A stretch of DNA of 56,976 nucleotides, taken from assembly GCA_024280145.1 (NCBI GenBank), contig JAJRQR010000191.1, positions 1 through 56,976 of the forward strand, given 5' to 3'. The notes beneath the pieces are model-generated. The model did no database searches. It was not told the origin of the DNA and saw nothing but the letters and a program-made list of their open reading frames with translations. Below, one piece after another: positions 1 to 56,976 of this stretch. The position numbers and the translations under genes were made by a program. The first letter of the stretch is position 1. Every line of letters starts with the position of its first letter. The stretch comes from Bacteroidota bacterium (lineage in GTDB: Bacteria; Bacteroidota; Bacteroidia; Flavobacteriales; Flavobacteriaceae).

Positions 1-740
1 CCAGCATTATCTACATCATCCTCGGGTTTTACAATTATTTGCGGAAAGGTAGAACGGTTGTTATCGCCAAAAATCTTTCTTGCCATATTCACTGGAATAT
101 AAACAGTAGTATCTTTAGAGCCTCCAAAAATTCCAGACCCTTCTTTTTTAAGAACACCAATTACCACAAATTTTCTTCCGTAAAGGCGTACTTTTTTGCC
201 TAAAGGAGTTGTTGACGGAAATAAAATATTAGAAATTTCATCCCCTAAAATTATAACTGGAGTTCCACTATTGGACTCAGATTCATTAAAAAAACGACCT
301 TCTGCAATCTGAAGTGATTCAATATCATAATACTCGTAAGATATAGCACCAATTTCAATGTTTGAAACCGAGTTTTCTTCAAACTTAATCGCTGTTGACG
401 GAACATTTAGGGCAAATGATACCGCTTCTGTATCGGGCATATACCTTTTTAAGTATTGGTATTCTTCATAACTTACATCTGGAAATTGTCGGCGTTTCCA
501 CCGAGGAATATCCGTAGGCCCAAATGAAAAACGCATAATAATTGTAGTACTATTATCAAGTGAACTTAAATTGTCATCTATTTCTTTTTTAAGAGAATCT
601 ACCGCAGCAAGAACAGCGATAATCGAAAAAATACCAATCGTAACTCCCAATAAAGACAAGAAAGTTCGCAGCTTATTATTTTTAAGTGCGTTGATGGCAA
701 AATTGAAACTCTCTTTTAATACGCGAAGGTATATTAACAT
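1..740 (-). CDS. ABC transporter permease, MacB/FtsX type (partial, 3' end outside window)
   Basis: About 246 codons are visible, read from an ATG at 740 down to the window edge. The protein starts MLIYLRVLKESFNFA, followed by the classic MacB/FtsX entry (ALKNNKLRTFLSLLGVTIG, residues about 17-36) and a first transmembrane helix up to about residue 46. A long periplasmic MacB-type core domain follows and is cut at the window edge before the three C-terminal helices. Such permeases work with an ATPase and usually a membrane-fusion protein in export or mechanotransmission. Neither partner is visible here, so the substrate is unknown. It is transcribed away from purH, with about 195 bases between the two starts. 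Confidence 0.85.
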   Translation of the reverse strand, partial: MLIYLRVLKESFNFAINALKNNKLRTFLSLLGVTIGIFSIIAVLAAVDSLKKEIDDNLSSLDNSTTIIMRFSFGPTDIPRWKRRQFPDVSYEEYQYLKRYMPDTEAVSFALNVPSTAIKFEENSVSNIEIGAISYEYYDIESLQIAEGRFFNESESNSGTPVIILGDEISNILFPSTTPLGKKVRLYGRKFVVIGVLKKEGSGIFGGSKDTTVYIPVNMARKIFGDNNRSTFPQIIVKPEDDVDNA

Positions 741-887
741 CTTTTAAAATTATTAAAATCCCTTTAAACAGGAAGTGTTTCTATGCTTTTTTATTAAAAT
801 ATTCACACAAATATTTCTATCAAAAAAGTTTTACTAAAGTAAGACGTCTTCTACTAACTTATGTTACAAATTTAATAGGCAATTATG

Positions 888-895
888 TACTTTTG
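888..895 (+). promoter_or_regulatory. Bacteroidetes-type -7 box upstream of purH
   Basis: TACTTTTG fits the TAnnTTTG -7 consensus of the Bacteroidetes primary sigma factor. It lies 40 bases before the ATG at 936 and downstream of an upstream in-frame ATG at 885, which argues that 936 is the real purH start. No clear -33 TTTG is seen. Confidence 0.5.
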
Positions 896-935
896 CAAAT
901 GTCTGTTAATTAGACCAAAAAATCCAAACTTTTCC

Positions 936-2465
936 ATGAGTACAAAAAAAATCACTTCGGCATTAATTTCTGTTTTCCATAAAGATGGCTTAGAACCCAT
1001 TGTAAAAAAACTAAATGAACTAGACGTAAAAATCTACTCAACAGGTGGAACTCAGCAATTTATAAACGACTTAGGGATTGATGTAATTCCTGTGGAAGAA
1101 GTAACGGATTACCCTTCTATTTTAGGTGGAAGAGTAAAAACACTACATCCAAAAGTGTTTGGCGGAATTTTAAATCGTCAACATAATGAAGGAGATGTTA
1201 CTGAAATGAAGGAGTATAATATTCCTCAATTAGATGTGGTAATTGTAGATTTATACCCATTTGAAAAGACGGTTTCTTCGGGGGCTTCAGAAGCCGATAT
1301 AATCGAAAAAATTGATATTGGTGGAATTTCATTAATCAGAGCCGCAGCAAAAAATTATACAGACACGATTTGTGTTTCTTCAATGGAAGATTATCAGGAA
1401 TTTTTAGACATTATTTCAGAAAACAATGGCGAAATTTCTTTAACAGACAGAAAACATTTCGCAGCAAAAGCATTTAATGTTTCATCACATTATGATTCAG
1501 CTATTTTTAATTATTTTAATCAAGATCACAGTATATCATCATTAAAAATTAGCGAACAAAACGGAAAAGTGTTGCGTTATGGTGAAAACCCACATCAAAA
1601 AGGATTTTTCTTTGGTGATTTTGAAGCTATATTTGATAAACTTCACGGAAAAGAATTAAGTTATAACAATCTTTTAGATGTTGATGCAGCAGTAAATTTA
1701 ATGGCAGAATTTAATGACGAAGCACCTACATTTGCTATTTTAAAACATAATAATGCTTGCGGAATCGCACAGCGCGATACTGTTTTAGAGGCTTATAATG
1801 ATGCTTTAGCAGGTGATCCAGTTTCAGCTTTTGGCGGAATTTTGATTAGCAATGTGGAGATTGATGAGGCTGTTTCAGAAGAAATACACAAATTATTTTG
1901 TGAAGTGGTCATTGCTCCTTCCTATTCTGAAAAAGCTTTGGAAATATTAAAAAGAAAAAAGAACAGAATAATTCTTGTTCAAAAAGAAATAAAAATGCCT
2001 GAAACTACCGTTCGAACTTGTTTAAACGGTGTTTTGGTTCAGGATAAAGACATGAAAACAGACCGTCTTGAAAATTTAACACACGTAACTGACAATAAAC
2101 CAAATTCTACCGAGTTAAATGATTTAATATTTGCTTCTAAAATTTGTAAGAACACCAAATCCAACACCATTGTTTTAGTAAAAGGAAAGCAATTATGTGC
2201 AAGTGGAACTGGGCAAACCTCAAGAGTTGATGCGCTTAACCAAGCAATTGTTAAGGCAAACGCTTTTAATTTCAATTTAGATGGAGCGGTAATGGCAAGT
2301 GATGCTTTTTTTCCGTTTCCTGATTGTGTAGAAATTGCAGATAATGCTGGAATAACCGCTGTAATTCAGCCAGGAGGATCTATTAAAGACGGATTGAGTA
2401 TTGATTATTGCAATGCTAATTCTATGGCAATGGTATTTAGCGGAATACGTCATTTTAAGCATTAA
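936..2465 (+). CDS. purH: bifunctional AICAR formyltransferase / IMP cyclohydrolase
   Basis: This enzyme catalyses the last two steps of de novo purine synthesis in the cytosol: AICAR to FAICAR (with 10-formyl-THF), then ring closure to IMP. The 509-residue product has the usual length. The N-terminal IMP cyclohydrolase domain (about 1-200) opens MSTKKITSALISVFHKDGLE and contains DLYPFEKTV and IEKIDIGGISLIRAAAKN. The C-terminal transformylase domain has LRYGENPHQKG, the Lys-His-Asn-Asn catalytic segment KHNNACG, and GDPVSAFGGI. The ATG at 936 is preferred over the in-frame ATG at 885, because the extra 17 residues do not look like PurH and the 885 codon lies against the -7 box. It appears to be a single transcription unit ahead of the mre operon. 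Confidence 0.96.
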   Translation: MSTKKITSALISVFHKDGLEPIVKKLNELDVKIYSTGGTQQFINDLGIDVIPVEEVTDYPSILGGRVKTLHPKVFGGILNRQHNEGDVTEMKEYNIPQLDVVIVDLYPFEKTVSSGASEADIIEKIDIGGISLIRAAAKNYTDTICVSSMEDYQEFLDIISENNGEISLTDRKHFAAKAFNVSSHYDSAIFNYFNQDHSISSLKISEQNGKVLRYGENPHQKGFFFGDFEAIFDKLHGKELSYNNLLDVDAAVNLMAEFNDEAPTFAILKHNNACGIAQRDTVLEAYNDALAGDPVSAFGGILISNVEIDEAVSEEIHKLFCEVVIAPSYSEKALEILKRKKNRIILVQKEIKMPETTVRTCLNGVLVQDKDMKTDRLENLTHVTDNKPNSTELNDLIFASKICKNTKSNTIVLVKGKQLCASGTGQTSRVDALNQAIVKANAFNFNLDGAVMASDAFFPFPDCVEIADNAGITAVIQPGGSIKDGLSIDYCNANSMAMVFSGIRHFKH

Positions 2466-2472
2466 TTTTCAT

Positions 2473-2480
2473 TACATTTG
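2473..2480 (+). promoter_or_regulatory. -7 box of the mreBCD-mrdA-rodA operon
   Basis: TACATTTG matches TAnnTTTG exactly and sits 40 bases before the mreB ATG, right after the purH stop. A -33 TTG is not obvious. It would drive the whole shape operon. Confidence 0.5.
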
Positions 2481-2519
2481 TAAAGCACACGTTTAACTTT
2501 AAATACAGTATAATAAAAT

Positions 2520-3548
2520 ATGGGATTTTTCGACTTCTTAACTGAAGAAATAGCAATAGATTTAGGAACAGCAAACACGTTAATAATTCATAATGATAAG
2601 GTGGTTGTAGATGCACCTTCTATTGTTGCGAGAGATAGGACGACTAAAAAAATAATTGCAGTTGGAACCGAAGCAAATTTAATGCAAGGAAAAACTCACG
2701 AAAACATTGTAACGGTAAGACCTTTAAAGGATGGTGTGATTGCAGATTTTGATGCAAGTGAACAAATGATAAACATGTTCATTAAAGATATTCCTGCGCT
2801 TAAAAAGAAATGGATTACTCCTTCTTTAAGAATGGTTATTTGTATTCCGAGCGGAATTACTGCCGTTGAAATGCGTGCTGTAAAAGAAAGTGCTGAACGT
2901 GTAAACGGAAAGGAAGTGTACTTAATTCATGAACCAATGGCTGCAGCAATTGGTATTGGAGTAGATATTATGCAGCCAAAAGGAAATATGATTGTTGATA
3001 TTGGAGGTGGTACTACCGAAATTGCTGTAATTGCATTAGGTGGTATTGTTTGCGACAGATCTGTAAAAATTGCAGGCGACGTATTTACCAATGATATTAT
3101 TTATTATATGCGAACGCAACACAACTTATATGTTGGTGAACGTACTGCTGAAAACATTAAAATTACTATTGGAGCTGCAACCGAAGATTTAGAATTACCT
3201 CCAGAAGATTTAGCGGTTCAAGGTCGTGATTTACTAACCGGTAAACCAAAACAAGTACAAACTTCCTACAGAGAAATTGCCAAAGCATTGGACAAGTCTA
3301 TACTTCGAATCGAAGATGCTGTAATGGAAACTTTATCTAGAACTCCACCAGAATTAGCCGCAGATATTTATAACACCGGAATTTATTTAGCAGGAGGAGG
3401 ATCTATGCTTCGCGGATTGGACAAACGATTATCACAAAAAACAGATCTTCCTGTTTATATTGCCGAAGACCCTTTACGTGCGGTTGTAAGAGGAACTGGA
3501 ATTTGTCTAAAAAACTTAAGCAAATTTAAAAGTGTCTTAATTAAATAG
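2520..3548 (+). CDS. mreB: rod shape-determining protein MreB
   Basis: MreB is a bacterial actin homologue that polymerises under the inner membrane and organises the elongasome. The 342-residue product is full length. Nucleotide-binding motifs are in order: phosphate-1 IDLGTANTLI (residues about 13-22), phosphate-2 DIGGGTTEIAVIALGG (about 160-176) and the adenosine loop GGGSMLRGLDKRL (about 298-310). The N-terminal MGFFDFLTEEIAIDLG is typical of the Flavobacteriaceae form. It is the first gene of a tightly spaced operon with mreC, mreD, mrdA and rodA. Confidence 0.97.
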   Translation: MGFFDFLTEEIAIDLGTANTLIIHNDKVVVDAPSIVARDRTTKKIIAVGTEANLMQGKTHENIVTVRPLKDGVIADFDASEQMINMFIKDIPALKKKWITPSLRMVICIPSGITAVEMRAVKESAERVNGKEVYLIHEPMAAAIGIGVDIMQPKGNMIVDIGGGTTEIAVIALGGIVCDRSVKIAGDVFTNDIIYYMRTQHNLYVGERTAENIKITIGAATEDLELPPEDLAVQGRDLLTGKPKQVQTSYREIAKALDKSILRIEDAVMETLSRTPPELAADIYNTGIYLAGGGSMLRGLDKRLSQKTDLPVYIAEDPLRAVVRGTGICLKNLSKFKSVLIK

Positions 3549-3576
3549 TCTTTCATACAATAAAATATTCGCTTTT

Positions 3577-4404
3577 ATGCAGCAAATTCTATTTTTCTTT
3601 ATCCGAAATAAAAATTTTCTGTTATTTATTTTATTATTTTCAATTTCTGTTTTTCTTACAATTCAATCGCATTCCTATCACAAAAATAAATTTGTAAATT
3701 CATCCAATTATATTACAGGAAGCATTTATTCTTTAAAAAATGACATCACTGGTTATTTCAATTTAAGGAAAGAAAATAAATTGTTGGTTGAAGAAAATGT
3801 TCGTTTACGTAAACACCTAGAAGCCTACAAAGAGATTGCATTTTCTCAAAATGTCGATACTAGTTCATTAAATTATAAATACAAATTTGTTTCGGCGAAA
3901 GTGATTAACAATTCATTTTCTAGAACTAAAAACAAACTCACTTTAAACAAAGGAAGTCGAGACAGTTTACAGTTAGATATGGGTGTAATTACGTCCAAAG
4001 GTGTTGTTGGAATAATCGACAATGTTTCAAATAAATATTCAACAGTACAGTCAATTTTAAACACCAACAGCCAAGTAAATGCGAAATTAAAAAACTCAAA
4101 ACATTTTGGTTCTTTAGTTTGGAATACGGAAGACCCAAATACGGTTCAATTAATAGACATTCCAAGATTGACACCAGTAAGTATTGGCGATACCATAATT
4201 ACCGGTGGGAAATCTACTATTTTTCCTGAAGGAATTTTAATAGGAACTGTACTTGATTTTTCACAAACAGAAGATAAAAATTCATTGCTATTAAATATTC
4301 AATTATTTAATGATATGACTAATTTAGAACACGTCTTTATTATAAAAAACAATGATGCTCTCGAAATAAAAAACCTTGAAAATAGTATAGAAAATGTTGA
4401 ATAA
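3577..4404 (+). CDS. mreC: rod shape-determining protein MreC
   Basis: MreC is a bitopic elongasome protein linking MreB and MreD to PBP2 in the periplasm. The 275-residue product has one N-terminal transmembrane helix (about 13-30), a coiled-coil dimerisation stretch rich in Lys/Glu/Leu (about 55-85, around KENKLLVEENVRLRKHLE) and the two-lobed beta domain with the family motif GVITSKGVVGIIDNVS. The 3' end overlaps mreD by 11 bases, which fits translational coupling. Confidence 0.93.
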   Translation: MQQILFFFIRNKNFLLFILLFSISVFLTIQSHSYHKNKFVNSSNYITGSIYSLKNDITGYFNLRKENKLLVEENVRLRKHLEAYKEIAFSQNVDTSSLNYKYKFVSAKVINNSFSRTKNKLTLNKGSRDSLQLDMGVITSKGVVGIIDNVSNKYSTVQSILNTNSQVNAKLKNSKHFGSLVWNTEDPNTVQLIDIPRLTPVSIGDTIITGGKSTIFPEGILIGTVLDFSQTEDKNSLLLNIQLFNDMTNLEHVFIIKNNDALEIKNLENSIENVE

Positions 4405-4903
4405 TATTGTTATTCTTAATGTTGTTCGGTTTATAGTTTTGGTACTAACACAAGTATTATTGCTAAATCACGTAGATTTTTTAGGGTATATCAATACGTA
4501 TATTTACATTCTTTTTATTATTGTCTATCCTATTACTGGAAACAAAAGTTTACTTATATTTATTAGTTTTCTTTTAGGGTTAACGTTAGATTTTTTCAGT
4601 GATACAGGAGGAATACACGCTGCCGCTTCCGTTTTAATTGCTTATTTAAGACCCGCTATCTTAAAATATTCCTTCGGTATTAGTTACGAATACAACACCT
4701 TAAAAGTTAGTAATGCTGAATTTGGACAACGAATACTATATGTTGTTTCTATGGTTTTTATTCATCATTTAGTTTTATTTTCATTAGAAATATTTAACGT
4801 AAATCACATACTTTTAATATTAAAATCTACGTTATTTTCAGGTAGCTTTAGTACCATTTTAATCCTAAGTGCAATTACCATTTTTAGTAAAAAACCCAAG
4901 TGA
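4394..4903 (+). CDS. mreD: rod shape-determining protein MreD
   Basis: The 169-residue, very hydrophobic protein has about five predicted membrane helices, which is the right size and position for MreD, the integral-membrane elongasome component. Motifs include a GLTLDFFSDTGGIHAAASVL segment (about 61-80), typical of the Bacteroidetes form. It overlaps mreC by 11 bases. Its TGA overlaps the GTG start of mrdA by 4 bases. Confidence 0.9.
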   Translation: MLNNIVILNVVRFIVLVLTQVLLLNHVDFLGYINTYIYILFIIVYPITGNKSLLIFISFLLGLTLDFFSDTGGIHAAASVLIAYLRPAILKYSFGISYEYNTLKVSNAEFGQRILYVVSMVFIHHLVLFSLEIFNVNHILLILKSTLFSGSFSTILILSAITIFSKKPK

Positions 4904-6776
4904 GAAAATATTTACTTTTACTTATTGTTTTAATCTTCGGAGTCGTTATTATATCTAGATTATTCTATCTTCAGGTATATGACACTTCTGCGCAAATTTC
5001 TTCTGATAACAATGCAATTAAAAAGAAATTCGATTTTCCACAAAGAGGATTTATTTTTGATAGAAACGGAAAACTTTTAGTTTCTAATCAGCCTTCCTAT
5101 GATGTGATGGTAATTCCTAAAAACGTAAAGGAAATGGGTTGTGATACCAAATTAGAGTTTTGCGATTATTAAAAATAACGGAAGAGGAATTTGATAACAT
5201 CTTAGCAAAAGCTCGTATATATTCACCAAGATTACCCTCTGTTGTCATTCCTCAATTTACTAAAGATGAATACGCTTATCTTTCTGAAAAAATGTGGAAA
5301 TATGAAGGGTTTTATATTCAAAAAAGAGCCTTAAGAGATTACCAAGTTCATAATTCTGCAAATGTATTTGGTTATATTGCCGAAGTAAACAAAAAGATTA
5401 TTAAAAAAAATCCCTATTACCAAATGGGAGATTTAATTGGTAAAGCAGGAGTTGAGCAGGAATACGAAGAAATTTTGCGAGGTACTAAAGGGGTTAAATA
5501 CCTTCAAATGGATCGTTTTAACAGAGCAATCGGATCATTTAAAGAAGGAATTTATGACACTTTACCTATTAATGGAAAAGATATCACACTTACTATTGAC
5601 GCAGTTCTACAAGAATATGGTGAAAAATTATTAGTAAATAAACGTGGTGGTATTGTTGCTATTGAACCTTCAACTGGCGAAATATTAGCTTTAATTACAG
5701 CACCTAATTACGATCCAAAATTATTGGTAGGAAGAGAACGATCTAAAAATTACACAAAACTTTATTACGACACGATATCAAGACCTTTATTCGATAGAGT
5801 GTTACAAGGTGAATATCCTCCGGGCTCTCCTTTTAAAACATTAACGGGATTAATAAGTTTACAAGAAGGAGTAATTGACATTAATGAAACCGTAGTTTGT
5901 AATGGAAATTATCATTATGGGGGAAGCAAACCTCTTGGTTGTCACCATAGCAGACCACCTTTATCGATGGTTGGCGCCATCGCAAAATCATGTAATAGTT
6001 ATTTTGCTACTGTTTACCGTCGTAGTATTGAAAAATTCCCAACACCACAAGAAGGAATGGATAATTGGAAACGTCATTTAGAAAGTTTTGGCTTAGGAAA
6101 TTATATGGGGTATGATTTACCGCCAGGAAAAAAAGGATTAATCCCATCAGCAAAATTTTACAACCGTTGGTATAATTACCCAAAACGAAAATGGTATGCA
6201 ACTGCTACCATATCCAATGCTATCGGTCAAGGAGAAGTAATATTAACCCCGATGCAAATGGTGAATTTTACAGCAGCAATTGCTAATAGAGGTTGGTATT
6301 ACAAACCACATATTATTAAAAACATAAGCGAAGTTGATACTATTCCCTCAAAATATACCAAACGGTATAACACAACAATAGATCCAAAACACTTTGAACC
6401 CGTAGTTGAAGGAATGCACCAAGTTTATACTGAAGGGACTGCTGTTTGGCTTCAGATACCAGGAATTGATATTTGTGGAAAAACAGGTACATCAGAAAAC
6501 TACACAAAAATAGATGGGGAGAAAGTTCAACTTACCGATCACTCTATTTTTATAGCTTTTGCGCCAAAAGACAATCCAAAAATTGCCATTGCTGTTATTG
6601 TAGAAAATGGATATTGGGGCTCGCGTTGGGCTGGTAGGATTGCAGGTTTGATGATTGAAAAATACTTAAAAGGCGAAATAACAAGAACCGACATGGAAAA
6701 CTATGTCATAAATGGAAGCCTTGAAGAAGAATATGCCAAACCACTTTCAGGAAAACCTTTTAATATTAATTATTAA
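4900..6776 (+). pseudogene. mrdA: penicillin-binding protein 2 (peptidoglycan transpeptidase), interrupted by a one-base frameshift
   Basis: PBP2 is the elongasome transpeptidase partnered with RodA. Frame 1 (GTG at 4900, overlapping mreD) encodes the membrane anchor and the start of the dimerisation domain up to TLEFC-like KLEFCDY, then stops at 5170-5172. The rest continues without a break in the frame containing LLKITEEEFDN from about 5163 to the stop at 6776. That part keeps the active-site Ser-X-X-Lys (SPFK, Ser codon at 5826), the SxN motif (SCN) and KTG (6480-6488). Total length of 1877 nt is exactly one base short of a 625-residue protein, the normal size. Inserting one base around 5163-5168 restores FCDLLKI or FCRLLKI. 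This is either a sequencing/assembly error in an essential gene or a genuine mutation. It starts at GTG and its stop overlaps the rodA start by one base. Confidence 0.88.
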
Positions 6777-8035
6777 TGACAGGAGGCTCTAAAGGTAACG
6801 CAAAATTTGATTGGATAACAATTCTAATTTATATAGCATTAGTTGGTATAGGCTGGATTAATATTTATTCTGCGTCTTATAGTGAAACCGCAACAAGTTT
6901 TTTTGACTTCTCCCAAATTTACACTAAACAACTTATTTGGATAAGCTTAAGTTTGCTATTAATTACTTTTATTTTAGCCGTTGAAGCCAAGTTTTACGAG
7001 CGATTTTCAAGTGTTATTTATATTGTTTCCTTACTCTCTTTATTAGGATTATTTGTGTTAGGTAAAAATGTAAACGGAGCCACCTCTTGGTATTTTTTAG
7101 GCGGATTTAGTATTCAGCCAAGTGAATTTGCTAAAGCCGCAACTGCATTAGCATTGGCAAAATATGTGAGTGATATTCAAACAGATTTAAGGATTTTTAA
7201 CGTTCAAATTAAAGCATTAATATTAATTTTTTTACCAGCTTTAATAATTGTACCTCAGCCAGATCCTGGAAGTGCTTTGGTATATGTTGCGTTGATTTTT
7301 CCTTTGTATAGAGAAGGGTTGCATTATATATATTTATTATTAGGTTTTATTGTAGCTGCTTTGTTTGTTGCTACTTTGGCCTTTGGTATCTCATGGGTTG
7401 CTACAGGTATTATACTAATTACAGCTTTCGTTTATTTAAAAAATAAAAAGAGAAAACCTAGTGTTTTCAGATACGGAATTATTGTCGCTGCTTGTATTGG
7501 GTTTTCTGTTTCGGTAAACTTTATTTTTGAAAACGTATTAGAACAACGGCATCGAGATCGTTTTAATATCGTATTAGGAAAAGAAGTGGACATAAAGGAT
7601 ATTGGTTATAATACCAATCAAAGCGAGATTGCCATTGGTAGTGGAGGTTGGACAGGAAAAGGTTGGCTACAAGGAACCCAAACCAAAGGTAAATTTGTTC
7701 CAGAACAAGACACCGATTATATTTTTAGTACCGTTGGTGAAGAATGGGGATTTATAGGAAGTTTTGGAGTTGTTCTTTTATTGATGGCATTAATCATTCG
7801 ATTATTAGTACTTGCAGAACGACAAAAATCACAATTTAGTAGGGTTTATGGATATAGTGTTGACTCTATTATATTCTTTCACTTTTTTATAAATATTGGA
7901 ATGGTTTCTGGATTACTTCCTACTATCGGAATTCCATTACCATTCTTTAGTTACGGAGGATCTGGGCTTTGGGGTTTTACTATTTTACTTTTTATTTTTA
8001 TTAGATTGGATGCTTCTAATTACATAAATCGTTAA
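6776..8035 (+). CDS. rodA: peptidoglycan polymerase RodA (SEDS family)
   Basis: RodA is the SEDS glycosyltransferase of the elongasome and works with PBP2. The 419-residue product has about ten membrane helices. Family signatures include QPSEFAKAATALALAKY (about 113-129), the PQPDPGSALVY loop (about 157-167) and the C-terminal PFFSYGGSGLWGF (about 383-395). The ATG overlaps the mrdA stop by one base (TAATG), so the genes are translationally coupled. It converges with the endonuclease gene at 8032, their stop codons overlapping in a shared TTAA. Confidence 0.95.
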   Translation: MTGGSKGNAKFDWITILIYIALVGIGWINIYSASYSETATSFFDFSQIYTKQLIWISLSLLLITFILAVEAKFYERFSSVIYIVSLLSLLGLFVLGKNVNGATSWYFLGGFSIQPSEFAKAATALALAKYVSDIQTDLRIFNVQIKALILIFLPALIIVPQPDPGSALVYVALIFPLYREGLHYIYLLLGFIVAALFVATLAFGISWVATGIILITAFVYLKNKKRKPSVFRYGIIVAACIGFSVSVNFIFENVLEQRHRDRFNIVLGKEVDIKDIGYNTNQSEIAIGSGGWTGKGWLQGTQTKGKFVPEQDTDYIFSTVGEEWGFIGSFGVVLLLMALIIRLLVLAERQKSQFSRVYGYSVDSIIFFHFFINIGMVSGLLPTIGIPLPFFSYGGSGLWGFTILLFIFIRLDASNYINR

Positions 8036-8847
8036 TGCTTTTTCCAAGTTTTCAAGCTTATTTCAGATTCTAATTTATCTTCAATTACACTATCTAAATT
8101 TGGAAAAAAATCAATTCCAGTAAGTACTTCTATTTCATCAATAGTAACCACATATTTATAAAACGATAGGTTAGAATCTTGGTTGGGAATTAAAAAAGCA
8201 ATTGCTTTATAGTTTCCATTTGAACTGTCCATAATAATTTTATAATACATTTCTGGAACCGAAACACGCTCATAACCTATGGTCTTTAAATTTTCTTTTA
8301 AAACTCCTCCTGTAACCACATAAACACCATCGTATTCCTTTGCCCATCGTCTAACCTTTTGTTCTAAATTATTCCAGATTCCTTTATTAAAACTGCTATT
8401 TTGTGGGCTAATATTACTGGTTAAAAAAGTTTCATGAAAAGCATTATAATTAAAATTCCTATCCCCTGCTGGGCATAAATGTCCCTTATCGTAACCAGAT
8501 TTTTTATAATTTTTCCAATCTGCAGAATGCGTTTTCACCTTTTTATCTTCCACAAAATAAGGTCTTTTAAAGCTTCCTTTTTTAATTTGATTTTTCTTTA
8601 ACTCGTAAGCAACCCATTCTGCTTGTTCATGGCTTTCGGAATAAGAAAGAGTATAATAATCATGGTTTATGATACTTCCTGTGGTAGAGCTTGGCAGAAA
8701 AGTTGCATCAAATTCGTTTTTAGAAATTGATTCTAGCATATTATCTTTTGGATATTCTTCGTTTTTCTTGTCTAAATAATCATTTGCATAATAGAAGATA
8801 ATAGTAATAATCGTTATAATTATGGTGTAGGTATATTTATTCTTCAT
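8032..8847 (-). CDS. DNA/RNA non-specific endonuclease (NUC1 family), membrane-anchored or secreted
   Basis: The 271-residue protein has an N-terminal hydrophobic anchor or signal (about 5-22), so the enzyme should act outside the cytoplasm. The beta-beta-alpha metal nuclease core contains the catalytic motif in the form DKGHLCPAGDRNF (DRGH in most relatives) at about residues 140-152. Downstream are NISPQNSSFNKGIWNNLE, with the metal-binding Asn, and a C-terminal VVTGGVL strand. Such nucleases degrade extracellular nucleic acid, probably for nutrient recovery. It lies 9 bases downstream of the permease gene at 8857-9966 and is probably co-transcribed with it. Confidence 0.88.
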   Translation of the reverse strand: MKNKYTYTIIITIITIIFYYANDYLDKKNEEYPKDNMLESISKNEFDATFLPSSTTGSIINHDYYTLSYSESHEQAEWVAYELKKNQIKKGSFKRPYFVEDKKVKTHSADWKNYKKSGYDKGHLCPAGDRNFNYNAFHETFLTSNISPQNSSFNKGIWNNLEQKVRRWAKEYDGVYVVTGGVLKENLKTIGYERVSVPEMYYKIIMDSSNGNYKAIAFLIPNQDSNLSFYKYVVTIDEIEVLTGIDFFPNLDSVIEDKLESEISLKTWKKH

Positions 8848-8856
8848 ATTAAACAG

Positions 8857-9966
8857 TTAGGCGTTTTTTACATCCAAAGCATCTCGCAATGCGTTTCCTA
8901 TCAACATAAAAGCCGTCACCAAACTCATTATTGCCAATCCAGGTATTAATGCTAAGTAAGGTTTTCCTAGAATTATATATGAGTAATGATCTTTTATAAT
9001 TCCTCCCCAACTTGGCATGGGTGGTTGTGCACCAATTCCTAAAAAACTAAGCCCACTTTCAATTAATATAGCTCCAGCAAAATTGGCTGCCGAAATAATA
9101 ATTACAGGTGCCATACTATTGGGTAAAATATGTTTTGTGATAATCCTGAGATCATTGTATCCCAAGGCTCTTGCTGCAGTAACATATTGCATCTGCTTTA
9201 CACCCATCACTTGCCCACGAACTACACGGGCAACTTCTACCCACATGGTAAGTCCGACTGCAATAAATACTTGCCAAAACCCTTTACCTAACGCTAAAGT
9301 GATAGCAATGACTAATAACAAGGTAGGAATAGACCAAGTAACATTGATGAGCCACATAATTACTGCATCTACTTTTCCGCCAAAATAACCGGCAATGGCC
9401 CCCAATGTAACCCCAATAATTAATGAAATAAACACTGCTACAAAACCAATTGCTAATGAAATTCGTATTCCAATCAACATTCTACTCAACAAATCACGAC
9501 CGTATTTATCAGTTCCTAACAGGAAATTTTTATCTGAAACATACAGTTTCGGAATGGCATCAAAAGAAGTTGCTTTGGGAAATAAACTCAAAGGATACTT
9601 TTTTTGAAGTCCTTCACTTCCATCGACAGTATATTCGGTAATCTGAAAAGAATTTTTTGTTACTTGAAAGTTTGAAATCGGTATTTCTGTATCGGTATTC
9701 TTCTTTCCAAAAAACAATATTGATAATTTATTTTGACTTACCTTTTCTGAAGGAATCGTAAGTATTTTAACTTGAAAACCTGGAGATTTTGAGTGAATGG
9801 ACAAATGCATCTGATTGGCATTCTGAGAATTATCTGGTGCTAAAACATAAGCAAAAATCGCCACCAAAACGCAGAGTACTAAAAACCCAAAACTTACAAC
9901 GCCCCATCCGTTTTTTTTAAACTTCTGGAGCGTTAATTTTGTTAATGAAGTGGATGTGTTTTTCAA
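8857..9966 (-). CDS. ABC transporter permease, OppC/DppC type (peptide or nickel class)
   Basis: The 369-residue protein opens with a cytoplasmic tail and one helix (about 21-43), then an unusually long periplasmic insertion (about 45-145) before FLLGTDKYGRDLLSRMLIG, the OppC-type entry to the core. Five more helices follow, with the EAA loop AARALGYNDLRIITKHILPN (about 261-280). C-terminal SGLSFLGIGAQPPMPSWG is diagnostic for the DppC/OppC group. It should pair with an OppB-type permease, an ATPase and a binding protein, none of which is in the window, so it is an orphan here. The substrate cannot be read from the sequence. Confidence 0.87.
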   Translation of the reverse strand: MKNTSTSLTKLTLQKFKKNGWGVVSFGFLVLCVLVAIFAYVLAPDNSQNANQMHLSIHSKSPGFQVKILTIPSEKVSQNKLSILFFGKKNTDTEIPISNFQVTKNSFQITEYTVDGSEGLQKKYPLSLFPKATSFDAIPKLYVSDKNFLLGTDKYGRDLLSRMLIGIRISLAIGFVAVFISLIIGVTLGAIAGYFGGKVDAVIMWLINVTWSIPTLLLVIAITLALGKGFWQVFIAVGLTMWVEVARVVRGQVMGVKQMQYVTAARALGYNDLRIITKHILPNSMAPVIIISAANFAGAILIESGLSFLGIGAQPPMPSWGGIIKDHYSYIILGKPYLALIPGLAIMSLVTAFMLIGNALRDALDVKNA

Positions 9967-10073
9967 GTGTATTTAAATATTATAATAAATTGGTCACAAG
10001 CAGTTCGCAATATTTCTTTTCCTATAAGTAATAAAAAATTTAACTCGCTTGTTTCACATGATAAATATAAAAC

Positions 10074-12251
10074 TTAATCCTTCACTTTCGCAACTTTACT
10101 ATTCTGAATATTACTAATCGACAAATCTTCCAAAACATTTACTGCTTCTTCAACATATATATCTTTACTCAATGTTTTGTGCCATCTTTTACGTTTTTCA
10201 GTTAAAGTAGTATCTAGTTTCATTAATTTTATTTCATAAGGCAAAGACTCGTAACTTAATTTATTATCATATTCACTAATGGCATCAAACTTTTTAGTTT
10301 CTTCTTTACGTTTTTCAATTTCAGCTTTGTAATCGTTGTAATTTAACGTTACTGTAGTTTCATCGCGACGTGTTTTAATCCATTTTGCATTTTCATCAAT
10401 CAATTGTAATTGTTCACTTTTTGCCATACGAGCATTACTTTTATTGATTGTTTCTTCATAATCAATATAGCCGTTCCAAACATCATACTCGGCAGCATCG
10501 ATTTTATCATACGGCAACGGATTGTCGTAATCACGTTCACCAATATCAATATAACTATAACGATCTGGCATAACCACATCACTTTTCACACCTTCTAATT
10601 GAGTAGAACCTCCATTAACACGATAGAATTTTTGAGTCGTTAATTTTAAAGCTCCCATATCACCCATATCGTTTTTACGAAGCCATTGATTTAAGTCTAA
10701 TAAATTTTGAACAGTTCCTTTTCCGTAAGATTGCTTACTTCCAATAATAATTGCTCTTTTATAATCTTGCATTGCAGCTGCTAAAATTTCGGAAGCTGAA
10801 GCAGATAATTCATTCACCAAAATCACCAATGGACCATCCCAAATAATGTCTTTATCTCTATCTCTCAACACTTCTTTTTTACTTCCTGATGACGCTACTT
10901 GAACCACGGGGCCCTCTTTTATAAACAGCCCTGCCATTTCTACAGCAGTTCGTAAAGAACCACCACCATTATTACGAAGGTCGATTACTAAACCTTCCAT
11001 TCCTTCTTTTTTTAAACGTATAATTTCTTTTTTAACATCACTAGCAGCATTTCGCTCCTTGTAATTATCCATATCAAAGTAAAATTGTGGTAGATTAATT
11101 AAGCCAAAATTTTTATCATCTTTAGTAATTAATGCTGATTTTGCGTAGGTTTCTTCAAGTTCCACAACATCTCTTGTAATGGTTTCATCTTCAATGGTAC
11201 CATCCACACGTTTTAATGTTAAAGTTACTTTTGTTCCTTTTGGGCCTTTTATTAATTTTACCGCATCATCTAATCTCATTCCAACTACACTAACCGCTTC
11301 TTTTTCATCTTCTTGTTTTACTTTCATAATGAGGTCCCCAACTTCTACATGTTCGCCTCGCCAAGCTGGTCCACCGCTAATAACTTCAACAATTTTTATA
11401 TAATCATTCTTTTTTTGAAGTCTCGCTCCAATTCCTTCTAATTTTCCAGACATTTGTAAATCGAAACGGTCTCTTTCAGTCGGTGCAAAATAGTTGGTAT
11501 GAGGATCAAACTCTTCTACAATTGTAGTTAAGAAAACTGCAAAATAATCTTTACGTTCAAGATCATCCACAAAATCAAAATAATCATCTAAGGAAGATTT
11601 TGAGCTTTCTCTAGATTCTTTTTCTAATTCTTCAAGGCTTTTTGGCTCTTTTAACTCTTCCGTTTTTTGATCCTTATCAAATTCTTTTTCCTTACTAGTT
11701 TTAATTGTATTCCCATTATCATCAATTAAATCGTAATAGTTAGAAATAGTTGTAAATTTTAATTGCTTCCGCCAGCGGTTTCTTAATTCTTTTTTTGAAG
11801 ATACATAAGGTACTTTTTCATAATCTACATTAATAGTTTCATCTTTAAAATAATCAAAAGGAACTTCTAAGACTTTTGTATAGATCTTTTTTACTTCCTC
11901 CATTCTTTCCATATACCGATTGTATACTAAATTGAAAAAAGTAAGATCTTTTACTTTAATTTGATCATCAATTTCATATTTATACTGACTAAATTCTTCA
12001 ATATCTGAAGCTAAGAAATAGCGTTTTAAAGGATCCATTCCAATTAAAAACTTATCATACACATTTTCTGAAAATTCATCATTCATATCTTTCGGTTCAT
12101 AATGTCCTTTTTGTAATACAAATGTGATTAAATCGATTAATAATTTATCCTTATCGGGGTCGTTAAACTCTTTGGTAGTAAAGCTGCAAGAAGCAACACC
12201 TAAAAATACTGCAAGGAGTAAAACTTTAAAATTCTTTTTCAAAACTTTCAT
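10074..12251 (-). CDS. prc: carboxy-terminal processing (tail-specific) protease, S41 family
   Basis: This periplasmic Ser/Lys-dyad protease trims C-termini of envelope proteins. With the ATG at 12251 the product is 725 residues and begins with a lipoprotein signal (MKVLKKNFKVLLLAVFLG, lipobox VASC, lipidated Cys about residue 23). Two in-frame ATGs lie upstream (12257, 12287) but would spoil the signal peptide. Domains in order are an N-terminal helical domain with a charged linker, PDZ (about 265-360, GIGARLQ..), the S41 core with the nucleophile in NELSASASEIL and general base Lys in QSYGKGTVQ, then a C-terminal DUF3340-like region. It is a monocistronic unit, divergent from surE. Confidence 0.93.
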   Translation of the reverse strand: MKVLKKNFKVLLLAVFLGVASCSFTTKEFNDPDKDKLLIDLITFVLQKGHYEPKDMNDEFSENVYDKFLIGMDPLKRYFLASDIEEFSQYKYEIDDQIKVKDLTFFNLVYNRYMERMEEVKKIYTKVLEVPFDYFKDETINVDYEKVPYVSSKKELRNRWRKQLKFTTISNYYDLIDDNGNTIKTSKEKEFDKDQKTEELKEPKSLEELEKESRESSKSSLDDYFDFVDDLERKDYFAVFLTTIVEEFDPHTNYFAPTERDRFDLQMSGKLEGIGARLQKKNDYIKIVEVISGGPAWRGEHVEVGDLIMKVKQEDEKEAVSVVGMRLDDAVKLIKGPKGTKVTLTLKRVDGTIEDETITRDVVELEETYAKSALITKDDKNFGLINLPQFYFDMDNYKERNAASDVKKEIIRLKKEGMEGLVIDLRNNGGGSLRTAVEMAGLFIKEGPVVQVASSGSKKEVLRDRDKDIIWDGPLVILVNELSASASEILAAAMQDYKRAIIIGSKQSYGKGTVQNLLDLNQWLRKNDMGDMGALKLTTQKFYRVNGGSTQLEGVKSDVVMPDRYSYIDIGERDYDNPLPYDKIDAAEYDVWNGYIDYEETINKSNARMAKSEQLQLIDENAKWIKTRRDETTVTLNYNDYKAEIEKRKEETKKFDAISEYDNKLSYESLPYEIKLMKLDTTLTEKRKRWHKTLSKDIYVEEAVNVLEDLSISNIQNSKVAKVKD

Positions 12252-12387
12252 ATTCATCTTTTTTATACTGAGGACTAATTTATACAAAATATCGTGCCAA
12301 TTTATATGTTGAGTTACTAATTTTTTGTTAAACCAATTTTTAATTACAATCCTCTTTTAATAATACCATCTGAAAAATATTATTATG

Positions 12388-12395
12388 TACTTTAG
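12388..12395 (+). promoter_or_regulatory. possible -7 box of surE-lpxB unit
   Basis: TACTTTAG is a one-mismatch fit to TAnnTTTG, 24 bases before the surE ATG. No -33 element is clear. Confidence 0.3.
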
Positions 12396-12418
12396 CTTTT
12401 TGATTTAACAACCATAAA

Positions 12419-13195
12419 ATGCCTTCAAAAAAACCGCTTATTCTTATTACAAATGACGATGGAATTCACGCACCAGGTATTCGTTTTCTAATTGAAATCA
12501 TGAACTCATTTGGTGATGTAATTGTTGTAGCACCGGACGCTCCACAGAGCGGAATGGGTCACGCAATTACCATTAACGACACACTTTATTGCGAACCAAT
12601 TACTATTGAAAAAGACGCTCCACAAAAAGAATTTACTTGTAGTGGAACACCCGCAGATTGTGTGAAAATTGCCGTAAACGAAATTCTAAAACGAAAGCCA
12701 GATTTATGTGTTAGTGGAATTAATCACGGAAGTAATTCGTCTATCAATGTAATTTATTCTGGTACGATGAGTGCTGCTGTTGAAGCAGGAACTCAAGGTA
12801 TTCCTTCCATTGGTTTTTCGCTATTGGATTATTCATTGGAAGCCGATTTTAAACCTTCCAAAAAATATATCGAAACAATTGTCACCGAATGCTTGCAAAA
12901 TGGATTACCAAAAGGGGTGGTTTTAAACGTGAATATTCCAAAATTAATTGAAGAAGAAATTAAAGGAATTAAAATTTGCCGACAAGCAAAAGGACATTGG
13001 TCCGAAGAATTTGACAAACGAACCAACCCTTTGGGAAGAGATTATTACTGGCTAACAGGAAAATTTATTAACGAAGATGAAGGAACAGATACAGATGAAT
13101 GGGCTTTAGAAAACGGATATGTTTCGGTGGTTCCAGTACAATTCGATTTAACCGCACATCACGCTATAAAAGACATTAATAAATGGACACTATAA
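12419..13195 (+). CDS. surE: 5'/3'-nucleotidase SurE
   Basis: SurE is a metal-dependent survival-protein phosphatase acting on nucleoside monophosphates. The 258-residue product is standard length. Active-site motifs are present: ITNDDGIHAPGI with the metal-binding Asp pair (about residues 10-21), GMGHAITI, FTCSGTPADCV, VSGINHGSNSS with the metal-binding Asn (about 99-109), and SGTMSAAVEA. It starts the surE / small membrane protein / lpxB unit, and its stop overlaps the next gene by 13 bases. Confidence 0.95.
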   Translation: MPSKKPLILITNDDGIHAPGIRFLIEIMNSFGDVIVVAPDAPQSGMGHAITINDTLYCEPITIEKDAPQKEFTCSGTPADCVKIAVNEILKRKPDLCVSGINHGSNSSINVIYSGTMSAAVEAGTQGIPSIGFSLLDYSLEADFKPSKKYIETIVTECLQNGLPKGVVLNVNIPKLIEEEIKGIKICRQAKGHWSEEFDKRTNPLGRDYYWLTGKFINEDEGTDTDEWALENGYVSVVPVQFDLTAHHAIKDINKWTL

Positions 13196-13470
13196 AAAAA
13201 GAAGTTATTATTGGTATGCTAATCGGACTTGTAGCTAATATTGCTGGAAGTTATGTGTATATTTATTTTTTTTCAGATTATAATTTAGAAGAAACTATTA
13301 AGAACGCTTTTTTACAAGATGTTTTCGGAAATATTATTGCACTCGGTGCTATTTTAAATTTGATTGTATTTTTTATATTTCTGAAAAAAAATCAATTTTA
13401 TAGAGCAAGAGGAGTTGTTTTGGCAACGGTTATTGCGGCAATAATAATATTAGTTACTAAGTTTTATTAA
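13183..13470 (+). CDS. small three-helix membrane protein between surE and lpxB
   Basis: The 95-residue protein is not assigned to a named family. It has three hydrophobic helices (about 8-29, 47-68 and 75-93) and a short polar loop. The ATG lies within the last codons of surE (13-base overlap) and lpxB starts 30 bases downstream, so it is co-transcribed. From memory, similar small proteins occupy this slot in other flavobacteria. A function in lipid A assembly is possible from context only. Confidence 0.75.
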   Translation: MDTIKKEVIIGMLIGLVANIAGSYVYIYFFSDYNLEETIKNAFLQDVFGNIIALGAILNLIVFFIFLKKNQFYRARGVVLATVIAAIIILVTKFY

Positions 13471-13500
13471 AAATGATCCATGCCATAGTAGGGAAAACAT

Positions 13501-14613
13501 ATGAAATACTACATCATAGCAGGAGAAGCTTCGGGTGATTTACACGGAGCAAATTTAATGAAGGCCTTGTATCAAAAAGATACAAAAGCTGACATTCGCT
13601 ATTGGGGTCGTGATTTAATGGAAAAAGTTGGTGGTAAATTGGTGAAACATTACCGTGAATTGGCTTTTATGGGTTTTGTAGAAGTCCTTTTTAACCTAAG
13701 AACCATTTTTAAAAACATTTCATTTTGCAAAAAAGACATTGAAAATTTTAATCCTGATGTGATTATATTTATCGATTACCCTGGTTTTAATATGCGTATT
13801 GCCAAATGGGCAAAACAAAAAGTCATCAAAACCCATTATTATATTTCACCTCAAATTTGGGCATGGAAAGAAGGTAGAATCAAGGACATTAAACGCGATG
13901 TGGATGCGATGTATGTAATACTTCCTTTTGAAAAAGGTTTTTATGAAGACAAACATCAATTTCCGGTTCATTTTGTAGGCCATCCGCTAATAGATGAAAT
14001 CGCACACAGAAAACAAGTAGATGAAATTCTTTTCAGGAAAGAAAACAAATTAGATGACCGACCAATTATTGCGCTACTTCCTGGAAGTAGAAAGCAAGAA
14101 ATATCAAAAATGTTGGATGTAATGTTGAGCATAGTTGACGATTTTAAAGATTATCAATTTGTAATTGCTGGAGCTCCAAGTCAGGATGAGAGTTTTTACA
14201 ATTCATTTATTAAATCGCAAAACATTCATTTATTACTGAACAAAACCTACGATTTATTAAGCGTTTCGTATGCTGCTCTGGTAACATCGGGAACAGCTAC
14301 TTTAGAAACTGCCTTGTTTAAAGTTCCTCAAGTAGTTTGTTACTCCGGTAATAGAATCTCTTATGAAATTGCCAAACGAATTATTAAATTGAAATATATC
14401 TCTTTAGTAAACTTGATTTTGGATAAAGAAGTAGTTACTGAATTAATTCAAACAGAATTCAACAACAAACGATTAAAGGAAGAGTTAGACAAAATATTGG
14501 ATGAATATAACAGAGCCGTTCTATTTTTAGAATATTACGATTTAGAACAAAAACTTGGTGGCGTGGGTGCTAGTGAAAAAACGGCTGGGTTGATTGTTAA
14601 TAGCATGAAATAA
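13501..14613 (+). CDS. lpxB: lipid-A-disaccharide synthase
   Basis: LpxB is a peripheral membrane GT19 enzyme that condenses UDP-2,3-diacylglucosamine with lipid X to give the lipid A disaccharide. The 370-residue product starts with the hallmark YYIIAGEASGDLHGANL (about 3-19). It also has IFIDYPGFNMRIAKWAK, YISPQIWAWKEGRI (about 117-130), the GHPLIDE segment, LLPGSRKQEI and TSGTATLETALFKVPQVV. Length and motifs are complete. It is the last gene of the surE unit. Confidence 0.95.
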   Translation: MKYYIIAGEASGDLHGANLMKALYQKDTKADIRYWGRDLMEKVGGKLVKHYRELAFMGFVEVLFNLRTIFKNISFCKKDIENFNPDVIIFIDYPGFNMRIAKWAKQKVIKTHYYISPQIWAWKEGRIKDIKRDVDAMYVILPFEKGFYEDKHQFPVHFVGHPLIDEIAHRKQVDEILFRKENKLDDRPIIALLPGSRKQEISKMLDVMLSIVDDFKDYQFVIAGAPSQDESFYNSFIKSQNIHLLLNKTYDLLSVSYAALVTSGTATLETALFKVPQVVCYSGNRISYEIAKRIIKLKYISLVNLILDKEVVTELIQTEFNNKRLKEELDKILDEYNRAVLFLEYYDLEQKLGGVGASEKTAGLIVNSMK

Positions 14614-14642
14614 TCTTTTGCCAATATGTGTATCTATTAAAT

Positions 14643-14668
14643 AGGTTTCGACTACGCTCAACCAGACA
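14643..14668. repeat. dispersed 26-bp repeat (copy 1), intergenic
   Basis: Between lpxB and the NlpC/P60 gene lies AGGTTTCGACTACGCTCAAC followed by CAGACA. Its reverse complement matches the segment at 48110-48135 inside the TIGR04283 glycosyltransferase gene at 23 of 26 positions. Variants of this sequence are, from memory, abundant in Flavobacteriaceae genomes. No terminal repeats or gene are associated. Confidence 0.7.
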
Positions 14669-14675
14669 TCTAGTA

Positions 14676-14683
14676 TAGATTTG
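14676..14683 (+). promoter_or_regulatory. -7 box of the NlpC/P60 gene
   Basis: TAGATTTG matches TAnnTTTG and lies 26 bases before the ATG at 14710, immediately after the dispersed repeat. No -33 TTG is seen, and the -33 region falls inside the repeat. Confidence 0.42.
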
Positions 14684-14709
14684 TTTTAAAAACAACAATA
14701 ATTAAAAAA

Positions 14710-15273
14710 ATGAAGAAATATATCCTACTTATTATTCTTTCAACTTTTTTAGTTTCTTGTGGAAGCTCAAAAAAAGCTACTACGAGCCGAACAAAAACTC
14801 ATAAAACTACTTCAAAAAAAACAGCTTCTAAAACCACAAAAAAGTCTTCAAAAAAAAACAGCTCATCTAAAACAACTTCTTCCGAAAACAAAAAAGTTTC
14901 TAACATCATCAAGACTGCAAAAACCTTTGAAGGAACTAAATATAAATTTGGAGGAACTACAAAAAAAGGAATGGATTGCTCTGGCTTGGTCTATGTGGCT
15001 TATGGAAAAGAAGGAATTAAACTACCCCGTGTTTCGCGAGATATGGCAAAACAAGGAAAATCGGTTTCCTTAAAAAAAGTTGCTAAAGGAGATTTGATAT
15101 TTTTTAAAACTGGAAAATCTAAAAACCGTGTTAATCACGTTGGTATCGTGACCAAAATAAGTAAAGGAGAAATATTTTTTATCCATGCATCTACGACTCG
15201 GGGTGTTATAAATTCTTCATTAAATGAAAGCTATTGGAAAAAAACCTTTGTAGAGGCACGAAAAATCATCTAA
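14710..15273 (+). CDS. NlpC/P60 (C40) family lipoprotein, peptidoglycan endopeptidase
   Basis: The 187-residue lipoprotein has a signal peptide ending in lipobox LVSC (Cys17). A low-complexity Ser/Thr/Lys linker follows (about 19-62), coded by A-rich DNA with long A runs. The C-terminal NlpC/P60 domain carries the nucleophile Cys in KKGMDCSGLVYVAYG (Cys90), the catalytic His in RVNHVGIV and the third residue around FFIHAS. It probably cleaves stem peptides (D-Glu to diamino acid bond) from the outer-membrane side, the basic linker spanning toward the wall. It has its own promoter and comEC follows after 69 bases. Confidence 0.9.
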   Translation: MKKYILLIILSTFLVSCGSSKKATTSRTKTHKTTSKKTASKTTKKSSKKNSSSKTTSSENKKVSNIIKTAKTFEGTKYKFGGTTKKGMDCSGLVYVAYGKEGIKLPRVSRDMAKQGKSVSLKKVAKGDLIFFKTGKSKNRVNHVGIVTKISKGEIFFIHASTTRGVINSSLNESYWKKTFVEARKII

Positions 15274-15342
15274 TTATAAATAAATTACTATATTTATAGC
15301 ACTCCTCAATTGATTTTAAGCAATGTTTAAAGTCAATTTACA

Positions 15343-17376
15343 ATGAAATTCATCAACTTTTCGGTAGTAAAATTTGCTTCCTTATTGACAGTAGGAATCC
15401 TTATTGCTCATTTTTTTCTAAGTCCTTCTCTTTTATATTTTTATCTGTTTTCAGGTTTTGTGTTTCTAATTTTTATTGCTTGGTTTATTGCTAGGAAACA
15501 GCTGTTTCAAAACAGTTTATTTGGAATTATTACTTATTTATCTTTCGCTTTATTAGGGATTATTTCCTATCAAATACGTTTGTCTGAGTTGATTCCTGAT
15601 CATTATTCTCATCAAATTTCGAATTCTTCAACTTCTGAAACTTATCAACTAAAAATAAAAGAAGTCTTAAAAACAGACACTTATAACGACAAGTACATTA
15701 CTGATGTTATTGCTATAAATCAAAAAGTTACAAAAGGAAGAGTCCTATTAAATATTAAAAAAGATTCTTTAAAATCACTTTTAAATATTGATGATATATT
15801 GTTAATTTCTGCTCCACTTCATTTGATTAATTCTCCTTTAAATCCTCATCAATTTGATTATTCAAAATATATGAAAACGATGGGAATTCAACATCAATTA
15901 CGAGTTTCTAACCCCGATATTTTATATAAATATCAAGGAAAAACAACTTTAAAAAGCAAAGCTGAAAAATTAAGAAATCACATAATTAACAAATTAAAAG
16001 ACAGTTTCTTAACTCCAAATGAACTATCAATCATTCAAGCATTAATTTTAGGGTAACGAAAAGACATTAGTAAAGAAATGTATAGTGATTATGCAGCAGC
16101 AGGGGCTATTCATATTTTGGCAGTTTCTGGATTGCACGTTGGGATTGTATATTTTATACTTCAGTTTCTATTTAGTCCTTTTAATCTTTTTAGAAAAGGA
16201 AAACTCATCATTCCTATATTAATTGTTATTTGTCTTTGGGTTTTTGCATTTATTACAGGTCTTTCACCTTCGGTTGTAAGGGCAGTTACCATGTTTACAT
16301 TCTTTGCCTTTGCGAAAATAATCAATCGTGATACCAACGCTATTAATACGATGTTTCTATCTTATTTCGTGTTGCTATTAATTAACCCAATGTGGTTGTT
16401 TCATGTTGGATTTCAGTTGAGCTATTTAGCGGTTTTCTTTATTCTTTGGATAGTTCCTATGATAAATAGAATGTATTATCCAACTAATTATTTTCTGAAA
16501 AAAGTATGGGGAATAATCACTGTTACCATCGCCGCACAAATTGGAATTATTCCTTTGAGTCTGTATTATTTCCATCAGTTTCCAGGCTTGTTTTTTCTCA
16601 CGAACATTGTTATTCTTCCTTTTCTTGGAATTCTTCTAGGGTTTGGGATTCTAATAATAGTACTAGCTGTTTTTAATATCCTTCCTGAATGGATTGCCAT
16701 TTCATACAACTATATCATCAAACAAATGAATGGTTTTATTAACTGGATTGCACATCAAGATTCGTTTTTGTTTCAGGATATTCATTTTAGTTCTGAAAAA
16801 GTATTGGCAAGTTATGTACTTATCATCAGTAGTATAATTCTTTGGAAAATTAAAAGTCAAAAAGGTTTTATCTATTGTTTTATAGGGCTTTCATTACTAA
16901 TAGGAATCTTTGTGTTTGATGAATTCTCAAACTCTAATAACGAATTTATTGTTTTTCAAAAAAGCAGAAAAACTTTAATTGGCTTTAAACATGGGGATAA
17001 TTTTGTGCTTTTCCGAAGTGATACCAATTCAATTTACAAAAATAGTTATCCTTTAAAAGGATACCGAATTGCAAATGACATTAACAATTATTCTGAAGGT
17101 AATCTACCCTCCATCCTATCTTATAATCATAAAAACATATTGATTTTAGACAGTTTAGGAATCTATCCAAAAAATTCTGAAATTGATATAGTTTTATTAT
17201 CCATGAGTCCAAAAGTAAATTTAGAACGACTTATTGATTGTCTACAACCCAAACTAATTATTGTCGATGGAAACAACTACAAATCGTATGTGAGCCGTTG
17301 GAAAAAAACCTGTGAAGAAAAAAAGCTCCCTTTCCATTATACTGGAATTGAGGGAGCATTTGTATTATCTCGTTAG
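15343..17376 (+). pseudogene. comEC: ComEC/Rec2-type competence channel, interrupted by an in-frame TAA
   Basis: ComEC is the inner-membrane channel for single-stranded DNA in natural transformation. The ORF from ATG 15343 covers N-terminal helices and the OB-fold/DUF4131 domain up to ALILG, then meets TAA at 16054-16056. The same frame continues as RKDISKEMYSDYAAAGAIHI, with AVSGLHVGIVYF (the competence-domain hallmark), multiple helices and a degenerate C-terminal metallo-beta-lactamase-like domain to the stop at 17376. Relatives normally read LLGQR at this point, so the TAA looks like a single C-to-T change of CAA (Gln). Without the stop the product would be 677 residues, the family's usual size. 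No frame change is needed. Reinitiation at ATG 16078 would make a channel lacking its N-terminal part. Confidence 0.88.
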
Positions 17377-17407
17377 TTTCTGGAATTTAGTGTTTGAATA
17401 TTGAATT

Positions 17408-17950
17408 TTACTTAAATGTCCCTTTAAAATTTTCTTGATATTCTTGCCAAGATTTACCAGTAGTAAGTGTTAAATAATCATCGCTGGCAATCATTTTAAG
17501 ATAAATTTCTAATTGTTCAGGAGTTTTATAACCCACTACTGGCTGAATTAACTCTCCATTTTCATTAAAAAAAACAATAGTTGGATAGCCTGTTACCTTT
17601 AAGGCATGTGCTAATAAATGCTGAGAATTTCTTCCTTTTCTGCCCTCTTGATAATTTGGATTGGTATAAGTAAAATCCTGATAAGTGATTTCTTCAGTAC
17701 CTTCAGCATTAAACTTTACTGCGTAATAATTTTCATTTACATATTTTGCTACATCATCATTGTGGAATGTTTTTTTATCTAACAATTTACAAGGCCCACA
17801 CCAATCGGTATAAACATCCATAAATATTTTTTTAGGATTTTCTTTTTGAGCTTCGAGAGCTTCATTCATAGACATCCAGTTAATTTTATCCTGTGCGGAT
17901 ATTTTTGTAACTCCTAGTAAAACAAATGCAATAAGTAGTGCTTTTTTCAT
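17408..17950 (-). CDS. periplasmic thioredoxin-family protein
   Basis: The 180-residue protein has a cleavable signal peptide (MKKALLIAFVLLGVTKISAQ) and one thioredoxin fold with the redox motif WCGPCK (about 50-55). Cis-Pro is in VTGYPTIVFF (about 125). A loop insertion rich in Asn/Gly (about 95-110) separates the two. It is probably a disulfide reductase or isomerase of the DUF255/thioredoxin_7-like type found throughout Flavobacteriia. A terminator lies upstream (17976-17997), so it is probably transcribed separately from the transporter at 18026. Confidence 0.87.
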   Translation of the reverse strand: MKKALLIAFVLLGVTKISAQDKINWMSMNEALEAQKENPKKIFMDVYTDWCGPCKLLDKKTFHNDDVAKYVNENYYAVKFNAEGTEEITYQDFTYTNPNYQEGRKGRNSQHLLAHALKVTGYPTIVFFNENGELIQPVVGYKTPEQLEIYLKMIASDDYLTLTTGKSWQEYQENFKGTFK

Positions 17951-17975
17951 TTTTCAATATTTAATTCTTCTTAAA

Positions 17976-17997
17976 AAACGCCCCAAAAGGAGCGTTT
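17976..17997 (-). terminator. intrinsic terminator after the POT transporter gene
   Basis: On the minus strand, AAACGC and GCGTTT arms (plus CC/GG after one mismatch) enclose a TTTT loop and run into T residues. It sits 28 bases beyond the stop of the gene at 18026-19600. Confidence 0.65.
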
Positions 17998-18025
17998 ATT
18001 GTATGTTCTTTCGTTTGTATAATAA

Positions 18026-19600
18026 TTACTTTACTCCGTGCATTAGCTTTTTAACTACTGGAGTTAATCCCATTACAATTAGTCCAGCGATAATTGGTAC
18101 TAGTGTAAAAATTAAAAAGAAGGTGCTCATAGAGTATTCCGCAGTAATTGAATCGATCATTCCTCCCATTGCACCAGCAGCTTTATTACCCATACCAACG
18201 GCAATATACCATAACCCAAACATCATCGCTATTTTTTTAGCTGGCACTAATTTAGAAACATAAGATAACCCTACAGGAGATAAACTAAGTTCTCCTAAGG
18301 TATGCAATAAATAGGCTAAAATCAGCCATATAACACTTACTGAAGCCGTTTGAGCTCCTTGTGGAATACTTGCTGAACCGTAAGCTAAAATTCCAAAACC
18401 AAGTCCTAATAATACCAATCCTATTCCGAATTTAACCGTTGCAGGTGGATTGAATTTACTTTCCCATATTTTAGAAAATAATGGAGCAAAAGCAATGATA
18501 TAAAATGAATTTAAAATACCAAACCAAGATGCTGGAATCTCTGTAGATTCTTGATTATACTGCTCTGTTAACATGGTAATTACTATATACCAAATAATAG
18601 CAAAACTAATTCCTAAGAAAGTATTTGATAGTGCATACTTTTTAAAAGTAATTTTAAATAATTGAAGTAAAACATAGGTAATAATTGCTAATGGAACTAT
18701 GGTAAGTAATGTATTTGCAATTCTAAAAGCATTAGCAGAACCTCCTTCTAATACTCGATTGGTATAATCCTTAGCAAAAATAGTCATAGACCCACCTGCT
18801 TGTTCAAAAGCTGCCCAAAAGAAAACGGTAAAGATTGCTAAAATACCAACTACAATATAACGGTCTTTTTGAACTTTATTTGAAACTACTTCTTCCTTGT
18901 CTTCTGTTTTATCTTCTACAGTTACTGCATCAGATAAATCAACCGTTTTTGAAGGTTTTAAACCAACACTACCAAATATTTTTTGAGAAAACCAAAATTG
19001 TAACATTCCTAAAAACATAAATATTCCAGCTAATCCAAAGCCAAAATGCCATCCTTTAGTTTCACCAATATAACCACAAAGCATAATACCTAAGAAAGCT
19101 CCTGCATTTACACCCATATAAAAAATGGTAAAAGCACCATCTTTCTTTTCTTGAGCATTTTTATAAACTCCATTAATAATCGATGTAATATTCGGTTTAA
19201 ACAAACCGTTACCAGCTATTAAAAGTCCTATTCCTACATACAAGCTCCAAGGTGTATCAAAAGCCATGGAAGCATGACCTAAGGTCATAATTAATGCTCC
19301 AATAGCAACTGCAGTTCGGTAGCCTAATAATCTATCTGCTAATATCCCTCCAATTATTGGGGTAAAATAAACCAGCATTGTATAAGTTCCGTAAAGACCC
19401 ATTGCCTCTTCACGACTCCAAGCCCATCCGCCATCCATTATAGCTGAAGTTAAAAACAGCACTAAAAGTGCTCGCATTCCATAATAGGAAAAACGCTCCC
19501 ACATTTCGGTAAAAAACAAAATAAACAACCCAGATGGATGTCCCATTAATAGTTGATTATTCAGTTCAGTTCCTTCAAACTTATACTTCGCTAAACTCAT
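18026..19600 (-). CDS. POT/PTR2-family proton-dependent oligopeptide transporter (first copy)
   Basis: The 524-residue member of the MFS POT family imports di- and tripeptides with protons. The diagnostic ExxERFxYYG motif is in TEMWERFSYYGMRALLVLFL (about 31-50). The PTR2 signature TIFYMGVNAGAFLG follows at about 160. Fourteen hydrophobic helices can be counted, and a charged loop (about 215-245, rich in Asp/Glu/Lys) splits the two halves. The second POT gene lies 69 bases upstream in the same orientation, so both probably share a transcript with the DPP4-type peptidase. Confidence 0.93.
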   Translation of the reverse strand: MSLAKYKFEGTELNNQLLMGHPSGLFILFFTEMWERFSYYGMRALLVLFLTSAIMDGGWAWSREEAMGLYGTYTMLVYFTPIIGGILADRLLGYRTAVAIGALIMTLGHASMAFDTPWSLYVGIGLLIAGNGLFKPNITSIINGVYKNAQEKKDGAFTIFYMGVNAGAFLGIMLCGYIGETKGWHFGFGLAGIFMFLGMLQFWFSQKIFGSVGLKPSKTVDLSDAVTVEDKTEDKEEVVSNKVQKDRYIVVGILAIFTVFFWAAFEQAGGSMTIFAKDYTNRVLEGGSANAFRIANTLLTIVPLAIITYVLLQLFKITFKKYALSNTFLGISFAIIWYIVITMLTEQYNQESTEIPASWFGILNSFYIIAFAPLFSKIWESKFNPPATVKFGIGLVLLGLGFGILAYGSASIPQGAQTASVSVIWLILAYLLHTLGELSLSPVGLSYVSKLVPAKKIAMMFGLWYIAVGMGNKAAGAMGGMIDSITAEYSMSTFFLIFTLVPIIAGLIVMGLTPVVKKLMHGVK

Positions 19601-19669
19601 GTAATTTTAATTTAAAATTTATATTAATTAAGAAACCTCATAGACATTAAATTTATGAGATTTTGTTTG

Positions 19670-21058
19670 TTAATTTTCTTCTGCTAAATCGAAACCTTCA
19701 GCTTCGTGCATTTCTACTTCATTGTCTTCAACACCATGAGTAAACACTTCTAGTTTTGGTCTAATAAGAAGGACTAATCCCCCTAAAACAACACAAAAAA
19801 TCGCAATTCCGGTAAATATGGTGTATTCTCCAAGACTTTCAGACCATTCTCCTAATAAACCTGCTAGTTTACTACCAAAACCTGTCATTGCAAAATAAAC
19901 TCCCATCATAATGGATGCGTATTTTACGGGAGCTAATTTTGTGATAAATGATAATGCCACTGGTGACAAACATAATTCTCCAACCGTATGAAATAAATAA
20001 GCTAATACTAACCAATACATTGCTGAACTTCCTGTAGCTTCAAACTGAGCTGTTGCTCCTGTCATAAAGAAGAATCCTGTTCCCATTATAATTAATCCCA
20101 AGATCATTTTAAAAAGTGAAGTAGATAACTTTCCTTTTAATTTTCTATTTGCCCAAAATGCAGCAACCACAGTTCCCAAGAAGATAATAAACATCGCATT
20201 TAAAGACTGAAACCAAGATGCTGGAATTTCCCAACCCATAAGTACTCTATTGGTTTTTTCCATAGTATAAATATTCAATAATCCACCAGCTTGTTCAAAA
20301 GCTCCCCAAAAAACGATTACTATTAAAAAGGAAATCAATAGTACAACTACTCTATCCTTTTCAATTTTAGTAAGTGGTTTGTTTAATAATGCTTTTTCTT
20401 CTTCATTTTGAGATGCTCCTAAAAAATTACCGACATCCTTTAAATATTTTTGTCCTGCAACATATTGAATTATTCCGAGTGCCATTCCTATTCCAGCTAA
20501 ACCAAAACCATAATGCCAACCGTAAACTTCTCCTACATAACCTACAATTAAACTTGAAAGGAACGCTCCTACGTTTATTCCAATATAAAAAATAGTAAAC
20601 CCTTTATCTCTTCTAATATCTCCTTTTTTGTATAATCCACCAACCATAGTTGAGATGTTTGGCTTTAACATTCCAACACCACAAACGATTAATACCAATC
20701 CAGTGTAAAACGCCCACATTTCTTCTACAGCTAAAATACTATGCCCAAAAAGAAGTAATACACCTCCAACTAAAACCGATTTTTTCTGACCTAACAGTTT
20801 ATCTGCTATAATCCCGCCCGGTATTGACATTACATAAACCATCATTGTGTACCAGCCGTAAAGTGCAAGTGCCTCTCCTTTTGTCCAACCCAATCCAGGA
20901 TTTTCAGCTGTTGTTAAACCAACTAAGTAAAGTACTAAAATCGCACGCATTCCGTAGTAAGAAAAACGTTCCCACATTTCGGTAACAAACAAAACGAACA
21001 ATCCTATTGGATGCCCAAATAATTCTCTGTGATGTGGTAATTGTGTAGTTGTTGACAT
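19670..21058 (-). CDS. POT/PTR2-family proton-dependent oligopeptide transporter (second copy)
   Basis: The 462-residue paralogue of the neighbouring transporter has the ExxERFxYYG motif in TEMWERFSYYGMRAILVLYL (about 26-45) and FTIFYIGINVGAFLSSL (about 151-167). The C-terminal tail is acidic (about 440-462). The shorter length relative to its neighbour lies mainly in the central region between the two halves. It is 32 bases downstream of the DPP4-type peptidase gene, supporting an operon for peptide use. Confidence 0.93.
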   Translation of the reverse strand: MSTTTQLPHHRELFGHPIGLFVLFVTEMWERFSYYGMRAILVLYLVGLTTAENPGLGWTKGEALALYGWYTMMVYVMSIPGGIIADKLLGQKKSVLVGGVLLLFGHSILAVEEMWAFYTGLVLIVCGVGMLKPNISTMVGGLYKKGDIRRDKGFTIFYIGINVGAFLSSLIVGYVGEVYGWHYGFGLAGIGMALGIIQYVAGQKYLKDVGNFLGASQNEEEKALLNKPLTKIEKDRVVVLLISFLIVIVFWGAFEQAGGLLNIYTMEKTNRVLMGWEIPASWFQSLNAMFIIFLGTVVAAFWANRKLKGKLSTSLFKMILGLIIMGTGFFFMTGATAQFEATGSSAMYWLVLAYLFHTVGELCLSPVALSFITKLAPVKYASIMMGVYFAMTGFGSKLAGLLGEWSESLGEYTIFTGIAIFCVVLGGLVLLIRPKLEVFTHGVEDNEVEMHEAEGFDLAEEN

Positions 21059-21090
21059 ATTTGTTATTTATTGATTATTTCTATTTTTTA

Positions 21091-23331
21091 TTATTCTTTT
21101 ATTTCTTCTAAAGTAACTATTGGTTCCCCTAAACTTTTACGAACAAAATTTGTCATTTTTGTATATAAATGAATTCGGGTTTTTCCACCGTAAATTCCGT
21201 GATTTTTGTCTGGATATATCGACCAATCAAATTGCTTATTGGCTTGTATTAATGCTTCCGAAAGTCGTAAGGTATTTTGTAAATGAACATTATCATCTGC
21301 TCCACCGTGCACCAATAAAAAATCACCTTTTAACAAACTTGCATAAGTAATTGGTGAGTTATTATCGTATCCCGAAGCGTTTTCTTGTGGTGTGTGCATA
21401 TAGCGTTCTGTGTAAATAGTATCATAAAAACGCCAGCTACTTACGGGTGCTACTGCAATTGCCATAGAGAAAGTATCATTGCCTTGAAACAAACAATTAG
21501 AAGACATAAAACCTCCATAACTCCAACCCCAAATTCCAATTCTGTTGGCATCAATATAAGGTAAAGTACCCATTTTTTTTGCAACTGCAATTTGGTCTTC
21601 TACTTCGTATTTCCCTAACTCTAACTGTGTAACTTTTTTACAATCTCTTCCTTTATAACCTGTTCCTCTTCCGTCCACACAAATAACAATATAGCCTTCT
21701 TGTGCTAACATTTGATGCCAATAATCATTTCCTCCATTCCAACGGTTGGCTACATTTTGAGAACCTGGTCCCGAATATTGATACATAAATAAAGGGTACT
21801 CTTTTGTTTCCTCAAAATCTAAAGGTTTGATGGTGTACATATTCAAATCGTTTCCATTTATTGAAATAGTTGAATATTCCTTTGGAGACATTTTATAGCT
21901 TTTCAACTTATTGATTAAAGTTGAATTGTTTTTAATTTCTCTAACTACATTTCCTGTTTTCGATTCATTTAAAGTAAACACATAGGGTGTAGTTGAACTG
22001 GAAAAAGTATTGATATAATACGAAAAATCTGCGCTAAAATCGGCTGCATTGGTTCCTGTTTCCTTAGAAAGTCTTGTTTTATTGGTTCCTTGAATTGAAA
22101 CCGTATAAACATCTCTGTTAATACTTCCATTTTCGGTAGATTGATAATAAATCATTGCCGATTTTGGATCAAATCCATAATAGCTTGTTACTTCCCAATC
22201 TCCTTTGGTTAATTGTTTTTCATTCTTCCCATTCTTATCGTAAAGATATAAATGATTCCATCCACTTTTTTCGCTAGTCCAAATAAAACCGTTATTATTT
22301 AAAAAAGTAAGATCGTCTTTTACATCCACATAAGCATCATCTGTTTCTTTATGAAGTAGTGAAGTTGCATTATTTTTTGAAGCATCTACCAGAATTAAAT
22401 CCAATACATTTTGATGACGATTCATTAATTGAACACTTAGTAAAGATGCATCCTGAGTCCACATAATTCTTGGAATATAATAGTTTTCAAATCCAGAAAT
22501 ATCAACTTCTGAAGTTTTTTCTGAAGCTACATCGTACATCCATAAAGACACCTCAGCATTATCTTCACCCGCTTTAGGGTATTTAAAAACTTGTTGTGTT
22601 GGGTATAAATCTTCGCCCATAATATCCATAGAATATTCAGGAACATTAGTTTCATCAAAACGAATAAAGGCAATTTTATCGCCCGTTTTATTCCAGTCAA
22701 AAGCCCTTACAAAAGCAAATTCTTCTTCATAAACCCAATCGGTAATTCCGTTGATGACACTATTCTTTTTACCGTCTTTAGTAATTTGCTTAATCGTACC
22801 AGATGCCAAATCTTTTACATATAAGTTGTTTTCAAAACCATAAGCTACTTTGGTTCCTTCGTTATTAAAAGTTGGTTCTTGTACTTTATCTTCAGTTAAA
22901 AGGTTCAGTTTTTTTGCATTAATATCATATACATAATACGTTCCAACAGAAGAGTGACGGTAAATTTGTTTTAGTTGAGTAGCTAATAATAATTTGCTTT
23001 CATCTTCGCTGAACTCATAGGAAATAATATAATCAATCCCATCTAAATCGTTAGAGTTTACAACGGTTCTTACTTTATTTCCTGTTTTATGATCATACAC
23101 ATCAATAGTAGAAGCCCGTTGTGCTTTATCATAATTTTGAACAATATATTCTTTACCGTTTTTTAAGGATTTTAATGCTCCTAAATATTCTGTTCTAAAG
23201 GCGCCACCAGTTATTTCTTCTAAAGTAAATGATTTTTTTTGTGCGGAAAGTGTTGAAAAAGCTACTATAAAAAGAAGCAATAAACTTTTGGGAAGTATTT
23301 TGTACAAATCTAATTTTTTTTGATATGCCAA
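21091..23331 (-). CDS. dipeptidyl-peptidase IV-type serine peptidase (S9B family)
   Basis: This 746-residue enzyme releases X-Pro or X-Ala dipeptides from N-termini in the periplasm. A signal peptide ends near residue 30 (AFSTLSAQ). The beta-propeller (about 40-480) includes the DPP4 double-Glu motif in WVYEEEFAF, which anchors the substrate amino group. The C-terminal alpha/beta hydrolase has the nucleophile in GIWGWSYGGF (Ser about 625), Asp in GGADDNVH (about 703) and His in DKNHGIYGG (about 734). The two downstream POT transporters could import the dipeptides it makes. Confidence 0.94.
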   Translation of the reverse strand: MAYQKKLDLYKILPKSLLLLFIVAFSTLSAQKKSFTLEEITGGAFRTEYLGALKSLKNGKEYIVQNYDKAQRASTIDVYDHKTGNKVRTVVNSNDLDGIDYIISYEFSEDESKLLLATQLKQIYRHSSVGTYYVYDINAKKLNLLTEDKVQEPTFNNEGTKVAYGFENNLYVKDLASGTIKQITKDGKKNSVINGITDWVYEEEFAFVRAFDWNKTGDKIAFIRFDETNVPEYSMDIMGEDLYPTQQVFKYPKAGEDNAEVSLWMYDVASEKTSEVDISGFENYYIPRIMWTQDASLLSVQLMNRHQNVLDLILVDASKNNATSLLHKETDDAYVDVKDDLTFLNNNGFIWTSEKSGWNHLYLYDKNGKNEKQLTKGDWEVTSYYGFDPKSAMIYYQSTENGSINRDVYTVSIQGTNKTRLSKETGTNAADFSADFSYYINTFSSSTTPYVFTLNESKTGNVVREIKNNSTLINKLKSYKMSPKEYSTISINGNDLNMYTIKPLDFEETKEYPLFMYQYSGPGSQNVANRWNGGNDYWHQMLAQEGYIVICVDGRGTGYKGRDCKKVTQLELGKYEVEDQIAVAKKMGTLPYIDANRIGIWGWSYGGFMSSNCLFQGNDTFSMAIAVAPVSSWRFYDTIYTERYMHTPQENASGYDNNSPITYASLLKGDFLLVHGGADDNVHLQNTLRLSEALIQANKQFDWSIYPDKNHGIYGGKTRIHLYTKMTNFVRKSLGEPIVTLEEIKE

Positions 23332-23424
23332 GTTTACTAAATTTTAACGAATTTAACACGTTTTTTTCTGTTAAAAAGCAGCTTATTGTATTCATATTTC
23401 AATTATCAGGATGATTTTAAATAC

Positions 23425-23432
23425 TATATTTG
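23425..23432 (+). promoter_or_regulatory. -7 box of the HMG-CoA reductase gene
   Basis: TATATTTG matches TAnnTTTG, 20 bases before ATG 23452. Its position inside the upstream extension to an ATG at 23386 argues for the shorter protein. Confidence 0.5.
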
Positions 23433-23451
23433 TTTTTTAATTTATCCTACT

Positions 23452-24765
23452 ATGATGGAGTTAATTACTGGATTTTCAAAAAAATCCAAGAAAGAAAAAA
23501 TAGAATGGCTGGTAGCTACACATTTGGACAATAACCCAGACGTTATCAAAACGCTTCATCAATACTGGAATGATGATAAAGAGCTTCAAAAATTACACGA
23601 CGGTTTTATTGAAAACACGATTAGTAATTATTATTTGCCTTTGGCAATTGCACCTAATTTTTTAATAAACAACAAGCCTTATACCATTCCGATGGTGATT
23701 GAAGAGAGCTCTGTAGTTGCTGCTGCTAGTTATTCTGCTAAATTTTGGTTGGAAAAAGGAGGCTTTACTTCGGAAGTAATTTCAACTATAAAAAACGGTC
23801 AGGTTCATTTAAACTATTATGGAAATGACTCAACTATTCAATCTTTTTTTAAGGAAGTAAAACCAAAATTATTCGCAAGTATTTCGGGGATTGAAGCCAA
23901 TATGAAAAAACGTGGTGGCGGATTATTAGACATAATTTTAAAAAACTCAACCGAAGCTTTAGAAGGGTATTACCAACTGCATTGTACTTTTGAAACTAAC
24001 GATGCAATGGGCGCGAACTTTATAAACACCTGTCTGGAAACCATTGCCAAAACTTTTAAATTTGAAGCTGGCATATATTCTTCTTTTACAGAAAATAATT
24101 CTGTTCCAGAAATAGTAATTAGCATACTTTCTAATTATGTGCCAGAGTGTTTAGTAAAAGCACAAGTACAATGTCCTGTTGAACAACTAACTGCAGAAGG
24201 GATTGACGGGAAAGTATTTGCTGAAAAATTTATTAGAGCCATCGCCATTGCCAATACCGAAACTCGCAGAGCGGTAACCCACAACAAAGGAATTATGAAC
24301 GGAATTGACGCTGTAGTAATTGCCACGGGTAACGACTTTAGATCTATTGAAGCTGGCGTTCACGCTTATGCCTCAAGAAGTGGGCATTATAAAAGTTTGA
24401 CCAATGCAAGTATTGAAAACGGCATATTTACTTACTCGATTGAAATTCCAATGGCATTGGGTACTGTTGGAGGAATGACGGGATTACACCCTCTAGCAAA
24501 ACTGGGACTTTCTATCTTGCAAAATCCTTCTGCTAACGAGCTGATGCAAATAATTGCTGTTGCTGGATTGGCACAGAATTTTGCTGCATTGCGTGCTTTA
24601 ACGACTACTGGAATTCAAAAAGGACATATGAAAATGCATCTTAAAAACATATTAACTCAGCTTAATGCTACGCCTACTGAAATCGAAAAAACAGTACATT
24701 ATTTTGAAGAACATACCGTTTCGCATAGCGATGTGGTAAATTTTGTTAATGAACTTAGGAAATAA
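23452..24765 (+). CDS. hydroxymethylglutaryl-CoA reductase, class II type
   Basis: The enzyme reduces HMG-CoA to mevalonate, the committed step of the mevalonate route to isoprenoids. With the start at 23452 the product is 437 residues, opening MMELITGFSKKSKKEKIEWL. The substrate-binding Glu region is VIEESSVVAAASYSAKFW (about 84-101), the dinucleotide-associated DAMGANFINTCLE is at about 184-196, NKGIMNGIDAV follows at about 282, and the class II C-terminal His is in GIQKGHMKMHLKNI (about 385-398). The gene is followed after 2 bases by a GHMP kinase read from a TTG start. The 22-residue extension to 23386 overlaps the promoter and is rejected. Confidence 0.92.
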   Translation: MMELITGFSKKSKKEKIEWLVATHLDNNPDVIKTLHQYWNDDKELQKLHDGFIENTISNYYLPLAIAPNFLINNKPYTIPMVIEESSVVAAASYSAKFWLEKGGFTSEVISTIKNGQVHLNYYGNDSTIQSFFKEVKPKLFASISGIEANMKKRGGGLLDIILKNSTEALEGYYQLHCTFETNDAMGANFINTCLETIAKTFKFEAGIYSSFTENNSVPEIVISILSNYVPECLVKAQVQCPVEQLTAEGIDGKVFAEKFIRAIAIANTETRRAVTHNKGIMNGIDAVVIATGNDFRSIEAGVHAYASRSGHYKSLTNASIENGIFTYSIEIPMALGTVGGMTGLHPLAKLGLSILQNPSANELMQIIAVAGLAQNFAALRALTTTGIQKGHMKMHLKNILTQLNATPTEIEKTVHYFEEHTVSHSDVVNFVNELRK

Positions 24766-24767
24766 AT

Positions 24768-25709
24768 TTGAAACAGACATTTTATAGCAACGGTAAATTA
24801 TTAATCACTGGAGAATATGTAGTCCTTGATGGTGCAAATGCCTTGGCATTTCCTGCAAAATTCGGACAATCTCTTACCGTAGAACCCATTAATGACCCCT
24901 CTATTAATTGGAGTAGTATTGATAGTAATGGAAATATTTGGTTAGATTTTACATTTTCTGTCATTGAAATTCTGAATGGCAAAAACGAAAATACGTTTTC
25001 TTTAAAAACCGCTAATCGAATTTACAAAAAGGAAGAAAGTAGATTAATTTCAATTTTAAAAGAAGCACATCTACTAAATCCTAAATTTTTAGATAGTCAG
25101 TCAGGCTTTAAGGTGATTACAAAACTAGATTTCCCAATCAATTGGGGACTAGGCAGTTCTTCGACTTTAATTAACAACATCGCTTCATGGGCAGAAATTG
25201 ATGCCTTTACACTTTTAAAAAACACATTTGAAGGTAGTGCCTATGATATTGCTGCAGCACAAAACAACAAACCAATTCTATATTCATACATAAACAACAA
25301 ACCGATTATTGGTGAAATAAATTTAAACTGGGATTTTACAGACCGCCTATTTTTTGTACATTTAAATAAAAAGCAGAATAGTAGAGATGCTATCAAAAAT
25401 TATAATTTACAAAAAGGGGAAACTTTAGGTTTAAAAAGAAAAATAAGTCGGTTAACCATCCAATTTACAATTTGCAAGAGTATTTCTCAATTTGAAAGTT
25501 TGATAATTGAGCACGAACTAATTATTTCAGAAATCATCAAACAAAAACCTGTTAAAGAGCTTCTATTTAAAGATTACCCAGGAAGCATTAAAAGTCTAGG
25601 AGCTTGGGGAGGTGATTTTATTTTAGCCACTGGTGACAAATCTCATTGGGAATATTTCAAGAGCAAAGGGTACAACACTATCCTTTCTTACAGTGAAATG
25701 ATCTTATAA
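24768..25709 (+). CDS. GHMP kinase of the GYDIA type (candidate mevalonate-pathway kinase)
   Basis: The 313-residue protein begins at a TTG two bases after the reductase stop. The family-typical N-terminal KLLITGEYVVLDGANALAF directly follows, and no alternative ATG fits. The GHMP phosphate-binding loop is FPINWGLGSSSTL (about 122-134). GSAYDIAAAQ (about 161-170) corresponds to the motif that names the GYDIA subgroup. Coupling to HMG-CoA reductase suggests it phosphorylates mevalonate or phosphomevalonate, but which cannot be decided from sequence. Its stop runs into the A-tract that also serves the opposite-strand terminator. Confidence 0.88.
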   Translation: MKQTFYSNGKLLITGEYVVLDGANALAFPAKFGQSLTVEPINDPSINWSSIDSNGNIWLDFTFSVIEILNGKNENTFSLKTANRIYKKEESRLISILKEAHLLNPKFLDSQSGFKVITKLDFPINWGLGSSSTLINNIASWAEIDAFTLLKNTFEGSAYDIAAAQNNKPILYSYINNKPIIGEINLNWDFTDRLFFVHLNKKQNSRDAIKNYNLQKGETLGLKRKISRLTIQFTICKSISQFESLIIEHELIISEIIKQKPVKELLFKDYPGSIKSLGAWGGDFILATGDKSHWEYFKSKGYNTILSYSEMIL

Positions 25710-25716
25710 AAAAAAA

Positions 25717-25744
25717 ATCCGACTTCAATAAATTGAAATCGGAT
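25717..25744 (-). terminator. intrinsic terminator after the PpiD-like gene
   Basis: The hairpin has arms ATCCGA-C-TTCAAT and ATTGAA-A-TCGGAT (one C/A mismatch, AA loop). Read on the minus strand it is followed by nine T residues. It lies 26 bases past the stop at 25770. Confidence 0.8.
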
Positions 25745-25769
25745 GTTACAAATTATTTATCTTTTTCTA

Positions 25770-27854
25770 CTAATAAAAAGTAGCTCTGTTATCTTGAATA
25801 TCAGCAGCATTTTTTAAGGCGTTATAAGCATTAACGTTTACTGATGAAGAATTTTTTGCATTTAATTGGTTTGCAAATGTAGAATAATCCTGAACATCGG
25901 GTGCATTATTTATAGCCAACACTTTTACCATATATACACCATTCACACCATCAATTAATCTAGATGTTTCTCCTACTTTTAATCCAAATGCAGTCCCTAT
26001 AACTTTAGGTTCTGTTCCTGCTCCTGCAATAGTTGGGTTTGCCATATTTATAGCATTTGCTGTTTTGGTAGTTACATTTTGGCTTGTTGCTACTTCATTT
26101 ATATCAGCACTTGTAATTGATTCTCTAATCAACTTTGCTTTTTTCTCTTTACGTAAAATTGGAGTTACTCTTGCAGATGCTTCCGCGATGCTTAAAAGTC
26201 CTTTTGGATTTTTTCTTGTAAGTTGAACAATAATATATCCATTATTGATATTATAACGTTTTACATCACCAACGTTAGTTTCTTCATTAAAAGCCCAAGA
26301 AACGACACTTCTGTTTTCTCCTATTCCCGGAATATTTGCATCTAATTCTCCAATTTTATTTACAGGACTTGGTGTTAATCCCGCTTCTGTTGCTAATTCA
26401 GTAAAGTCACCTTTTTTAGAAGCAATTTCAAATTTTGTAGCTTTTGAAAACACTTCATTAATCGTTTTTTCTGAAGCTTCAATTTTCTTTACAATATTAC
26501 CTAGCTTCACTGCTTTTTGAATGTTCTTTTGATCATCAATCACAATAACATGAAAACCAAAATCTGTTTCAACAACACCGGCATCATCTGTTTTATTATC
26601 AAAAATATAATCATTAAAAGGCTTCACCATTCTACCTGGAGTAAAATAACCTAAATCTCCACCTTTATCTTTATTTGATGAATCTTCTGAGTATTGTGCT
26701 GCTAAAGCATCGAATTTACTAATATCTTTTTTTACTACTCCTAATATACTATCTGCTAAAACTCTAGCATCTTCTTTAGATATTACAACATTATCTGGAA
26801 CATTTGATAATCCTGCAAATCGAATTAATATATGTCTGGCTTTTGCTGAATCAGCCATTTGACGAGTTTCAAAAACCTTAACTAGATTGTATGTATCACC
26901 TTCCTTGAAAGGTCCGTAAACCTCGTTAATATTTATACTCATTACTGTATCTGCTATATTAACAGGTAAATCTGATTTTAAAAACCATCTATCTGTATAA
27001 GGATATTCAGAGTTTGCATTTACAAATTCACTATTATCAGTAGTTGCTTTAAAATCTTCAATCAGTTCAGCTATATTATTTTTTGCTTCCTCAATATCCT
27101 CAACAGAAGGATCTTCAGGAAAAGAAACATATTGAATATCAACTTGAGGGTCTACTTCAAATTCTTTAGAGTGAGCTTTAATATAAGATCCTATTTCTGT
27201 ATCTGAAACAGCAACATCTTCATCAGCAATTTTAGTATAAGGAATTTGAACGTACTCAATGTTTACATTATCATTCTGAAAATGATAATCTTGTTTACCT
27301 TCTTCTAAAGTCGTGATTAGTCCTCCTTTTATTAAATTGAAATAGTTATTTTCTAAGGAAGAGTTTATAATATTTTTTTCGTATTCTAACCAAGCATTAT
27401 AATCCTGTGGATTTCCTGCATCTGCTATTGCTTTTACATTTGCAATATATTCTTGCAATTTAAGCTCACTAAAATCTCCCAATTCATTTTGAAAAGTAGG
27501 ACTTCCTGCCAACACAGTACTTAAAGTATTATTTATTTGTGCTTTTTCAGCCGTTAAACCTAAGGTTTCGTACTGTTCTTCTAATATCACACGACGCAAT
27601 TCTCTCTCCCAAACAATATTCATAGCTTGTGTAGTCTGCCCATTAGACCCTAAAGATCTTTGTGTTGTTTCCACTTTTTTCATAAAGGTTTCACGAGGGA
27701 TTTCTACCCCGTTCACCGTAGCAATATTGTTTTCTCCTTTTGGTGTATTGTTCCCGCTACCTATAACTCCACTTAATACAAAAGAGAAAAGTGCTAATGC
27801 GATAATGATAATTAGGAAAATTCCGTGCTTTCTAATATTGTTTAAAATTGCCAT
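25770..27854 (-). CDS. PpiD/SurA-like periplasmic peptidyl-prolyl isomerase
   Basis: The 694-residue foldase is anchored by one N-terminal helix (about 10-32), with the rest in the periplasm. A SurA_N_3-type helical chaperone region spans about 40-230. The parvulin domain (about 340-450) shows ARHILIRF, then YSEDSSNKDKGGDLGYF and GFHVIVIDD, the standard rotamase core. A second degenerate parvulin-like region and a C-terminal helical part follow. It assists folding of outer-membrane and secreted proteins. A 194-base gap separates it from the CNNM/CBS gene upstream, so it probably has its own promoter. Confidence 0.9.
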   Translation of the reverse strand: MAILNNIRKHGIFLIIIIALALFSFVLSGVIGSGNNTPKGENNIATVNGVEIPRETFMKKVETTQRSLGSNGQTTQAMNIVWERELRRVILEEQYETLGLTAEKAQINNTLSTVLAGSPTFQNELGDFSELKLQEYIANVKAIADAGNPQDYNAWLEYEKNIINSSLENNYFNLIKGGLITTLEEGKQDYHFQNDNVNIEYVQIPYTKIADEDVAVSDTEIGSYIKAHSKEFEVDPQVDIQYVSFPEDPSVEDIEEAKNNIAELIEDFKATTDNSEFVNANSEYPYTDRWFLKSDLPVNIADTVMSININEVYGPFKEGDTYNLVKVFETRQMADSAKARHILIRFAGLSNVPDNVVISKEDARVLADSILGVVKKDISKFDALAAQYSEDSSNKDKGGDLGYFTPGRMVKPFNDYIFDNKTDDAGVVETDFGFHVIVIDDQKNIQKAVKLGNIVKKIEASEKTINEVFSKATKFEIASKKGDFTELATEAGLTPSPVNKIGELDANIPGIGENRSVVSWAFNEETNVGDVKRYNINNGYIIVQLTRKNPKGLLSIAEASARVTPILRKEKKAKLIRESITSADINEVATSQNVTTKTANAINMANPTIAGAGTEPKVIGTAFGLKVGETSRLIDGVNGVYMVKVLAINNAPDVQDYSTFANQLNAKNSSSVNVNAYNALKNAADIQDNRATFY

Positions 27855-28048
27855 TTGTTAATCTTATTTTTCTTTTTTAAAATTAATTTATCTAAAAAAG
27901 GGTTTTGTTAATCTTTATTCAGCTTTCTTATTAAATTAATAAAGCTTCAAAATAAAGGGTTAGTTTCAATTATTTCAGTGGGCGAAAATACTATTTTCCT
28001 CGCTTAATAAAAAGGTTAATTTGAAAAAATGAAGTAATTCTTAAATTT

Positions 28049-29320
28049 CTAATCTTTAGGAGTATATTTTAACTCAACAAGCTCAATTTTGGTTTCTGAA
28101 ACTTCTAAAACATTAAAGGTATAATCTTGAATTTCTATGACCTCATCTTTATCAGGAATATCCTCTGTAAAGCTAACAATCATCCCTCCTAATGTTTCAT
28201 AATTTTCATTTTCAGGAAGGCTTAGTTTGTAGGTTTCATTTAAATAATCCACATCTAACCGAGTTGAAAATATATAATGATTTTTACCAACCACAGTTTC
28301 CGAAAGAATCAGCGTATCATGTTCGTCTTCAATTTCTCCAAAAAGTTCTTCAACAATGTCTTCAACAGTTAAGATTCCAGAGGTTCCTCCGTATTCATCT
28401 ATAACAACAGCAATACTTTTTCTTTTTTTTGTAAGCATTTTAAGCACCTCTTTTATCAGCATTGTTTCTGGAACAAAAATTACTGGAATTAAAATACTTT
28501 TTATTAAAATAGGTTTTTTAAACAATTCGAAGGAGTGAACATACCCCAAAATATCATCAATATTTTCTTTATAAACCAATATTTTCGAAAGTCCCGTTTT
28601 CGTGAAAAGTTCACCGAGTTCCTTAGGAGAAGTATCAATAGACACAGCAACAACCTCTGTTCTTGGGATTATGACTTCTCTAGATTTTACTTCTGAAAAA
28701 TCCAATGCATTCTGAAAAATCTGTATTTCACTATCCACATGGTCTTCCGTTTTTACAATCTCCATTTGCTCCGAAATATAGTTTCCTAATTCAACCTTAC
28801 TGAAGCTTAATTGAACGGTATCTCCTTCCGTTTTAAAAATTATTTTTAAAACTTTATCTGAAATCCAAATTACAAATTCTGAAACAACAGAAAACAATAA
28901 ATAGAAAAAGTAAGCTGGTAACGCGAAGAATTTTACCAATTTATTAGCATAAATTTGAAAAAATACTTTTGGCAAAAACTCGGCTGTTAGTAAAATAACA
29001 AGTGTTGAAATAATAGTTTGAATTAATAACGCTAAAAAACCATTCGGTTCAAAATAGTGAAGATCATCAATGTATTTCATCAACAAATCACCCATGAAAA
29101 AACCATAAACAACCAATGCGACATTGTTTCCAATAAGCATAGTTGCTATGAATTTTGAGGGTCTTATTGTTATTCGTTGAAGTATTTTTGAAAGAAATCC
29201 TGCTTGTTTTTTTTCAATAGCAATATGAACTTTATTTGAAGAAACATAAGCTATTTCCATTCCTGAAAAAAAAGCAGAGAGTACTAACATACTCAATATC
29301 ATAATGACATTATAGTCCAT
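28049..29320 (-). CDS. CNNM/CBS-domain membrane protein (hemolysin C / CorC family)
   Basis: The 423-residue protein has an N-terminal CNNM (DUF21) domain with about four helices (1-170, including SAFFSGMEIAYVSSN). A CBS pair follows (about 200-325, with VIPRTEVVAVSID and KRKSIAVVIDEYGGTSGI), then a C-terminal CorC_HlyC domain (about 340-420, with NYETLGGMIV). Relatives are implicated in divalent cation (Mg/Co) efflux, and the hemolysin label is historical. It carries its own promoter-like element at 29342-29373. Confidence 0.9.
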   Translation of the reverse strand: MDYNVIMILSMLVLSAFFSGMEIAYVSSNKVHIAIEKKQAGFLSKILQRITIRPSKFIATMLIGNNVALVVYGFFMGDLLMKYIDDLHYFEPNGFLALLIQTIISTLVILLTAEFLPKVFFQIYANKLVKFFALPAYFFYLLFSVVSEFVIWISDKVLKIIFKTEGDTVQLSFSKVELGNYISEQMEIVKTEDHVDSEIQIFQNALDFSEVKSREVIIPRTEVVAVSIDTSPKELGELFTKTGLSKILVYKENIDDILGYVHSFELFKKPILIKSILIPVIFVPETMLIKEVLKMLTKKRKSIAVVIDEYGGTSGILTVEDIVEELFGEIEDEHDTLILSETVVGKNHYIFSTRLDVDYLNETYKLSLPENENYETLGGMIVSFTEDIPDKDEVIEIQDYTFNVLEVSETKIELVELKYTPKD

Positions 29321-29341
29321 AGTTTTTAAATAGTAGCATTA

Positions 29342-29373
29342 CAAAAATAACATAATTATTTTCTGTAAGGCAA
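29342..29373 (-). promoter_or_regulatory. promoter of the CNNM/CBS gene
   Basis: On the minus strand a TTG (29371-29373), a 21-base spacer and TATTTTTG (29342-29349) match the -33/-7 layout of Bacteroidetes promoters. The -7 box ends 21 bases before the start codon at 29320. Confidence 0.5.
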
Positions 29374-29397
29374 ATTGAAAGTAATCTTCATAAAAAA

Positions 29398-29601
29398 CTA
29401 TTCTTCTTTTTTATCAGCTTCCATTTTTTTTCTGAAATTACGCTTAAAATAAAACATAAACACGGCAACAACTGAAAAGAAAATAAATAAATAAGCTCTG
29501 TTTCTATCATCAACTACCCAAGCGGTATATGCTACATATAATGAAAATACAGCCATAACAATATAAAGGTATTCAAAAAGTCGATAAATTTTAGTTCCCA
29601 T
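29398..29601 (-). CDS. small two-helix membrane protein downstream of lptC
   Basis: The 67-residue protein has two transmembrane helices (about 11-30 and 36-53) and a strongly charged C-terminus (RKKMEADKKEE). It overlaps the lptC 3' end by 11 bases, so it is translated from the same transcript. The family is not recognised. Its position suggests an accessory envelope role, but that is context only. Confidence 0.78.
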   Translation of the reverse strand: MGTKIYRLFEYLYIVMAVFSLYVAYTAWVVDDRNRAYLFIFFSVVAVFMFYFKRNFRKKMEADKKEE

Positions 29602-30163
29602 TTGTTGTTTCTTTTTTGTCTATTAATTGAATTCCACTATTTTTTCTAGAAAGAAAAGTAGTAAAATCTTGACTTGAATTGAATCCTTCCCCATCATTAA
29701 ATGACCCGTCAGGAAAAGTAATTTTATAAGGTTGGTCTGTAAATACCCATTCATTTTTCTGATCCCAATATAACTGATTTGCATCTACCACAAGACTATC
29801 TGCTGTTATTATCTTAACATTTCCACGTAAGTCTACCAAACTAGTATTTTCATATTTTACAGCATAATCAGATATTACAGTGCTCATTTTTTCATCTTCC
29901 CAAAAATACAATGTCATTCCTTCTGGAAATTCATTGTAAGGAAACTTATAATTTGAATAATCATACATTAATGGTGCTAATAAATTCACAGTTACTTTTC
30001 CAGAATCGGTAAATTTAGTGTTCATTTCTTTTACAACTCCTAAAGGTTCCTCGTCTTTAAGATTCATTTTCTGAACTTTTTTATAAGTACCCTCACAAGA
30101 AAAAAGCGTGATGACAATTAATATTGACATCACGCTTTTAATTTTATGTATGAATATAAACAT
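29591..30163 (-). CDS. lptC: LPS export ABC transporter periplasmic protein LptC
   Basis: LptC receives LPS from LptB2FG and passes it to the LptA bridge. The 190-residue protein has an N-terminal hydrophobic segment ending in a lipobox-like LFSC, then the beta-jellyroll typical of LptC/LptA (strands around VKYENTSLVDLRGNVKIITA and VVDANQLYWDQKNEW). The C-terminal part (YKITFPDGSFNDGEGFNSS) matches the Bacteroidetes form. An internal ATG at 30130 would give a shorter signal peptide and is equally acceptable. It lies 19 bases after the TPR gene. Confidence 0.85.
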   Translation of the reverse strand: MFIFIHKIKSVMSILIVITLFSCEGTYKKVQKMNLKDEEPLGVVKEMNTKFTDSGKVTVNLLAPLMYDYSNYKFPYNEFPEGMTLYFWEDEKMSTVISDYAVKYENTSLVDLRGNVKIITADSLVVDANQLYWDQKNEWVFTDQPYKITFPDGSFNDGEGFNSSQDFTTFLSRKNSGIQLIDKKETTNGN

Positions 30164-30182
30164 ATTGTTACATTCTTAATTT

Positions 30183-31547
30183 CTATAAGCTAGGAACTTT
30201 TACACTACCACCTATCCAACAATTAAAACTAACTGTTTTTCCAGCCATACCGTCTGAAAAAATATCACTTTTACTAGGTGCTCTTTGTCTGTAACTACTT
30301 GCCGCTGATCTTGCTTCTTTAGCAATAGAAGCATCTACACGAGCAGCTCTATCCGCCATATTAGCCGCTAACCAATTAACAGCTCTTTTTTCAAATACAG
30401 TCGCTCCACAACTGTTTGAACTTTTTGAATACATTTGAGCTATTCTCAAATAACATCTCCCGTAAGATGGGTTAAATTTTAATGCTTTATTGTAATATGA
30501 TCTTGCTGAGCCATAACTTCCTTGTTTTCTTTTTAATTCAGCAATTCTAAAATACAGTCTAGCCTTTTTAAAATGATCTTCTTGCATATTACAAGACTCT
30601 TCCAGATACGTTATGGATTTAGATATATTTCCTTTGTTTTTTTCTAATTGACTTAAATAAAGTTTAGATTCTGATGTAGGATCTAAGTTATCTAATTGTT
30701 TAACTAATTCTATAAACAATGGATCTTCTGTACATTCTTTAGCAGATAATCTACTTGCTGCTTTTTTAACCCATTTTATATCATGTTTTTTAGCTTCAAA
30801 GTCTTTCGTATATAAAGGTATTAAATTCTCACAATCTGCAAGTTTTCCTAATTTTCCTTCCAAACTTGCTTTAACTTTACCATAAGCTGTCAAGTTTTTT
30901 TCATAACTTTTTAAATGACTAGCATCTTTAGATGAAAGCTTTACTCCAGATTCTTGCTTTTCAATCAAAGCAGTTGCCTTAGTAGCTAAATATATTTTTT
31001 CGTTTTCAATTTTAAGATAAACGATTTCGTAAAGATCAAAAATATCTTCAATTGGTTTTTCACCAGTTTCATATAAACCTACTGCTAAAGAAAAATAAGT
31101 ATATAAACTTTTTGGGCTTGTGAAAGACTTCGCATCTTCTTTATAAGCATTATCAAAAGCTAAAAATTGTTGCATTTTCGTGCCAATTTTATTATCATAC
31201 TTAACTTGAGCAATTGAGGCCAATGTTCTTCCTTTTTTGGTTTTTGAAGGAAAATAAGCCATTCTATCCTCGTAAGATTTTATTAAATCTTCTATTTTAG
31301 ACTTATCTCCTTGTTTAACAAAATAGGTAAACATTTTTGCTCCATATTGGTAAGTTGCTAGGCTAAATTTTGGGCACTCTGTAGTCACTTTTTCGTAATT
31401 TGGTAATGCTGCCTCATAATTTTTCGCCTTGGCTGGCTCAACAAACAGAGACAAAGTTTCATAACAATCGTTAGGTACTTGCGCTGCCATTTTATTTCCA
31501 AATCCAAGAACTAGCACTGTTACTAGTAAAGTCAATTTCAATTTCAT
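30183..31547 (-). CDS. secreted tetratricopeptide-repeat protein
   Basis: The 454-residue protein has a signal peptide (KLTLLVTVLVLGFGNKMAAQ). Alpha-helical repeats run through most of the length. The clearest TPR unit lies at about 325-365, with AELKRKQGSYGSARSYYNKALKFNPSYG broken into the classic helix pair. The C-terminus (about 370-454) is rich in Ala/Arg/Ser. It is probably periplasmic and a scaffold for envelope assembly. It sits between an outer-membrane protein gene and lptC. No enzyme motif is visible. Confidence 0.82.
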   Translation of the reverse strand: MKLKLTLLVTVLVLGFGNKMAAQVPNDCYETLSLFVEPAKAKNYEAALPNYEKVTTECPKFSLATYQYGAKMFTYFVKQGDKSKIEDLIKSYEDRMAYFPSKTKKGRTLASIAQVKYDNKIGTKMQQFLAFDNAYKEDAKSFTSPKSLYTYFSLAVGLYETGEKPIEDIFDLYEIVYLKIENEKIYLATKATALIEKQESGVKLSSKDASHLKSYEKNLTAYGKVKASLEGKLGKLADCENLIPLYTKDFEAKKHDIKWVKKAASRLSAKECTEDPLFIELVKQLDNLDPTSESKLYLSQLEKNKGNISKSITYLEESCNMQEDHFKKARLYFRIAELKRKQGSYGSARSYYNKALKFNPSYGRCYLRIAQMYSKSSNSCGATVFEKRAVNWLAANMADRAARVDASIAKEARSAASSYRQRAPSKSDIFSDGMAGKTVSFNCWIGGSVKVPSL

Positions 31548-31565
31548 CTTCTTAATTTTTGTTTA

Positions 31566-32807
31566 TTAATCTATATATCTTTTTTCAAACCACCTATCAT
31601 TTAAAGAAAGGCTGATAAATGTATTAAAAAAGTTTTCTTTTACCAACCCTTTTGCGGTAGTTCCTCTTGATCCAAGTTCAAACCCTACATTTATATTAGA
31701 GAATAATTTCCCTATAGGTAATCCTACACCAAAAGATATGCCATACTCATTAATATCTTCTCCTTTTACATTGACACCATTTCCTTCATACCTAAAACCT
31801 GCTCTATAAACAACTCTTTCCCAATAACTTGTAAACGAATTGTATCTAGGAATAAAAAAGCCTCCTATTCGATATTTATGAGCATCAATAAATTGTACAG
31901 TTCCAAAATTTAATTCGGGATCATTAAAATTACTATTTTTAAAATTAGTGTATTGTGCACCAATAAACCAACGCTTTGGACTTCCTATTCCTGCACCTAC
32001 AGTAATTTGAGAAGGAAAAGTGATTTCTACATTTTCTAAATTTTCTTCACGTATATCTACAGGAATAATTGCTCCACTTGGGGAAATCAATATACTCGCT
32101 ATTTCTCTATATCCTTTTATCGTAAATTTTGTAGCTGGAGAATAATTTGTAGAAGCTGTTAGTTCTAAACCTTCAGAAACCATTGTTTTATATTCTGCCC
32201 CAAAAGTAAAATTAAAACCTAATAAATCTGTTTTTACAAATTCTCTTGTTCCAAATTGAATATCATCTTGAGAAATTAAGGTCTTTCTTTCTATATTTCC
32301 AAAATTATAATTTGCTTCAACTCCCAAGTTAAATTTCGGAGTAACCTTATAAGCAAATGATAAAAACACTTTATTTAATCCTCCTGTTCCCGTATATTGA
32401 GTTATAGATGAATCTGTTTCAGACTCTAACTTATAACCAACAGCTGTAAGAGGCAATACTCCAAAACTCGCACTAAATTTTCCCATAGGAATTCCAATTG
32501 CAAGGTAATCTAATGTTGTTGCAGTAGCATTTTGAGATTCGGCTTCAGTTTGTTGATTTACATACTTATAACTTCCTGCCGCAGTGAAATTAACAAGTCT
32601 TAAATTTGCAAGCCCTGCAGGATTCTGCAAATTTAAATGGATGCTGTCAGAAAAAATACTCATCCCTCCCATTGCTCTATTCTCAGCAGTTCCTTTAAAC
32701 TTTAATTCACCAGCTCCAAAGAAAGAATAGGGTGACGTTGTTCCGTTTTGAGCTATTGATAAGCCTGTAAAAAGTATTATTACTGCAAAAACTATTCGCT
32801 TCAACAT
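31566..32807 (-). CDS. outer-membrane beta-barrel protein (PorV/FadL-like)
   Basis: The 413-residue protein has a signal peptide (about 1-19, FTGLSIAQ) and alternating amphipathic strands to a C-terminal region ending KRYID. The N-terminal NGTTSPYSFFGAGELKFKG and the phrase NRAMGGMSIFSDSIHLNLQN resemble FadL- or PorV-like barrels of Bacteroidetes. The gene overlaps coaX by 7 bases. The cargo is not readable. Confidence 0.8.
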   Translation of the reverse strand: MLKRIVFAVIILFTGLSIAQNGTTSPYSFFGAGELKFKGTAENRAMGGMSIFSDSIHLNLQNPAGLANLRLVNFTAAGSYKYVNQQTEAESQNATATTLDYLAIGIPMGKFSASFGVLPLTAVGYKLESETDSSITQYTGTGGLNKVFLSFAYKVTPKFNLGVEANYNFGNIERKTLISQDDIQFGTREFVKTDLLGFNFTFGAEYKTMVSEGLELTASTNYSPATKFTIKGYREIASILISPSGAIIPVDIREENLENVEITFPSQITVGAGIGSPKRWFIGAQYTNFKNSNFNDPELNFGTVQFIDAHKYRIGGFFIPRYNSFTSYWERVVYRAGFRYEGNGVNVKGEDINEYGISFGVGLPIGKLFSNINVGFELGSRGTTAKGLVKENFFNTFISLSLNDRWFEKRYID

Positions 32808-33535
32808 TTATTCGTATTAATTTCTATTAAGTGATTTAATCCTTCTAATAAAAAATTAGAGTTCGCAAAGATGTCATTTTTTAAGCTATCTACCAAGTAA
32901 TGAGCTCCTCCTCCTGTTAAAATTATTGTTAATTCTTTATATTTTTCTTTATACGATGATATATACCCATCAATCTCCAGCACAATACCCTGTATTACAC
33001 CAATATGTATCGAAGATTCTGTTGAATTTCCAATTAATTCTGAAGGTGTTTTTGGAGCTAATAATGGTAATTTATCAGTAAAACTATGTAACGATTTATA
33101 CCGTAAATCTATTCCAGGTGAAATAGCTCCTCCTAAATAATCGTTTTCCGAAGACAAAAAGTCGTAAGTAATACAACTTCCAACATCAATTATTAATACA
33201 TTTTTATTTGGAAACTGAAACGACGCTGAAGCAACTAAAGCAATTCGATCTACTCCTAATGTTTCGGGAGTTGCGTATTTATTTATAAAAGGAATCTTGG
33301 ATTTATGTGTCAATACATATAAATTGAACTTCTTTTTAATTTCTGAAAGTTCTTCTTCTGAAAAATTTCCAACCGAAGAAACTATCGCATCTTTTATTGA
33401 AGTAAAACTCTTAGACATTTCTTCTAAAACGCTAATGAATTCCTTTTTAAAAGCAACTTTTTTTGCAACTATCTCATTTTCATCAAATACAGCTAATTTA
33501 ATGAGTGTGTTTCCTACATCGATAATTAAGTTCAT
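32801..33535 (-). CDS. coaX: type III pantothenate kinase
   Basis: CoaX catalyses the first step of coenzyme A synthesis and belongs to the ASKHA fold. The 244-residue product shows the phosphate-1 motif IIDVGNTLIKLAVFDENE (about 4-21), the substrate motif GVDRIALVASA (about 98-108), the second phosphate motif IIDVGSCITYDFL (about 117-129) and a C-terminal LTGGGAHYL (about 205-213). It is the first gene of a minus-strand unit reaching at least to the small membrane protein at 29398. Confidence 0.94.
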   Translation of the reverse strand: MNLIIDVGNTLIKLAVFDENEIVAKKVAFKKEFISVLEEMSKSFTSIKDAIVSSVGNFSEEELSEIKKKFNLYVLTHKSKIPFINKYATPETLGVDRIALVASASFQFPNKNVLIIDVGSCITYDFLSSENDYLGGAISPGIDLRYKSLHSFTDKLPLLAPKTPSELIGNSTESSIHIGVIQGIVLEIDGYISSYKEKYKELTIILTGGGAHYLVDSLKNDIFANSNFLLEGLNHLIEINTNKC

Positions 33536-33552
33536 AGGTTATTATAAGATTC

Positions 33553-33560
33553 CAAAAATA
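33553..33560 (-). promoter_or_regulatory. -7 box of the coaX operon
   Basis: On the minus strand TATTTTTG matches TAnnTTTG, ending 18 bases before the coaX ATG. No distinct -33 is seen. Confidence 0.45.
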
Positions 33561-33633
33561 CAAATTGAAATCATAGTATTTTGTTAACTGAATAATAAAT
33601 CCTTCTTAATGGAAATATTTTTAATTATTTGTT

Positions 33634-33662
33634 TTGTACAAAGCAAAATTGGTTTATATTTG
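33634..33662 (+). promoter_or_regulatory. tRNA-Phe promoter
   Basis: TTG (within GTTTTG, 33634-33636), an 18-base spacer and TATATTTG (33655-33662) form a near-consensus Bacteroidetes promoter. The -7 box ends 17 bases before the mature tRNA 5' end. Confidence 0.75.
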
Positions 33663-33678
33663 CCCTCGCTTAAAAGCA

Positions 33679-33751
33679 GGTGCCTTAGCTCAGTTGGTAG
33701 AGCAATGGACTGAAAATCCATGTGTCCCTAGTTCGATTCTTGGAGGCACCA
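33679..33751 (+). tRNA. tRNA-Phe (anticodon GAA)
   Basis: The acceptor stem is GGTGCCT paired with AGGCACC, with discriminator A. The D arm is GCTC..GAGC, the anticodon stem ATGGA/TCCAT encloses loop CTGAAAA (anticodon GAA), the variable loop is GTGTC and the T loop TTCGATT. The T stem has one T/T mismatch at the third pair. The 3' CCA is not encoded: the base after the discriminator is C, then A-rich DNA. Length is 73 nt. A terminator follows directly. Confidence 0.97.
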
Positions 33752-33752
33752 C

Positions 33753-33785
33753 AAAAAAAACCGAAACATGTGTTTCGGTTTTTTT
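33753..33785. terminator. bidirectional intrinsic terminator between tRNA-Phe and the M61 peptidase
   Basis: A perfect hairpin with arms CCGAAACA and TGTTTCGG around a TG centre is flanked by eight A on the left and seven T on the right. It therefore reads as a U-tract terminator on both strands, serving the tRNA (+) and the M61 gene (-), whose stop is at 33803. Confidence 0.9.
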
Positions 33786-33802
33786 GTTTTACTATATTTC
33801 CT

Positions 33803-35710
33803 TTAACCCTTCATCCAAGAGCTTCTAACTTCTAATTTATCAGCGGTTGCTTCTTTATCCTCCTTTAATTCTTTTCCTGTGGTGTAAGATTGTGTTAACT
33901 CTGTTTTTATAATCACTTCTTCACCTGCTCTTAACAATTTTACTTCTACTTCTGAACCTGGTTCCCACATATACACCTCGGTAAATATTTGCTCGGCTGT
34001 TTCCATAGTAACAGGTGTTCCGTTGATTTCTGCAATCACATCTCCTGGTAATGCTCCTTGTTCTGCCCAGAAACTATTATCTAAAACCAAATCGGTAAAA
34101 GTGATGGTTCCATTTGCATTTGGCTGTAAAATTAACACTCCATTATTCATAATATAATTAGTTTCAACCTTTCCTTCAGAATATTTTAAACCAACCTTTT
34201 CAAAATAATATTCATAATTAATTGGCGTGTTTCCTATTACATGATTGTCGAAAAACTCACCAATTGATGGGTAAGTCATTTTTACGATTTCATCAAATAA
34301 TTTGTCATCTTCAAATGGAAGATTTTTACCATATTTCAAAGACAATTCTTTCATTAAAGATAAAATCCCTCGTTGTCCGTGGCTTTCTTTTCGCATGATT
34401 ATATCCAAGCACATTCCTATTAATGCGCCTTTTTCATAAACATTCGCGTAATTTTCTTGATACGGACTTGCAATTACATTTTCACTCATTTCCGTAAAAC
34501 TCATCGTATCGTCATACATAGATGCATTCTGAATTTTACTCATTATTTTAGTGTAAAATTCCTCTTCGGAAACCAAACCTTGATGTATTTGAAAATGAGT
34601 TGCAAAATATTCGGTAATCCCTTCGTACAACCATAGATGTTTAGAAAATGTAGGTTCGTAATAATCGAAATAATGTACGTCTTCTGAATGAATGCTCAAT
34701 GGAGTTACAATATGAAAAAACTCATGCGAAACAATGTCTATCATACTAGATTCTAAAGCCTCAATAGGCATTCCTTCTGGCATTACAACCACTGTAGAAG
34801 TATGATGTTCTAAGGCTCCAAAACCGCTTGGCGAAGTTTCATTCATTTCAGACAAATACAAAAACACATCGTAACGTGCTGTGGAATTTATATCGCCTAA
34901 ATATGCTTTTTGAGCTTCCATCATTTTGTAAATTGTTTCTGTAAAATCGTTTGTTTTATAGACTTTATTTGGTGAATACACACTCAAAACTACTTTTATA
35001 TCTCCCACTTGAAACTCTTCCGTTTCAAAATCGCCATACATAATTGGGTTGTCTGTAATGTCAAAATACCTTGGTGCGTAGTAATTTCTTGTAGCCGTTA
35101 AACTATCTTTAGAAAATTCCTCACCTACTTGCTGCAATGCTGAAGCTCTATTAAATTTACTTTCTGAAACAATTTTCAACTGATATTGATTGTTCTGAAA
35201 TCCTTCAAAATAGCCAATAAATCCGTGGAGGTTTAACAAAAAATCATCTTTCTCTATATTGGTTCCGGAAGGCGAAAAAGGAGTTGCAATTCCTTCGGTA
35301 TTTTCTACGTCAAAAGTGTCGTTTACCAAATAGGTGATTTTTCTAAGTTTTGAAGCATTTAGAATTAGCCATGAATTTTCGTCTGTATGGGCAAATTTCA
35401 TTTCATTTCCTTTTTTATCTAGGGCTTTAAAATCTTCAATAAAATTCCCAAAATCACTCACCGCATAAGTTCCAGGAATCACTTTTGGCAATCTGTAAAT
35501 TACGGTGTCTTGTTTGAATTTTTCAGGAATTATAGTCACTGGAATCTTATCATCAGTAACTTTTGTTAAATCTAAGGACGCTTTAATAGTACCAACTTTA
35601 GATTCGACGGCTTCAATTTTTGTGCTTTTTGGAAGGTCTGTATTTTTTTGTGCAGAAAGGTTAGTTACTAATAAGAATGCAACAAGTAGTGTAGAAATTA
35701 TGTTCTTCAT
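33803..35710 (-). CDS. M61 family glycyl aminopeptidase-like metallopeptidase with PDZ domain
   Basis: The 635-residue secreted enzyme has a signal peptide (about 1-20, FLLVTNLSAQ), an N-terminal beta domain (about 25-200) and a thermolysin-like catalytic domain. The zinc motif is VSHEFFHIVTPLS (HExxH, about 318-330), with the third ligand in LYEGITEYFATHF (about 358-370). The exopeptidase-type GALEHHTSTVVVMPEG precedes it, as in M61. A C-terminal PDZ domain (about 520-610) holds LPGDVIAEINGTPV. It probably degrades peptides in the periplasm. Confidence 0.91.
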   Translation of the reverse strand: MKNIISTLLVAFLLVTNLSAQKNTDLPKSTKIEAVESKVGTIKASLDLTKVTDDKIPVTIIPEKFKQDTVIYRLPKVIPGTYAVSDFGNFIEDFKALDKKGNEMKFAHTDENSWLILNASKLRKITYLVNDTFDVENTEGIATPFSPSGTNIEKDDFLLNLHGFIGYFEGFQNNQYQLKIVSESKFNRASALQQVGEEFSKDSLTATRNYYAPRYFDITDNPIMYGDFETEEFQVGDIKVVLSVYSPNKVYKTNDFTETIYKMMEAQKAYLGDINSTARYDVFLYLSEMNETSPSGFGALEHHTSTVVVMPEGMPIEALESSMIDIVSHEFFHIVTPLSIHSEDVHYFDYYEPTFSKHLWLYEGITEYFATHFQIHQGLVSEEEFYTKIMSKIQNASMYDDTMSFTEMSENVIASPYQENYANVYEKGALIGMCLDIIMRKESHGQRGILSLMKELSLKYGKNLPFEDDKLFDEIVKMTYPSIGEFFDNHVIGNTPINYEYYFEKVGLKYSEGKVETNYIMNNGVLILQPNANGTITFTDLVLDNSFWAEQGALPGDVIAEINGTPVTMETAEQIFTEVYMWEPGSEVEVKLLRAGEEVIIKTELTQSYTTGKELKEDKEATADKLEVRSSWMKG

Positions 35711-35810
35711 TTTTTTGGAAATTTTATTCAGTATTTAGTCTGCCAATTTCCGATTATGTTCCGTTTTTAACACTTAATAAAAAGTTAATTTTAACAGGTG
35801 TTAAACTAAA

Positions 35811-35839
35811 AAAGAGGATGACTTATCGCCACCCTCTTT
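35811..35839 (-). terminator. intrinsic terminator after the HmuY/TonB unit
   Basis: On the minus strand, arms AAAGAGG and CCTCTTT with a 15-base loop run into a T-tract. It lies 73 bases beyond the stop of the HmuY gene at 35912. Confidence 0.6.
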
Positions 35840-35911
35840 CGGATTCTCTTTTCTTTTTCATATTAAAAGGGAACCATTTTACTGCATTTTATTTATTTAC
35901 TATTCATTTTA

Positions 35912-36538
35912 TTAAAATGATGTATCTCCTTCGTTTGGCTGATACACATAATTAAAAGTGTAATACTTATCAAAATTCTCAAAAGCATCTGGATTTGCTG
36001 GGGCATCTTTGTAATAACTTAGAATTTCCATTTTTGCATATTTGCCATCGTGGGTTTTAAATACTAATATTGTACCTGCAATTGGAGTAATTAAATGTGT
36101 TGGCGATCCCGCATAAATATACCATCCTGTTCCGCTTCCTGTAGGGATTGCTTGTGAATTTACAGTATCTTCTTTTAACCTTGAAGCATCCACCGATATT
36201 ACACTTCCCATAGTTCCGTTGGCGATATAAGCAGATCCATTACCTGTTCTGTTGGGCTCATCGTCTATTCCTGTTTTCTCTCCTCCATTAATTAATATAA
36301 TGGTTCCTCTTAATGCAATATCCCAATCGGTATCACTTGTTGTTGTTTGTCCAGTCTCGAAATTAAATTTTACAAACTCTCCAAAAACTGGCTGTCCTTG
36401 CTCGCCTTCTTGTGGTGCATGTAAATTCTGAACCAAGTTTGATTCTACAGGTAATGTTTCTGTAATATCATCATCGTTACTGCAAGATGCAAACCCGAGA
36501 AAAAGCACTATTAATCCTAAAAGTTTAATTGTTTTCAT
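35912..36538 (-). CDS. HmuY-family heme-binding lipoprotein
   Basis: The 208-residue lipoprotein has a signal peptide with lipobox FASC (Cys about 19), followed by an acidic NDDDITET stretch typical of surface-exposed lipoproteins in Bacteroidetes. The HmuY fold is suggested by DTDWDIALRGT (about 80-90) and TILVFKTHDGKYAKMEILSY (about 156-175), the signature segment of the family. Relatives of HmuY capture heme at the surface and pass it to a TonB receptor. The receptor is encoded 24 bases upstream, on the same strand. Heme ligands cannot be assigned confidently here. Confidence 0.85.
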   Translation of the reverse strand: MKTIKLLGLIVLFLGFASCSNDDDITETLPVESNLVQNLHAPQEGEQGQPVFGEFVKFNFETGQTTTSDTDWDIALRGTIILINGGEKTGIDDEPNRTGNGSAYIANGTMGSVISVDASRLKEDTVNSQAIPTGSGTGWYIYAGSPTHLITPIAGTILVFKTHDGKYAKMEILSYYKDAPANPDAFENFDKYYTFNYVYQPNEGDTSF

Positions 36539-36562
36539 TGTTATTATTATTTATTGTTATTA

Positions 36563-38629
36563 TTAAAAATTGATGTTTATTTTCCCGTAAAATAATCGTC
36601 CAGCGATATTGTTAATGTTTTGTGAATCGGTAAAATCTAGAATATTATCTATCCCCATTCCTAATTCATACTTCTTGAAAATAGTTTTATTTACCGCCCA
36701 ATCTAAAATTGCATATCCCTCTACAAATTCATCATAATCATCTAAATATCCGTTGGTATTGGTATCGTACAATCCATACTTACTCCGGTAAGTGGCTCTT
36801 ATATTCGTGTTTAAATTCCAAGGTTTATAAGTGTAAAAAACTTTTGTATTTACCATATGTCTAGAGCGATTATATAAGCCAAAATAATCGTCTTTTTTTA
36901 GTTGAAACGAAGAGGAATTTGGTGTTAATCTCGCATAAACATCTCCGTTTTTAAAGGCATCTTCTGCATCTTTATCTTTTGCATAAAGCAACTGATATCC
37001 TCCTGAAATTTTTAGGTAATTATTAATTTTCCAAGTACCATTAAATTCTAATCCTTGTGTATAAACCTTGTTTATATTGTAGTAACTGAAAATATTTTGT
37101 CCGTTGGTTTTATTGGCAATTACTCGAGTATCTATTAAATCTTGAATGTTATTTCTGAATAAATTTATTTCAAATTTTAATTCTGAAATAGGTTGATACA
37201 CACTTCCTAAATTGAAACTCACTGAATTTTCCGGTCTTAATTCATCTTCAAATTCCGTAATCGGAACCACGACATTTAAAATCTGTCCTTCTTCAATTAA
37301 TTCAGGAATTCTGGTGGTCACTTGATTATAACCCAAAACGGTATAACCCACCGTCGAGTTGGTAAAATCGAAATATAACTGCCTAAAATCTGGTGCTTTA
37401 AATCCATAACCTACAGACCCTTTTACAGAAATCTTGTCATTAATTTCATAGCGTATTGCTCCCTTTGGGCTAAATTGCGATTGGTACTCGTTATGAGCAT
37501 CAAATCTCGCTCCTACAATTACATTTATTTTTTCGGTTGGATTGGCATCGTATTGCAAATAAATATATGGCGAATTAAATTCGGGTTTAGTAGAAAAATC
37601 GGTTCGCTCTAAGCTTTCATAATTCCAACCCAAACCTCCAATAAAAGAATTTTTATCGTTGGGATTATAGGTTGCTCTAATTTCTGGTCGAATTAATAAT
37701 TGATTGAAATCTCCTTCCGAAAAAAGAAGCTCTTCACTATCATTTAAAAACTCTTCTGCCTGATAATTAGTTGCATAAAATTCGAAATAACTAGACCATT
37801 TTTCGCCGTACTTATGATTCAATTTTACGTGTGTATTCCATTCCTTTATACTGCTTTCTCCACGTAATTCTTCCGAAGCAATATACTCTTGACTTTGTGT
37901 GAAATATCTCCCTGAAACAAGCAGATTGGTTCCTTCAGAAAACTTATAATTCGCTTTTAAATTATAGGTGTAATTACTAAAAGGCTCGACAGTATTTAAA
38001 AAATCGTTTTCGACTAAATCGTAACCCGAAGTGCTAAATCGGTTAAAAAACCCATCGATAGAAAATTTCTCTTTTCTATAGCCCAAAGTCGCACTTGCAT
38101 CGTGGGTATTATTGGTTCCAAAACGATAATTTATCGCTCCATTGAAACCAAATTTTGGTTTTTCAGTAATAATGTTTATCACTCCTCCCAAGGCTTCACT
38201 TCCGTACAAACTAGAAGAAGCTCCCTTTACAATTTCAATTTGTTTGATGTTTCCAACGCTAATTCTACTCAAATCCAAAGTTCCAGCAGACCGCCCTACC
38301 AAAGGCACACCATCAATTAATATTAAGGTGTATTGCGAATCCAAACCTTGCATTTGAATTCCTTCGCCACCACCAAAATCCGAAACCGTTGTTAAACCAG
38401 TTTGCTCACTTAAAATATCGCTTAATCGCAGAGAATTTACGGCTTCAATTTCTTTTTTTGAAATAATTTGTGCTGGTAATGGCAGGGAAGACAATTGTCT
38501 TTCGGTTCGGGTTGCTGTGATTAAAACTTCCTCTAAATTTTCAACCACAGTTGAATCTTTAGTTTGCTCTTGAGCATAGGTCAAAGAGAAAATAAATAGG
38601 ATTAATGTCTGAAGAAATAGTTTTTGCAT
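36563..38629 (-). CDS. TonB-dependent outer-membrane receptor (probable heme or iron uptake)
   Basis: The 688-residue protein has a signal peptide to about residue 19. The TonB box region and plug (about 30-155) show VLITATRTERQLSSLPLPAQ and LIDGVPLVGRSAGTLDLSRI, then IKQIEIVKGASSSLYGSEAL, GGVINIITEKP. A 22-strand barrel follows and ends in a C-terminal aromatic strand (GKININF). The linked HmuY lipoprotein makes heme the best guess for cargo. It is divergent from an AraC-type regulator with 150 bases between them. Confidence 0.9.
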   Translation of the reverse strand: MQKLFLQTLILFIFSLTYAQEQTKDSTVVENLEEVLITATRTERQLSSLPLPAQIISKKEIEAVNSLRLSDILSEQTGLTTVSDFGGGEGIQMQGLDSQYTLILIDGVPLVGRSAGTLDLSRISVGNIKQIEIVKGASSSLYGSEALGGVINIITEKPKFGFNGAINYRFGTNNTHDASATLGYRKEKFSIDGFFNRFSTSGYDLVENDFLNTVEPFSNYTYNLKANYKFSEGTNLLVSGRYFTQSQEYIASEELRGESSIKEWNTHVKLNHKYGEKWSSYFEFYATNYQAEEFLNDSEELLFSEGDFNQLLIRPEIRATYNPNDKNSFIGGLGWNYESLERTDFSTKPEFNSPYIYLQYDANPTEKINVIVGARFDAHNEYQSQFSPKGAIRYEINDKISVKGSVGYGFKAPDFRQLYFDFTNSTVGYTVLGYNQVTTRIPELIEEGQILNVVVPITEFEDELRPENSVSFNLGSVYQPISELKFEINLFRNNIQDLIDTRVIANKTNGQNIFSYYNINKVYTQGLEFNGTWKINNYLKISGGYQLLYAKDKDAEDAFKNGDVYARLTPNSSSFQLKKDDYFGLYNRSRHMVNTKVFYTYKPWNLNTNIRATYRSKYGLYDTNTNGYLDDYDEFVEGYAILDWAVNKTIFKKYELGMGIDNILDFTDSQNINNIAGRLFYGKININF

Positions 38630-38656
38630 TTTATAGTATTAGTTTAAAATACATAA

Positions 38657-38664
38657 CAAAATTA
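38657..38664 (-). promoter_or_regulatory. -7 box of the TonB receptor / HmuY unit
   Basis: On the minus strand TAATTTTG matches TAnnTTTG, 28 bases before the receptor ATG. A -33 TTG is not evident. Confidence 0.42.
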
Positions 38665-38734
38665 GAAGCATTAAATTTAATAATATATCGCTAAAAGAAT
38701 TTTTAGTGTCGGAATAAAATAAATTCACAAATTC

Positions 38735-38764
38735 TTGTTATTAATAGTAATATTAGTACATTTG
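38735..38764 (+). promoter_or_regulatory. promoter of the AraC-type regulator
   Basis: TTG (38735-38737), a 19-base spacer and TACATTTG (38757-38764) form an almost ideal Bacteroidetes promoter. A start site about seven bases later would leave a very short leader before the TTG start codon at 38780. Confidence 0.6.
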
Positions 38765-38779
38765 GCGCATTATTAAATT

Positions 38780-39679
38780 TTGCTATTCAAAAATAGCACG
38801 GCTAACGAAAAAAATATAACGGCAAAAGAAATGATTGAAGAGATAGATATTCAAGAAGGGTTTAGAGTAATTACTTTAAATAATAAATCTGAAGAAAAAC
38901 TTACCTATTTAAAGGGCGTTGAAAACACATTTATTCAATTGCATTTTTGTGTAAATTGTGAATCGAATTTGTTTTTTAACGAACATTATTCATTGGAAAT
39001 GAAAGAGAACAAATCTGTTTTACTTTATAATCCGAAGCAAAATCTTCCTATTAATTTAACTGTTCAACCCAAAGGAAAACACTTAATTTTAATTGTTTCT
39101 ATAAAGATATTTCATTCTTTCTTTTCAAAGGTAGCAGGTTTAATTCCTTTTTTAAATGAAGAAAACAAAGACAAAAAATACTATTTAGATAAAGAATTGA
39201 CTCCCTCAGAAATATTGATATTAAATCAGATTTTTAAAGAAAATATGCAAAGTTCTTTTCACGAATTGTATTTAAAAGGAAAAATTTATGAGTTACTAAG
39301 TTTATATTTTAATAAAAGTCAAGACGATGCACAAGGTTGTCCGTTTTTAGAAGATGAAGACAATGTTGAAAAAATAAAAAAAGCCAAACAGATTGTTATT
39401 AATAATATGGCTGATCCACCAAGTTTACAAGAAATTGCTGATGAAATTATATTGTCCGTTCCAAAATTAAAAGAAGGATTCAAACATATTTATGGCGATA
39501 CCGTTTTTAACTTCTTATTGGACTATAAACTAGAATACGCCCGAAGATTGTTGCTTTCTAAAAAACACAATATATCTGAAATTAGTAATGAAATTGGTTA
39601 TAGTACTGCTAGTCATTTTATTAGTGCTTTTAAAAAGAAATATGGCACGACTCCTAAGCAGTATATGATGAGTTTGTAG
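38780..39679 (+). CDS. AraC-family transcriptional regulator (PchR-like)
   Basis: The 299-residue regulator has an N-terminal cupin-like sensor half (about 20-175). A linker carries QGCPFLEDEDNVEKIKKAKQ, with a Cys-Pro dipeptide (about 192-211). The C-terminal pair of helix-turn-helix motifs (about 218-298) shows PPSLQEIADEIILSVPKL and ISEISNEIGYSTASHFISAF, ending TTPKQYMMSL. PchR-type regulators control siderophore or heme receptors, in line with the divergent HmuY/TonB genes. Start is uncertain: TTG 38780 is the first possible codon after an in-frame TAA at 38774, and ATG 38831 would remove 17 residues. Confidence 0.88.
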   Translation: MLFKNSTANEKNITAKEMIEEIDIQEGFRVITLNNKSEEKLTYLKGVENTFIQLHFCVNCESNLFFNEHYSLEMKENKSVLLYNPKQNLPINLTVQPKGKHLILIVSIKIFHSFFSKVAGLIPFLNEENKDKKYYLDKELTPSEILILNQIFKENMQSSFHELYLKGKIYELLSLYFNKSQDDAQGCPFLEDEDNVEKIKKAKQIVINNMADPPSLQEIADEIILSVPKLKEGFKHIYGDTVFNFLLDYKLEYARRLLLSKKHNISEISNEIGYSTASHFISAFKKKYGTTPKQYMMSL

Positions 39680-39726
39680 GAAACAAAAAGTACTTAAAGT
39701 AGCTAAGTTAAAAGTGCCTTAAGTTT

Positions 39727-40290
39727 TTAATAAATCAAATCAATAACTTCTCCAGGCTGCGTTTGAAGTTGAATTTCTCCAATCCGAACCCGAATTAATC
39801 GCAAAGTAGGAAAACCTACAGCAGCAGTCATTTTTCTAACTTGTCGAAATTTTCCTTCAGTTAATGTAATTGATGCCCAACTTAAAGGCCCGTGACGCTC
39901 GTCTCGTATTTTTCGGTTTTCTATTGGTAGGCTTTTAGGAGTTTCTATAATTGAAGCTTTACAAGGTTTGGTCGTATATTTTTTTCCTTCAAAACCTATT
40001 TCGACTCCATTTTGTAATTGCTTAATGGCTTCGCTTGTTATAATTCCATCAACTTGAACGTAGTATTCTTTTTCGTGTTTGTTACTTAATATTTCGTAAC
40101 TTACTTTTCCATCTGTAGTTAATAATAATAAGCCTTCCGAATCCCGATCTAATCTTCCAATTGCCATAGTACCTTCAGGAAAATTATACAATTCACCCAA
40201 TAATTTATGACGCTTTTTTGTTTTTCCATTTACCACAAACTGACTTAAATAACCATGAGGCTTGTTTAAAATGAAATGACAGTGTTTCAT
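39727..40290 (-). CDS. rRNA large-subunit pseudouridine synthase, RsuA/RluE family
   Basis: The 187-residue protein lacks an S4 domain and resembles RluE, which converts a uridine of 23S rRNA domain V to pseudouridine. The catalytic Asp lies in AIGRLDRDSEGLLLLTTDG (about 42-60). KEYYVQVDG, LSWASITLTEGKFRQVRKMT (about 138-157) and LRLIRVRIG follow the family order. The gene is followed at its 5' side by the antiporter gene 47 bases upstream on the same strand. Confidence 0.92.
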   Translation of the reverse strand: MKHCHFILNKPHGYLSQFVVNGKTKKRHKLLGELYNFPEGTMAIGRLDRDSEGLLLLTTDGKVSYEILSNKHEKEYYVQVDGIITSEAIKQLQNGVEIGFEGKKYTTKPCKASIIETPKSLPIENRKIRDERHGPLSWASITLTEGKFRQVRKMTAAVGFPTLRLIRVRIGEIQLQTQPGEVIDLIY

Positions 40291-40336
40291 GTTTATAGTT
40301 TCTAGTTCAATTTCAAGTTTGGTTTCAACTTCAAAT

Positions 40337-41596
40337 TCAATCGGTCTCCAAACCTTCCTCTTTCTTTAATTTCTGAACCAATTTCCCAATAGAAAGCCCC
40401 TGTACAATAATGGAAAAAACCACTACCACATAAGTAATTACCAAAAAGAATTCTCTGTTCATATCATCGGTTAACCCCAAAGCTAATGCGATGGAAATGC
40501 CACCACGCAATCCGCCCCAAGTCATTATAAGTCCTGTCTTAGGAACAAAGTCTAGTTTCTTTTCAAATAATTTCACAGGCACTATCAACGATAGATAACG
40601 ACAAATTAACACCACAGGAATTGCTATTAATCCTGCTTTCACATAATCGGCTTCAAATTGTAAAACAAGGATTTCCATTCCTATCAACACAAACAAAATA
40701 GTATTTAAAAGGATGTCAATTAACTCCCAAAATTTATCTACATAACTTTCGGTTATTTCAGACATTGCAGAACTTCTTACTGTATCGTTTCCAACAATAA
40801 GCCCGGCAGTTACCATTGCCAAAGGTGCTGAAACGTGGATTTTATGTGCGATTGCCGTTCCTGCCATTACGGTTGCCAAGGTGATAATTACCTCTACATC
40901 GTAATCGTCAATAGACTTCATTAATTTGTAGGTGATCCATCCTAGAAGCATTCCAAATGCAATTCCCCCTAAAACCTCAACACCAAATAACTCTAAAATT
41001 TCCATGGGATCTACGTGACCATCTCCACGAACTGCAATATTAAAAATGGTTAAAAACACTACTACTCCTACTCCATCATTAAAGAGCGATTCTCCAACAA
41101 TTTTAGATTTCAATTTTTTTGGAACTCCTGCTTTTTTCAAAATTCCTAAAACCGCAATTGGATCTGTAGGTGAAATTAATGCACCAAAAAGCAAACAGTA
41201 AATAAATTCAACTTGAAAACCCACTAATTGCACTCCATAATACATTCCAATTCCCACCAAAAAAGTAGAAACCAAAGTTCCCAAAGTTGCAAAAACCAAC
41301 ACTGGCCAACGCTGTATTTTTAGTTGTTCAAAATTGGTATGCAAAGCTCCTGCAAATAGCAAGAAACTTAACATAATATCCAGAAGTACTGTCTTAAAAT
41401 CAATATGATTGATAATGTATTTTTCTGCATTTAGAAGCGTATCATCAAAGAAGCTTAATACAAAAACCCCTAAGGTAAAAAGGATGGTAATTACCATTAA
41501 ACCAATGGTTGTTGGTAGTTTTATAAACCGCACATTTATATAACCGAAGACCGCCGCCAAAACGACCAATTCAGTAATTATCAGAAAATAATCCAT
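40337..41596 (-). CDS. Na+/H+ antiporter, CPA1/NhaP type
   Basis: The 419-residue integral membrane protein has about twelve helices and belongs to the cation:proton antiporter-1 family. The key acidic sites are visible: [19 protein letters not shown] (about 147-165, Asp of the transport site) and [15 protein letters not shown] (about 168-182, the NhaP ND motif). The late segment [15 protein letters not shown] (about 357-371) is typical. It exports Na+ for protons, useful in a marine setting. Its start is divergent from the DUF481 gene. Confidence 0.92.
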
Positions 41597-41666
41597 AGCA
41601 AATTTTTGTTGAAATGCTAATATAGCTTAAAGTGACAATTCTCATAAATTATTTCTTGTTTTTCGT

Positions 41667-41674
41667 TAAATTTG
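41667..41674 (+). promoter_or_regulatory. -7 box of the DUF481 gene
   Basis: TAAATTTG matches TAnnTTTG, 25 bases before ATG 41699. Confidence 0.43.
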
Positions 41675-41698
41675 CACCACTAACCAACATTCAAATTT

Positions 41699-42448
41699 AT
41701 GCGCTTTTTAACCTTCGTGTTTTTTGTTTTATTTTCAGTTTCATCATTCTCACAAATATTAAATGTCGAACGACTTCGGAAAGTAACCGATACCACTGGA
41801 TGGTCAGGATCAGTGGCATTTGACTTTACTTTAGCAAGAAGTGTCAACGATTTTTTTATAGTTGCCAATGATATTCATCTTCAATATAAATTGACAAAAC
41901 ATTTATTTCTGTTAAAAAACCAGTTGCGATTTGTAAAAATTGAAGGAGAAAATTTTTCAAATAACGGTATTACACACTTTAGATATAATTATAAATGGAA
42001 ACCAAAAATAACTTGGGAAGCCTTTGTGCAAGGTCAATACAATAAAGTATCGAAAATAGATTTGCGTTTATTAGTTGGAACTGGACCTAGATTTAAACTT
42101 TCAAAATTAGAAAATTACAAATTCTATCTCGGAACTTTAATCATGTATGAGCATGAAGAACTTTCGGATGGAAGTGCCACTTCAAAAGATTTTAGAGGAA
42201 GTGCTTATTTTTCATTTTCCATGTATCCCACCGATATTTTTAGCTTTGTAAGCACCACGTATTATCAACCTTTATTAAGTAATTTAGGTGATTATCGAAT
42301 CGCACGTGAATCTTCCGTAGCAATAAAAGCATTTAAAAATTTCGCAGTAAAAATGACTTATTTATTCACTTACGACGAAACACCTGCTGAAGGAATTCAG
42401 AACTCACAATATCGTTTTGCAACAGGGATCTTATATTCGTTCAAATAA
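41699..42448 (+). CDS. DUF481-type outer-membrane protein
   Basis: The 249-residue protein has a signal peptide (FFVLFSVSSFSQ). Amphipathic beta strands follow, with the DUF481-like pattern of WKPKITWEAFVQGQYNKVSK, LLVGTGPRFKL and LGTLIMYEHEEL. A C-terminal aromatic residue (YSFK ends the chain) fits an outer-membrane barrel. Function is unknown. It precedes the arsenosugar cluster by 90 bases with a promoter-like element between, so it is probably a separate unit. Confidence 0.8.
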   Translation: MRFLTFVFFVLFSVSSFSQILNVERLRKVTDTTGWSGSVAFDFTLARSVNDFFIVANDIHLQYKLTKHLFLLKNQLRFVKIEGENFSNNGITHFRYNYKWKPKITWEAFVQGQYNKVSKIDLRLLVGTGPRFKLSKLENYKFYLGTLIMYEHEELSDGSATSKDFRGSAYFSFSMYPTDIFSFVSTTYYQPLLSNLGDYRIARESSVAIKAFKNFAVKMTYLFTYDETPAEGIQNSQYRFATGILYSFK

Positions 42449-42459
42449 TAATCTCTTGT

Positions 42460-42467
42460 TAAATTTG
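42460..42467 (+). promoter_or_regulatory. candidate -7 box of the arsenosugar cluster
   Basis: TAAATTTG matches TAnnTTTG, 71 bases before the first cluster gene. A weaker alternative, TATCTTTA at 42500-42507, is closer to the ATG. Neither has a clear -33 TTG. Confidence 0.38.
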
Positions 42468-42538
42468 TAAGCTTTTTTCGTATAAAGTGACTTCTTAGTT
42501 ATCTTTACCAATTAGGAACCTTTTTTCAAAACAATTTT

Positions 42539-42877
42539 ATGGCAAACGATAACTATTACGACCCAAAGGACCTTCGGAAATTTGGAAATATAACCGAATG
42601 GAGTGAAGAATTAGGAACTAAGTTTTTTGATTACTACGGAAAAGTTTTCGAAGAAGGGGCCCTTACTGCACGAGAAAAATCCTTAATCGCATTGGCAGTT
42701 TCACACGTTGTAAAATGTCCTTATTGTATTGACGCCTACACCAAAGACGGATTACAAAAAGGAATCACTAAAGAAGAAATGATGGAAGCCGTTCACGTAG
42801 GTGCTGCGATTGAAAGCGGTGCAACCCTTGTTCATGGCGTACAAATGATGAATAAATATAATAAATTAAGTATGTAA
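42539..42877 (+). CDS. arsenosugar biosynthesis-associated AhpD-like peroxidase-like protein
   Basis: The 112-residue all-helical carboxymuconolactone decarboxylase/AhpD-fold protein has the redox pair in VKCPYCIDAYT (CxxC, about 60-63) and a following His in EAVHVGAAIESG (about 84). Members in this genome context are named for association with arsenosugar synthesis. A plausible job is thiol redox or handling of organoarsenical intermediates, but no activity is proven for it that I can recall. It is 47 bases upstream of arsS and is probably the first gene of the cluster transcript. Confidence 0.87.
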   Translation: MANDNYYDPKDLRKFGNITEWSEELGTKFFDYYGKVFEEGALTAREKSLIALAVSHVVKCPYCIDAYTKDGLQKGITKEEMMEAVHVGAAIESGATLVHGVQMMNKYNKLSM

Positions 42878-42924
42878 GCAGAACACAGTTTTTGCGACTA
42901 TGTCTTCTTGAATTAAATAATTTT

Positions 42925-43980
42925 ATGTCATTATCTTCTCTTAAAAAACAAAACAACAAATTTGCTGATGGAAAAGTTCAGTTAGAATATTTATCTAACG
43001 GAATTTTCGCAAATGGAGAACTACCCACTTTCGGAAGAAAAATAATGGAGACTGGACAGTTTCCTTTGCGACCTAAAAAATTAGAAGTACTTCAAATTAA
43101 TTTGGGTTATATGTGTAATCAAGTTTGCGAACATTGTCACGTAGATGCTGGTCCAGACCGAAAAGAAATCATGACCAAGGAAACCATGTTGCAGTGTTTG
43201 GAAGTGATAAAAAATACCCAAGCCACTACTTTAGATTTTACAGGTGGAGCTCCCGAAATGAATCCTAATTTTAGATGGTTTGTAGATGAAGCTTCCAAAG
43301 CAGGAATTAAAGATTTTATTGTTCGGAGTAATTTAACCATCATTAGATCCAATAAAAAATATTATGATTTACCCGATTTTTTCAAAAGTCATAATGTTCA
43401 TGTAGTAAGTTCAATGCCACATTGGACCCGTGGAAAAACAGATAAACAAAGGGGAAGTGGTGTTTTCGATCAATCTATAAAAGCCCTACAAGAACTCAAT
43501 GCTGTTGGTTACGGAATGCCTGATAGCGATTTAAAGTTAGATTTAGTTTACAATCCTAGTGGTGCTTTTTTACCCGGAGATCAAGAAAATATGGAGCGTG
43601 ATTTTAAAAAGGCATTGTTGGAAGACTTCGAAATTCAATTTCATAATTTATTTTCAATTACCAATTTACCTGTATCCCGATTTTTGGATTATTTAATTGC
43701 TTCCGATAATTATGAAGACTATATGTATAGCTTGGTAGAAGCTTATAATCCCTTGGCGGTGGAAAACGTAATGTGTACCAATACTATTTCGGTAAGTTGG
43801 GAAGGCTGGCTATATGATTGTGATTTCAACCAAATGCTAGGGTTGAAAGTTGCTAGTAAAGTGAAACACATTTCAGATTACAACGAAGAATTATTAAATA
43901 ACCGAAACATCATCATTTCGCAACATTGCTACGGCTGTACTGCTGGCGCTGGAAGCAGCTGCCAAGGCGTTGTCGCTTAA
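42925..43980 (+). CDS. arsS: arsenosugar biosynthesis radical SAM protein ArsS
   Basis: The 351-residue radical SAM enzyme has the cluster motif CNQVCEHCHVDAG (CxxxCxxC, about 65-72) and TGGAPEMNP for SAM binding (about 110-118). Its C-terminal Cys-rich domain (MCTNTISVSWEG, DCDFNQMLG, then HCYGCTAGAGSSCQG) may bind a second Fe-S cluster. ArsS is linked to forming the As-C5' bond between dimethylated arsenic and the SAM-derived deoxyadenosyl group, giving dimethylarsinoyl-deoxyadenosine. The start at 42925 (MSLSSLKKQNNKFADGK) is preferred over an upstream in-frame codon at 42892, which adds a hydrophobic stretch absent from this family. A short repeat follows its stop. Confidence 0.93.
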   Translation: MSLSSLKKQNNKFADGKVQLEYLSNGIFANGELPTFGRKIMETGQFPLRPKKLEVLQINLGYMCNQVCEHCHVDAGPDRKEIMTKETMLQCLEVIKNTQATTLDFTGGAPEMNPNFRWFVDEASKAGIKDFIVRSNLTIIRSNKKYYDLPDFFKSHNVHVVSSMPHWTRGKTDKQRGSGVFDQSIKALQELNAVGYGMPDSDLKLDLVYNPSGAFLPGDQENMERDFKKALLEDFEIQFHNLFSITNLPVSRFLDYLIASDNYEDYMYSLVEAYNPLAVENVMCTNTISVSWEGWLYDCDFNQMLGLKVASKVKHISDYNEELLNNRNIIISQHCYGCTAGAGSSCQGVVA

Positions 43981-43998
43981 TTCCTGCGAAAGAAGGAA
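43981..43998. repeat. short imperfect palindrome after arsS (TTCCYGC family)
   Basis: TTCCTGCGAAAGAAGGAA has TTCCT/AGGAA arms around an 8-base centre. It resembles the elements at 46022 and 47019 and directly follows the arsS stop. The gap at 45181 shares its right end (AAGGAA..AATCCTATGA). Confidence 0.55.
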
Positions 43999-44007
43999 TC
44001 TAATCCT

Positions 44008-44508
44008 ATGAAAAACAAATTTCTATACCTATTTATCATTCTTATTGGCACCACCTCTAACGCCCAAAAAACCCTAGACGCCACTCTAAAAAAATACAAC
44101 AAAAACAACGTTTCCTATATTTCGGTAACAGAATTGCGAATGCTTCAAGCACAAGAAAATGTTTTGATTTTAGATAGTCGGGAATTAAAAGAATTTCAAG
44201 TAAGTCATATTGAAAATGCTACCAATGTGGGATTTGATTTTTTTTCTATTGAAGAATTTTCTGAAAAATATCCCAATAAAAATGAAGTGATTGTAGTCTA
44301 TTGCACTTTAGGAATTCGTTCTGAAACCATTTCAGACCAACTTATTAAAGCAGGATATATCAACGTAAAAAACTTATACGGCGGAATTTGTGAATGGAAA
44401 AACAAAGATTTTAAAGTGTTGGATTCTACCCAAACTGAAACCGAAAACATTCACACTTTTAATAAAGAATGGAGCAAATGGTTACATAAAGGAAAACCGG
44501 TGTATTAA
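44008..44508 (+). CDS. secreted rhodanese-domain protein
   Basis: The 166-residue protein has a signal peptide (about 1-19, LIGTTSNAQ), so it acts in the periplasm. A single rhodanese domain follows, with LILDSRELKEFQVSHIENAT (about 53-72) and the active loop VVYCTLGIRSETI (Cys about 114). The CTLGIRS loop is long enough for sulfurtransferase activity. Rhodaneses move sulfane sulfur or act as thiol carriers; in an arsenic context one could generate thio-arsenicals. It lies between arsS and the TIGR04282 gene, with the TAA immediately before the next ATG. Confidence 0.88.
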   Translation: MKNKFLYLFIILIGTTSNAQKTLDATLKKYNKNNVSYISVTELRMLQAQENVLILDSRELKEFQVSHIENATNVGFDFFSIEEFSEKYPNKNEVIVVYCTLGIRSETISDQLIKAGYINVKNLYGGICEWKNKDFKVLDSTQTETENIHTFNKEWSKWLHKGKPVY

Positions 44509-45180
44509 ATGGCTTTACTGACTTCAAATAATAATTCCAATAGCAATTTAGATGAGGTTTTTTATTTTCCTTCTTCAAAAAACGCACTGATAATATTTAC
44601 CAGAAACCCAGAATTAGGAAAAGTAAAAACTCGATTAGCAGCAACTGTTGGAGATGAAACCGCATTAGAAATTTACAATATATTAATTAATCGTATTGTG
44701 GAGGTTTCAGAAAAAACAACTGCTAATAAATATGTTTTTTATTCGGAAAATATTCAAGAAAATGATGCTTGGGATGATACGATTTTCAGAAAAAAATTAC
44801 AACACGGTGAGAATTTGGGAGATAGAATGAATAATGCTTTCGTGGAACTATTTAATATGAATTATCAAAAAGTAGTAATTGTTGGGTCTGACATTTACGA
44901 ACTTACTTCGCAAGATATAGAGGATTCTTTTTCTGCTCTTGAAACGGATGATTTTGTAATAGGTCCGGCAAAAGATGGAGGTTATTATTTACTGGGAATG
45001 AAACTATTAAATTCCAATATCTTCAAAAATAAAAATTGGGGAACCAATTCGGTTTTTAAAAACACTATGGAAGATTTAAAAAACGAAAAAGTATCTTTGT
45101 TAGCTATGAAGAATGATATCGATTATTATGAAGATTTAGAGGAAATCGAAATTTTTCAGAAATACAAAGTCAATAACTAA
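44509..45180 (+). CDS. TIGR04282/DUF2064 arsenosugar-cluster GT-A fold protein (candidate sugar-1-phosphate nucleotidyltransferase)
   Basis: The 223-residue cytosolic protein belongs to the DUF2064 family, named glycosyltransferase in arsenosugar clusters. ALIIFTRNPELGKVKTRLAA (about 26-45) resembles the nucleotide-binding N-terminus of CofC/MobA-like nucleotidyltransferases more than a GT2 enzyme. VVIVGSDIYEL (about 123-133) could carry the metal-binding Asp and DFVIGPAKDGGYYLLGMK (about 147-164) is the family's strongest motif. That supports, but does not prove, nucleotide activation of an arsenoribose-1-phosphate. Its ATG abuts the rhodanese stop; the PNP gene follows after 12 bases. Confidence 0.85.
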   Translation: MALLTSNNNSNSNLDEVFYFPSSKNALIIFTRNPELGKVKTRLAATVGDETALEIYNILINRIVEVSEKTTANKYVFYSENIQENDAWDDTIFRKKLQHGENLGDRMNNAFVELFNMNYQKVVIVGSDIYELTSQDIEDSFSALETDDFVIGPAKDGGYYLLGMKLLNSNIFKNKNWGTNSVFKNTMEDLKNEKVSLLAMKNDIDYYEDLEEIEIFQKYKVNN

Positions 45181-45192
45181 AGGAAAAATCCT

Positions 45193-46005
45193 ATGATAAA
45201 ATATATAAATGAAGCCGCAGATGATTTAAAAAAGAAAGGGTTTGAAGCCCCCGAAATTGGTATTGTTCTCGGCACAGGATTGGGTAAATTGGTAGATGAA
45301 ATCGAGATTATAGCAAAAGCTAGTTACAATCACATTCCGAGTTTTCCAACAGCTACTGTAGAGTTTCATCAAGGAAAACTAATCTACGGAACCTTAGCAG
45401 AAAAAAAAGTGGTGGTGATGCAAGGAAGGTTTCATTTGTATGAAGGTTATTCAACCTACGATGTCACTTTTCCAATACGAGTAATGAAGGAATTAGGAAT
45501 TACAAAATTATTGGTCAGTAATGCCGCAGGAGCCATCAATAAAAGCTATAAAAAAGGAGAAATAATGCTGATTGACGATCATATAAACCTTCAGAGAGAT
45601 TCTCCTTTAGCATTCAAAGGTGTAGAAGAAATGGGCGAGCGTTTTGTAGATATGAGTGCTCCTTATGATACAGGAATGAATCAAAAAATTGAAGCTATTG
45701 CTACTAAAAACAACATCAATCTTCAAAAAGGAGTTTATGCAAGTGTATTGGGTCCACAGTTAGAAACCCGTGCAGAATATCGTTATTTAGGAATTATAGG
45801 CGCTGATGCAGTTGGTATGAGTACGGTTCCTGAAGTGATTGTTGCTAATCATTTAAATTTGTCAGTGGCTGCGGTATCCGTTTTAACAGACGAATGCGAC
45901 CCAGATAATTTGAAACCTGTAAATATTCAAGAAATTATTGAAATTGCAGGAAAGGCGGAACCTGATATGATTACTTTGTTTCGGGAATTGATTAAAGAAA
46001 TTTAA
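45193..46005 (+). CDS. purine-nucleoside phosphorylase, trimeric class
   Basis: The 270-residue enzyme catalyses phosphorolysis of purine nucleosides to base and ribose-1-phosphate. Motifs include IVLGTGLGKLV (phosphate loop, about 24-34), the phosphate-binding His in MQGRFHLYEGY (about 76-86), VSNAAGAINKSYKKGEIM (about 112-129), GVYASVLGPQLETRAEYR (about 179-196) and DAVGMSTVPE (about 204-213). The base-specificity region is LTDECDPDNLKPVN (about 235-248). Embedded between two arsenosugar genes, it could act on dimethylarsinoyl-deoxyadenosine as well as, or instead of, ordinary nucleosides. Confidence 0.93.
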   Translation: MIKYINEAADDLKKKGFEAPEIGIVLGTGLGKLVDEIEIIAKASYNHIPSFPTATVEFHQGKLIYGTLAEKKVVVMQGRFHLYEGYSTYDVTFPIRVMKELGITKLLVSNAAGAINKSYKKGEIMLIDDHINLQRDSPLAFKGVEEMGERFVDMSAPYDTGMNQKIEAIATKNNINLQKGVYASVLGPQLETRAEYRYLGIIGADAVGMSTVPEVIVANHLNLSVAAVSVLTDECDPDNLKPVNIQEIIEIAGKAEPDMITLFRELIKEI

Positions 46006-46021
46006 TATTAACTAAATAAGA

Positions 46022-46039
46022 TTCCCGCCTTTGCGGGAA
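46022..46039. repeat. short palindrome before arsM (TTCCYGC family)
   Basis: TTCCCGC, a CTTT loop and GCGGGAA form a perfect 7-bp stem between the PNP stop and the arsM start. The right arm overlaps an in-frame TTG, so the arsM start is set at the next ATG. Confidence 0.7.
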
Positions 46040-46045
46040 ATGAAT

Positions 46046-47017
46046 ATGAGCGATTATTTAAAAGCAACCCACGACCTATACAAAGACGCAGCCTTAACTC
46101 CAGATGTTGGACTTTGCTGTACGACCAATCCTATTTGGGAATTACCAGGATTAAAAATTCCAAAAATCATGCAAGAAATGAATTACGGCTGCGGTTCTAC
46201 CGTAAACGCACGTGATTTAACCAACAATCCAAAAACACTATATGTAGGTGTTGGTGGCGGAATGGAATTATTGCAATTTTCATATTTCTCTCGTCAAAAA
46301 GGAGGCGTGATTGGCGTAGATGTAGTTGATGAAATGTTGGAAGCTTCTCGGAAAAATTTTAAGGAAGCTGAAGAAATGAATCCTTGGTTTAAATCGGAAT
46401 TTGTAGAACTTAAAAAAGGAGATGCATTAAACCTACCAGTAGAAGACAACTCTATTGATGTGGCTGCTCAAAACTGCTTGTTCAATATATTTAAAGCAGA
46501 AGATTTAAAGAAAGCCATCGAAGAGATGTACCGAGTTTTAAAACCACACGGAAGATTAGTAATGAGCGATCCTACTTGCGAACAACCTATGAACGAAACC
46601 TTACGAAACGATGAACGATTAAGAGCTTTGTGTTTAAGTGGAAGTCTTCCTATTAAAGAATATATTAAAGCATTGACCGATGTGGGTTTTGGAACCATCG
46701 AAATTAGAGCTAGAAAACCCTACCGAATTTTAGATACAAAAAGCTATCCAACAGATGAGTTAATCTATATTGAAAGCATCGAAATTGCGGCAATTAAAGA
46801 TCTTGTTTTACCAGATGGACCTTGTATTTTCACAGGAAAAGCAGCCATCTATTTTGGAGAAGATGATTATTTTGATGATAAAAAAGGTCATGTTTTAATG
46901 AAGAATCAACCACTAGCAATTTGCGATAAAACGGCTGGACAGTTTAAAGATTTGGGTAGAGATGATATTTATATTTCGAAATCTACTTATCATTATGATG
47001 GTGGTGGGTGTTGTTAA
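46046..47017 (+). CDS. arsM: arsenosugar biosynthesis arsenite methyltransferase ArsM
   Basis: The 323-residue SAM-dependent methyltransferase should convert arsenite to dimethylated arsenic for ArsS. The N-terminal Cys pair is in DVGLCCTTNPIWELPG (about 20-35). The SAM site is TLYVGVGGGMELLQF (about 65-79) and GVIGVDVVDEML; the As-binding Cys residues include AAQNCLFNIF (about 142) and the region near LRALCLSGSLP (about 189). The chain ends in GGGCC, a terminal Cys pair seen in this subgroup. The start at 46046 (MSDYLKATHDLY) is chosen because the upstream in-frame ATG (46040) and TTG (46031) lie in or against the palindrome. Confidence 0.93.
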   Translation: MSDYLKATHDLYKDAALTPDVGLCCTTNPIWELPGLKIPKIMQEMNYGCGSTVNARDLTNNPKTLYVGVGGGMELLQFSYFSRQKGGVIGVDVVDEMLEASRKNFKEAEEMNPWFKSEFVELKKGDALNLPVEDNSIDVAAQNCLFNIFKAEDLKKAIEEMYRVLKPHGRLVMSDPTCEQPMNETLRNDERLRALCLSGSLPIKEYIKALTDVGFGTIEIRARKPYRILDTKSYPTDELIYIESIEIAAIKDLVLPDGPCIFTGKAAIYFGEDDYFDDKKGHVLMKNQPLAICDKTAGQFKDLGRDDIYISKSTYHYDGGGCC

Positions 47018-47018
47018 A

Positions 47019-47036
47019 TTCCTGCGAAGGCAGGAA
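47019..47036. repeat. short palindrome after arsM (TTCCYGC family)
   Basis: TTCCTGC, a GAAG loop and GCAGGAA form a perfect 7-bp stem starting two bases after the arsM stop. It could act as a hairpin in the transcript but lacks a T-tract. Confidence 0.7.
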
Positions 47037-47063
47037 ACTCTTTTAAGATATTTATATCATTCA

Positions 47064-47096
47064 AGACCTAACAGGTTTTGAAAACCTGTTAGGTCT
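47064..47096. repeat. 33-bp perfect palindrome (copy 1)
   Basis: Arms AGACCTAACAGGTTTT and AAAACCTGTTAGGTCT are exact reverse complements around one G. A related element lies at 56859-56891. The location is between arsM and the DUF547 gene, next to the shorter palindrome at 47019. No T-tract follows. Confidence 0.85.
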
Positions 47097-47161
47097 GACA
47101 AAAGGAACAGTTCTTGTAATGTTCTCCATAATTTTCAGACTTAATCAAAAATAATAATTCA

Positions 47162-47935
47162 ATGAAAAATATTTCTCTACTTCTTACGTTTCTTTTTGTG
47201 TTTCAAAGTTGTCAAAGTAAAACCACAAAAGACTTAGATATTAAACAGGTTCAAGGAAACTTGAGTTATTCCATAGCAACTTCAGAAAAAGCAAACCATA
47301 AAGTTTGGGATGTTTTATTAAAGAAATTTGTCGATTCTGAAGGCTTTGTAGACTATAAAGGGTTTTTAAATAGTAAAATCGAATTATCAAATTATATCAA
47401 TTATCTTTCTGAAAATGTACCAGACGAAAGCTGGACAGTTCAAGAACAATTGGCATATTACATCAACCTTTACAATGCTTTAACGGTACAATTAATTTTA
47501 GATAACTACCCAACAAACAGTATTAAAGACATCAAAAAACCTTGGGATCAAAAAGTCATTAATTTAAAAGGAACCGATTATTCTCTCGGAGATATTGAGC
47601 ATAAAATATTACGTAAAATGAACGAACCAAGAATCCATTTTGCTATTAATTGTGCTTCTTATTCTTGCCCTAAATTATTGAACGAAGCCTTTACCGCTTC
47701 CAAATTAGAAAATCAATTAGAACAAGTTTCCGATAGTTTTATCAACGGGAATAAAAATGAAACCAATCCAACCAATCCTAAACTTTCAAAAATCTTTAAA
47801 TGGTATAAAAAGGATTTTGAAGTAAATGGAAATTCAGATGTCATTCAGTTTATTAATCAATATAGCAATGTGAAAATCAATGAAGATGCTTCAATTGATT
47901 ATTTGGATTATAACTGGAATCTTAACCAAAAATAG
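47162..47935 (+). CDS. DUF547 lipoprotein of the arsenosugar cluster
   Basis: The 257-residue lipoprotein has lipobox FQSC (Cys about 17). The DUF547 core shows VWDVLLKKFVDSEGFVDYKG (about 43-62), LAYYINLYNALTVQLILDNY (about 99-118) and HFAINCASYSCPKLLNEAF (about 159-177), with two closely spaced Cys that are conserved in the family. DUF547 resembles transglutaminase-like or papain-fold proteins, but its function is not established. Its presence between arsM and the TIGR04283 gene suggests a part in arsenosugar handling outside the cytoplasm. The next gene starts 24 bases later. Confidence 0.87.
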   Translation: MKNISLLLTFLFVFQSCQSKTTKDLDIKQVQGNLSYSIATSEKANHKVWDVLLKKFVDSEGFVDYKGFLNSKIELSNYINYLSENVPDESWTVQEQLAYYINLYNALTVQLILDNYPTNSIKDIKKPWDQKVINLKGTDYSLGDIEHKILRKMNEPRIHFAINCASYSCPKLLNEAFTASKLENQLEQVSDSFINGNKNETNPTNPKLSKIFKWYKKDFEVNGNSDVIQFINQYSNVKINEDASIDYLDYNWNLNQK

Positions 47936-47959
47936 TTCAATAATTTGTATGTTTAGACA

Positions 47960-48667
47960 ATGATTAGCATTGTAATTCCTGTTTTTAATGAAGCTGAAAA
48001 CATCGAGAACTTATTGGTTTATTTGATGGAGAATTCTTCTTCAAAAAACATTGCTGAAATTATTGTGGTTGATGGTGGGAGTTCTGATGGAACCATAAAT
48101 ATTGTTGAATGTCAGGTTGAGCGCAGTCGAAACCCTAAACACATCCAATTACTCAATTCCCCAAAAGGCAGAGCAAAACAAATGAATCTTGGTGCAAAAA
48201 AAGCTGCCGGAAACATTCTCTATTTTCTTCACGCAGATAGTTTCCCTCCTAAAAACTTTGACCAATTAATTATTAATGAAGTTGAAAAAGGAAATTTAGC
48301 AGGTTGTTTTAAAATGAAATTTAATCATAATCATTGGTGGCTTAGATTGGCTTCTTGGTTGACTCATTTTTCTTGGCGGGCTTGTCGTGGCGGTGACCAA
48401 AGTCAGTTTATTACTAAAGGTTTATTCAAAGATATTGGGGGTTATGACGAAAGTTACATTATTTATGAAGACAACATTCTAATCAATGAACTTTTTAAAA
48501 GAAAACAATTTGTAGTGATTCAAGAATGGATTACTACCTCAGCAAGATTGTACGAACGTAAAGGAATTTGGATCTTACAATACCACTTTTGGACAATTTA
48601 TGTAAAGCGTTGGTTTGGGGCTTCAGCTGATGACATTTATGAATACTACAAGAAATATATTACTTGA
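47960..48667 (+). CDS. TIGR04283 arsenosugar-cluster glycosyltransferase with repeat-derived insertion
   Basis: The 235-residue GT2-fold glycosyltransferase has the GT-A nucleotide site SIVIPVFNEAENIENLL (about 3-19) and IVVDGGSSDGT (about 35-45), a metal-binding DxD-like site in FLHADSFPP (about 92-100), and the acceptor segment GGDQSQFITKGLFKDIGGYD. Residues 51-59 read CQVERSRNP and are encoded by a dispersed genomic repeat (48110-48136) placed in frame between beta strands. The rest of the protein is intact. It would transfer the activated arsenoribose to an acceptor such as glycerol or a lipid, which is an inference. It is the last gene of the cluster. Confidence 0.9.
   Translation: MISIVIPVFNEAENIENLLVYLMENSSSKNIAEIIVVDGGSSDGTINIVECQVERSRNPKHIQLLNSPKGRAKQMNLGAKKAAGNILYFLHADSFPPKNFDQLIINEVEKGNLAGCFKMKFNHNHWWLRLASWLTHFSWRACRGGDQSQFITKGLFKDIGGYDESYIIYEDNILINELFKRKQFVVIQEWITTSARLYERKGIWILQYHFWTIYVKRWFGASADDIYEYYKKYIT
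48110..48136 (+). repeat. dispersed 26-bp repeat (copy 2), inserted in frame in a coding gene
   Basis: TGTCAGGTTGAGCGCAGTCG followed by AAACCCT matches the reverse complement of the intergenic copy at 14643-14668 at 23 of 26 positions. It lies in frame within the TIGR04283 glycosyltransferase and encodes CQVERSRNP. Confidence 0.8.
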
Positions 48668-48687
48668 GTTATTAGACAGAGATGGAT

Positions 48688-49713
48688 TTAATATTTTAAA
48701 TAAAACCCTCTAACAATATCCTCCACAGGCTTATTCTGAGGTGTAAACATCGTATTGTCTTTTCCGCCAATTCCTTCGTGTTTGATATGCCATTTCCAAA
48801 GAAAACCTCCAGCAAACCATTCTTCTTTCCATATCTCTTCAAACAAAGCTTTGGTTAAAATTTCTTGCGCTTTTAAATTTACTTCTCCCATGTCTCGGTC
48901 GCTTTTCCAAGGTTCTTTTCCAGAAAAATTTACACTTCGGTATCCATATTCGGTAAAAATTATTTTCTTATTTGTTTTTGTAGAAACTGAAATCATTTCT
49001 TTTTTCCATTGTTGCCAACCTTGTTTTGCTTCTTCAATGGTTGGAGTTTCACTTTCTGAAATCGGAAAATAAGCATCTACTCCTATATAATCTATTTCTT
49101 CCCAAAAAGGAACTCGTTTGTATTCATCCCAATTGGCGGCATAAGTGAGTTTGCCTTTATAAGTGGTTTTTATTTCGGTAATTAATCGTTTCCAAAAATC
49201 AGGACGATGAATAATAAATTGTTCTAACTCGGTTCCTATACAGAAAATATCGACTTGTGTTTCTTCAGCAACTTTAGCAAAATCAATAATAAAATTTCGA
49301 TATGAGTTTTCTAAAAGTTGCCAATCTTCTTCCGTCTCCATTTTTAAACCACCTGTATATTCTCCGTGCCAAATCCAAATTTGTGGCTTCAGCATTACTT
49401 CTATTTTATTGTTATGAAGCTTTTCAATATACTGCTTCACCCCTTCTTTAGTTTCACCAAACCATTGTCTTTCTGAATTGTAAACTACTTCTGGATGTTG
49501 CAAGTTTTTAATAAACCCAAACGGCATAATTGCGGTATAATTTGCGTTTATCTTTAAAATTGGATCAATATGATTTTGGGCTAATGTATCTGGAGATGCC
49601 ACAAAACTAATTCCGTTGATATGGATTTCTTTTTGTGCACAGCTATTCAGAAATGAAATGCTAAGAATAAAAATGAAAATAATAGTTCTTAAATACATTG
49701 CTTGATTTACCAA
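48688..49713 (-). CDS. secreted GH113-like TIM-barrel glycoside hydrolase
   Basis: The 341-residue protein has a signal peptide or lipobox near residue 25 (LNSCAQ). It reads as a (beta/alpha)8 hydrolase related to GH113 mannanases: MLKPQIWIWHGEYTG (about 113-127), the acid/base candidate in FCIGTELEQFIIH (about 159-171) and the nucleophile candidate in IIFTEYGYRSVNF (about 253-265). The final FLWKWHIKHEG is also typical. The substrate is uncertain. It converges with the glycosyltransferase gene and has no cluster partners on its strand. Confidence 0.8.
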   Translation of the reverse strand: MVNQAMYLRTIIFIFILSISFLNSCAQKEIHINGISFVASPDTLAQNHIDPILKINANYTAIMPFGFIKNLQHPEVVYNSERQWFGETKEGVKQYIEKLHNNKIEVMLKPQIWIWHGEYTGGLKMETEEDWQLLENSYRNFIIDFAKVAEETQVDIFCIGTELEQFIIHRPDFWKRLITEIKTTYKGKLTYAANWDEYKRVPFWEEIDYIGVDAYFPISESETPTIEEAKQGWQQWKKEMISVSTKTNKKIIFTEYGYRSVNFSGKEPWKSDRDMGEVNLKAQEILTKALFEEIWKEEWFAGGFLWKWHIKHEGIGGKDNTMFTPQNKPVEDIVRGFYLKY

Positions 49714-49789
49714 TAAATTTCAAAATACAAATTATTTATGAAGCTATTAAAATCTTAACAAAAATTAAACTTTTTTGGTTCTTCTTAAA

Positions 49790-51049
49790 TTAAAAATATT
49801 GTCCAATACCAATTACAAAACCATTTGTAGCATTCTTAGTTATTCCAAAACCATAATCTATTCTAAAAATAGCATTATATATATTTTTATGAATAAATCG
49901 CAGTCCAAACCCAGGGTAAATTCGAATATTTTCTGAACTTGTAAAGTCAGTAAATTCCCCGCCAGGATTCCGCCAAGTACCAGCATCTACAAAAGTGTTT
50001 CCTTGTAATACAAACCAATTTTTTTCAAAAAGTGTGTGTCTATATTCCGTATTAATAATTATTGCTCCTGTACCTCTGTCAATTTCATTACCAACACCTC
50101 GAATGTTTATATTATTATCTAAAGTAAACGGTGCAAAAGGACTATTTTCATTACTAGAAAGACCAAGACGCAATTTATTAGCCCAATTTCCTTTTTTTCC
50201 TATTCTTTGGTAGTAATAAAAATCGCTATACCAAATTAAAAAATCCGATATATTTGAATCTTTTGATGTTACATATTGAAAATTAGAAACACTTCTGAAA
50301 CCAGCTATAAAATAATAAAAATAATCAAGGTCAGCATATTCATAACTAGTTTTATAAAGTATTTTATCTACTTCAAATTCTTGAGGAATATTTAGATTTT
50401 CATCTCCGAATTTAAAAGAATAACTTTCACTGAAGAAATTGATTCCGAGTTCAATTCTATTTTTTAAATTAATTTCATAAAGACCAACAGCTTCATAAGA
50501 GGTGTTATTATACCTATAATTTGCTGTAGAATCATCAAAATACAGTGGTTCTTGAGTGGTTAAATTTTGATGATTTAGTGCTATACCAAAATGCTTTCCG
50601 AACAAATAAGGTGCCCTAAAGTTAATTGTATACGAGCTATAAATATCATACTGGTAAAAACCTCCAATAGCTATATTTTGACCAAAGAGATTAAATTCAT
50701 TAATTCCAACTCTATAGGCAAACTCATCATTATTAGTTGTATAAATATTTACTGAAGGAATTATAGTTAGATTCTCTTTAATAGTATATAATACATCATA
50801 CGAGTTATCTTGAAAATCTAAAACTTGAAAATCTGCATGAGACACAGATGGCAACCTTTTTAATCTCCGAATATCTTCTTCTAAAGCTAAGGAATCTAAA
50901 ACCATTCCTTGTTTTGCCTTTGTTATTTTTAATATAAATGAAGTTTTTGTTTTCTTATTTCCTTGAATTTTAATAGAATTAATTAATAAGCCTTGAGAAA
51001 ATGATTTCACCCCACATAAAACAATAAAAATAATAAGTATTTTTTTCAT
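49790..51049 (-). CDS. Omp85-superfamily outer-membrane protein with a single POTRA-like domain
   Basis: The 419-residue protein has a signal peptide (about 1-19, GVKSFSQ). One POTRA-like domain (about 21-95) includes INSIKIQGNKKTKTSFILKI and LEEDIRRLKRLPSVSHADF. A 16-strand-sized barrel follows, with the Omp85-type FGLRFIHKNIYNAIFRIDYG near the end and a terminal aromatic (GQYF). BamA and TamA carry five and three POTRA domains, so this is a minimal version, perhaps a specialised insertase or secretion pore. The next gene on the strand begins 26 bases upstream. Confidence 0.82.
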   Translation of the reverse strand: MKKILIIFIVLCGVKSFSQGLLINSIKIQGNKKTKTSFILKITKAKQGMVLDSLALEEDIRRLKRLPSVSHADFQVLDFQDNSYDVLYTIKENLTIIPSVNIYTTNNDEFAYRVGINEFNLFGQNIAIGGFYQYDIYSSYTINFRAPYLFGKHFGIALNHQNLTTQEPLYFDDSTANYRYNNTSYEAVGLYEINLKNRIELGINFFSESYSFKFGDENLNIPQEFEVDKILYKTSYEYADLDYFYYFIAGFRSVSNFQYVTSKDSNISDFLIWYSDFYYYQRIGKKGNWANKLRLGLSSNENSPFAPFTLDNNINIRGVGNEIDRGTGAIIINTEYRHTLFEKNWFVLQGNTFVDAGTWRNPGGEFTDFTSSENIRIYPGFGLRFIHKNIYNAIFRIDYGFGITKNATNGFVIGIGQYF

Positions 51050-51074
51050 TTTCTCTATAAATAATACACAATAA

Positions 51075-51986
51075 TTAAAATATCGCTCTTAAACCTAAAC
51101 TAAAAGTTTGTCCTAATCCTTGAAAGCTATATCCTCTCACAATTTTATCAAAAGAAGCTTCAATGTTTAAAACATTGGTTATTTGATATTTTCCACCCAA
51201 ACCTATTGAAGTAGAATTTTGAGAAAAATCATTCCCTAAATCAACTAAAAAAGTTTGTTTTGCATTTACAAACACCGTAGTTTTTGAGCTTGGAAAATAG
51301 CTTAAAAAAGCACTTAAAGGTAATAATAAACTATTATTTGCATAGCGTTCAGCGGTATTAGATTCTAAAGGGTTAGTATCTTTGCTTTTTTCTCCAAAAT
51401 TAAATCCCAAATCTGCTTCGGTAAAAAGCTGCCATTTGTCTTTCCAAAAGGTTTTATCGTAAAAAAACTTTGTTTCCCAAGTTATACTTCTTTCATCTAA
51501 ATAAATCGTATTGGGTCTGTCCTTAAAAACAGGAATAAACAATGAACTTGTTAACGAAAAATTACCAATATTTTTAAAAGGTTGCATTCTTATTGAAGGC
51601 GCAATAGTTGTTAAGCCACTCTTTGCATCAATTCCGTTATTGCTAAATTTCAAAACCTCAAAAACATCTGCTCCTCCAACAGTATTAGAACGCACTTGAA
51701 AAATTATACCAATATTTATTCTTGAGTTTTTACCAATACCTGTATAGACTTCGGTGGTGTTAGTGAAGAAAGTTTCTCTTGGAATTGACACTGAATTGCT
51801 TTTTTCATCGGTACGTTTAGTTTGAGTATAAATACTATTAAAAAACTTGATATCCCACTGACCATTTTTCAATAATTTTGAAGGAGTGTATTCTTGAATA
51901 TTACTAATTGTTTTTTCTGAATCTTCTTGAGAAAACCCTGAAACACAAAACATAATACTTGCAAATACTGTTATTTTTTTTATCAT
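51075..51986 (-). CDS. putative outer-membrane protein, unassigned
   Basis: The 303-residue protein has a signal peptide (about 1-19, MFCVSGFSQ) and alternating beta strands ending in FSLGLRAIF, so it looks like an outer-membrane barrel. I do not recognise the family. It lies directly upstream of the single-POTRA gene, whose product could assist its insertion, and two bases downstream of the stop of the 36-residue DUF547-like fragment. Confidence 0.72.
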   Translation of the reverse strand: MIKKITVFASIMFCVSGFSQEDSEKTISNIQEYTPSKLLKNGQWDIKFFNSIYTQTKRTDEKSNSVSIPRETFFTNTTEVYTGIGKNSRINIGIIFQVRSNTVGGADVFEVLKFSNNGIDAKSGLTTIAPSIRMQPFKNIGNFSLTSSLFIPVFKDRPNTIYLDERSITWETKFFYDKTFWKDKWQLFTEADLGFNFGEKSKDTNPLESNTAERYANNSLLLPLSAFLSYFPSSKTTVFVNAKQTFLVDLGNDFSQNSTSIGLGGKYQITNVLNIEASFDKIVRGYSFQGLGQTFSLGLRAIF

Positions 51987-51987
51987 T

Positions 51988-52098
51988 TTAAATGTTTTTA
52001 TTAAAAAATAGATTAGCTTTTGTAAAAAAATTATTTATTTCTTGTGAATAAGAAGCAGTAGAAATTAATAATAGGAATGCAACTATGGTTTTTTTCAT
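51988..52098 (-). pseudogene. 5' remnant of a DUF547-type gene (36 codons)
   Basis: A complete ATG-to-TAA reading frame encodes a signal peptide (MKKTIVAFLLLISTASYSQ) followed by EINNFFTKANLFFNKNI. The segment FFTKANLFFNKNI resembles the mature N-terminus of DUF547 proteins, in which the core would follow immediately. Here a stop intervenes two bases before the ATG of the next gene. Either a deletion removed the core or it is a short secreted peptide; the former seems likelier. The assignment rests on a short match. Confidence 0.45.
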
Positions 52099-52139
52099 AA
52101 TTATATTTTTTACAAAAAAACAATACTTAAAATAAACTA

Positions 52140-52159
52140 TTTGTTAGCTACCTAACAAA
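52140..52159. repeat. short perfect hairpin in an intergenic gap
   Basis: TTTGTTAG, a CTAC loop and CTAACAAA form an 8-bp stem. On the minus strand no strong T-tract follows, so it is only a weak terminator candidate for the gene at 52297-53157. Confidence 0.4.
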
Positions 52160-52296
52160 AATTGATTGTTATATATTTTTTACTATGCACTTAATTATAG
52201 TGATAACGGAATTAATAGAGTGACTACAACTCAAGATTTTTTCAATAAATTTCAAAATACAATTTATTTTGTAAGTCACTTAAAACTTAACAGAAT

Positions 52297-53157
52297 TTAA
52301 GCTTTTTGTTTTTTTGTTTTATTCTTCTTTTTGTTTTCAAGAAAATTAATTGTTCCCCCAAGATTGATATTATATTGCCCAAAAAAGAAATGCTGACTTG
52401 CACTATCCGAAGGATATTGTGTAGTTCTAATATCTGGTAGATTAATAAACCCTCCTTTCATTTCAGTTTGCACAAAAAAGTGTCTGAAAAAAGTAAAATT
52501 AATACCAACTAACACATGCCCCCCCCATCCTGCTAAATGGAATTCATCATATCGTTCTTTATTAATTAGGGTAGTATTTGTTTTTGGATATAAGGCTCCA
52601 AATCCAGCTCCTATTAACATATTTAATTGAATATTTTTATGAAAAGAATACAATTCATCAAACCTTCTTATTTCAGCATTAATATAGTTTAATCCATCTG
52701 TATGCTCAAACTCTAAAAATCCCTCTTCAATTAATATCTCATCATTATCATAGACACCGTCATAGGGAGATCCCGAAGATCCAATAAATCCAGAAATTTG
52801 TGCTGTTTGTCCCTGTGTGACTACATATTTCATATGATCAATCCCAAGAGAGACACTATAATGATCAGTAAAATAATAGCCTAATCTCAAATTATACTGT
52901 GGCAAGGTTAAATTTCCTGGATAAAAATATCGTTCAAAGCTCCAGTCGGTTTGATGATCTTTTGCTTTAACCTTATGTAGCTCAAAATTATAATCGTCAC
53001 CTTCAAAATGAATATCTGAATCTGAATACCAATCCCAATTATAACCCCAATACAAAAAGAATTCTCCCTTTTTTCCATTCTTAATTGGCACAGATACATC
53101 TTGGGAATACCCATAAATAGTAATGAAAATCATCACTAAACTGAATATGTTTTTCAT
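52297..53157 (-). CDS. outer-membrane beta-barrel protein, unassigned
   Basis: The 286-residue protein has a signal peptide (about 1-18, ITIYGYSQ) and beta strands such as FFLYWGYNWDWYSD, NLRLGYYFTDHYSVSLGID and MLIGAGFGALYPK, as in OmpA-like or PorT-like barrels. The C-terminus is an unusual basic tail (FLENKKKNKTKKQKA) beyond the last strand. Function is not recognised. A promoter-like element precedes it, and a dyad lies in the gap to the divergent oxidoreductase gene. Confidence 0.75.
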   Translation of the reverse strand: MKNIFSLVMIFITIYGYSQDVSVPIKNGKKGEFFLYWGYNWDWYSDSDIHFEGDDYNFELHKVKAKDHQTDWSFERYFYPGNLTLPQYNLRLGYYFTDHYSVSLGIDHMKYVVTQGQTAQISGFIGSSGSPYDGVYDNDEILIEEGFLEFEHTDGLNYINAEIRRFDELYSFHKNIQLNMLIGAGFGALYPKTNTTLINKERYDEFHLAGWGGHVLVGINFTFFRHFFVQTEMKGGFINLPDIRTTQYPSDSASQHFFFGQYNINLGGTINFLENKKKNKTKKQKA

Positions 53158-53195
53158 AAAATAAATTTTTATGTTTAATAAGTTTTTAAGAACTA

Positions 53196-53203
53196 CAAAT
53201 TTA
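53196..53203 (-). promoter_or_regulatory. -7 box of the barrel-protein gene
   Basis: On the minus strand TAAATTTG matches TAnnTTTG, 39 bases before the start at 53157. The imperfect dyad at 53217-53265 overlaps the expected -33 region. Confidence 0.4.
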
Positions 53204-53216
53204 AGGAATAATTGTG

Positions 53217-53265
53217 CTTCCTAACCCTGTTATAACTCATTTTTTTAATCATAACAGGAAGGAAG
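53217..53265. repeat. interrupted inverted repeat, possible operator
   Basis: The left arm CTTCCTAACCCTGTTAT (53217-53233) and right arm ATAACAGGAAGGAAG (53251-53265) are reverse complements apart from a short bulge, with a 17-base A/T-rich centre. It lies between divergent genes and over the expected -33 region of the minus-strand promoter, so it may bind a regulator. Confidence 0.5.
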
Positions 53266-53343
53266 ACTTTAATTAATAACATATAGTTTGTAGTTATAAA
53301 ACAACACTTCTTACAAGAATTTAAAATTTATAATTATTCTAAA

Positions 53344-53373
53344 TTGCTACTTGCATTTAAGTTATTACATTTA
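53344..53373 (+). promoter_or_regulatory. promoter of the FAD oxidoreductase operon
   Basis: TTG (53344-53346), a 19-base spacer and TACATTTA (53366-53373, one base off consensus) precede ATG 53407 by 33 bases. Confidence 0.45.
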
Positions 53374-53406
53374 TAAGCGACATATTCTTCAATATCACAA
53401 ATATTT

Positions 53407-54753
53407 ATGGAACACATTGTAATTATAGGTAACGGAATTTCAGGAGTAACAACTGCTCGTCATATTCGTAAATTATCCAAGCATAAAATCACGATTATTT
53501 CTGCGGAAACTGAATTCTTCTTTTCAAGAACTGCTTTAATGTACGTGTATATGGGACATATGAAATTTGAGCACACACAACCCTATGAAAATTGGTTTTG
53601 GAAAAAGAATAATATAGAACTCAAACAAGCTTTTGTTGAAAAGGTGAATTCTGAAGAAAAACAACTCATTTTTTCAAACGATGAAACAATGAATTACGAC
53701 AAATTAGTCATCGCCACCGGAAGCAAACCCAATAAATTTGGATGGCCTGGACAGGATTTAGAGGGCGTTATGGGAATGTACCACAAACAAGATTTAGATA
53801 ATCTTGAAAAATACGCACCCAACAATAAAACTTGTAAACGAGCCGTAATCGTAGGTGGAGGATTAATAGGAATTGAAATGGCAGAAATGCTTCGAAGCCG
53901 CGATATTCCAGTAACATTTTTAGTGCGTGAGTCCAGTTTTTGGAACGGAGTTTTACCTTCTGAAGAATCTGAAATGATTAATAAACACATTAAAGAACAT
54001 CATATAGACTTACGATTAAATTGCAATTTAAAAGAAATACTTTCCGATGAAAATGGAAAAGCACGTGCAATAGTCATTGCCGAAACCGGAGAAGAAATTC
54101 TTTGCGATGTGGTTGGATTAACCGCTGGAGTTTCTCCAAATATCTCCTTCTTAAAAGAATCTGGAATTGATTTAGGAAGAGGTATAAAAGTGAATCATTT
54201 TTTAGAAACCAACGTTAAAGACATCTTCGCAATTGGTGATTGTGCAGAGCAAAACGAAGCAATTGATGAGCGAAGACCTATTGAAGCCGTTTGGTACACA
54301 GGCAGAATGATGGGCGAAACATTAGCGCAAACGCTTTGTGGAAATCGTACCGAATACAAACCCGGACACTGGTTTAATTCCGCTAAATTTCTAGATTTAG
54401 AATATCAAACTTATGGCTGGGTTTGGGCACAACCAAAAGAAAACGAAGCTCGTTTTTATTGGGAACATCCAGAGGGTAAAAAATGTATTCATATTAATTA
54501 TGATAAAAACACGCATGAATTTATTGGTATTAATACCTTCGGAATTAGGATGCGACACGAGTTTTTCGATTCGATATTAACTAAAAAACAATCCGTTGAA
54601 TATGTTTTAGAACATCTTGCCGATGCCAATTTTGATCCAGAATTTTATCAACTTCACGAAAAGGAAATTGTTTCAAAATTCAACAAAGAGAACAATACCA
54701 ACATTCAATTGAAGAAAAAAAGTTGGAAACGAATCTTTAATCTCCAAGCATAA
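53407..54753 (+). CDS. FAD/NAD(P)-dependent pyridine nucleotide-disulfide oxidoreductase family protein
   Basis: The 448-residue flavoprotein has FAD-binding IVIIGNGISGVTTARHIRK (about 4-22), a second dinucleotide fold AVIVGGGLIGIEMAEML (about 144-160) and the FAD C-terminal motif DIFAIGDCAE (about 273-282). It resembles ferredoxin/rubredoxin reductases and the flavin half of nitrite reductase, without a redox-active CxxxxC pair. A 95-residue C-terminal extension follows, rich in aromatic and charged residues. It lies 2 bases before a membrane polyferredoxin, so it probably passes electrons from NAD(P)H into that protein. Confidence 0.86.
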   Translation: MEHIVIIGNGISGVTTARHIRKLSKHKITIISAETEFFFSRTALMYVYMGHMKFEHTQPYENWFWKKNNIELKQAFVEKVNSEEKQLIFSNDETMNYDKLVIATGSKPNKFGWPGQDLEGVMGMYHKQDLDNLEKYAPNNKTCKRAVIVGGGLIGIEMAEMLRSRDIPVTFLVRESSFWNGVLPSEESEMINKHIKEHHIDLRLNCNLKEILSDENGKARAIVIAETGEEILCDVVGLTAGVSPNISFLKESGIDLGRGIKVNHFLETNVKDIFAIGDCAEQNEAIDERRPIEAVWYTGRMMGETLAQTLCGNRTEYKPGHWFNSAKFLDLEYQTYGWVWAQPKENEARFYWEHPEGKKCIHINYDKNTHEFIGINTFGIRMRHEFFDSILTKKQSVEYVLEHLADANFDPEFYQLHEKEIVSKFNKENNTNIQLKKKSWKRIFNLQA

Positions 54754-54755
54754 AT

Positions 54756-56339
54756 ATGAAGACAATTCAAAAAATAGGATTAGGAATATTTTTAGCGGGA
54801 TTGGGGATTTTTATTTCCTTGATATTTCTTGGAAGCTATAAAGTAACTCTTTCTGGTTTTGAAAAATTTATTTCTAACAAAGGAATAAAAAGTGAATTAT
54901 TTATTTCTCAAATGAAAGAAATTGTTGTTGGGAAGGAATTTAAAAGTCCGTTTGAGTTTTCTTCAAAAACCATTTCAGCATTAGAAAATGCTAATAAAAT
55001 TCATAAAGAAAATAGTGAATGGGATCAAGTAATTTGGGACAAGCCACATAGCTTTTCTTACCAATTAGCTAAGGAATCTGGTACAGGGATAGTCAAAGAA
55101 AACAAAGGGTTTTTCTGGTGGCTCACCTTTGGCTTAGGAATTATTGGAGCTTTGCTTTTCATTATCCCCAATGTGGTTTTGTTAGGCCCCAAAGGAATTA
55201 AAAACAACGGAATTTTTCACAGTTCTGCTACCAATGGACAAAGCATATTAGGCTGGATGGTTTTTGTTTTTTTAGTAAGTTTTTATTTGTTGCTTTATTT
55301 TGCACCCGATTACATTGTAAACTGGACCTATATTGTTGATCCAATAAGCGAAAGTTTAAGTGGGAACTTGGCAAGTCAGTGGTTTTTATATGGTTTTCTG
55401 TATTGTTCTGTAATGACCGTTATGGCGATTAGAATGTATATTAAATATCGTCATAACAAATATCAAATATTACGAACGACTTCAGTTTTGTTCTTTCAAA
55501 TTGTCTTTGCTTTTTTAATTCCTGAAATATTAGTTCGCTTTGAAAAGCCTTGGTATGACTTTAAAAATGCCTTCCCTTTAGATTACGATTTCTTTTTTAG
55601 TTGGAATCTTGACCAGTTGTTAGCAAGTGGCGGTTTTGGACTTTTTATCCTTATTTGGGGGATTATTCTAACTCTAGTTATCGTTCCAATAATGGTTTAT
55701 TTCTTCGGAAAAAGATGGTACTGCTCTTGGGTGTGTGGTTGTGGCGGATTGGCAGAAACTTTGGGCGATCCGTATCGACAGCTTTCCAATAAAACAGTAA
55801 AATCCTGGAAATTGGAACGCTGGTTAATTCATTCTGTTTTAGTTTTTGCCTTAATAATGACTGGTTTTACGCTATATTCTTACTTTTCAGGAAGCCAAGA
55901 AGTACTCGGAATTAAAACCCAAACCATTCAAGATATTTATGGGTTTTTAATCGGAGCTATTTTTGCAGGAGTAATTGGTACAGGCTTCTACCCTATTTTC
56001 GGAAACCGAATTTGGTGCCGTTTTGGTTGCCCATTGGCTGCCTATATGGGAATCGTACAACGTTTTAAATCCCGTTTCAGAATTACCACCAACGGAGGAC
56101 AATGTATCTCCTGTGGGAATTGTTCTACCTATTGCGAACAAGGAATTGATGTTCGTGCCTATGCTCAAAAAGGCGAAAACATTGTTAGAGCCAGTTGTGT
56201 GGGTTGTGGCATTTGCTCTGCAGTTTGTCCGAGAGGAGTTCTTAAATTGGAAAATGGTCCTGAATTAGGAAGAATAAATCCGAATGATATTTTATTAGGA
56301 AATGATGTAGATTTGATGGCGTTAATTAATCAGAAATAG
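54756..56339 (+). CDS. membrane-bound polyferredoxin (NapH/NosR-like 4Fe-4S protein)
   Basis: The 527-residue protein has about six membrane helices. Cys motifs on the cytoplasmic side are WYCSWVCGCGGLAETLGDP (about 322-340) and RIWCRFGCPLAAYMG, both as in NapH/NosR-type relatives. Two classic 4Fe-4S clusters follow: CISCGNCSTYCEQG (about 450-463) and CVGCGICSAVCPRG (about 480-493). N-terminal periplasmic residues (about 30-115) form a soluble domain. It probably moves electrons between a cytosolic donor, perhaps the adjacent FAD enzyme, and a periplasmic or quinone partner. Its stop TAG abuts the next ATG. Confidence 0.87.
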   Translation: MKTIQKIGLGIFLAGLGIFISLIFLGSYKVTLSGFEKFISNKGIKSELFISQMKEIVVGKEFKSPFEFSSKTISALENANKIHKENSEWDQVIWDKPHSFSYQLAKESGTGIVKENKGFFWWLTFGLGIIGALLFIIPNVVLLGPKGIKNNGIFHSSATNGQSILGWMVFVFLVSFYLLLYFAPDYIVNWTYIVDPISESLSGNLASQWFLYGFLYCSVMTVMAIRMYIKYRHNKYQILRTTSVLFFQIVFAFLIPEILVRFEKPWYDFKNAFPLDYDFFFSWNLDQLLASGGFGLFILIWGIILTLVIVPIMVYFFGKRWYCSWVCGCGGLAETLGDPYRQLSNKTVKSWKLERWLIHSVLVFALIMTGFTLYSYFSGSQEVLGIKTQTIQDIYGFLIGAIFAGVIGTGFYPIFGNRIWCRFGCPLAAYMGIVQRFKSRFRITTNGGQCISCGNCSTYCEQGIDVRAYAQKGENIVRASCVGCGICSAVCPRGVLKLENGPELGRINPNDILLGNDVDLMALINQK

Positions 56340-56810
56340 ATGAAAGCACTTGTTATTACATTATTATTTTCCATATCTATTTTTGCCCAAAAAACATATC
56401 AAAAAAAATATTTTGAAGATGGCGTGTTAATGGAAGAAGGATGGATTAATAATAATCAAAAAGTAGATTATTGGATTTTTTATTACCCAAATGGAAATAT
56501 TAAAAACAAAGGACACTATTTAAGAAATGAAAAAGTAAGTTATTGGCATTATTATTATAAAAATGGATTTATAAAAAGTGAAGGACATTATGTAGGTAAC
56601 TCTCGAAATAATTGGTGGATTTTTTACGACAAGGCTGGTAAAATCAATCAAAAACACCAAAAGACCAACGGTCAAAAAAACGGATATTGCTTCTATTATA
56701 AAAACAATGAAATTGTAAAAGCTGAAGAATATAAATTCGACAAAAAAGTTAAAGAATGGAGCGATATTGAATCTTTTAAAAGAGATGTTAATATAACAGG
56801 TCTTTTATGA
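56340..56810 (+). CDS. YwqK-type repeat protein (MORN-like), secreted
   Basis: The 156-residue protein has a signal peptide (about 1-16, LLFSISIFAQ). Four or so tandem repeats of the form G-x-W-x-(F/Y)-Y-x-x-N-G-x-(I/L)-x-x-x-G-x-Y follow, for example VDYWIFYYPNGNIKNKGHY and VSYWHYYYKNGFIKSEGHY. Automatic pipelines label such proteins toxin-antitoxin YwqK antitoxins, but in Bacteroidetes they are usually secreted and without a toxin nearby. It is coupled to the polyferredoxin gene (TAGATG junction). Confidence 0.83.
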   Translation: MKALVITLLFSISIFAQKTYQKKYFEDGVLMEEGWINNNQKVDYWIFYYPNGNIKNKGHYLRNEKVSYWHYYYKNGFIKSEGHYVGNSRNNWWIFYDKAGKINQKHQKTNGQKNGYCFYYKNNEIVKAEEYKFDKKVKEWSDIESFKRDVNITGLL

Positions 56811-56858
56811 TAATACCTTTCGCAATTATTTTAGTTAATAAAAAATAAACTACCTAAA

Positions 56859-56891
56859 AGACCTACTAGATTTTGAAAACCTAGTAGGTCT
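56859..56891. repeat. 33-bp near-perfect palindrome (copy 2)
   Basis: Arms AGACCTACTAGATTTT and AAAACCTAGTAGGTCT pair at 15 of 16 positions around a central G. It has the same design as the element at 47064-47096, sharing the AGACCTA ends and the TTTTGAAAA centre. It lies between the YwqK gene and the next glycosyltransferase. Confidence 0.8.
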
Positions 56892-56905
56892 ACAACAAAA
56901 TTTAA

Positions 56906-56976
56906 ATGCAGCTAAACATTAAAGTCATCATACCTGCTCACAACGAAGAAGCTTCCATAGGGTTGGTGATTGCCGA
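56906..56976 (+). CDS. family 2 glycosyltransferase (partial, start only)
   Basis: Only the first 23 codons are in the window: MQLNIKVIIPAHNEEASIGL and onward, the GT2 nucleotide-binding start. It is on the same strand as the oxidoreductase operon but separated from it by a palindromic repeat. Nothing about the acceptor can be said. Confidence 0.8.
   Translation, partial: MQLNIKVIIPAHNEEASIGLVIA

Follow-up and report, generated by a model that had tools for sequence, protein, structure and literature searches.

A flavobacterial arsenosugar operon in which ArsM and ArsS may feed a general ribose-attaching module

Introduction

How is a deoxyadenosylated arsenical converted into a glycosylated, arsenic-containing sugar? 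ArsM methylates arsenite to a dimethylarsenical and ArsS adds a 5′-deoxyadenosyl group. In those parts of the literature covered by our search, the enzymes leading from DDMAA to the arsenosugars are unassigned, and a nucleosidase has been proposed for one arsenolipid (PMC10456119). The question is raised here by an operon of a Flavobacteriaceae genome in which the genes leading from arsenite to an arsenic-containing sugar look complete. It lies in a stretch of 56,976 nucleotides, analysed as a whole and called the window below. An initial annotation proposed that a purine nucleoside phosphorylase (PNP) cleaves the deoxyadenosyl-arsenical, that a DUF2064 protein activates the resulting sugar phosphate and that a TIGR04283 glycosyltransferase transfers it to an acceptor.

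Results

Organization of the operon

Genes were called from profile scores against NCBIfam curated cut-offs and from Pfam domain matches. The region 42539–48667 includes eight ORFs on one strand (Table 1). The five genes named initially (arsM, arsS and those for PNP, DUF2064 and TIGR04283) indeed form a single plus-strand run at the positions first given and all score above their curated cut-offs; the AhpD-like, rhodanese and DUF547 genes had been omitted. Among 80 named arsS loci, 77 bear the AhpD-like label, TIGR04169. ArsS carries a C-terminal DUF3641 domain (5.8e-54), and the cysteines of its CxxxCxxC motif (Cys75, 79 and 82) are all invariant in a 16-sequence alignment. The N-terminus of the rhodanese protein appears signal-peptide-like by eye, and its family, NF045521, carries the NCBI name 'rhoda_near_glyco'.

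The listed ORFs are separated by 0–27 bases, except for 144 bases between arsM and the DUF547 gene. This gap includes a hairpin, leaving room for one transcript or two, and the palindrome and hairpin at 47019–47096 are a possible terminator or attenuator. Terminator-like sites are not enriched in the region (3 versus 3.5 in shuffled sequences). Palindromes of the TTCCTGCGNAGGCAGGAA type give 4 matches in the window against 0.04 expected, one palindrome being counted on both strands; the imperfect copy at 43981 resembles the palindromes at 46022 and 47019. Since the TTG listed as the start of arsM sits within a palindrome, the true start, judged by eye, may be the ATG at 46040 or 46046.

Table 1. 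Features of the operon region, with scores and curated cut-offs
Feature	Coordinates	Strand	Details
AhpD-like, TIGR04169 (arsenosugar biosynthesis-associated peroxidase-like)	42539..42877	+	201 bits, cut-off 120
ArsS, radical SAM, TIGR04167	42892..43980	+	434 bits, cut-off 300
Imperfect palindrome directly after arsS stop	43981..43998	+	2 mismatches to TTCCTGCGNAGGCAGGAA
Rhodanese-domain protein, NF045521	44008..44508	+	189 bits, cut-off 145
TIGR04282/DUF2064, predicted CofC-like nucleotidyltransferase	44509..45180	+	206 bits, cut-off 134
PNP, trimeric family, class A	45193..46005	+	NF006054 341 bits, cut-off 218
Palindrome in PNP-arsM gap	46022..46039	.	3 mismatches; listed as terminator-like, - strand
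Arsenosugar-type ArsM, NF038099	46031..47017	+	565 bits, cut-off 400
Palindrome (47019-47036) plus perfect 16-bp hairpin (47064-47096) in arsM-DUF547 gap	47019..47096	.	
DUF547 protein	47162..47935	+	PF04784 E 3.5e-29; no NCBIfam match
TIGR04283 GT2-type glycosyltransferase	47960..48667	+	225 bits, cut-off 182; PF00535 7.8e-20

The PNP and its active site

We define class A PNPs by an Asp at the position of human Asn243 and an Ile at that of human His257. The predicted model of the operon PNP (pLDDT 93.1) matches 4m1e with a VIA Z of 41.6 (rmsd 1.3, 269 aligned) and 4lna with 41.5. Residues Arg84, His86, Tyr88, Glu201, Met219 and Ser220 of the human enzyme are retained in 54/54 full-length arsS-linked PNPs, and in the same number (54/54) His257 is replaced by an aliphatic Ile, Val or Leu. 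His257 of human PNP contacts the 5′-OH according to the available portion of PMC12648331, and the 5′ pocket of the operon PNP looks, from its residues, altered for 5′-deoxy substrates. The His257-bearing PNPs collected (n = 12) are all from genomes without a TIGR04167 match over the cut-off; His257-bearing Bacteroidota PNPs likewise have Asp at 243. The His257 change is also seen in PNPs that lie in other gene contexts in arsS-less genomes.

With Asn243 and the 5′-OH-binding His257 replaced by Asp and Ile, the protein departs from the human type of inosine/guanosine-specific PNP. It narrowly misses the family of that specificity (TIGR01700, 291.1 versus a cut-off of 293.35 bits) and falls below that of MTA phosphorylase (TIGR01694, 93.6 versus 274.85 bits). 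In its own assembly (87% complete) only three PNP_UDP_1 proteins were found, namely the class A PNP, a DeoD and a uridine-phosphorylase-like protein, and no MTAN. As there is a separate DeoD-type PNP, the operon PNP would not be needed for ordinary purine salvage.

Association with arsS

The arsS and PNP genes lie within 15 kb of each other in 99 of 112 Flavobacteriaceae genomes (both coordinates among the matches listed): they are at most 5.5 kb apart in 85, 5.5–15 kb apart in 14, and farther apart or on another contig in 13. The PNP matches listed are those most like that of the window and the sample leans to close kin; within it, the short distances show an arrangement that is more than chance. 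Directly after the PNP gene comes arsM, not only in the window but also at many coupled loci and in four of the decoupled modules. NF038099 is absent from some arsS-bearing genomes (G003, G006, G178, G359), and in some the module is located far from arsS. In genus g38, the three arsS-bearing genomes sampled have a class A PNP about 1–9 kb from arsS together with a second PNP; eight other genomes have a PNP match, all at 1e-86 or weaker. Across the phylum, DUF2064 follows the distribution of arsS: TIGR04282 occurs in 132/135 arsS-bearing versus 71/210 arsS-less Bacteroidota genomes sampled.

At 27 arsS loci from 26 other families, no PNP, DeoD or uridine-phosphorylase homologue was found within up to 8 kb (0/27); over the same distance DUF2064 is present in 10 and TIGR04283 in 8. 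One clear exception, found after this survey, is Fulvivirga imtechensis (Fulvivirgaceae), with the order AhpD-ArsS-PNP-ArsM. Frequent arsS clusters that lack PNP and DUF2064 yet make arsenosugars had been named at the outset as evidence against the pathway; clusters without a nearby PNP are the rule outside Flavobacteriaceae, and that part of the objection stands.

The module in genomes without arsS

A PNP of class A level is present in 28 of 78 arsS-less Flavobacteriaceae (among the matches listed), and none of these 28 has the arsenosugar ArsM NF038099. DUF2064 adjoins the PNP in 13 of the 28, accompanied by TIGR04283 in 12 of the 13. The gene set is rhodanese-DUF2064-PNP-(DUF547)-TIGR04283, in which rhodanese and TIGR04283 are mostly present, and the DUF2064 and PNP ORFs overlap in 11/13 modules (automatic starts). 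A methylthioribose-kinase-like gene occurs in 10/13; its product scores below the methylthioribose kinase family (TIGR01767, 129.5 versus a cut-off of 275 bits). Two same-genus pairs of arsS-less genomes show purifying selection on the genes of the module (pN 0.06–0.26 versus saturated pS 0.73–0.84). In the PNP tree most arsS-less modules are nested within the arsS-linked diversity, a pattern that suggests loss of arsM and arsS.

A dedicated arsenosugar PNP, which would occur with arsS and never without it, does not fit these 28 of 78 genomes (matches listed) or the presence of class A PNPs in other families. Nor is the PNP supported as an arsenosugar enzyme as such: the class is Bacteroidota-wide, with contexts that include LpxK and YggS/DivIVA genes, it is missing from the 27 other-family loci, and the DUF2064-PNP pair persists without arsS or NF038099. 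Because the module exists in 13 genomes without arsS and arsM, linkage to arsS is no proof of substrate. The sugar genes stay together in relatives in which no arsenosugar genes were found, and may therefore constitute a general ribose-attaching module borrowed by arsenosugar synthesis.

The PNP might alternatively be a by-stander which recycles 5′-deoxyadenosine, MTA or adenosine from SAM chemistry, while another enzyme, for example a nucleosidase as in the reviewed arsenolipid proposal (available portion of PMC10456119), removes adenine from the arsenical. The phylum-wide spread of class A, its varied neighbours and its absence from 27/27 other-family loci agree with such a clean-up role. 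With no MTAN found among the three PNP_UDP_1 proteins of the 87% complete assembly, MTA or 5′-deoxyadenosine may also need the class A PNP. We nevertheless consider this rather unlikely: pairing and ORF overlap with DUF2064 link the PNP to a protein that may consume the sugar phosphate it makes, and its gene is near arsS in most of the 112 genomes (matches listed). It is also conceivable, although improbable, that the product of the module is an arsenic-free riboside in all genomes, including in the window. ArsM and ArsS would then form a separate arsenic branch next to it, which either stops at DDMAA or continues with other enzymes. This agrees with the selected, arsS-less gene sets and with modules lying far from arsS; it sits poorly with the position of arsM directly after the PNP gene, with the tracking of arsS by DUF2064 and with the nesting of arsS-less modules in arsS-linked diversity.

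DUF2064 as a predicted nucleotidyltransferase

The DUF2064 model (pLDDT 93.6) is closest to 3cgx (VIA Z 27.8), followed by CofC 2i5e (Z 19.8, rmsd 2.3, 183 aligned), 7p97 (19.7) and FbiD 6bwh (17.3). All 41 sequences compared have Asp128 and Asp205, and a weak sequence match to CofC 2i5e (E 0.021) places both opposite Asp positions of that protein. These paired acidic residues presumably have a metal role. The protein thus combines the predicted fold and acidic pair of a CofC-like nucleotidyltransferase, consistent with the activity first proposed. It scores below CofC proper, the 2-phospho-L-lactate guanylyltransferase TIGR03552 (43.9 versus a cut-off of 105 bits). Related GT-A folds alone do not separate nucleotidyltransferases from glycosyltransferases, and the NCBIfam product name, the title of 3cgx (putative nucleotide-diphospho-sugar transferase) and a structural match to mannosylglycerate synthase (Z about 13) all speak for the latter; a glycosyltransferase is nevertheless very improbable, as CofC, FbiD and 3-phosphoglycerate guanylyltransferase outscore the glycosyltransferase rows (Z 17–20 versus 13) and the invariant Asp pair aligns, if weakly, with that of CofC.

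Discussion

We give roughly even chances to the reading that the arsenosugar operon consists of ArsM and ArsS feeding a general 5-substituted-ribose module (DUF2064, PNP and TIGR04283, with rhodanese and DUF547). Both PNP phosphorolysis and GT2 transfer are inverting. We infer all catalytic steps, and the acceptor, as follows. ArsM would convert arsenite to a dimethylarsenical, to which ArsS would add the 5′-deoxyadenosyl group; the PNP would phosphorolyse this 5′-arsenical adenosine to adenine and 5-arsenical alpha-D-ribose 1-phosphate; DUF2064, as a CofC-like nucleotidyltransferase, would convert the latter to an NDP-sugar; and TIGR04283, an inverting GT2, would pass it to an acceptor as a beta-riboside. 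Where a relative lacks ArsM and ArsS, its module would act on another 5′-modified or a plain nucleoside. Two inversions would yield a beta-riboside, which fits the arsenosugars listed as beta-D-Ribf in Table 3 of PMC10456119. This order is favoured by the His257 change (54/54), the tracking of arsS by a CofC/FbiD-like TIGR04282 (132/135) and PNP-arsS proximity (99/112, matches listed). Of the pathway first proposed, the gene identities and the nucleotidyltransferase role predicted for DUF2064 are supported, and the altered-looking 5′ pocket and the stereochemistry fit it; arsenosugar specificity of the PNP is not supported, and an enzyme for every step would follow only from the assignments above.

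More tentatively, Bacteroidota may have a hitherto unrecognised, arsenic-independent route in which a class A PNP or methylthioribose-kinase-like protein supplies 5-substituted ribose 1-phosphate, DUF2064 forms the NDP-sugar and TIGR04283 transfers it to an acceptor. Arsenosugar operons would then be this route with ArsM and ArsS in front, proceeding by phosphorolysis and a nucleotide sugar and not by a nucleosidase. A phosphorylase and nucleotidyltransferase route, if true, explains the beta-riboside and predicts a searchable NDP-arsenoribose intermediate. If the sugar part runs without arsenic, bacteria would make ribosides of a class not yet known, and TIGR04282 and TIGR04283 would be poor markers of arsenic metabolism. 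The available portion of PMC11237643 treats TIGR04282 in soil metagenomes as one of the mechanisms of arsenic resistance, and that of PMC13077682 gives two 'arsenosugar biosynthesis glycosyltransferase' genes of a Modicisalibacter as arsenic detoxification.

Comparison with known systems

The operon PNP shares its fold and most active-site residues with trimeric PNPs (human PNP, Bacteroides fragilis PNP 8swt, Spirosoma 4lna) and differs by Asp for Asn243 and Ile for His257 (human positions). DUF2064 resembles the CofC and FbiD guanylyltransferases (2i5e, 6bwh) and the 3-phospho-D-glycerate guanylyltransferase 7p97 in predicted fold, at 14–21% identity, and has Asp positions in common with CofC. 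MTA phosphorylase and methylthioribose kinase are two routes to 5-substituted ribose 1-phosphate, a product type like that predicted here; a kinase-like gene lies near several arsS-less modules, but both PNP and kinase fall below the family cut-offs.

Cheng et al. reportedly described the ArsS of the ArsM-ArsS arsenosugar pathway in 2021. Synechocystis ArsM/ArsS is a known case (available portion of PMC8552651). The operon has the ArsS and arsenosugar ArsM families in common with this pathway, here in one run; whereas the available portions of the published accounts assign enzymes only up to the 5′-deoxyadenosyl-arsenical, the operon adds PNP, DUF2064 and TIGR04283 as candidates. The NCBIfam arsenosugar set (TIGR04282, TIGR04283, TIGR04169 and NF038099) is entirely over cut-off in the operon. 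TIGR04282 and TIGR04283 are already named arsenosugar biosynthesis glycosyltransferases there, and their links to arsenosugars are not new. That set is without a PNP, and TIGR04282 also occurs in 71/210 arsS-less genomes. With ArsS, ArsM, TIGR04282 and TIGR04283 already placed in arsenosugar biosynthesis by NCBIfam, the new part is the PNP link.

The operon of the window

The initial annotation described a directional gene cluster at 42539-48667, and NCBIfam and Pfam matches confirm it as a run of eight forward-strand ORFs, seven of which pass an NCBIfam cut-off (the DUF547 protein being the exception). The NCBIfam names of five families (TIGR04167, TIGR04169, TIGR04282, TIGR04283 and NF038099) already include "arsenosugar biosynthesis", and that of the PNP does not. 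As a whole the cluster is of the known arsenosugar type; its new aspects are the pairing of the PNP with DUF2064 and the occurrence of a module (DUF2064, PNP and TIGR04283, with or without rhodanese and DUF547) in genomes without the arsenosugar genes. The ArsS of the window shares 93% identity with that of a Flavobacteriaceae MAG (L198); the source assembly (contig C199) measures 2.78 Mb and is 87% complete.

Features of the operon and its surroundings
Feature	Position	Strand	Match or remark
Whole run	42539-48667	+	eight ORFs
AhpD-like	first ORF	+	TIGR04169, over NCBIfam cut-off
ArsS	second ORF	+	TIGR04167, over NCBIfam cut-off
Rhodanese	third ORF	+	NF045521, over NCBIfam cut-off
DUF2064	fourth ORF	+	TIGR04282, over NCBIfam cut-off
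PNP	fifth ORF	+	NF006054, over NCBIfam cut-off
Arsenosugar-type ArsM	sixth ORF	+	NF038099, over NCBIfam cut-off
DUF547	seventh ORF	+	Pfam PF04784
TIGR04283	47960-48667, eighth and last ORF	+	over NCBIfam cut-off
REP-like palindrome	43981-43998		arsS-rhodanese gap
REP-like palindrome	46022-46039		PNP-arsM gap
REP-like palindrome	47019-47036		arsM-DUF547 gap
Hairpin, 16 bp	47064-47096		perfect
GH113-family glycoside hydrolase	48688-49713	-	convergent with operon end

The three REP-like palindromes are related to each other and two of them flank arsM; their pattern matches 4 times in the window against 0.04 expected. An internal stretch of the TIGR04283 protein, VECQVERSRNPKH, resembles a translated repeat that may have been inserted in frame.

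A putative pathway

ArsM and ArsS would together produce 5′-dimethylarsenical adenosine, a route reportedly described by Cheng et al. in 2021. Phosphorolysis by PNPs and transfer by GT2 enzymes are inverting. The PNP would turn beta into alpha, DUF2064 would form an NDP-sugar with alpha retained, and the GT2 enzyme would invert back to beta; for the rhodanese a role in redox or with thio-arsenosugars is conceivable. We give this sequence of steps, leading toward a beta-riboside, about an even chance. The role of ArsS is cited in parts of PMC8552651 and PMC12159101, and Table 3 of PMC10456119, in the portion available, gives arsenosugars as beta-D-Ribf. No paper assigning a PNP or DUF2064 to arsenosugar synthesis was found in the open-access literature, an absence which carries little weight, nor were any papers on DUF2064 found there.

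Linkage to arsS

Among 279 Flavobacteriaceae genomes, arsS is present in 201 and a PNP similar to that of the window in 247. Class A designates trimeric-family PNPs like the window copy, which has Asp at human Asn243 and Ile at human His257; in this count its level was set at E 1e-94 or better, by E value, the sequences themselves being read for fetched loci only. A PNP of this level occurs in 195 of the 201 genomes with arsS (weaker in five, none in one) and in 28 of the 78 without (weaker in 19, none in 31). For the 112 genomes with both positions among the matches listed, arsS and PNP lie within 5.5 kb of each other in 85, 5.5-15 kb apart in 14 and far apart in 13. TIGR04282 is likewise tied to arsS by its genome-level presence (132/135 genomes with arsS vs 71/210 without, in a 345-genome phylum sample). 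All positions in these samples are those of the best matches listed, and the Fisher p-values for both associations do not account for common descent.

Co-occurrence in other arsS clusters, proposed as a check by the initial annotation, differs between the named arsS loci and those of other families. The 80 named loci include a PNP in at least 57, a DUF2064-type gene in at least 68, ArsM in at least 45 and TIGR04283 in at least 27, lower bounds since contig ends truncate loci and ORFs that overlap one another were thinned out. The 27 arsS loci sampled from 26 further families of Bacteroidota (up to 8 kb) include DUF2064 in 10, a TIGR04283-like gene in eight and an ArsM-like gene in five, and no homologue of PNP, DeoD or uridine phosphorylase among all their ORFs of at least 70 codons. 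A replacement phosphorylase beside arsS in these families was therefore rejected for the three phosphorylase types used as queries. An exception to PNP-free arsS loci outside Flavobacteriaceae is Fulvivirga imtechensis (L273), with the order AhpD-ArsS-PNP-ArsM. A PNP also lies near arsS in three loci assigned only to Flavobacteriales (L267, L272 and L276), and in G047, a genome of another family of the same order, arsS and a DUF547-rhodanese-DUF2064-PNP set are on separate contigs. The foremost alternative to the pathway, that the PNP is a bystander to arsenosugar synthesis, we consider less likely, at roughly one chance in four.

Two adjacent ArsS-labelled ORFs in Lacinutrix neustonica (L274) are possibly one split gene, and one genome (G341) has two arsS matches over the cut-off.

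Residues and class of the PNP

All 54 full-length arsS-linked PNPs retain human Arg84, His86, Tyr88, Glu201, Met219 and Ser220 and carry Asp in place of Asn243. In MTA phosphorylase the place equivalent to His257 is aliphatic, and at this position the 54 sequences have Ile (50), Val (3) or Leu (1). According to part of PMC12648331, His257 of PNP holds the substrate 5′-OH, so an aliphatic residue would suit a 5′-deoxy or 5′-substituted nucleoside. As an arsenosugar signature the change from His257 to Ile appeared near-diagnostic in the first 59 relatives and fails more widely, since class A PNPs elsewhere share Ile; it is unusable as a marker and is still a hint concerning the 5′ pocket. The source genomes of the 12 His257-bearing PNPs collected all lack an arsS match over the cut-off, and these PNPs also have Asp at 243; Phe occupies 257 in another PNP of the collection. 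Class A PNP is not arsenic-specific: it is found in genomes with and without arsS across many families of Bacteroidota, with LpxK or with YggS and DivIVA genes as neighbours in some examples.

In one locus (L149, genome G032) Lys-Gly follows Asp243, differing from its neighbours. Two others (L114 of G106 and L115 of G241) contain a tandem PNP pair with Asn at human position 243 in one copy and Asp in the other, a natural duplication for the choice between 6-oxo and 6-amino purines.

In most arsS-carrying Flavobacteriaceae this PNP family is represented by a single copy. A dedicated second copy next to a housekeeping PNP of the same family is not general and holds for three such genomes (two matches each) of g38, the most heavily sampled Flavobacteriaceae genus of the phylum sample. 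In these, the only arsS carriers of the genus among the matches listed, a class A level PNP lies some 1-9 kb away from arsS and a second PNP is present, and the eight remaining g38 genomes with a PNP match listed reach 1e-86 or weaker; the class A level PNP appears to travel with the arsenosugar cluster in this genus. Besides this PNP, the window's own assembly (87% complete) encodes one of DeoD type and a uridine-phosphorylase-like protein; an MTA nucleosidase was looked for in it and not found.

The module in genomes without arsS

DUF2064 adjoins the PNP in 13 of the 28 genomes with a class A level PNP and no arsS. Within about 1.5 kb of the PNP, these 13 modules include TIGR04283 (12), rhodanese (11) and DUF547 (8), and a similar DUF547-rhodanese-DUF2064-PNP set occurs in a genome of another family with no arsS match (G102). 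NF038099 ArsM matches are absent from all 28. That search was positive in G047 and in four of five arsS-carrying genomes in which the module stands apart (G190, G186, G289 and G029; not G359), and gave no match in three other arsS carriers (G003, G006 and G178).

A vestigial module remaining after loss of arsM and arsS is disfavoured. In two same-genus pairs without arsS, nonsynonymous differences in module genes (6-14% for G019-G605, 12-26% for G400-G616) are far below those at synonymous sites, which are saturated (73-84%), so the genes are under purifying selection; the argument against a vestigial module assumes that the loss is older than each pair. As saturation leaves dS mostly undefined, the usable values are raw pN/pS and four same-genus-pair ratios (0.039-0.110). 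In the other genomes without arsS the loss may be recent. A 21-row clade of the PNP tree holds 11 of 14 rows from modules without arsS and six arsS-carrying genomes with the module apart from arsS. This pattern, in a single tree with bootstrap not settled and long branches on several rows, reads as decoupling of the module from arsS followed by loss of arsM and arsS with the module kept.

The initial annotation had proposed that the PNP, DUF2064 and TIGR04283 complete a pathway from arsenite to a glycosylated arsenoribose within one operon. The arsenosugar nature of the cluster stands; its dedication is weakened by the module outside this context, which also makes the biology broader. That the module makes a wholly separate product is unlikely in our estimate, and we retain the arsenosugar pathway as the preferred reading.

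DUF2064 and its candidate substrate

The DUF2064 model (pLDDT 93.6) has as its top structural match 3cgx, a putative nucleotide-diphospho-sugar transferase (Z 27.8), followed by CofC (2i5e, Z 19.8), 3-phosphoglycerate guanylyltransferase (7p97, Z 19.7) and FbiD (6bwh, Z 17.3); cytidylyl- and uridylyltransferases and a mannosyltransferase appear near Z 13-15. Asp128 and Asp205 are invariant in 41 sequences, and a weak sequence alignment places them opposite Asp residues of CofC. Our best guess is a nucleotidyltransferase with a phosphorylated substrate, and a role as glycosyltransferase seems very improbable. As that substrate the predicted product of the PNP, a sugar 1-phosphate, suggests itself, since the DUF2064 and PNP ORFs overlap in 11 of the 13 modules without arsS.

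A second DUF2064-like gene (some 52 bits in the loci checked) and a SusC/SusD-type pair adjoin arsS in some loci, downstream in L098, L100, L109, L202, L218-L221, L223, L230, L239 and L247 and upstream in L211, L216, L241 and L264, families being verified in L098, L100 and L109 and the other loci assigned by size. The set is mostly accompanied by a 444-aa protein with weak sodium/solute-symporter similarity and perhaps serves uptake of an arsenical or sugar.

A kinase gene beside the module

Several modules decoupled from arsS adjoin genes for an ADP-ribosylglycohydrolase-family protein and a kinase related to methylthioribose (MTR) kinase (that of G019 scores 129.5 bits with TIGR01767, below the cut-off of 275). 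Both genes lie upstream of the rhodanese gene in L178, L184-L188, L190 and L136, with a convergent GH32-type gene between in some loci; L183 has the ADP-ribosylglycohydrolase-family gene without the kinase gene.

Genome-wide, the kinase gene is found in 10 of 13 module carriers without arsS, and inside the fetched module locus in seven (G400, G605, G019, G596, G485, G555 and G616); the matches of G573 and G507 (42-43% identical) and of G418 are on off-module contigs. It occurs in 5/15 arsS-carrying genomes with the PNP far from arsS, each time within 6 kb of the PNP, in 1/26 with the PNP near arsS, in 1/15 without arsS or module, in 0/9 without arsS and with only a weaker PNP, and in none of the 80 named arsS loci. 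In-frame stops fall within the matched stretch in 6 of 17 matches. Most carriers group together in a single clade of the PNP tree, so common descent may account for part of this distribution. Methylthioribose kinase converts the free sugar to a 5-substituted ribose 1-phosphate, a type of product alike to that predicted for the window PNP.
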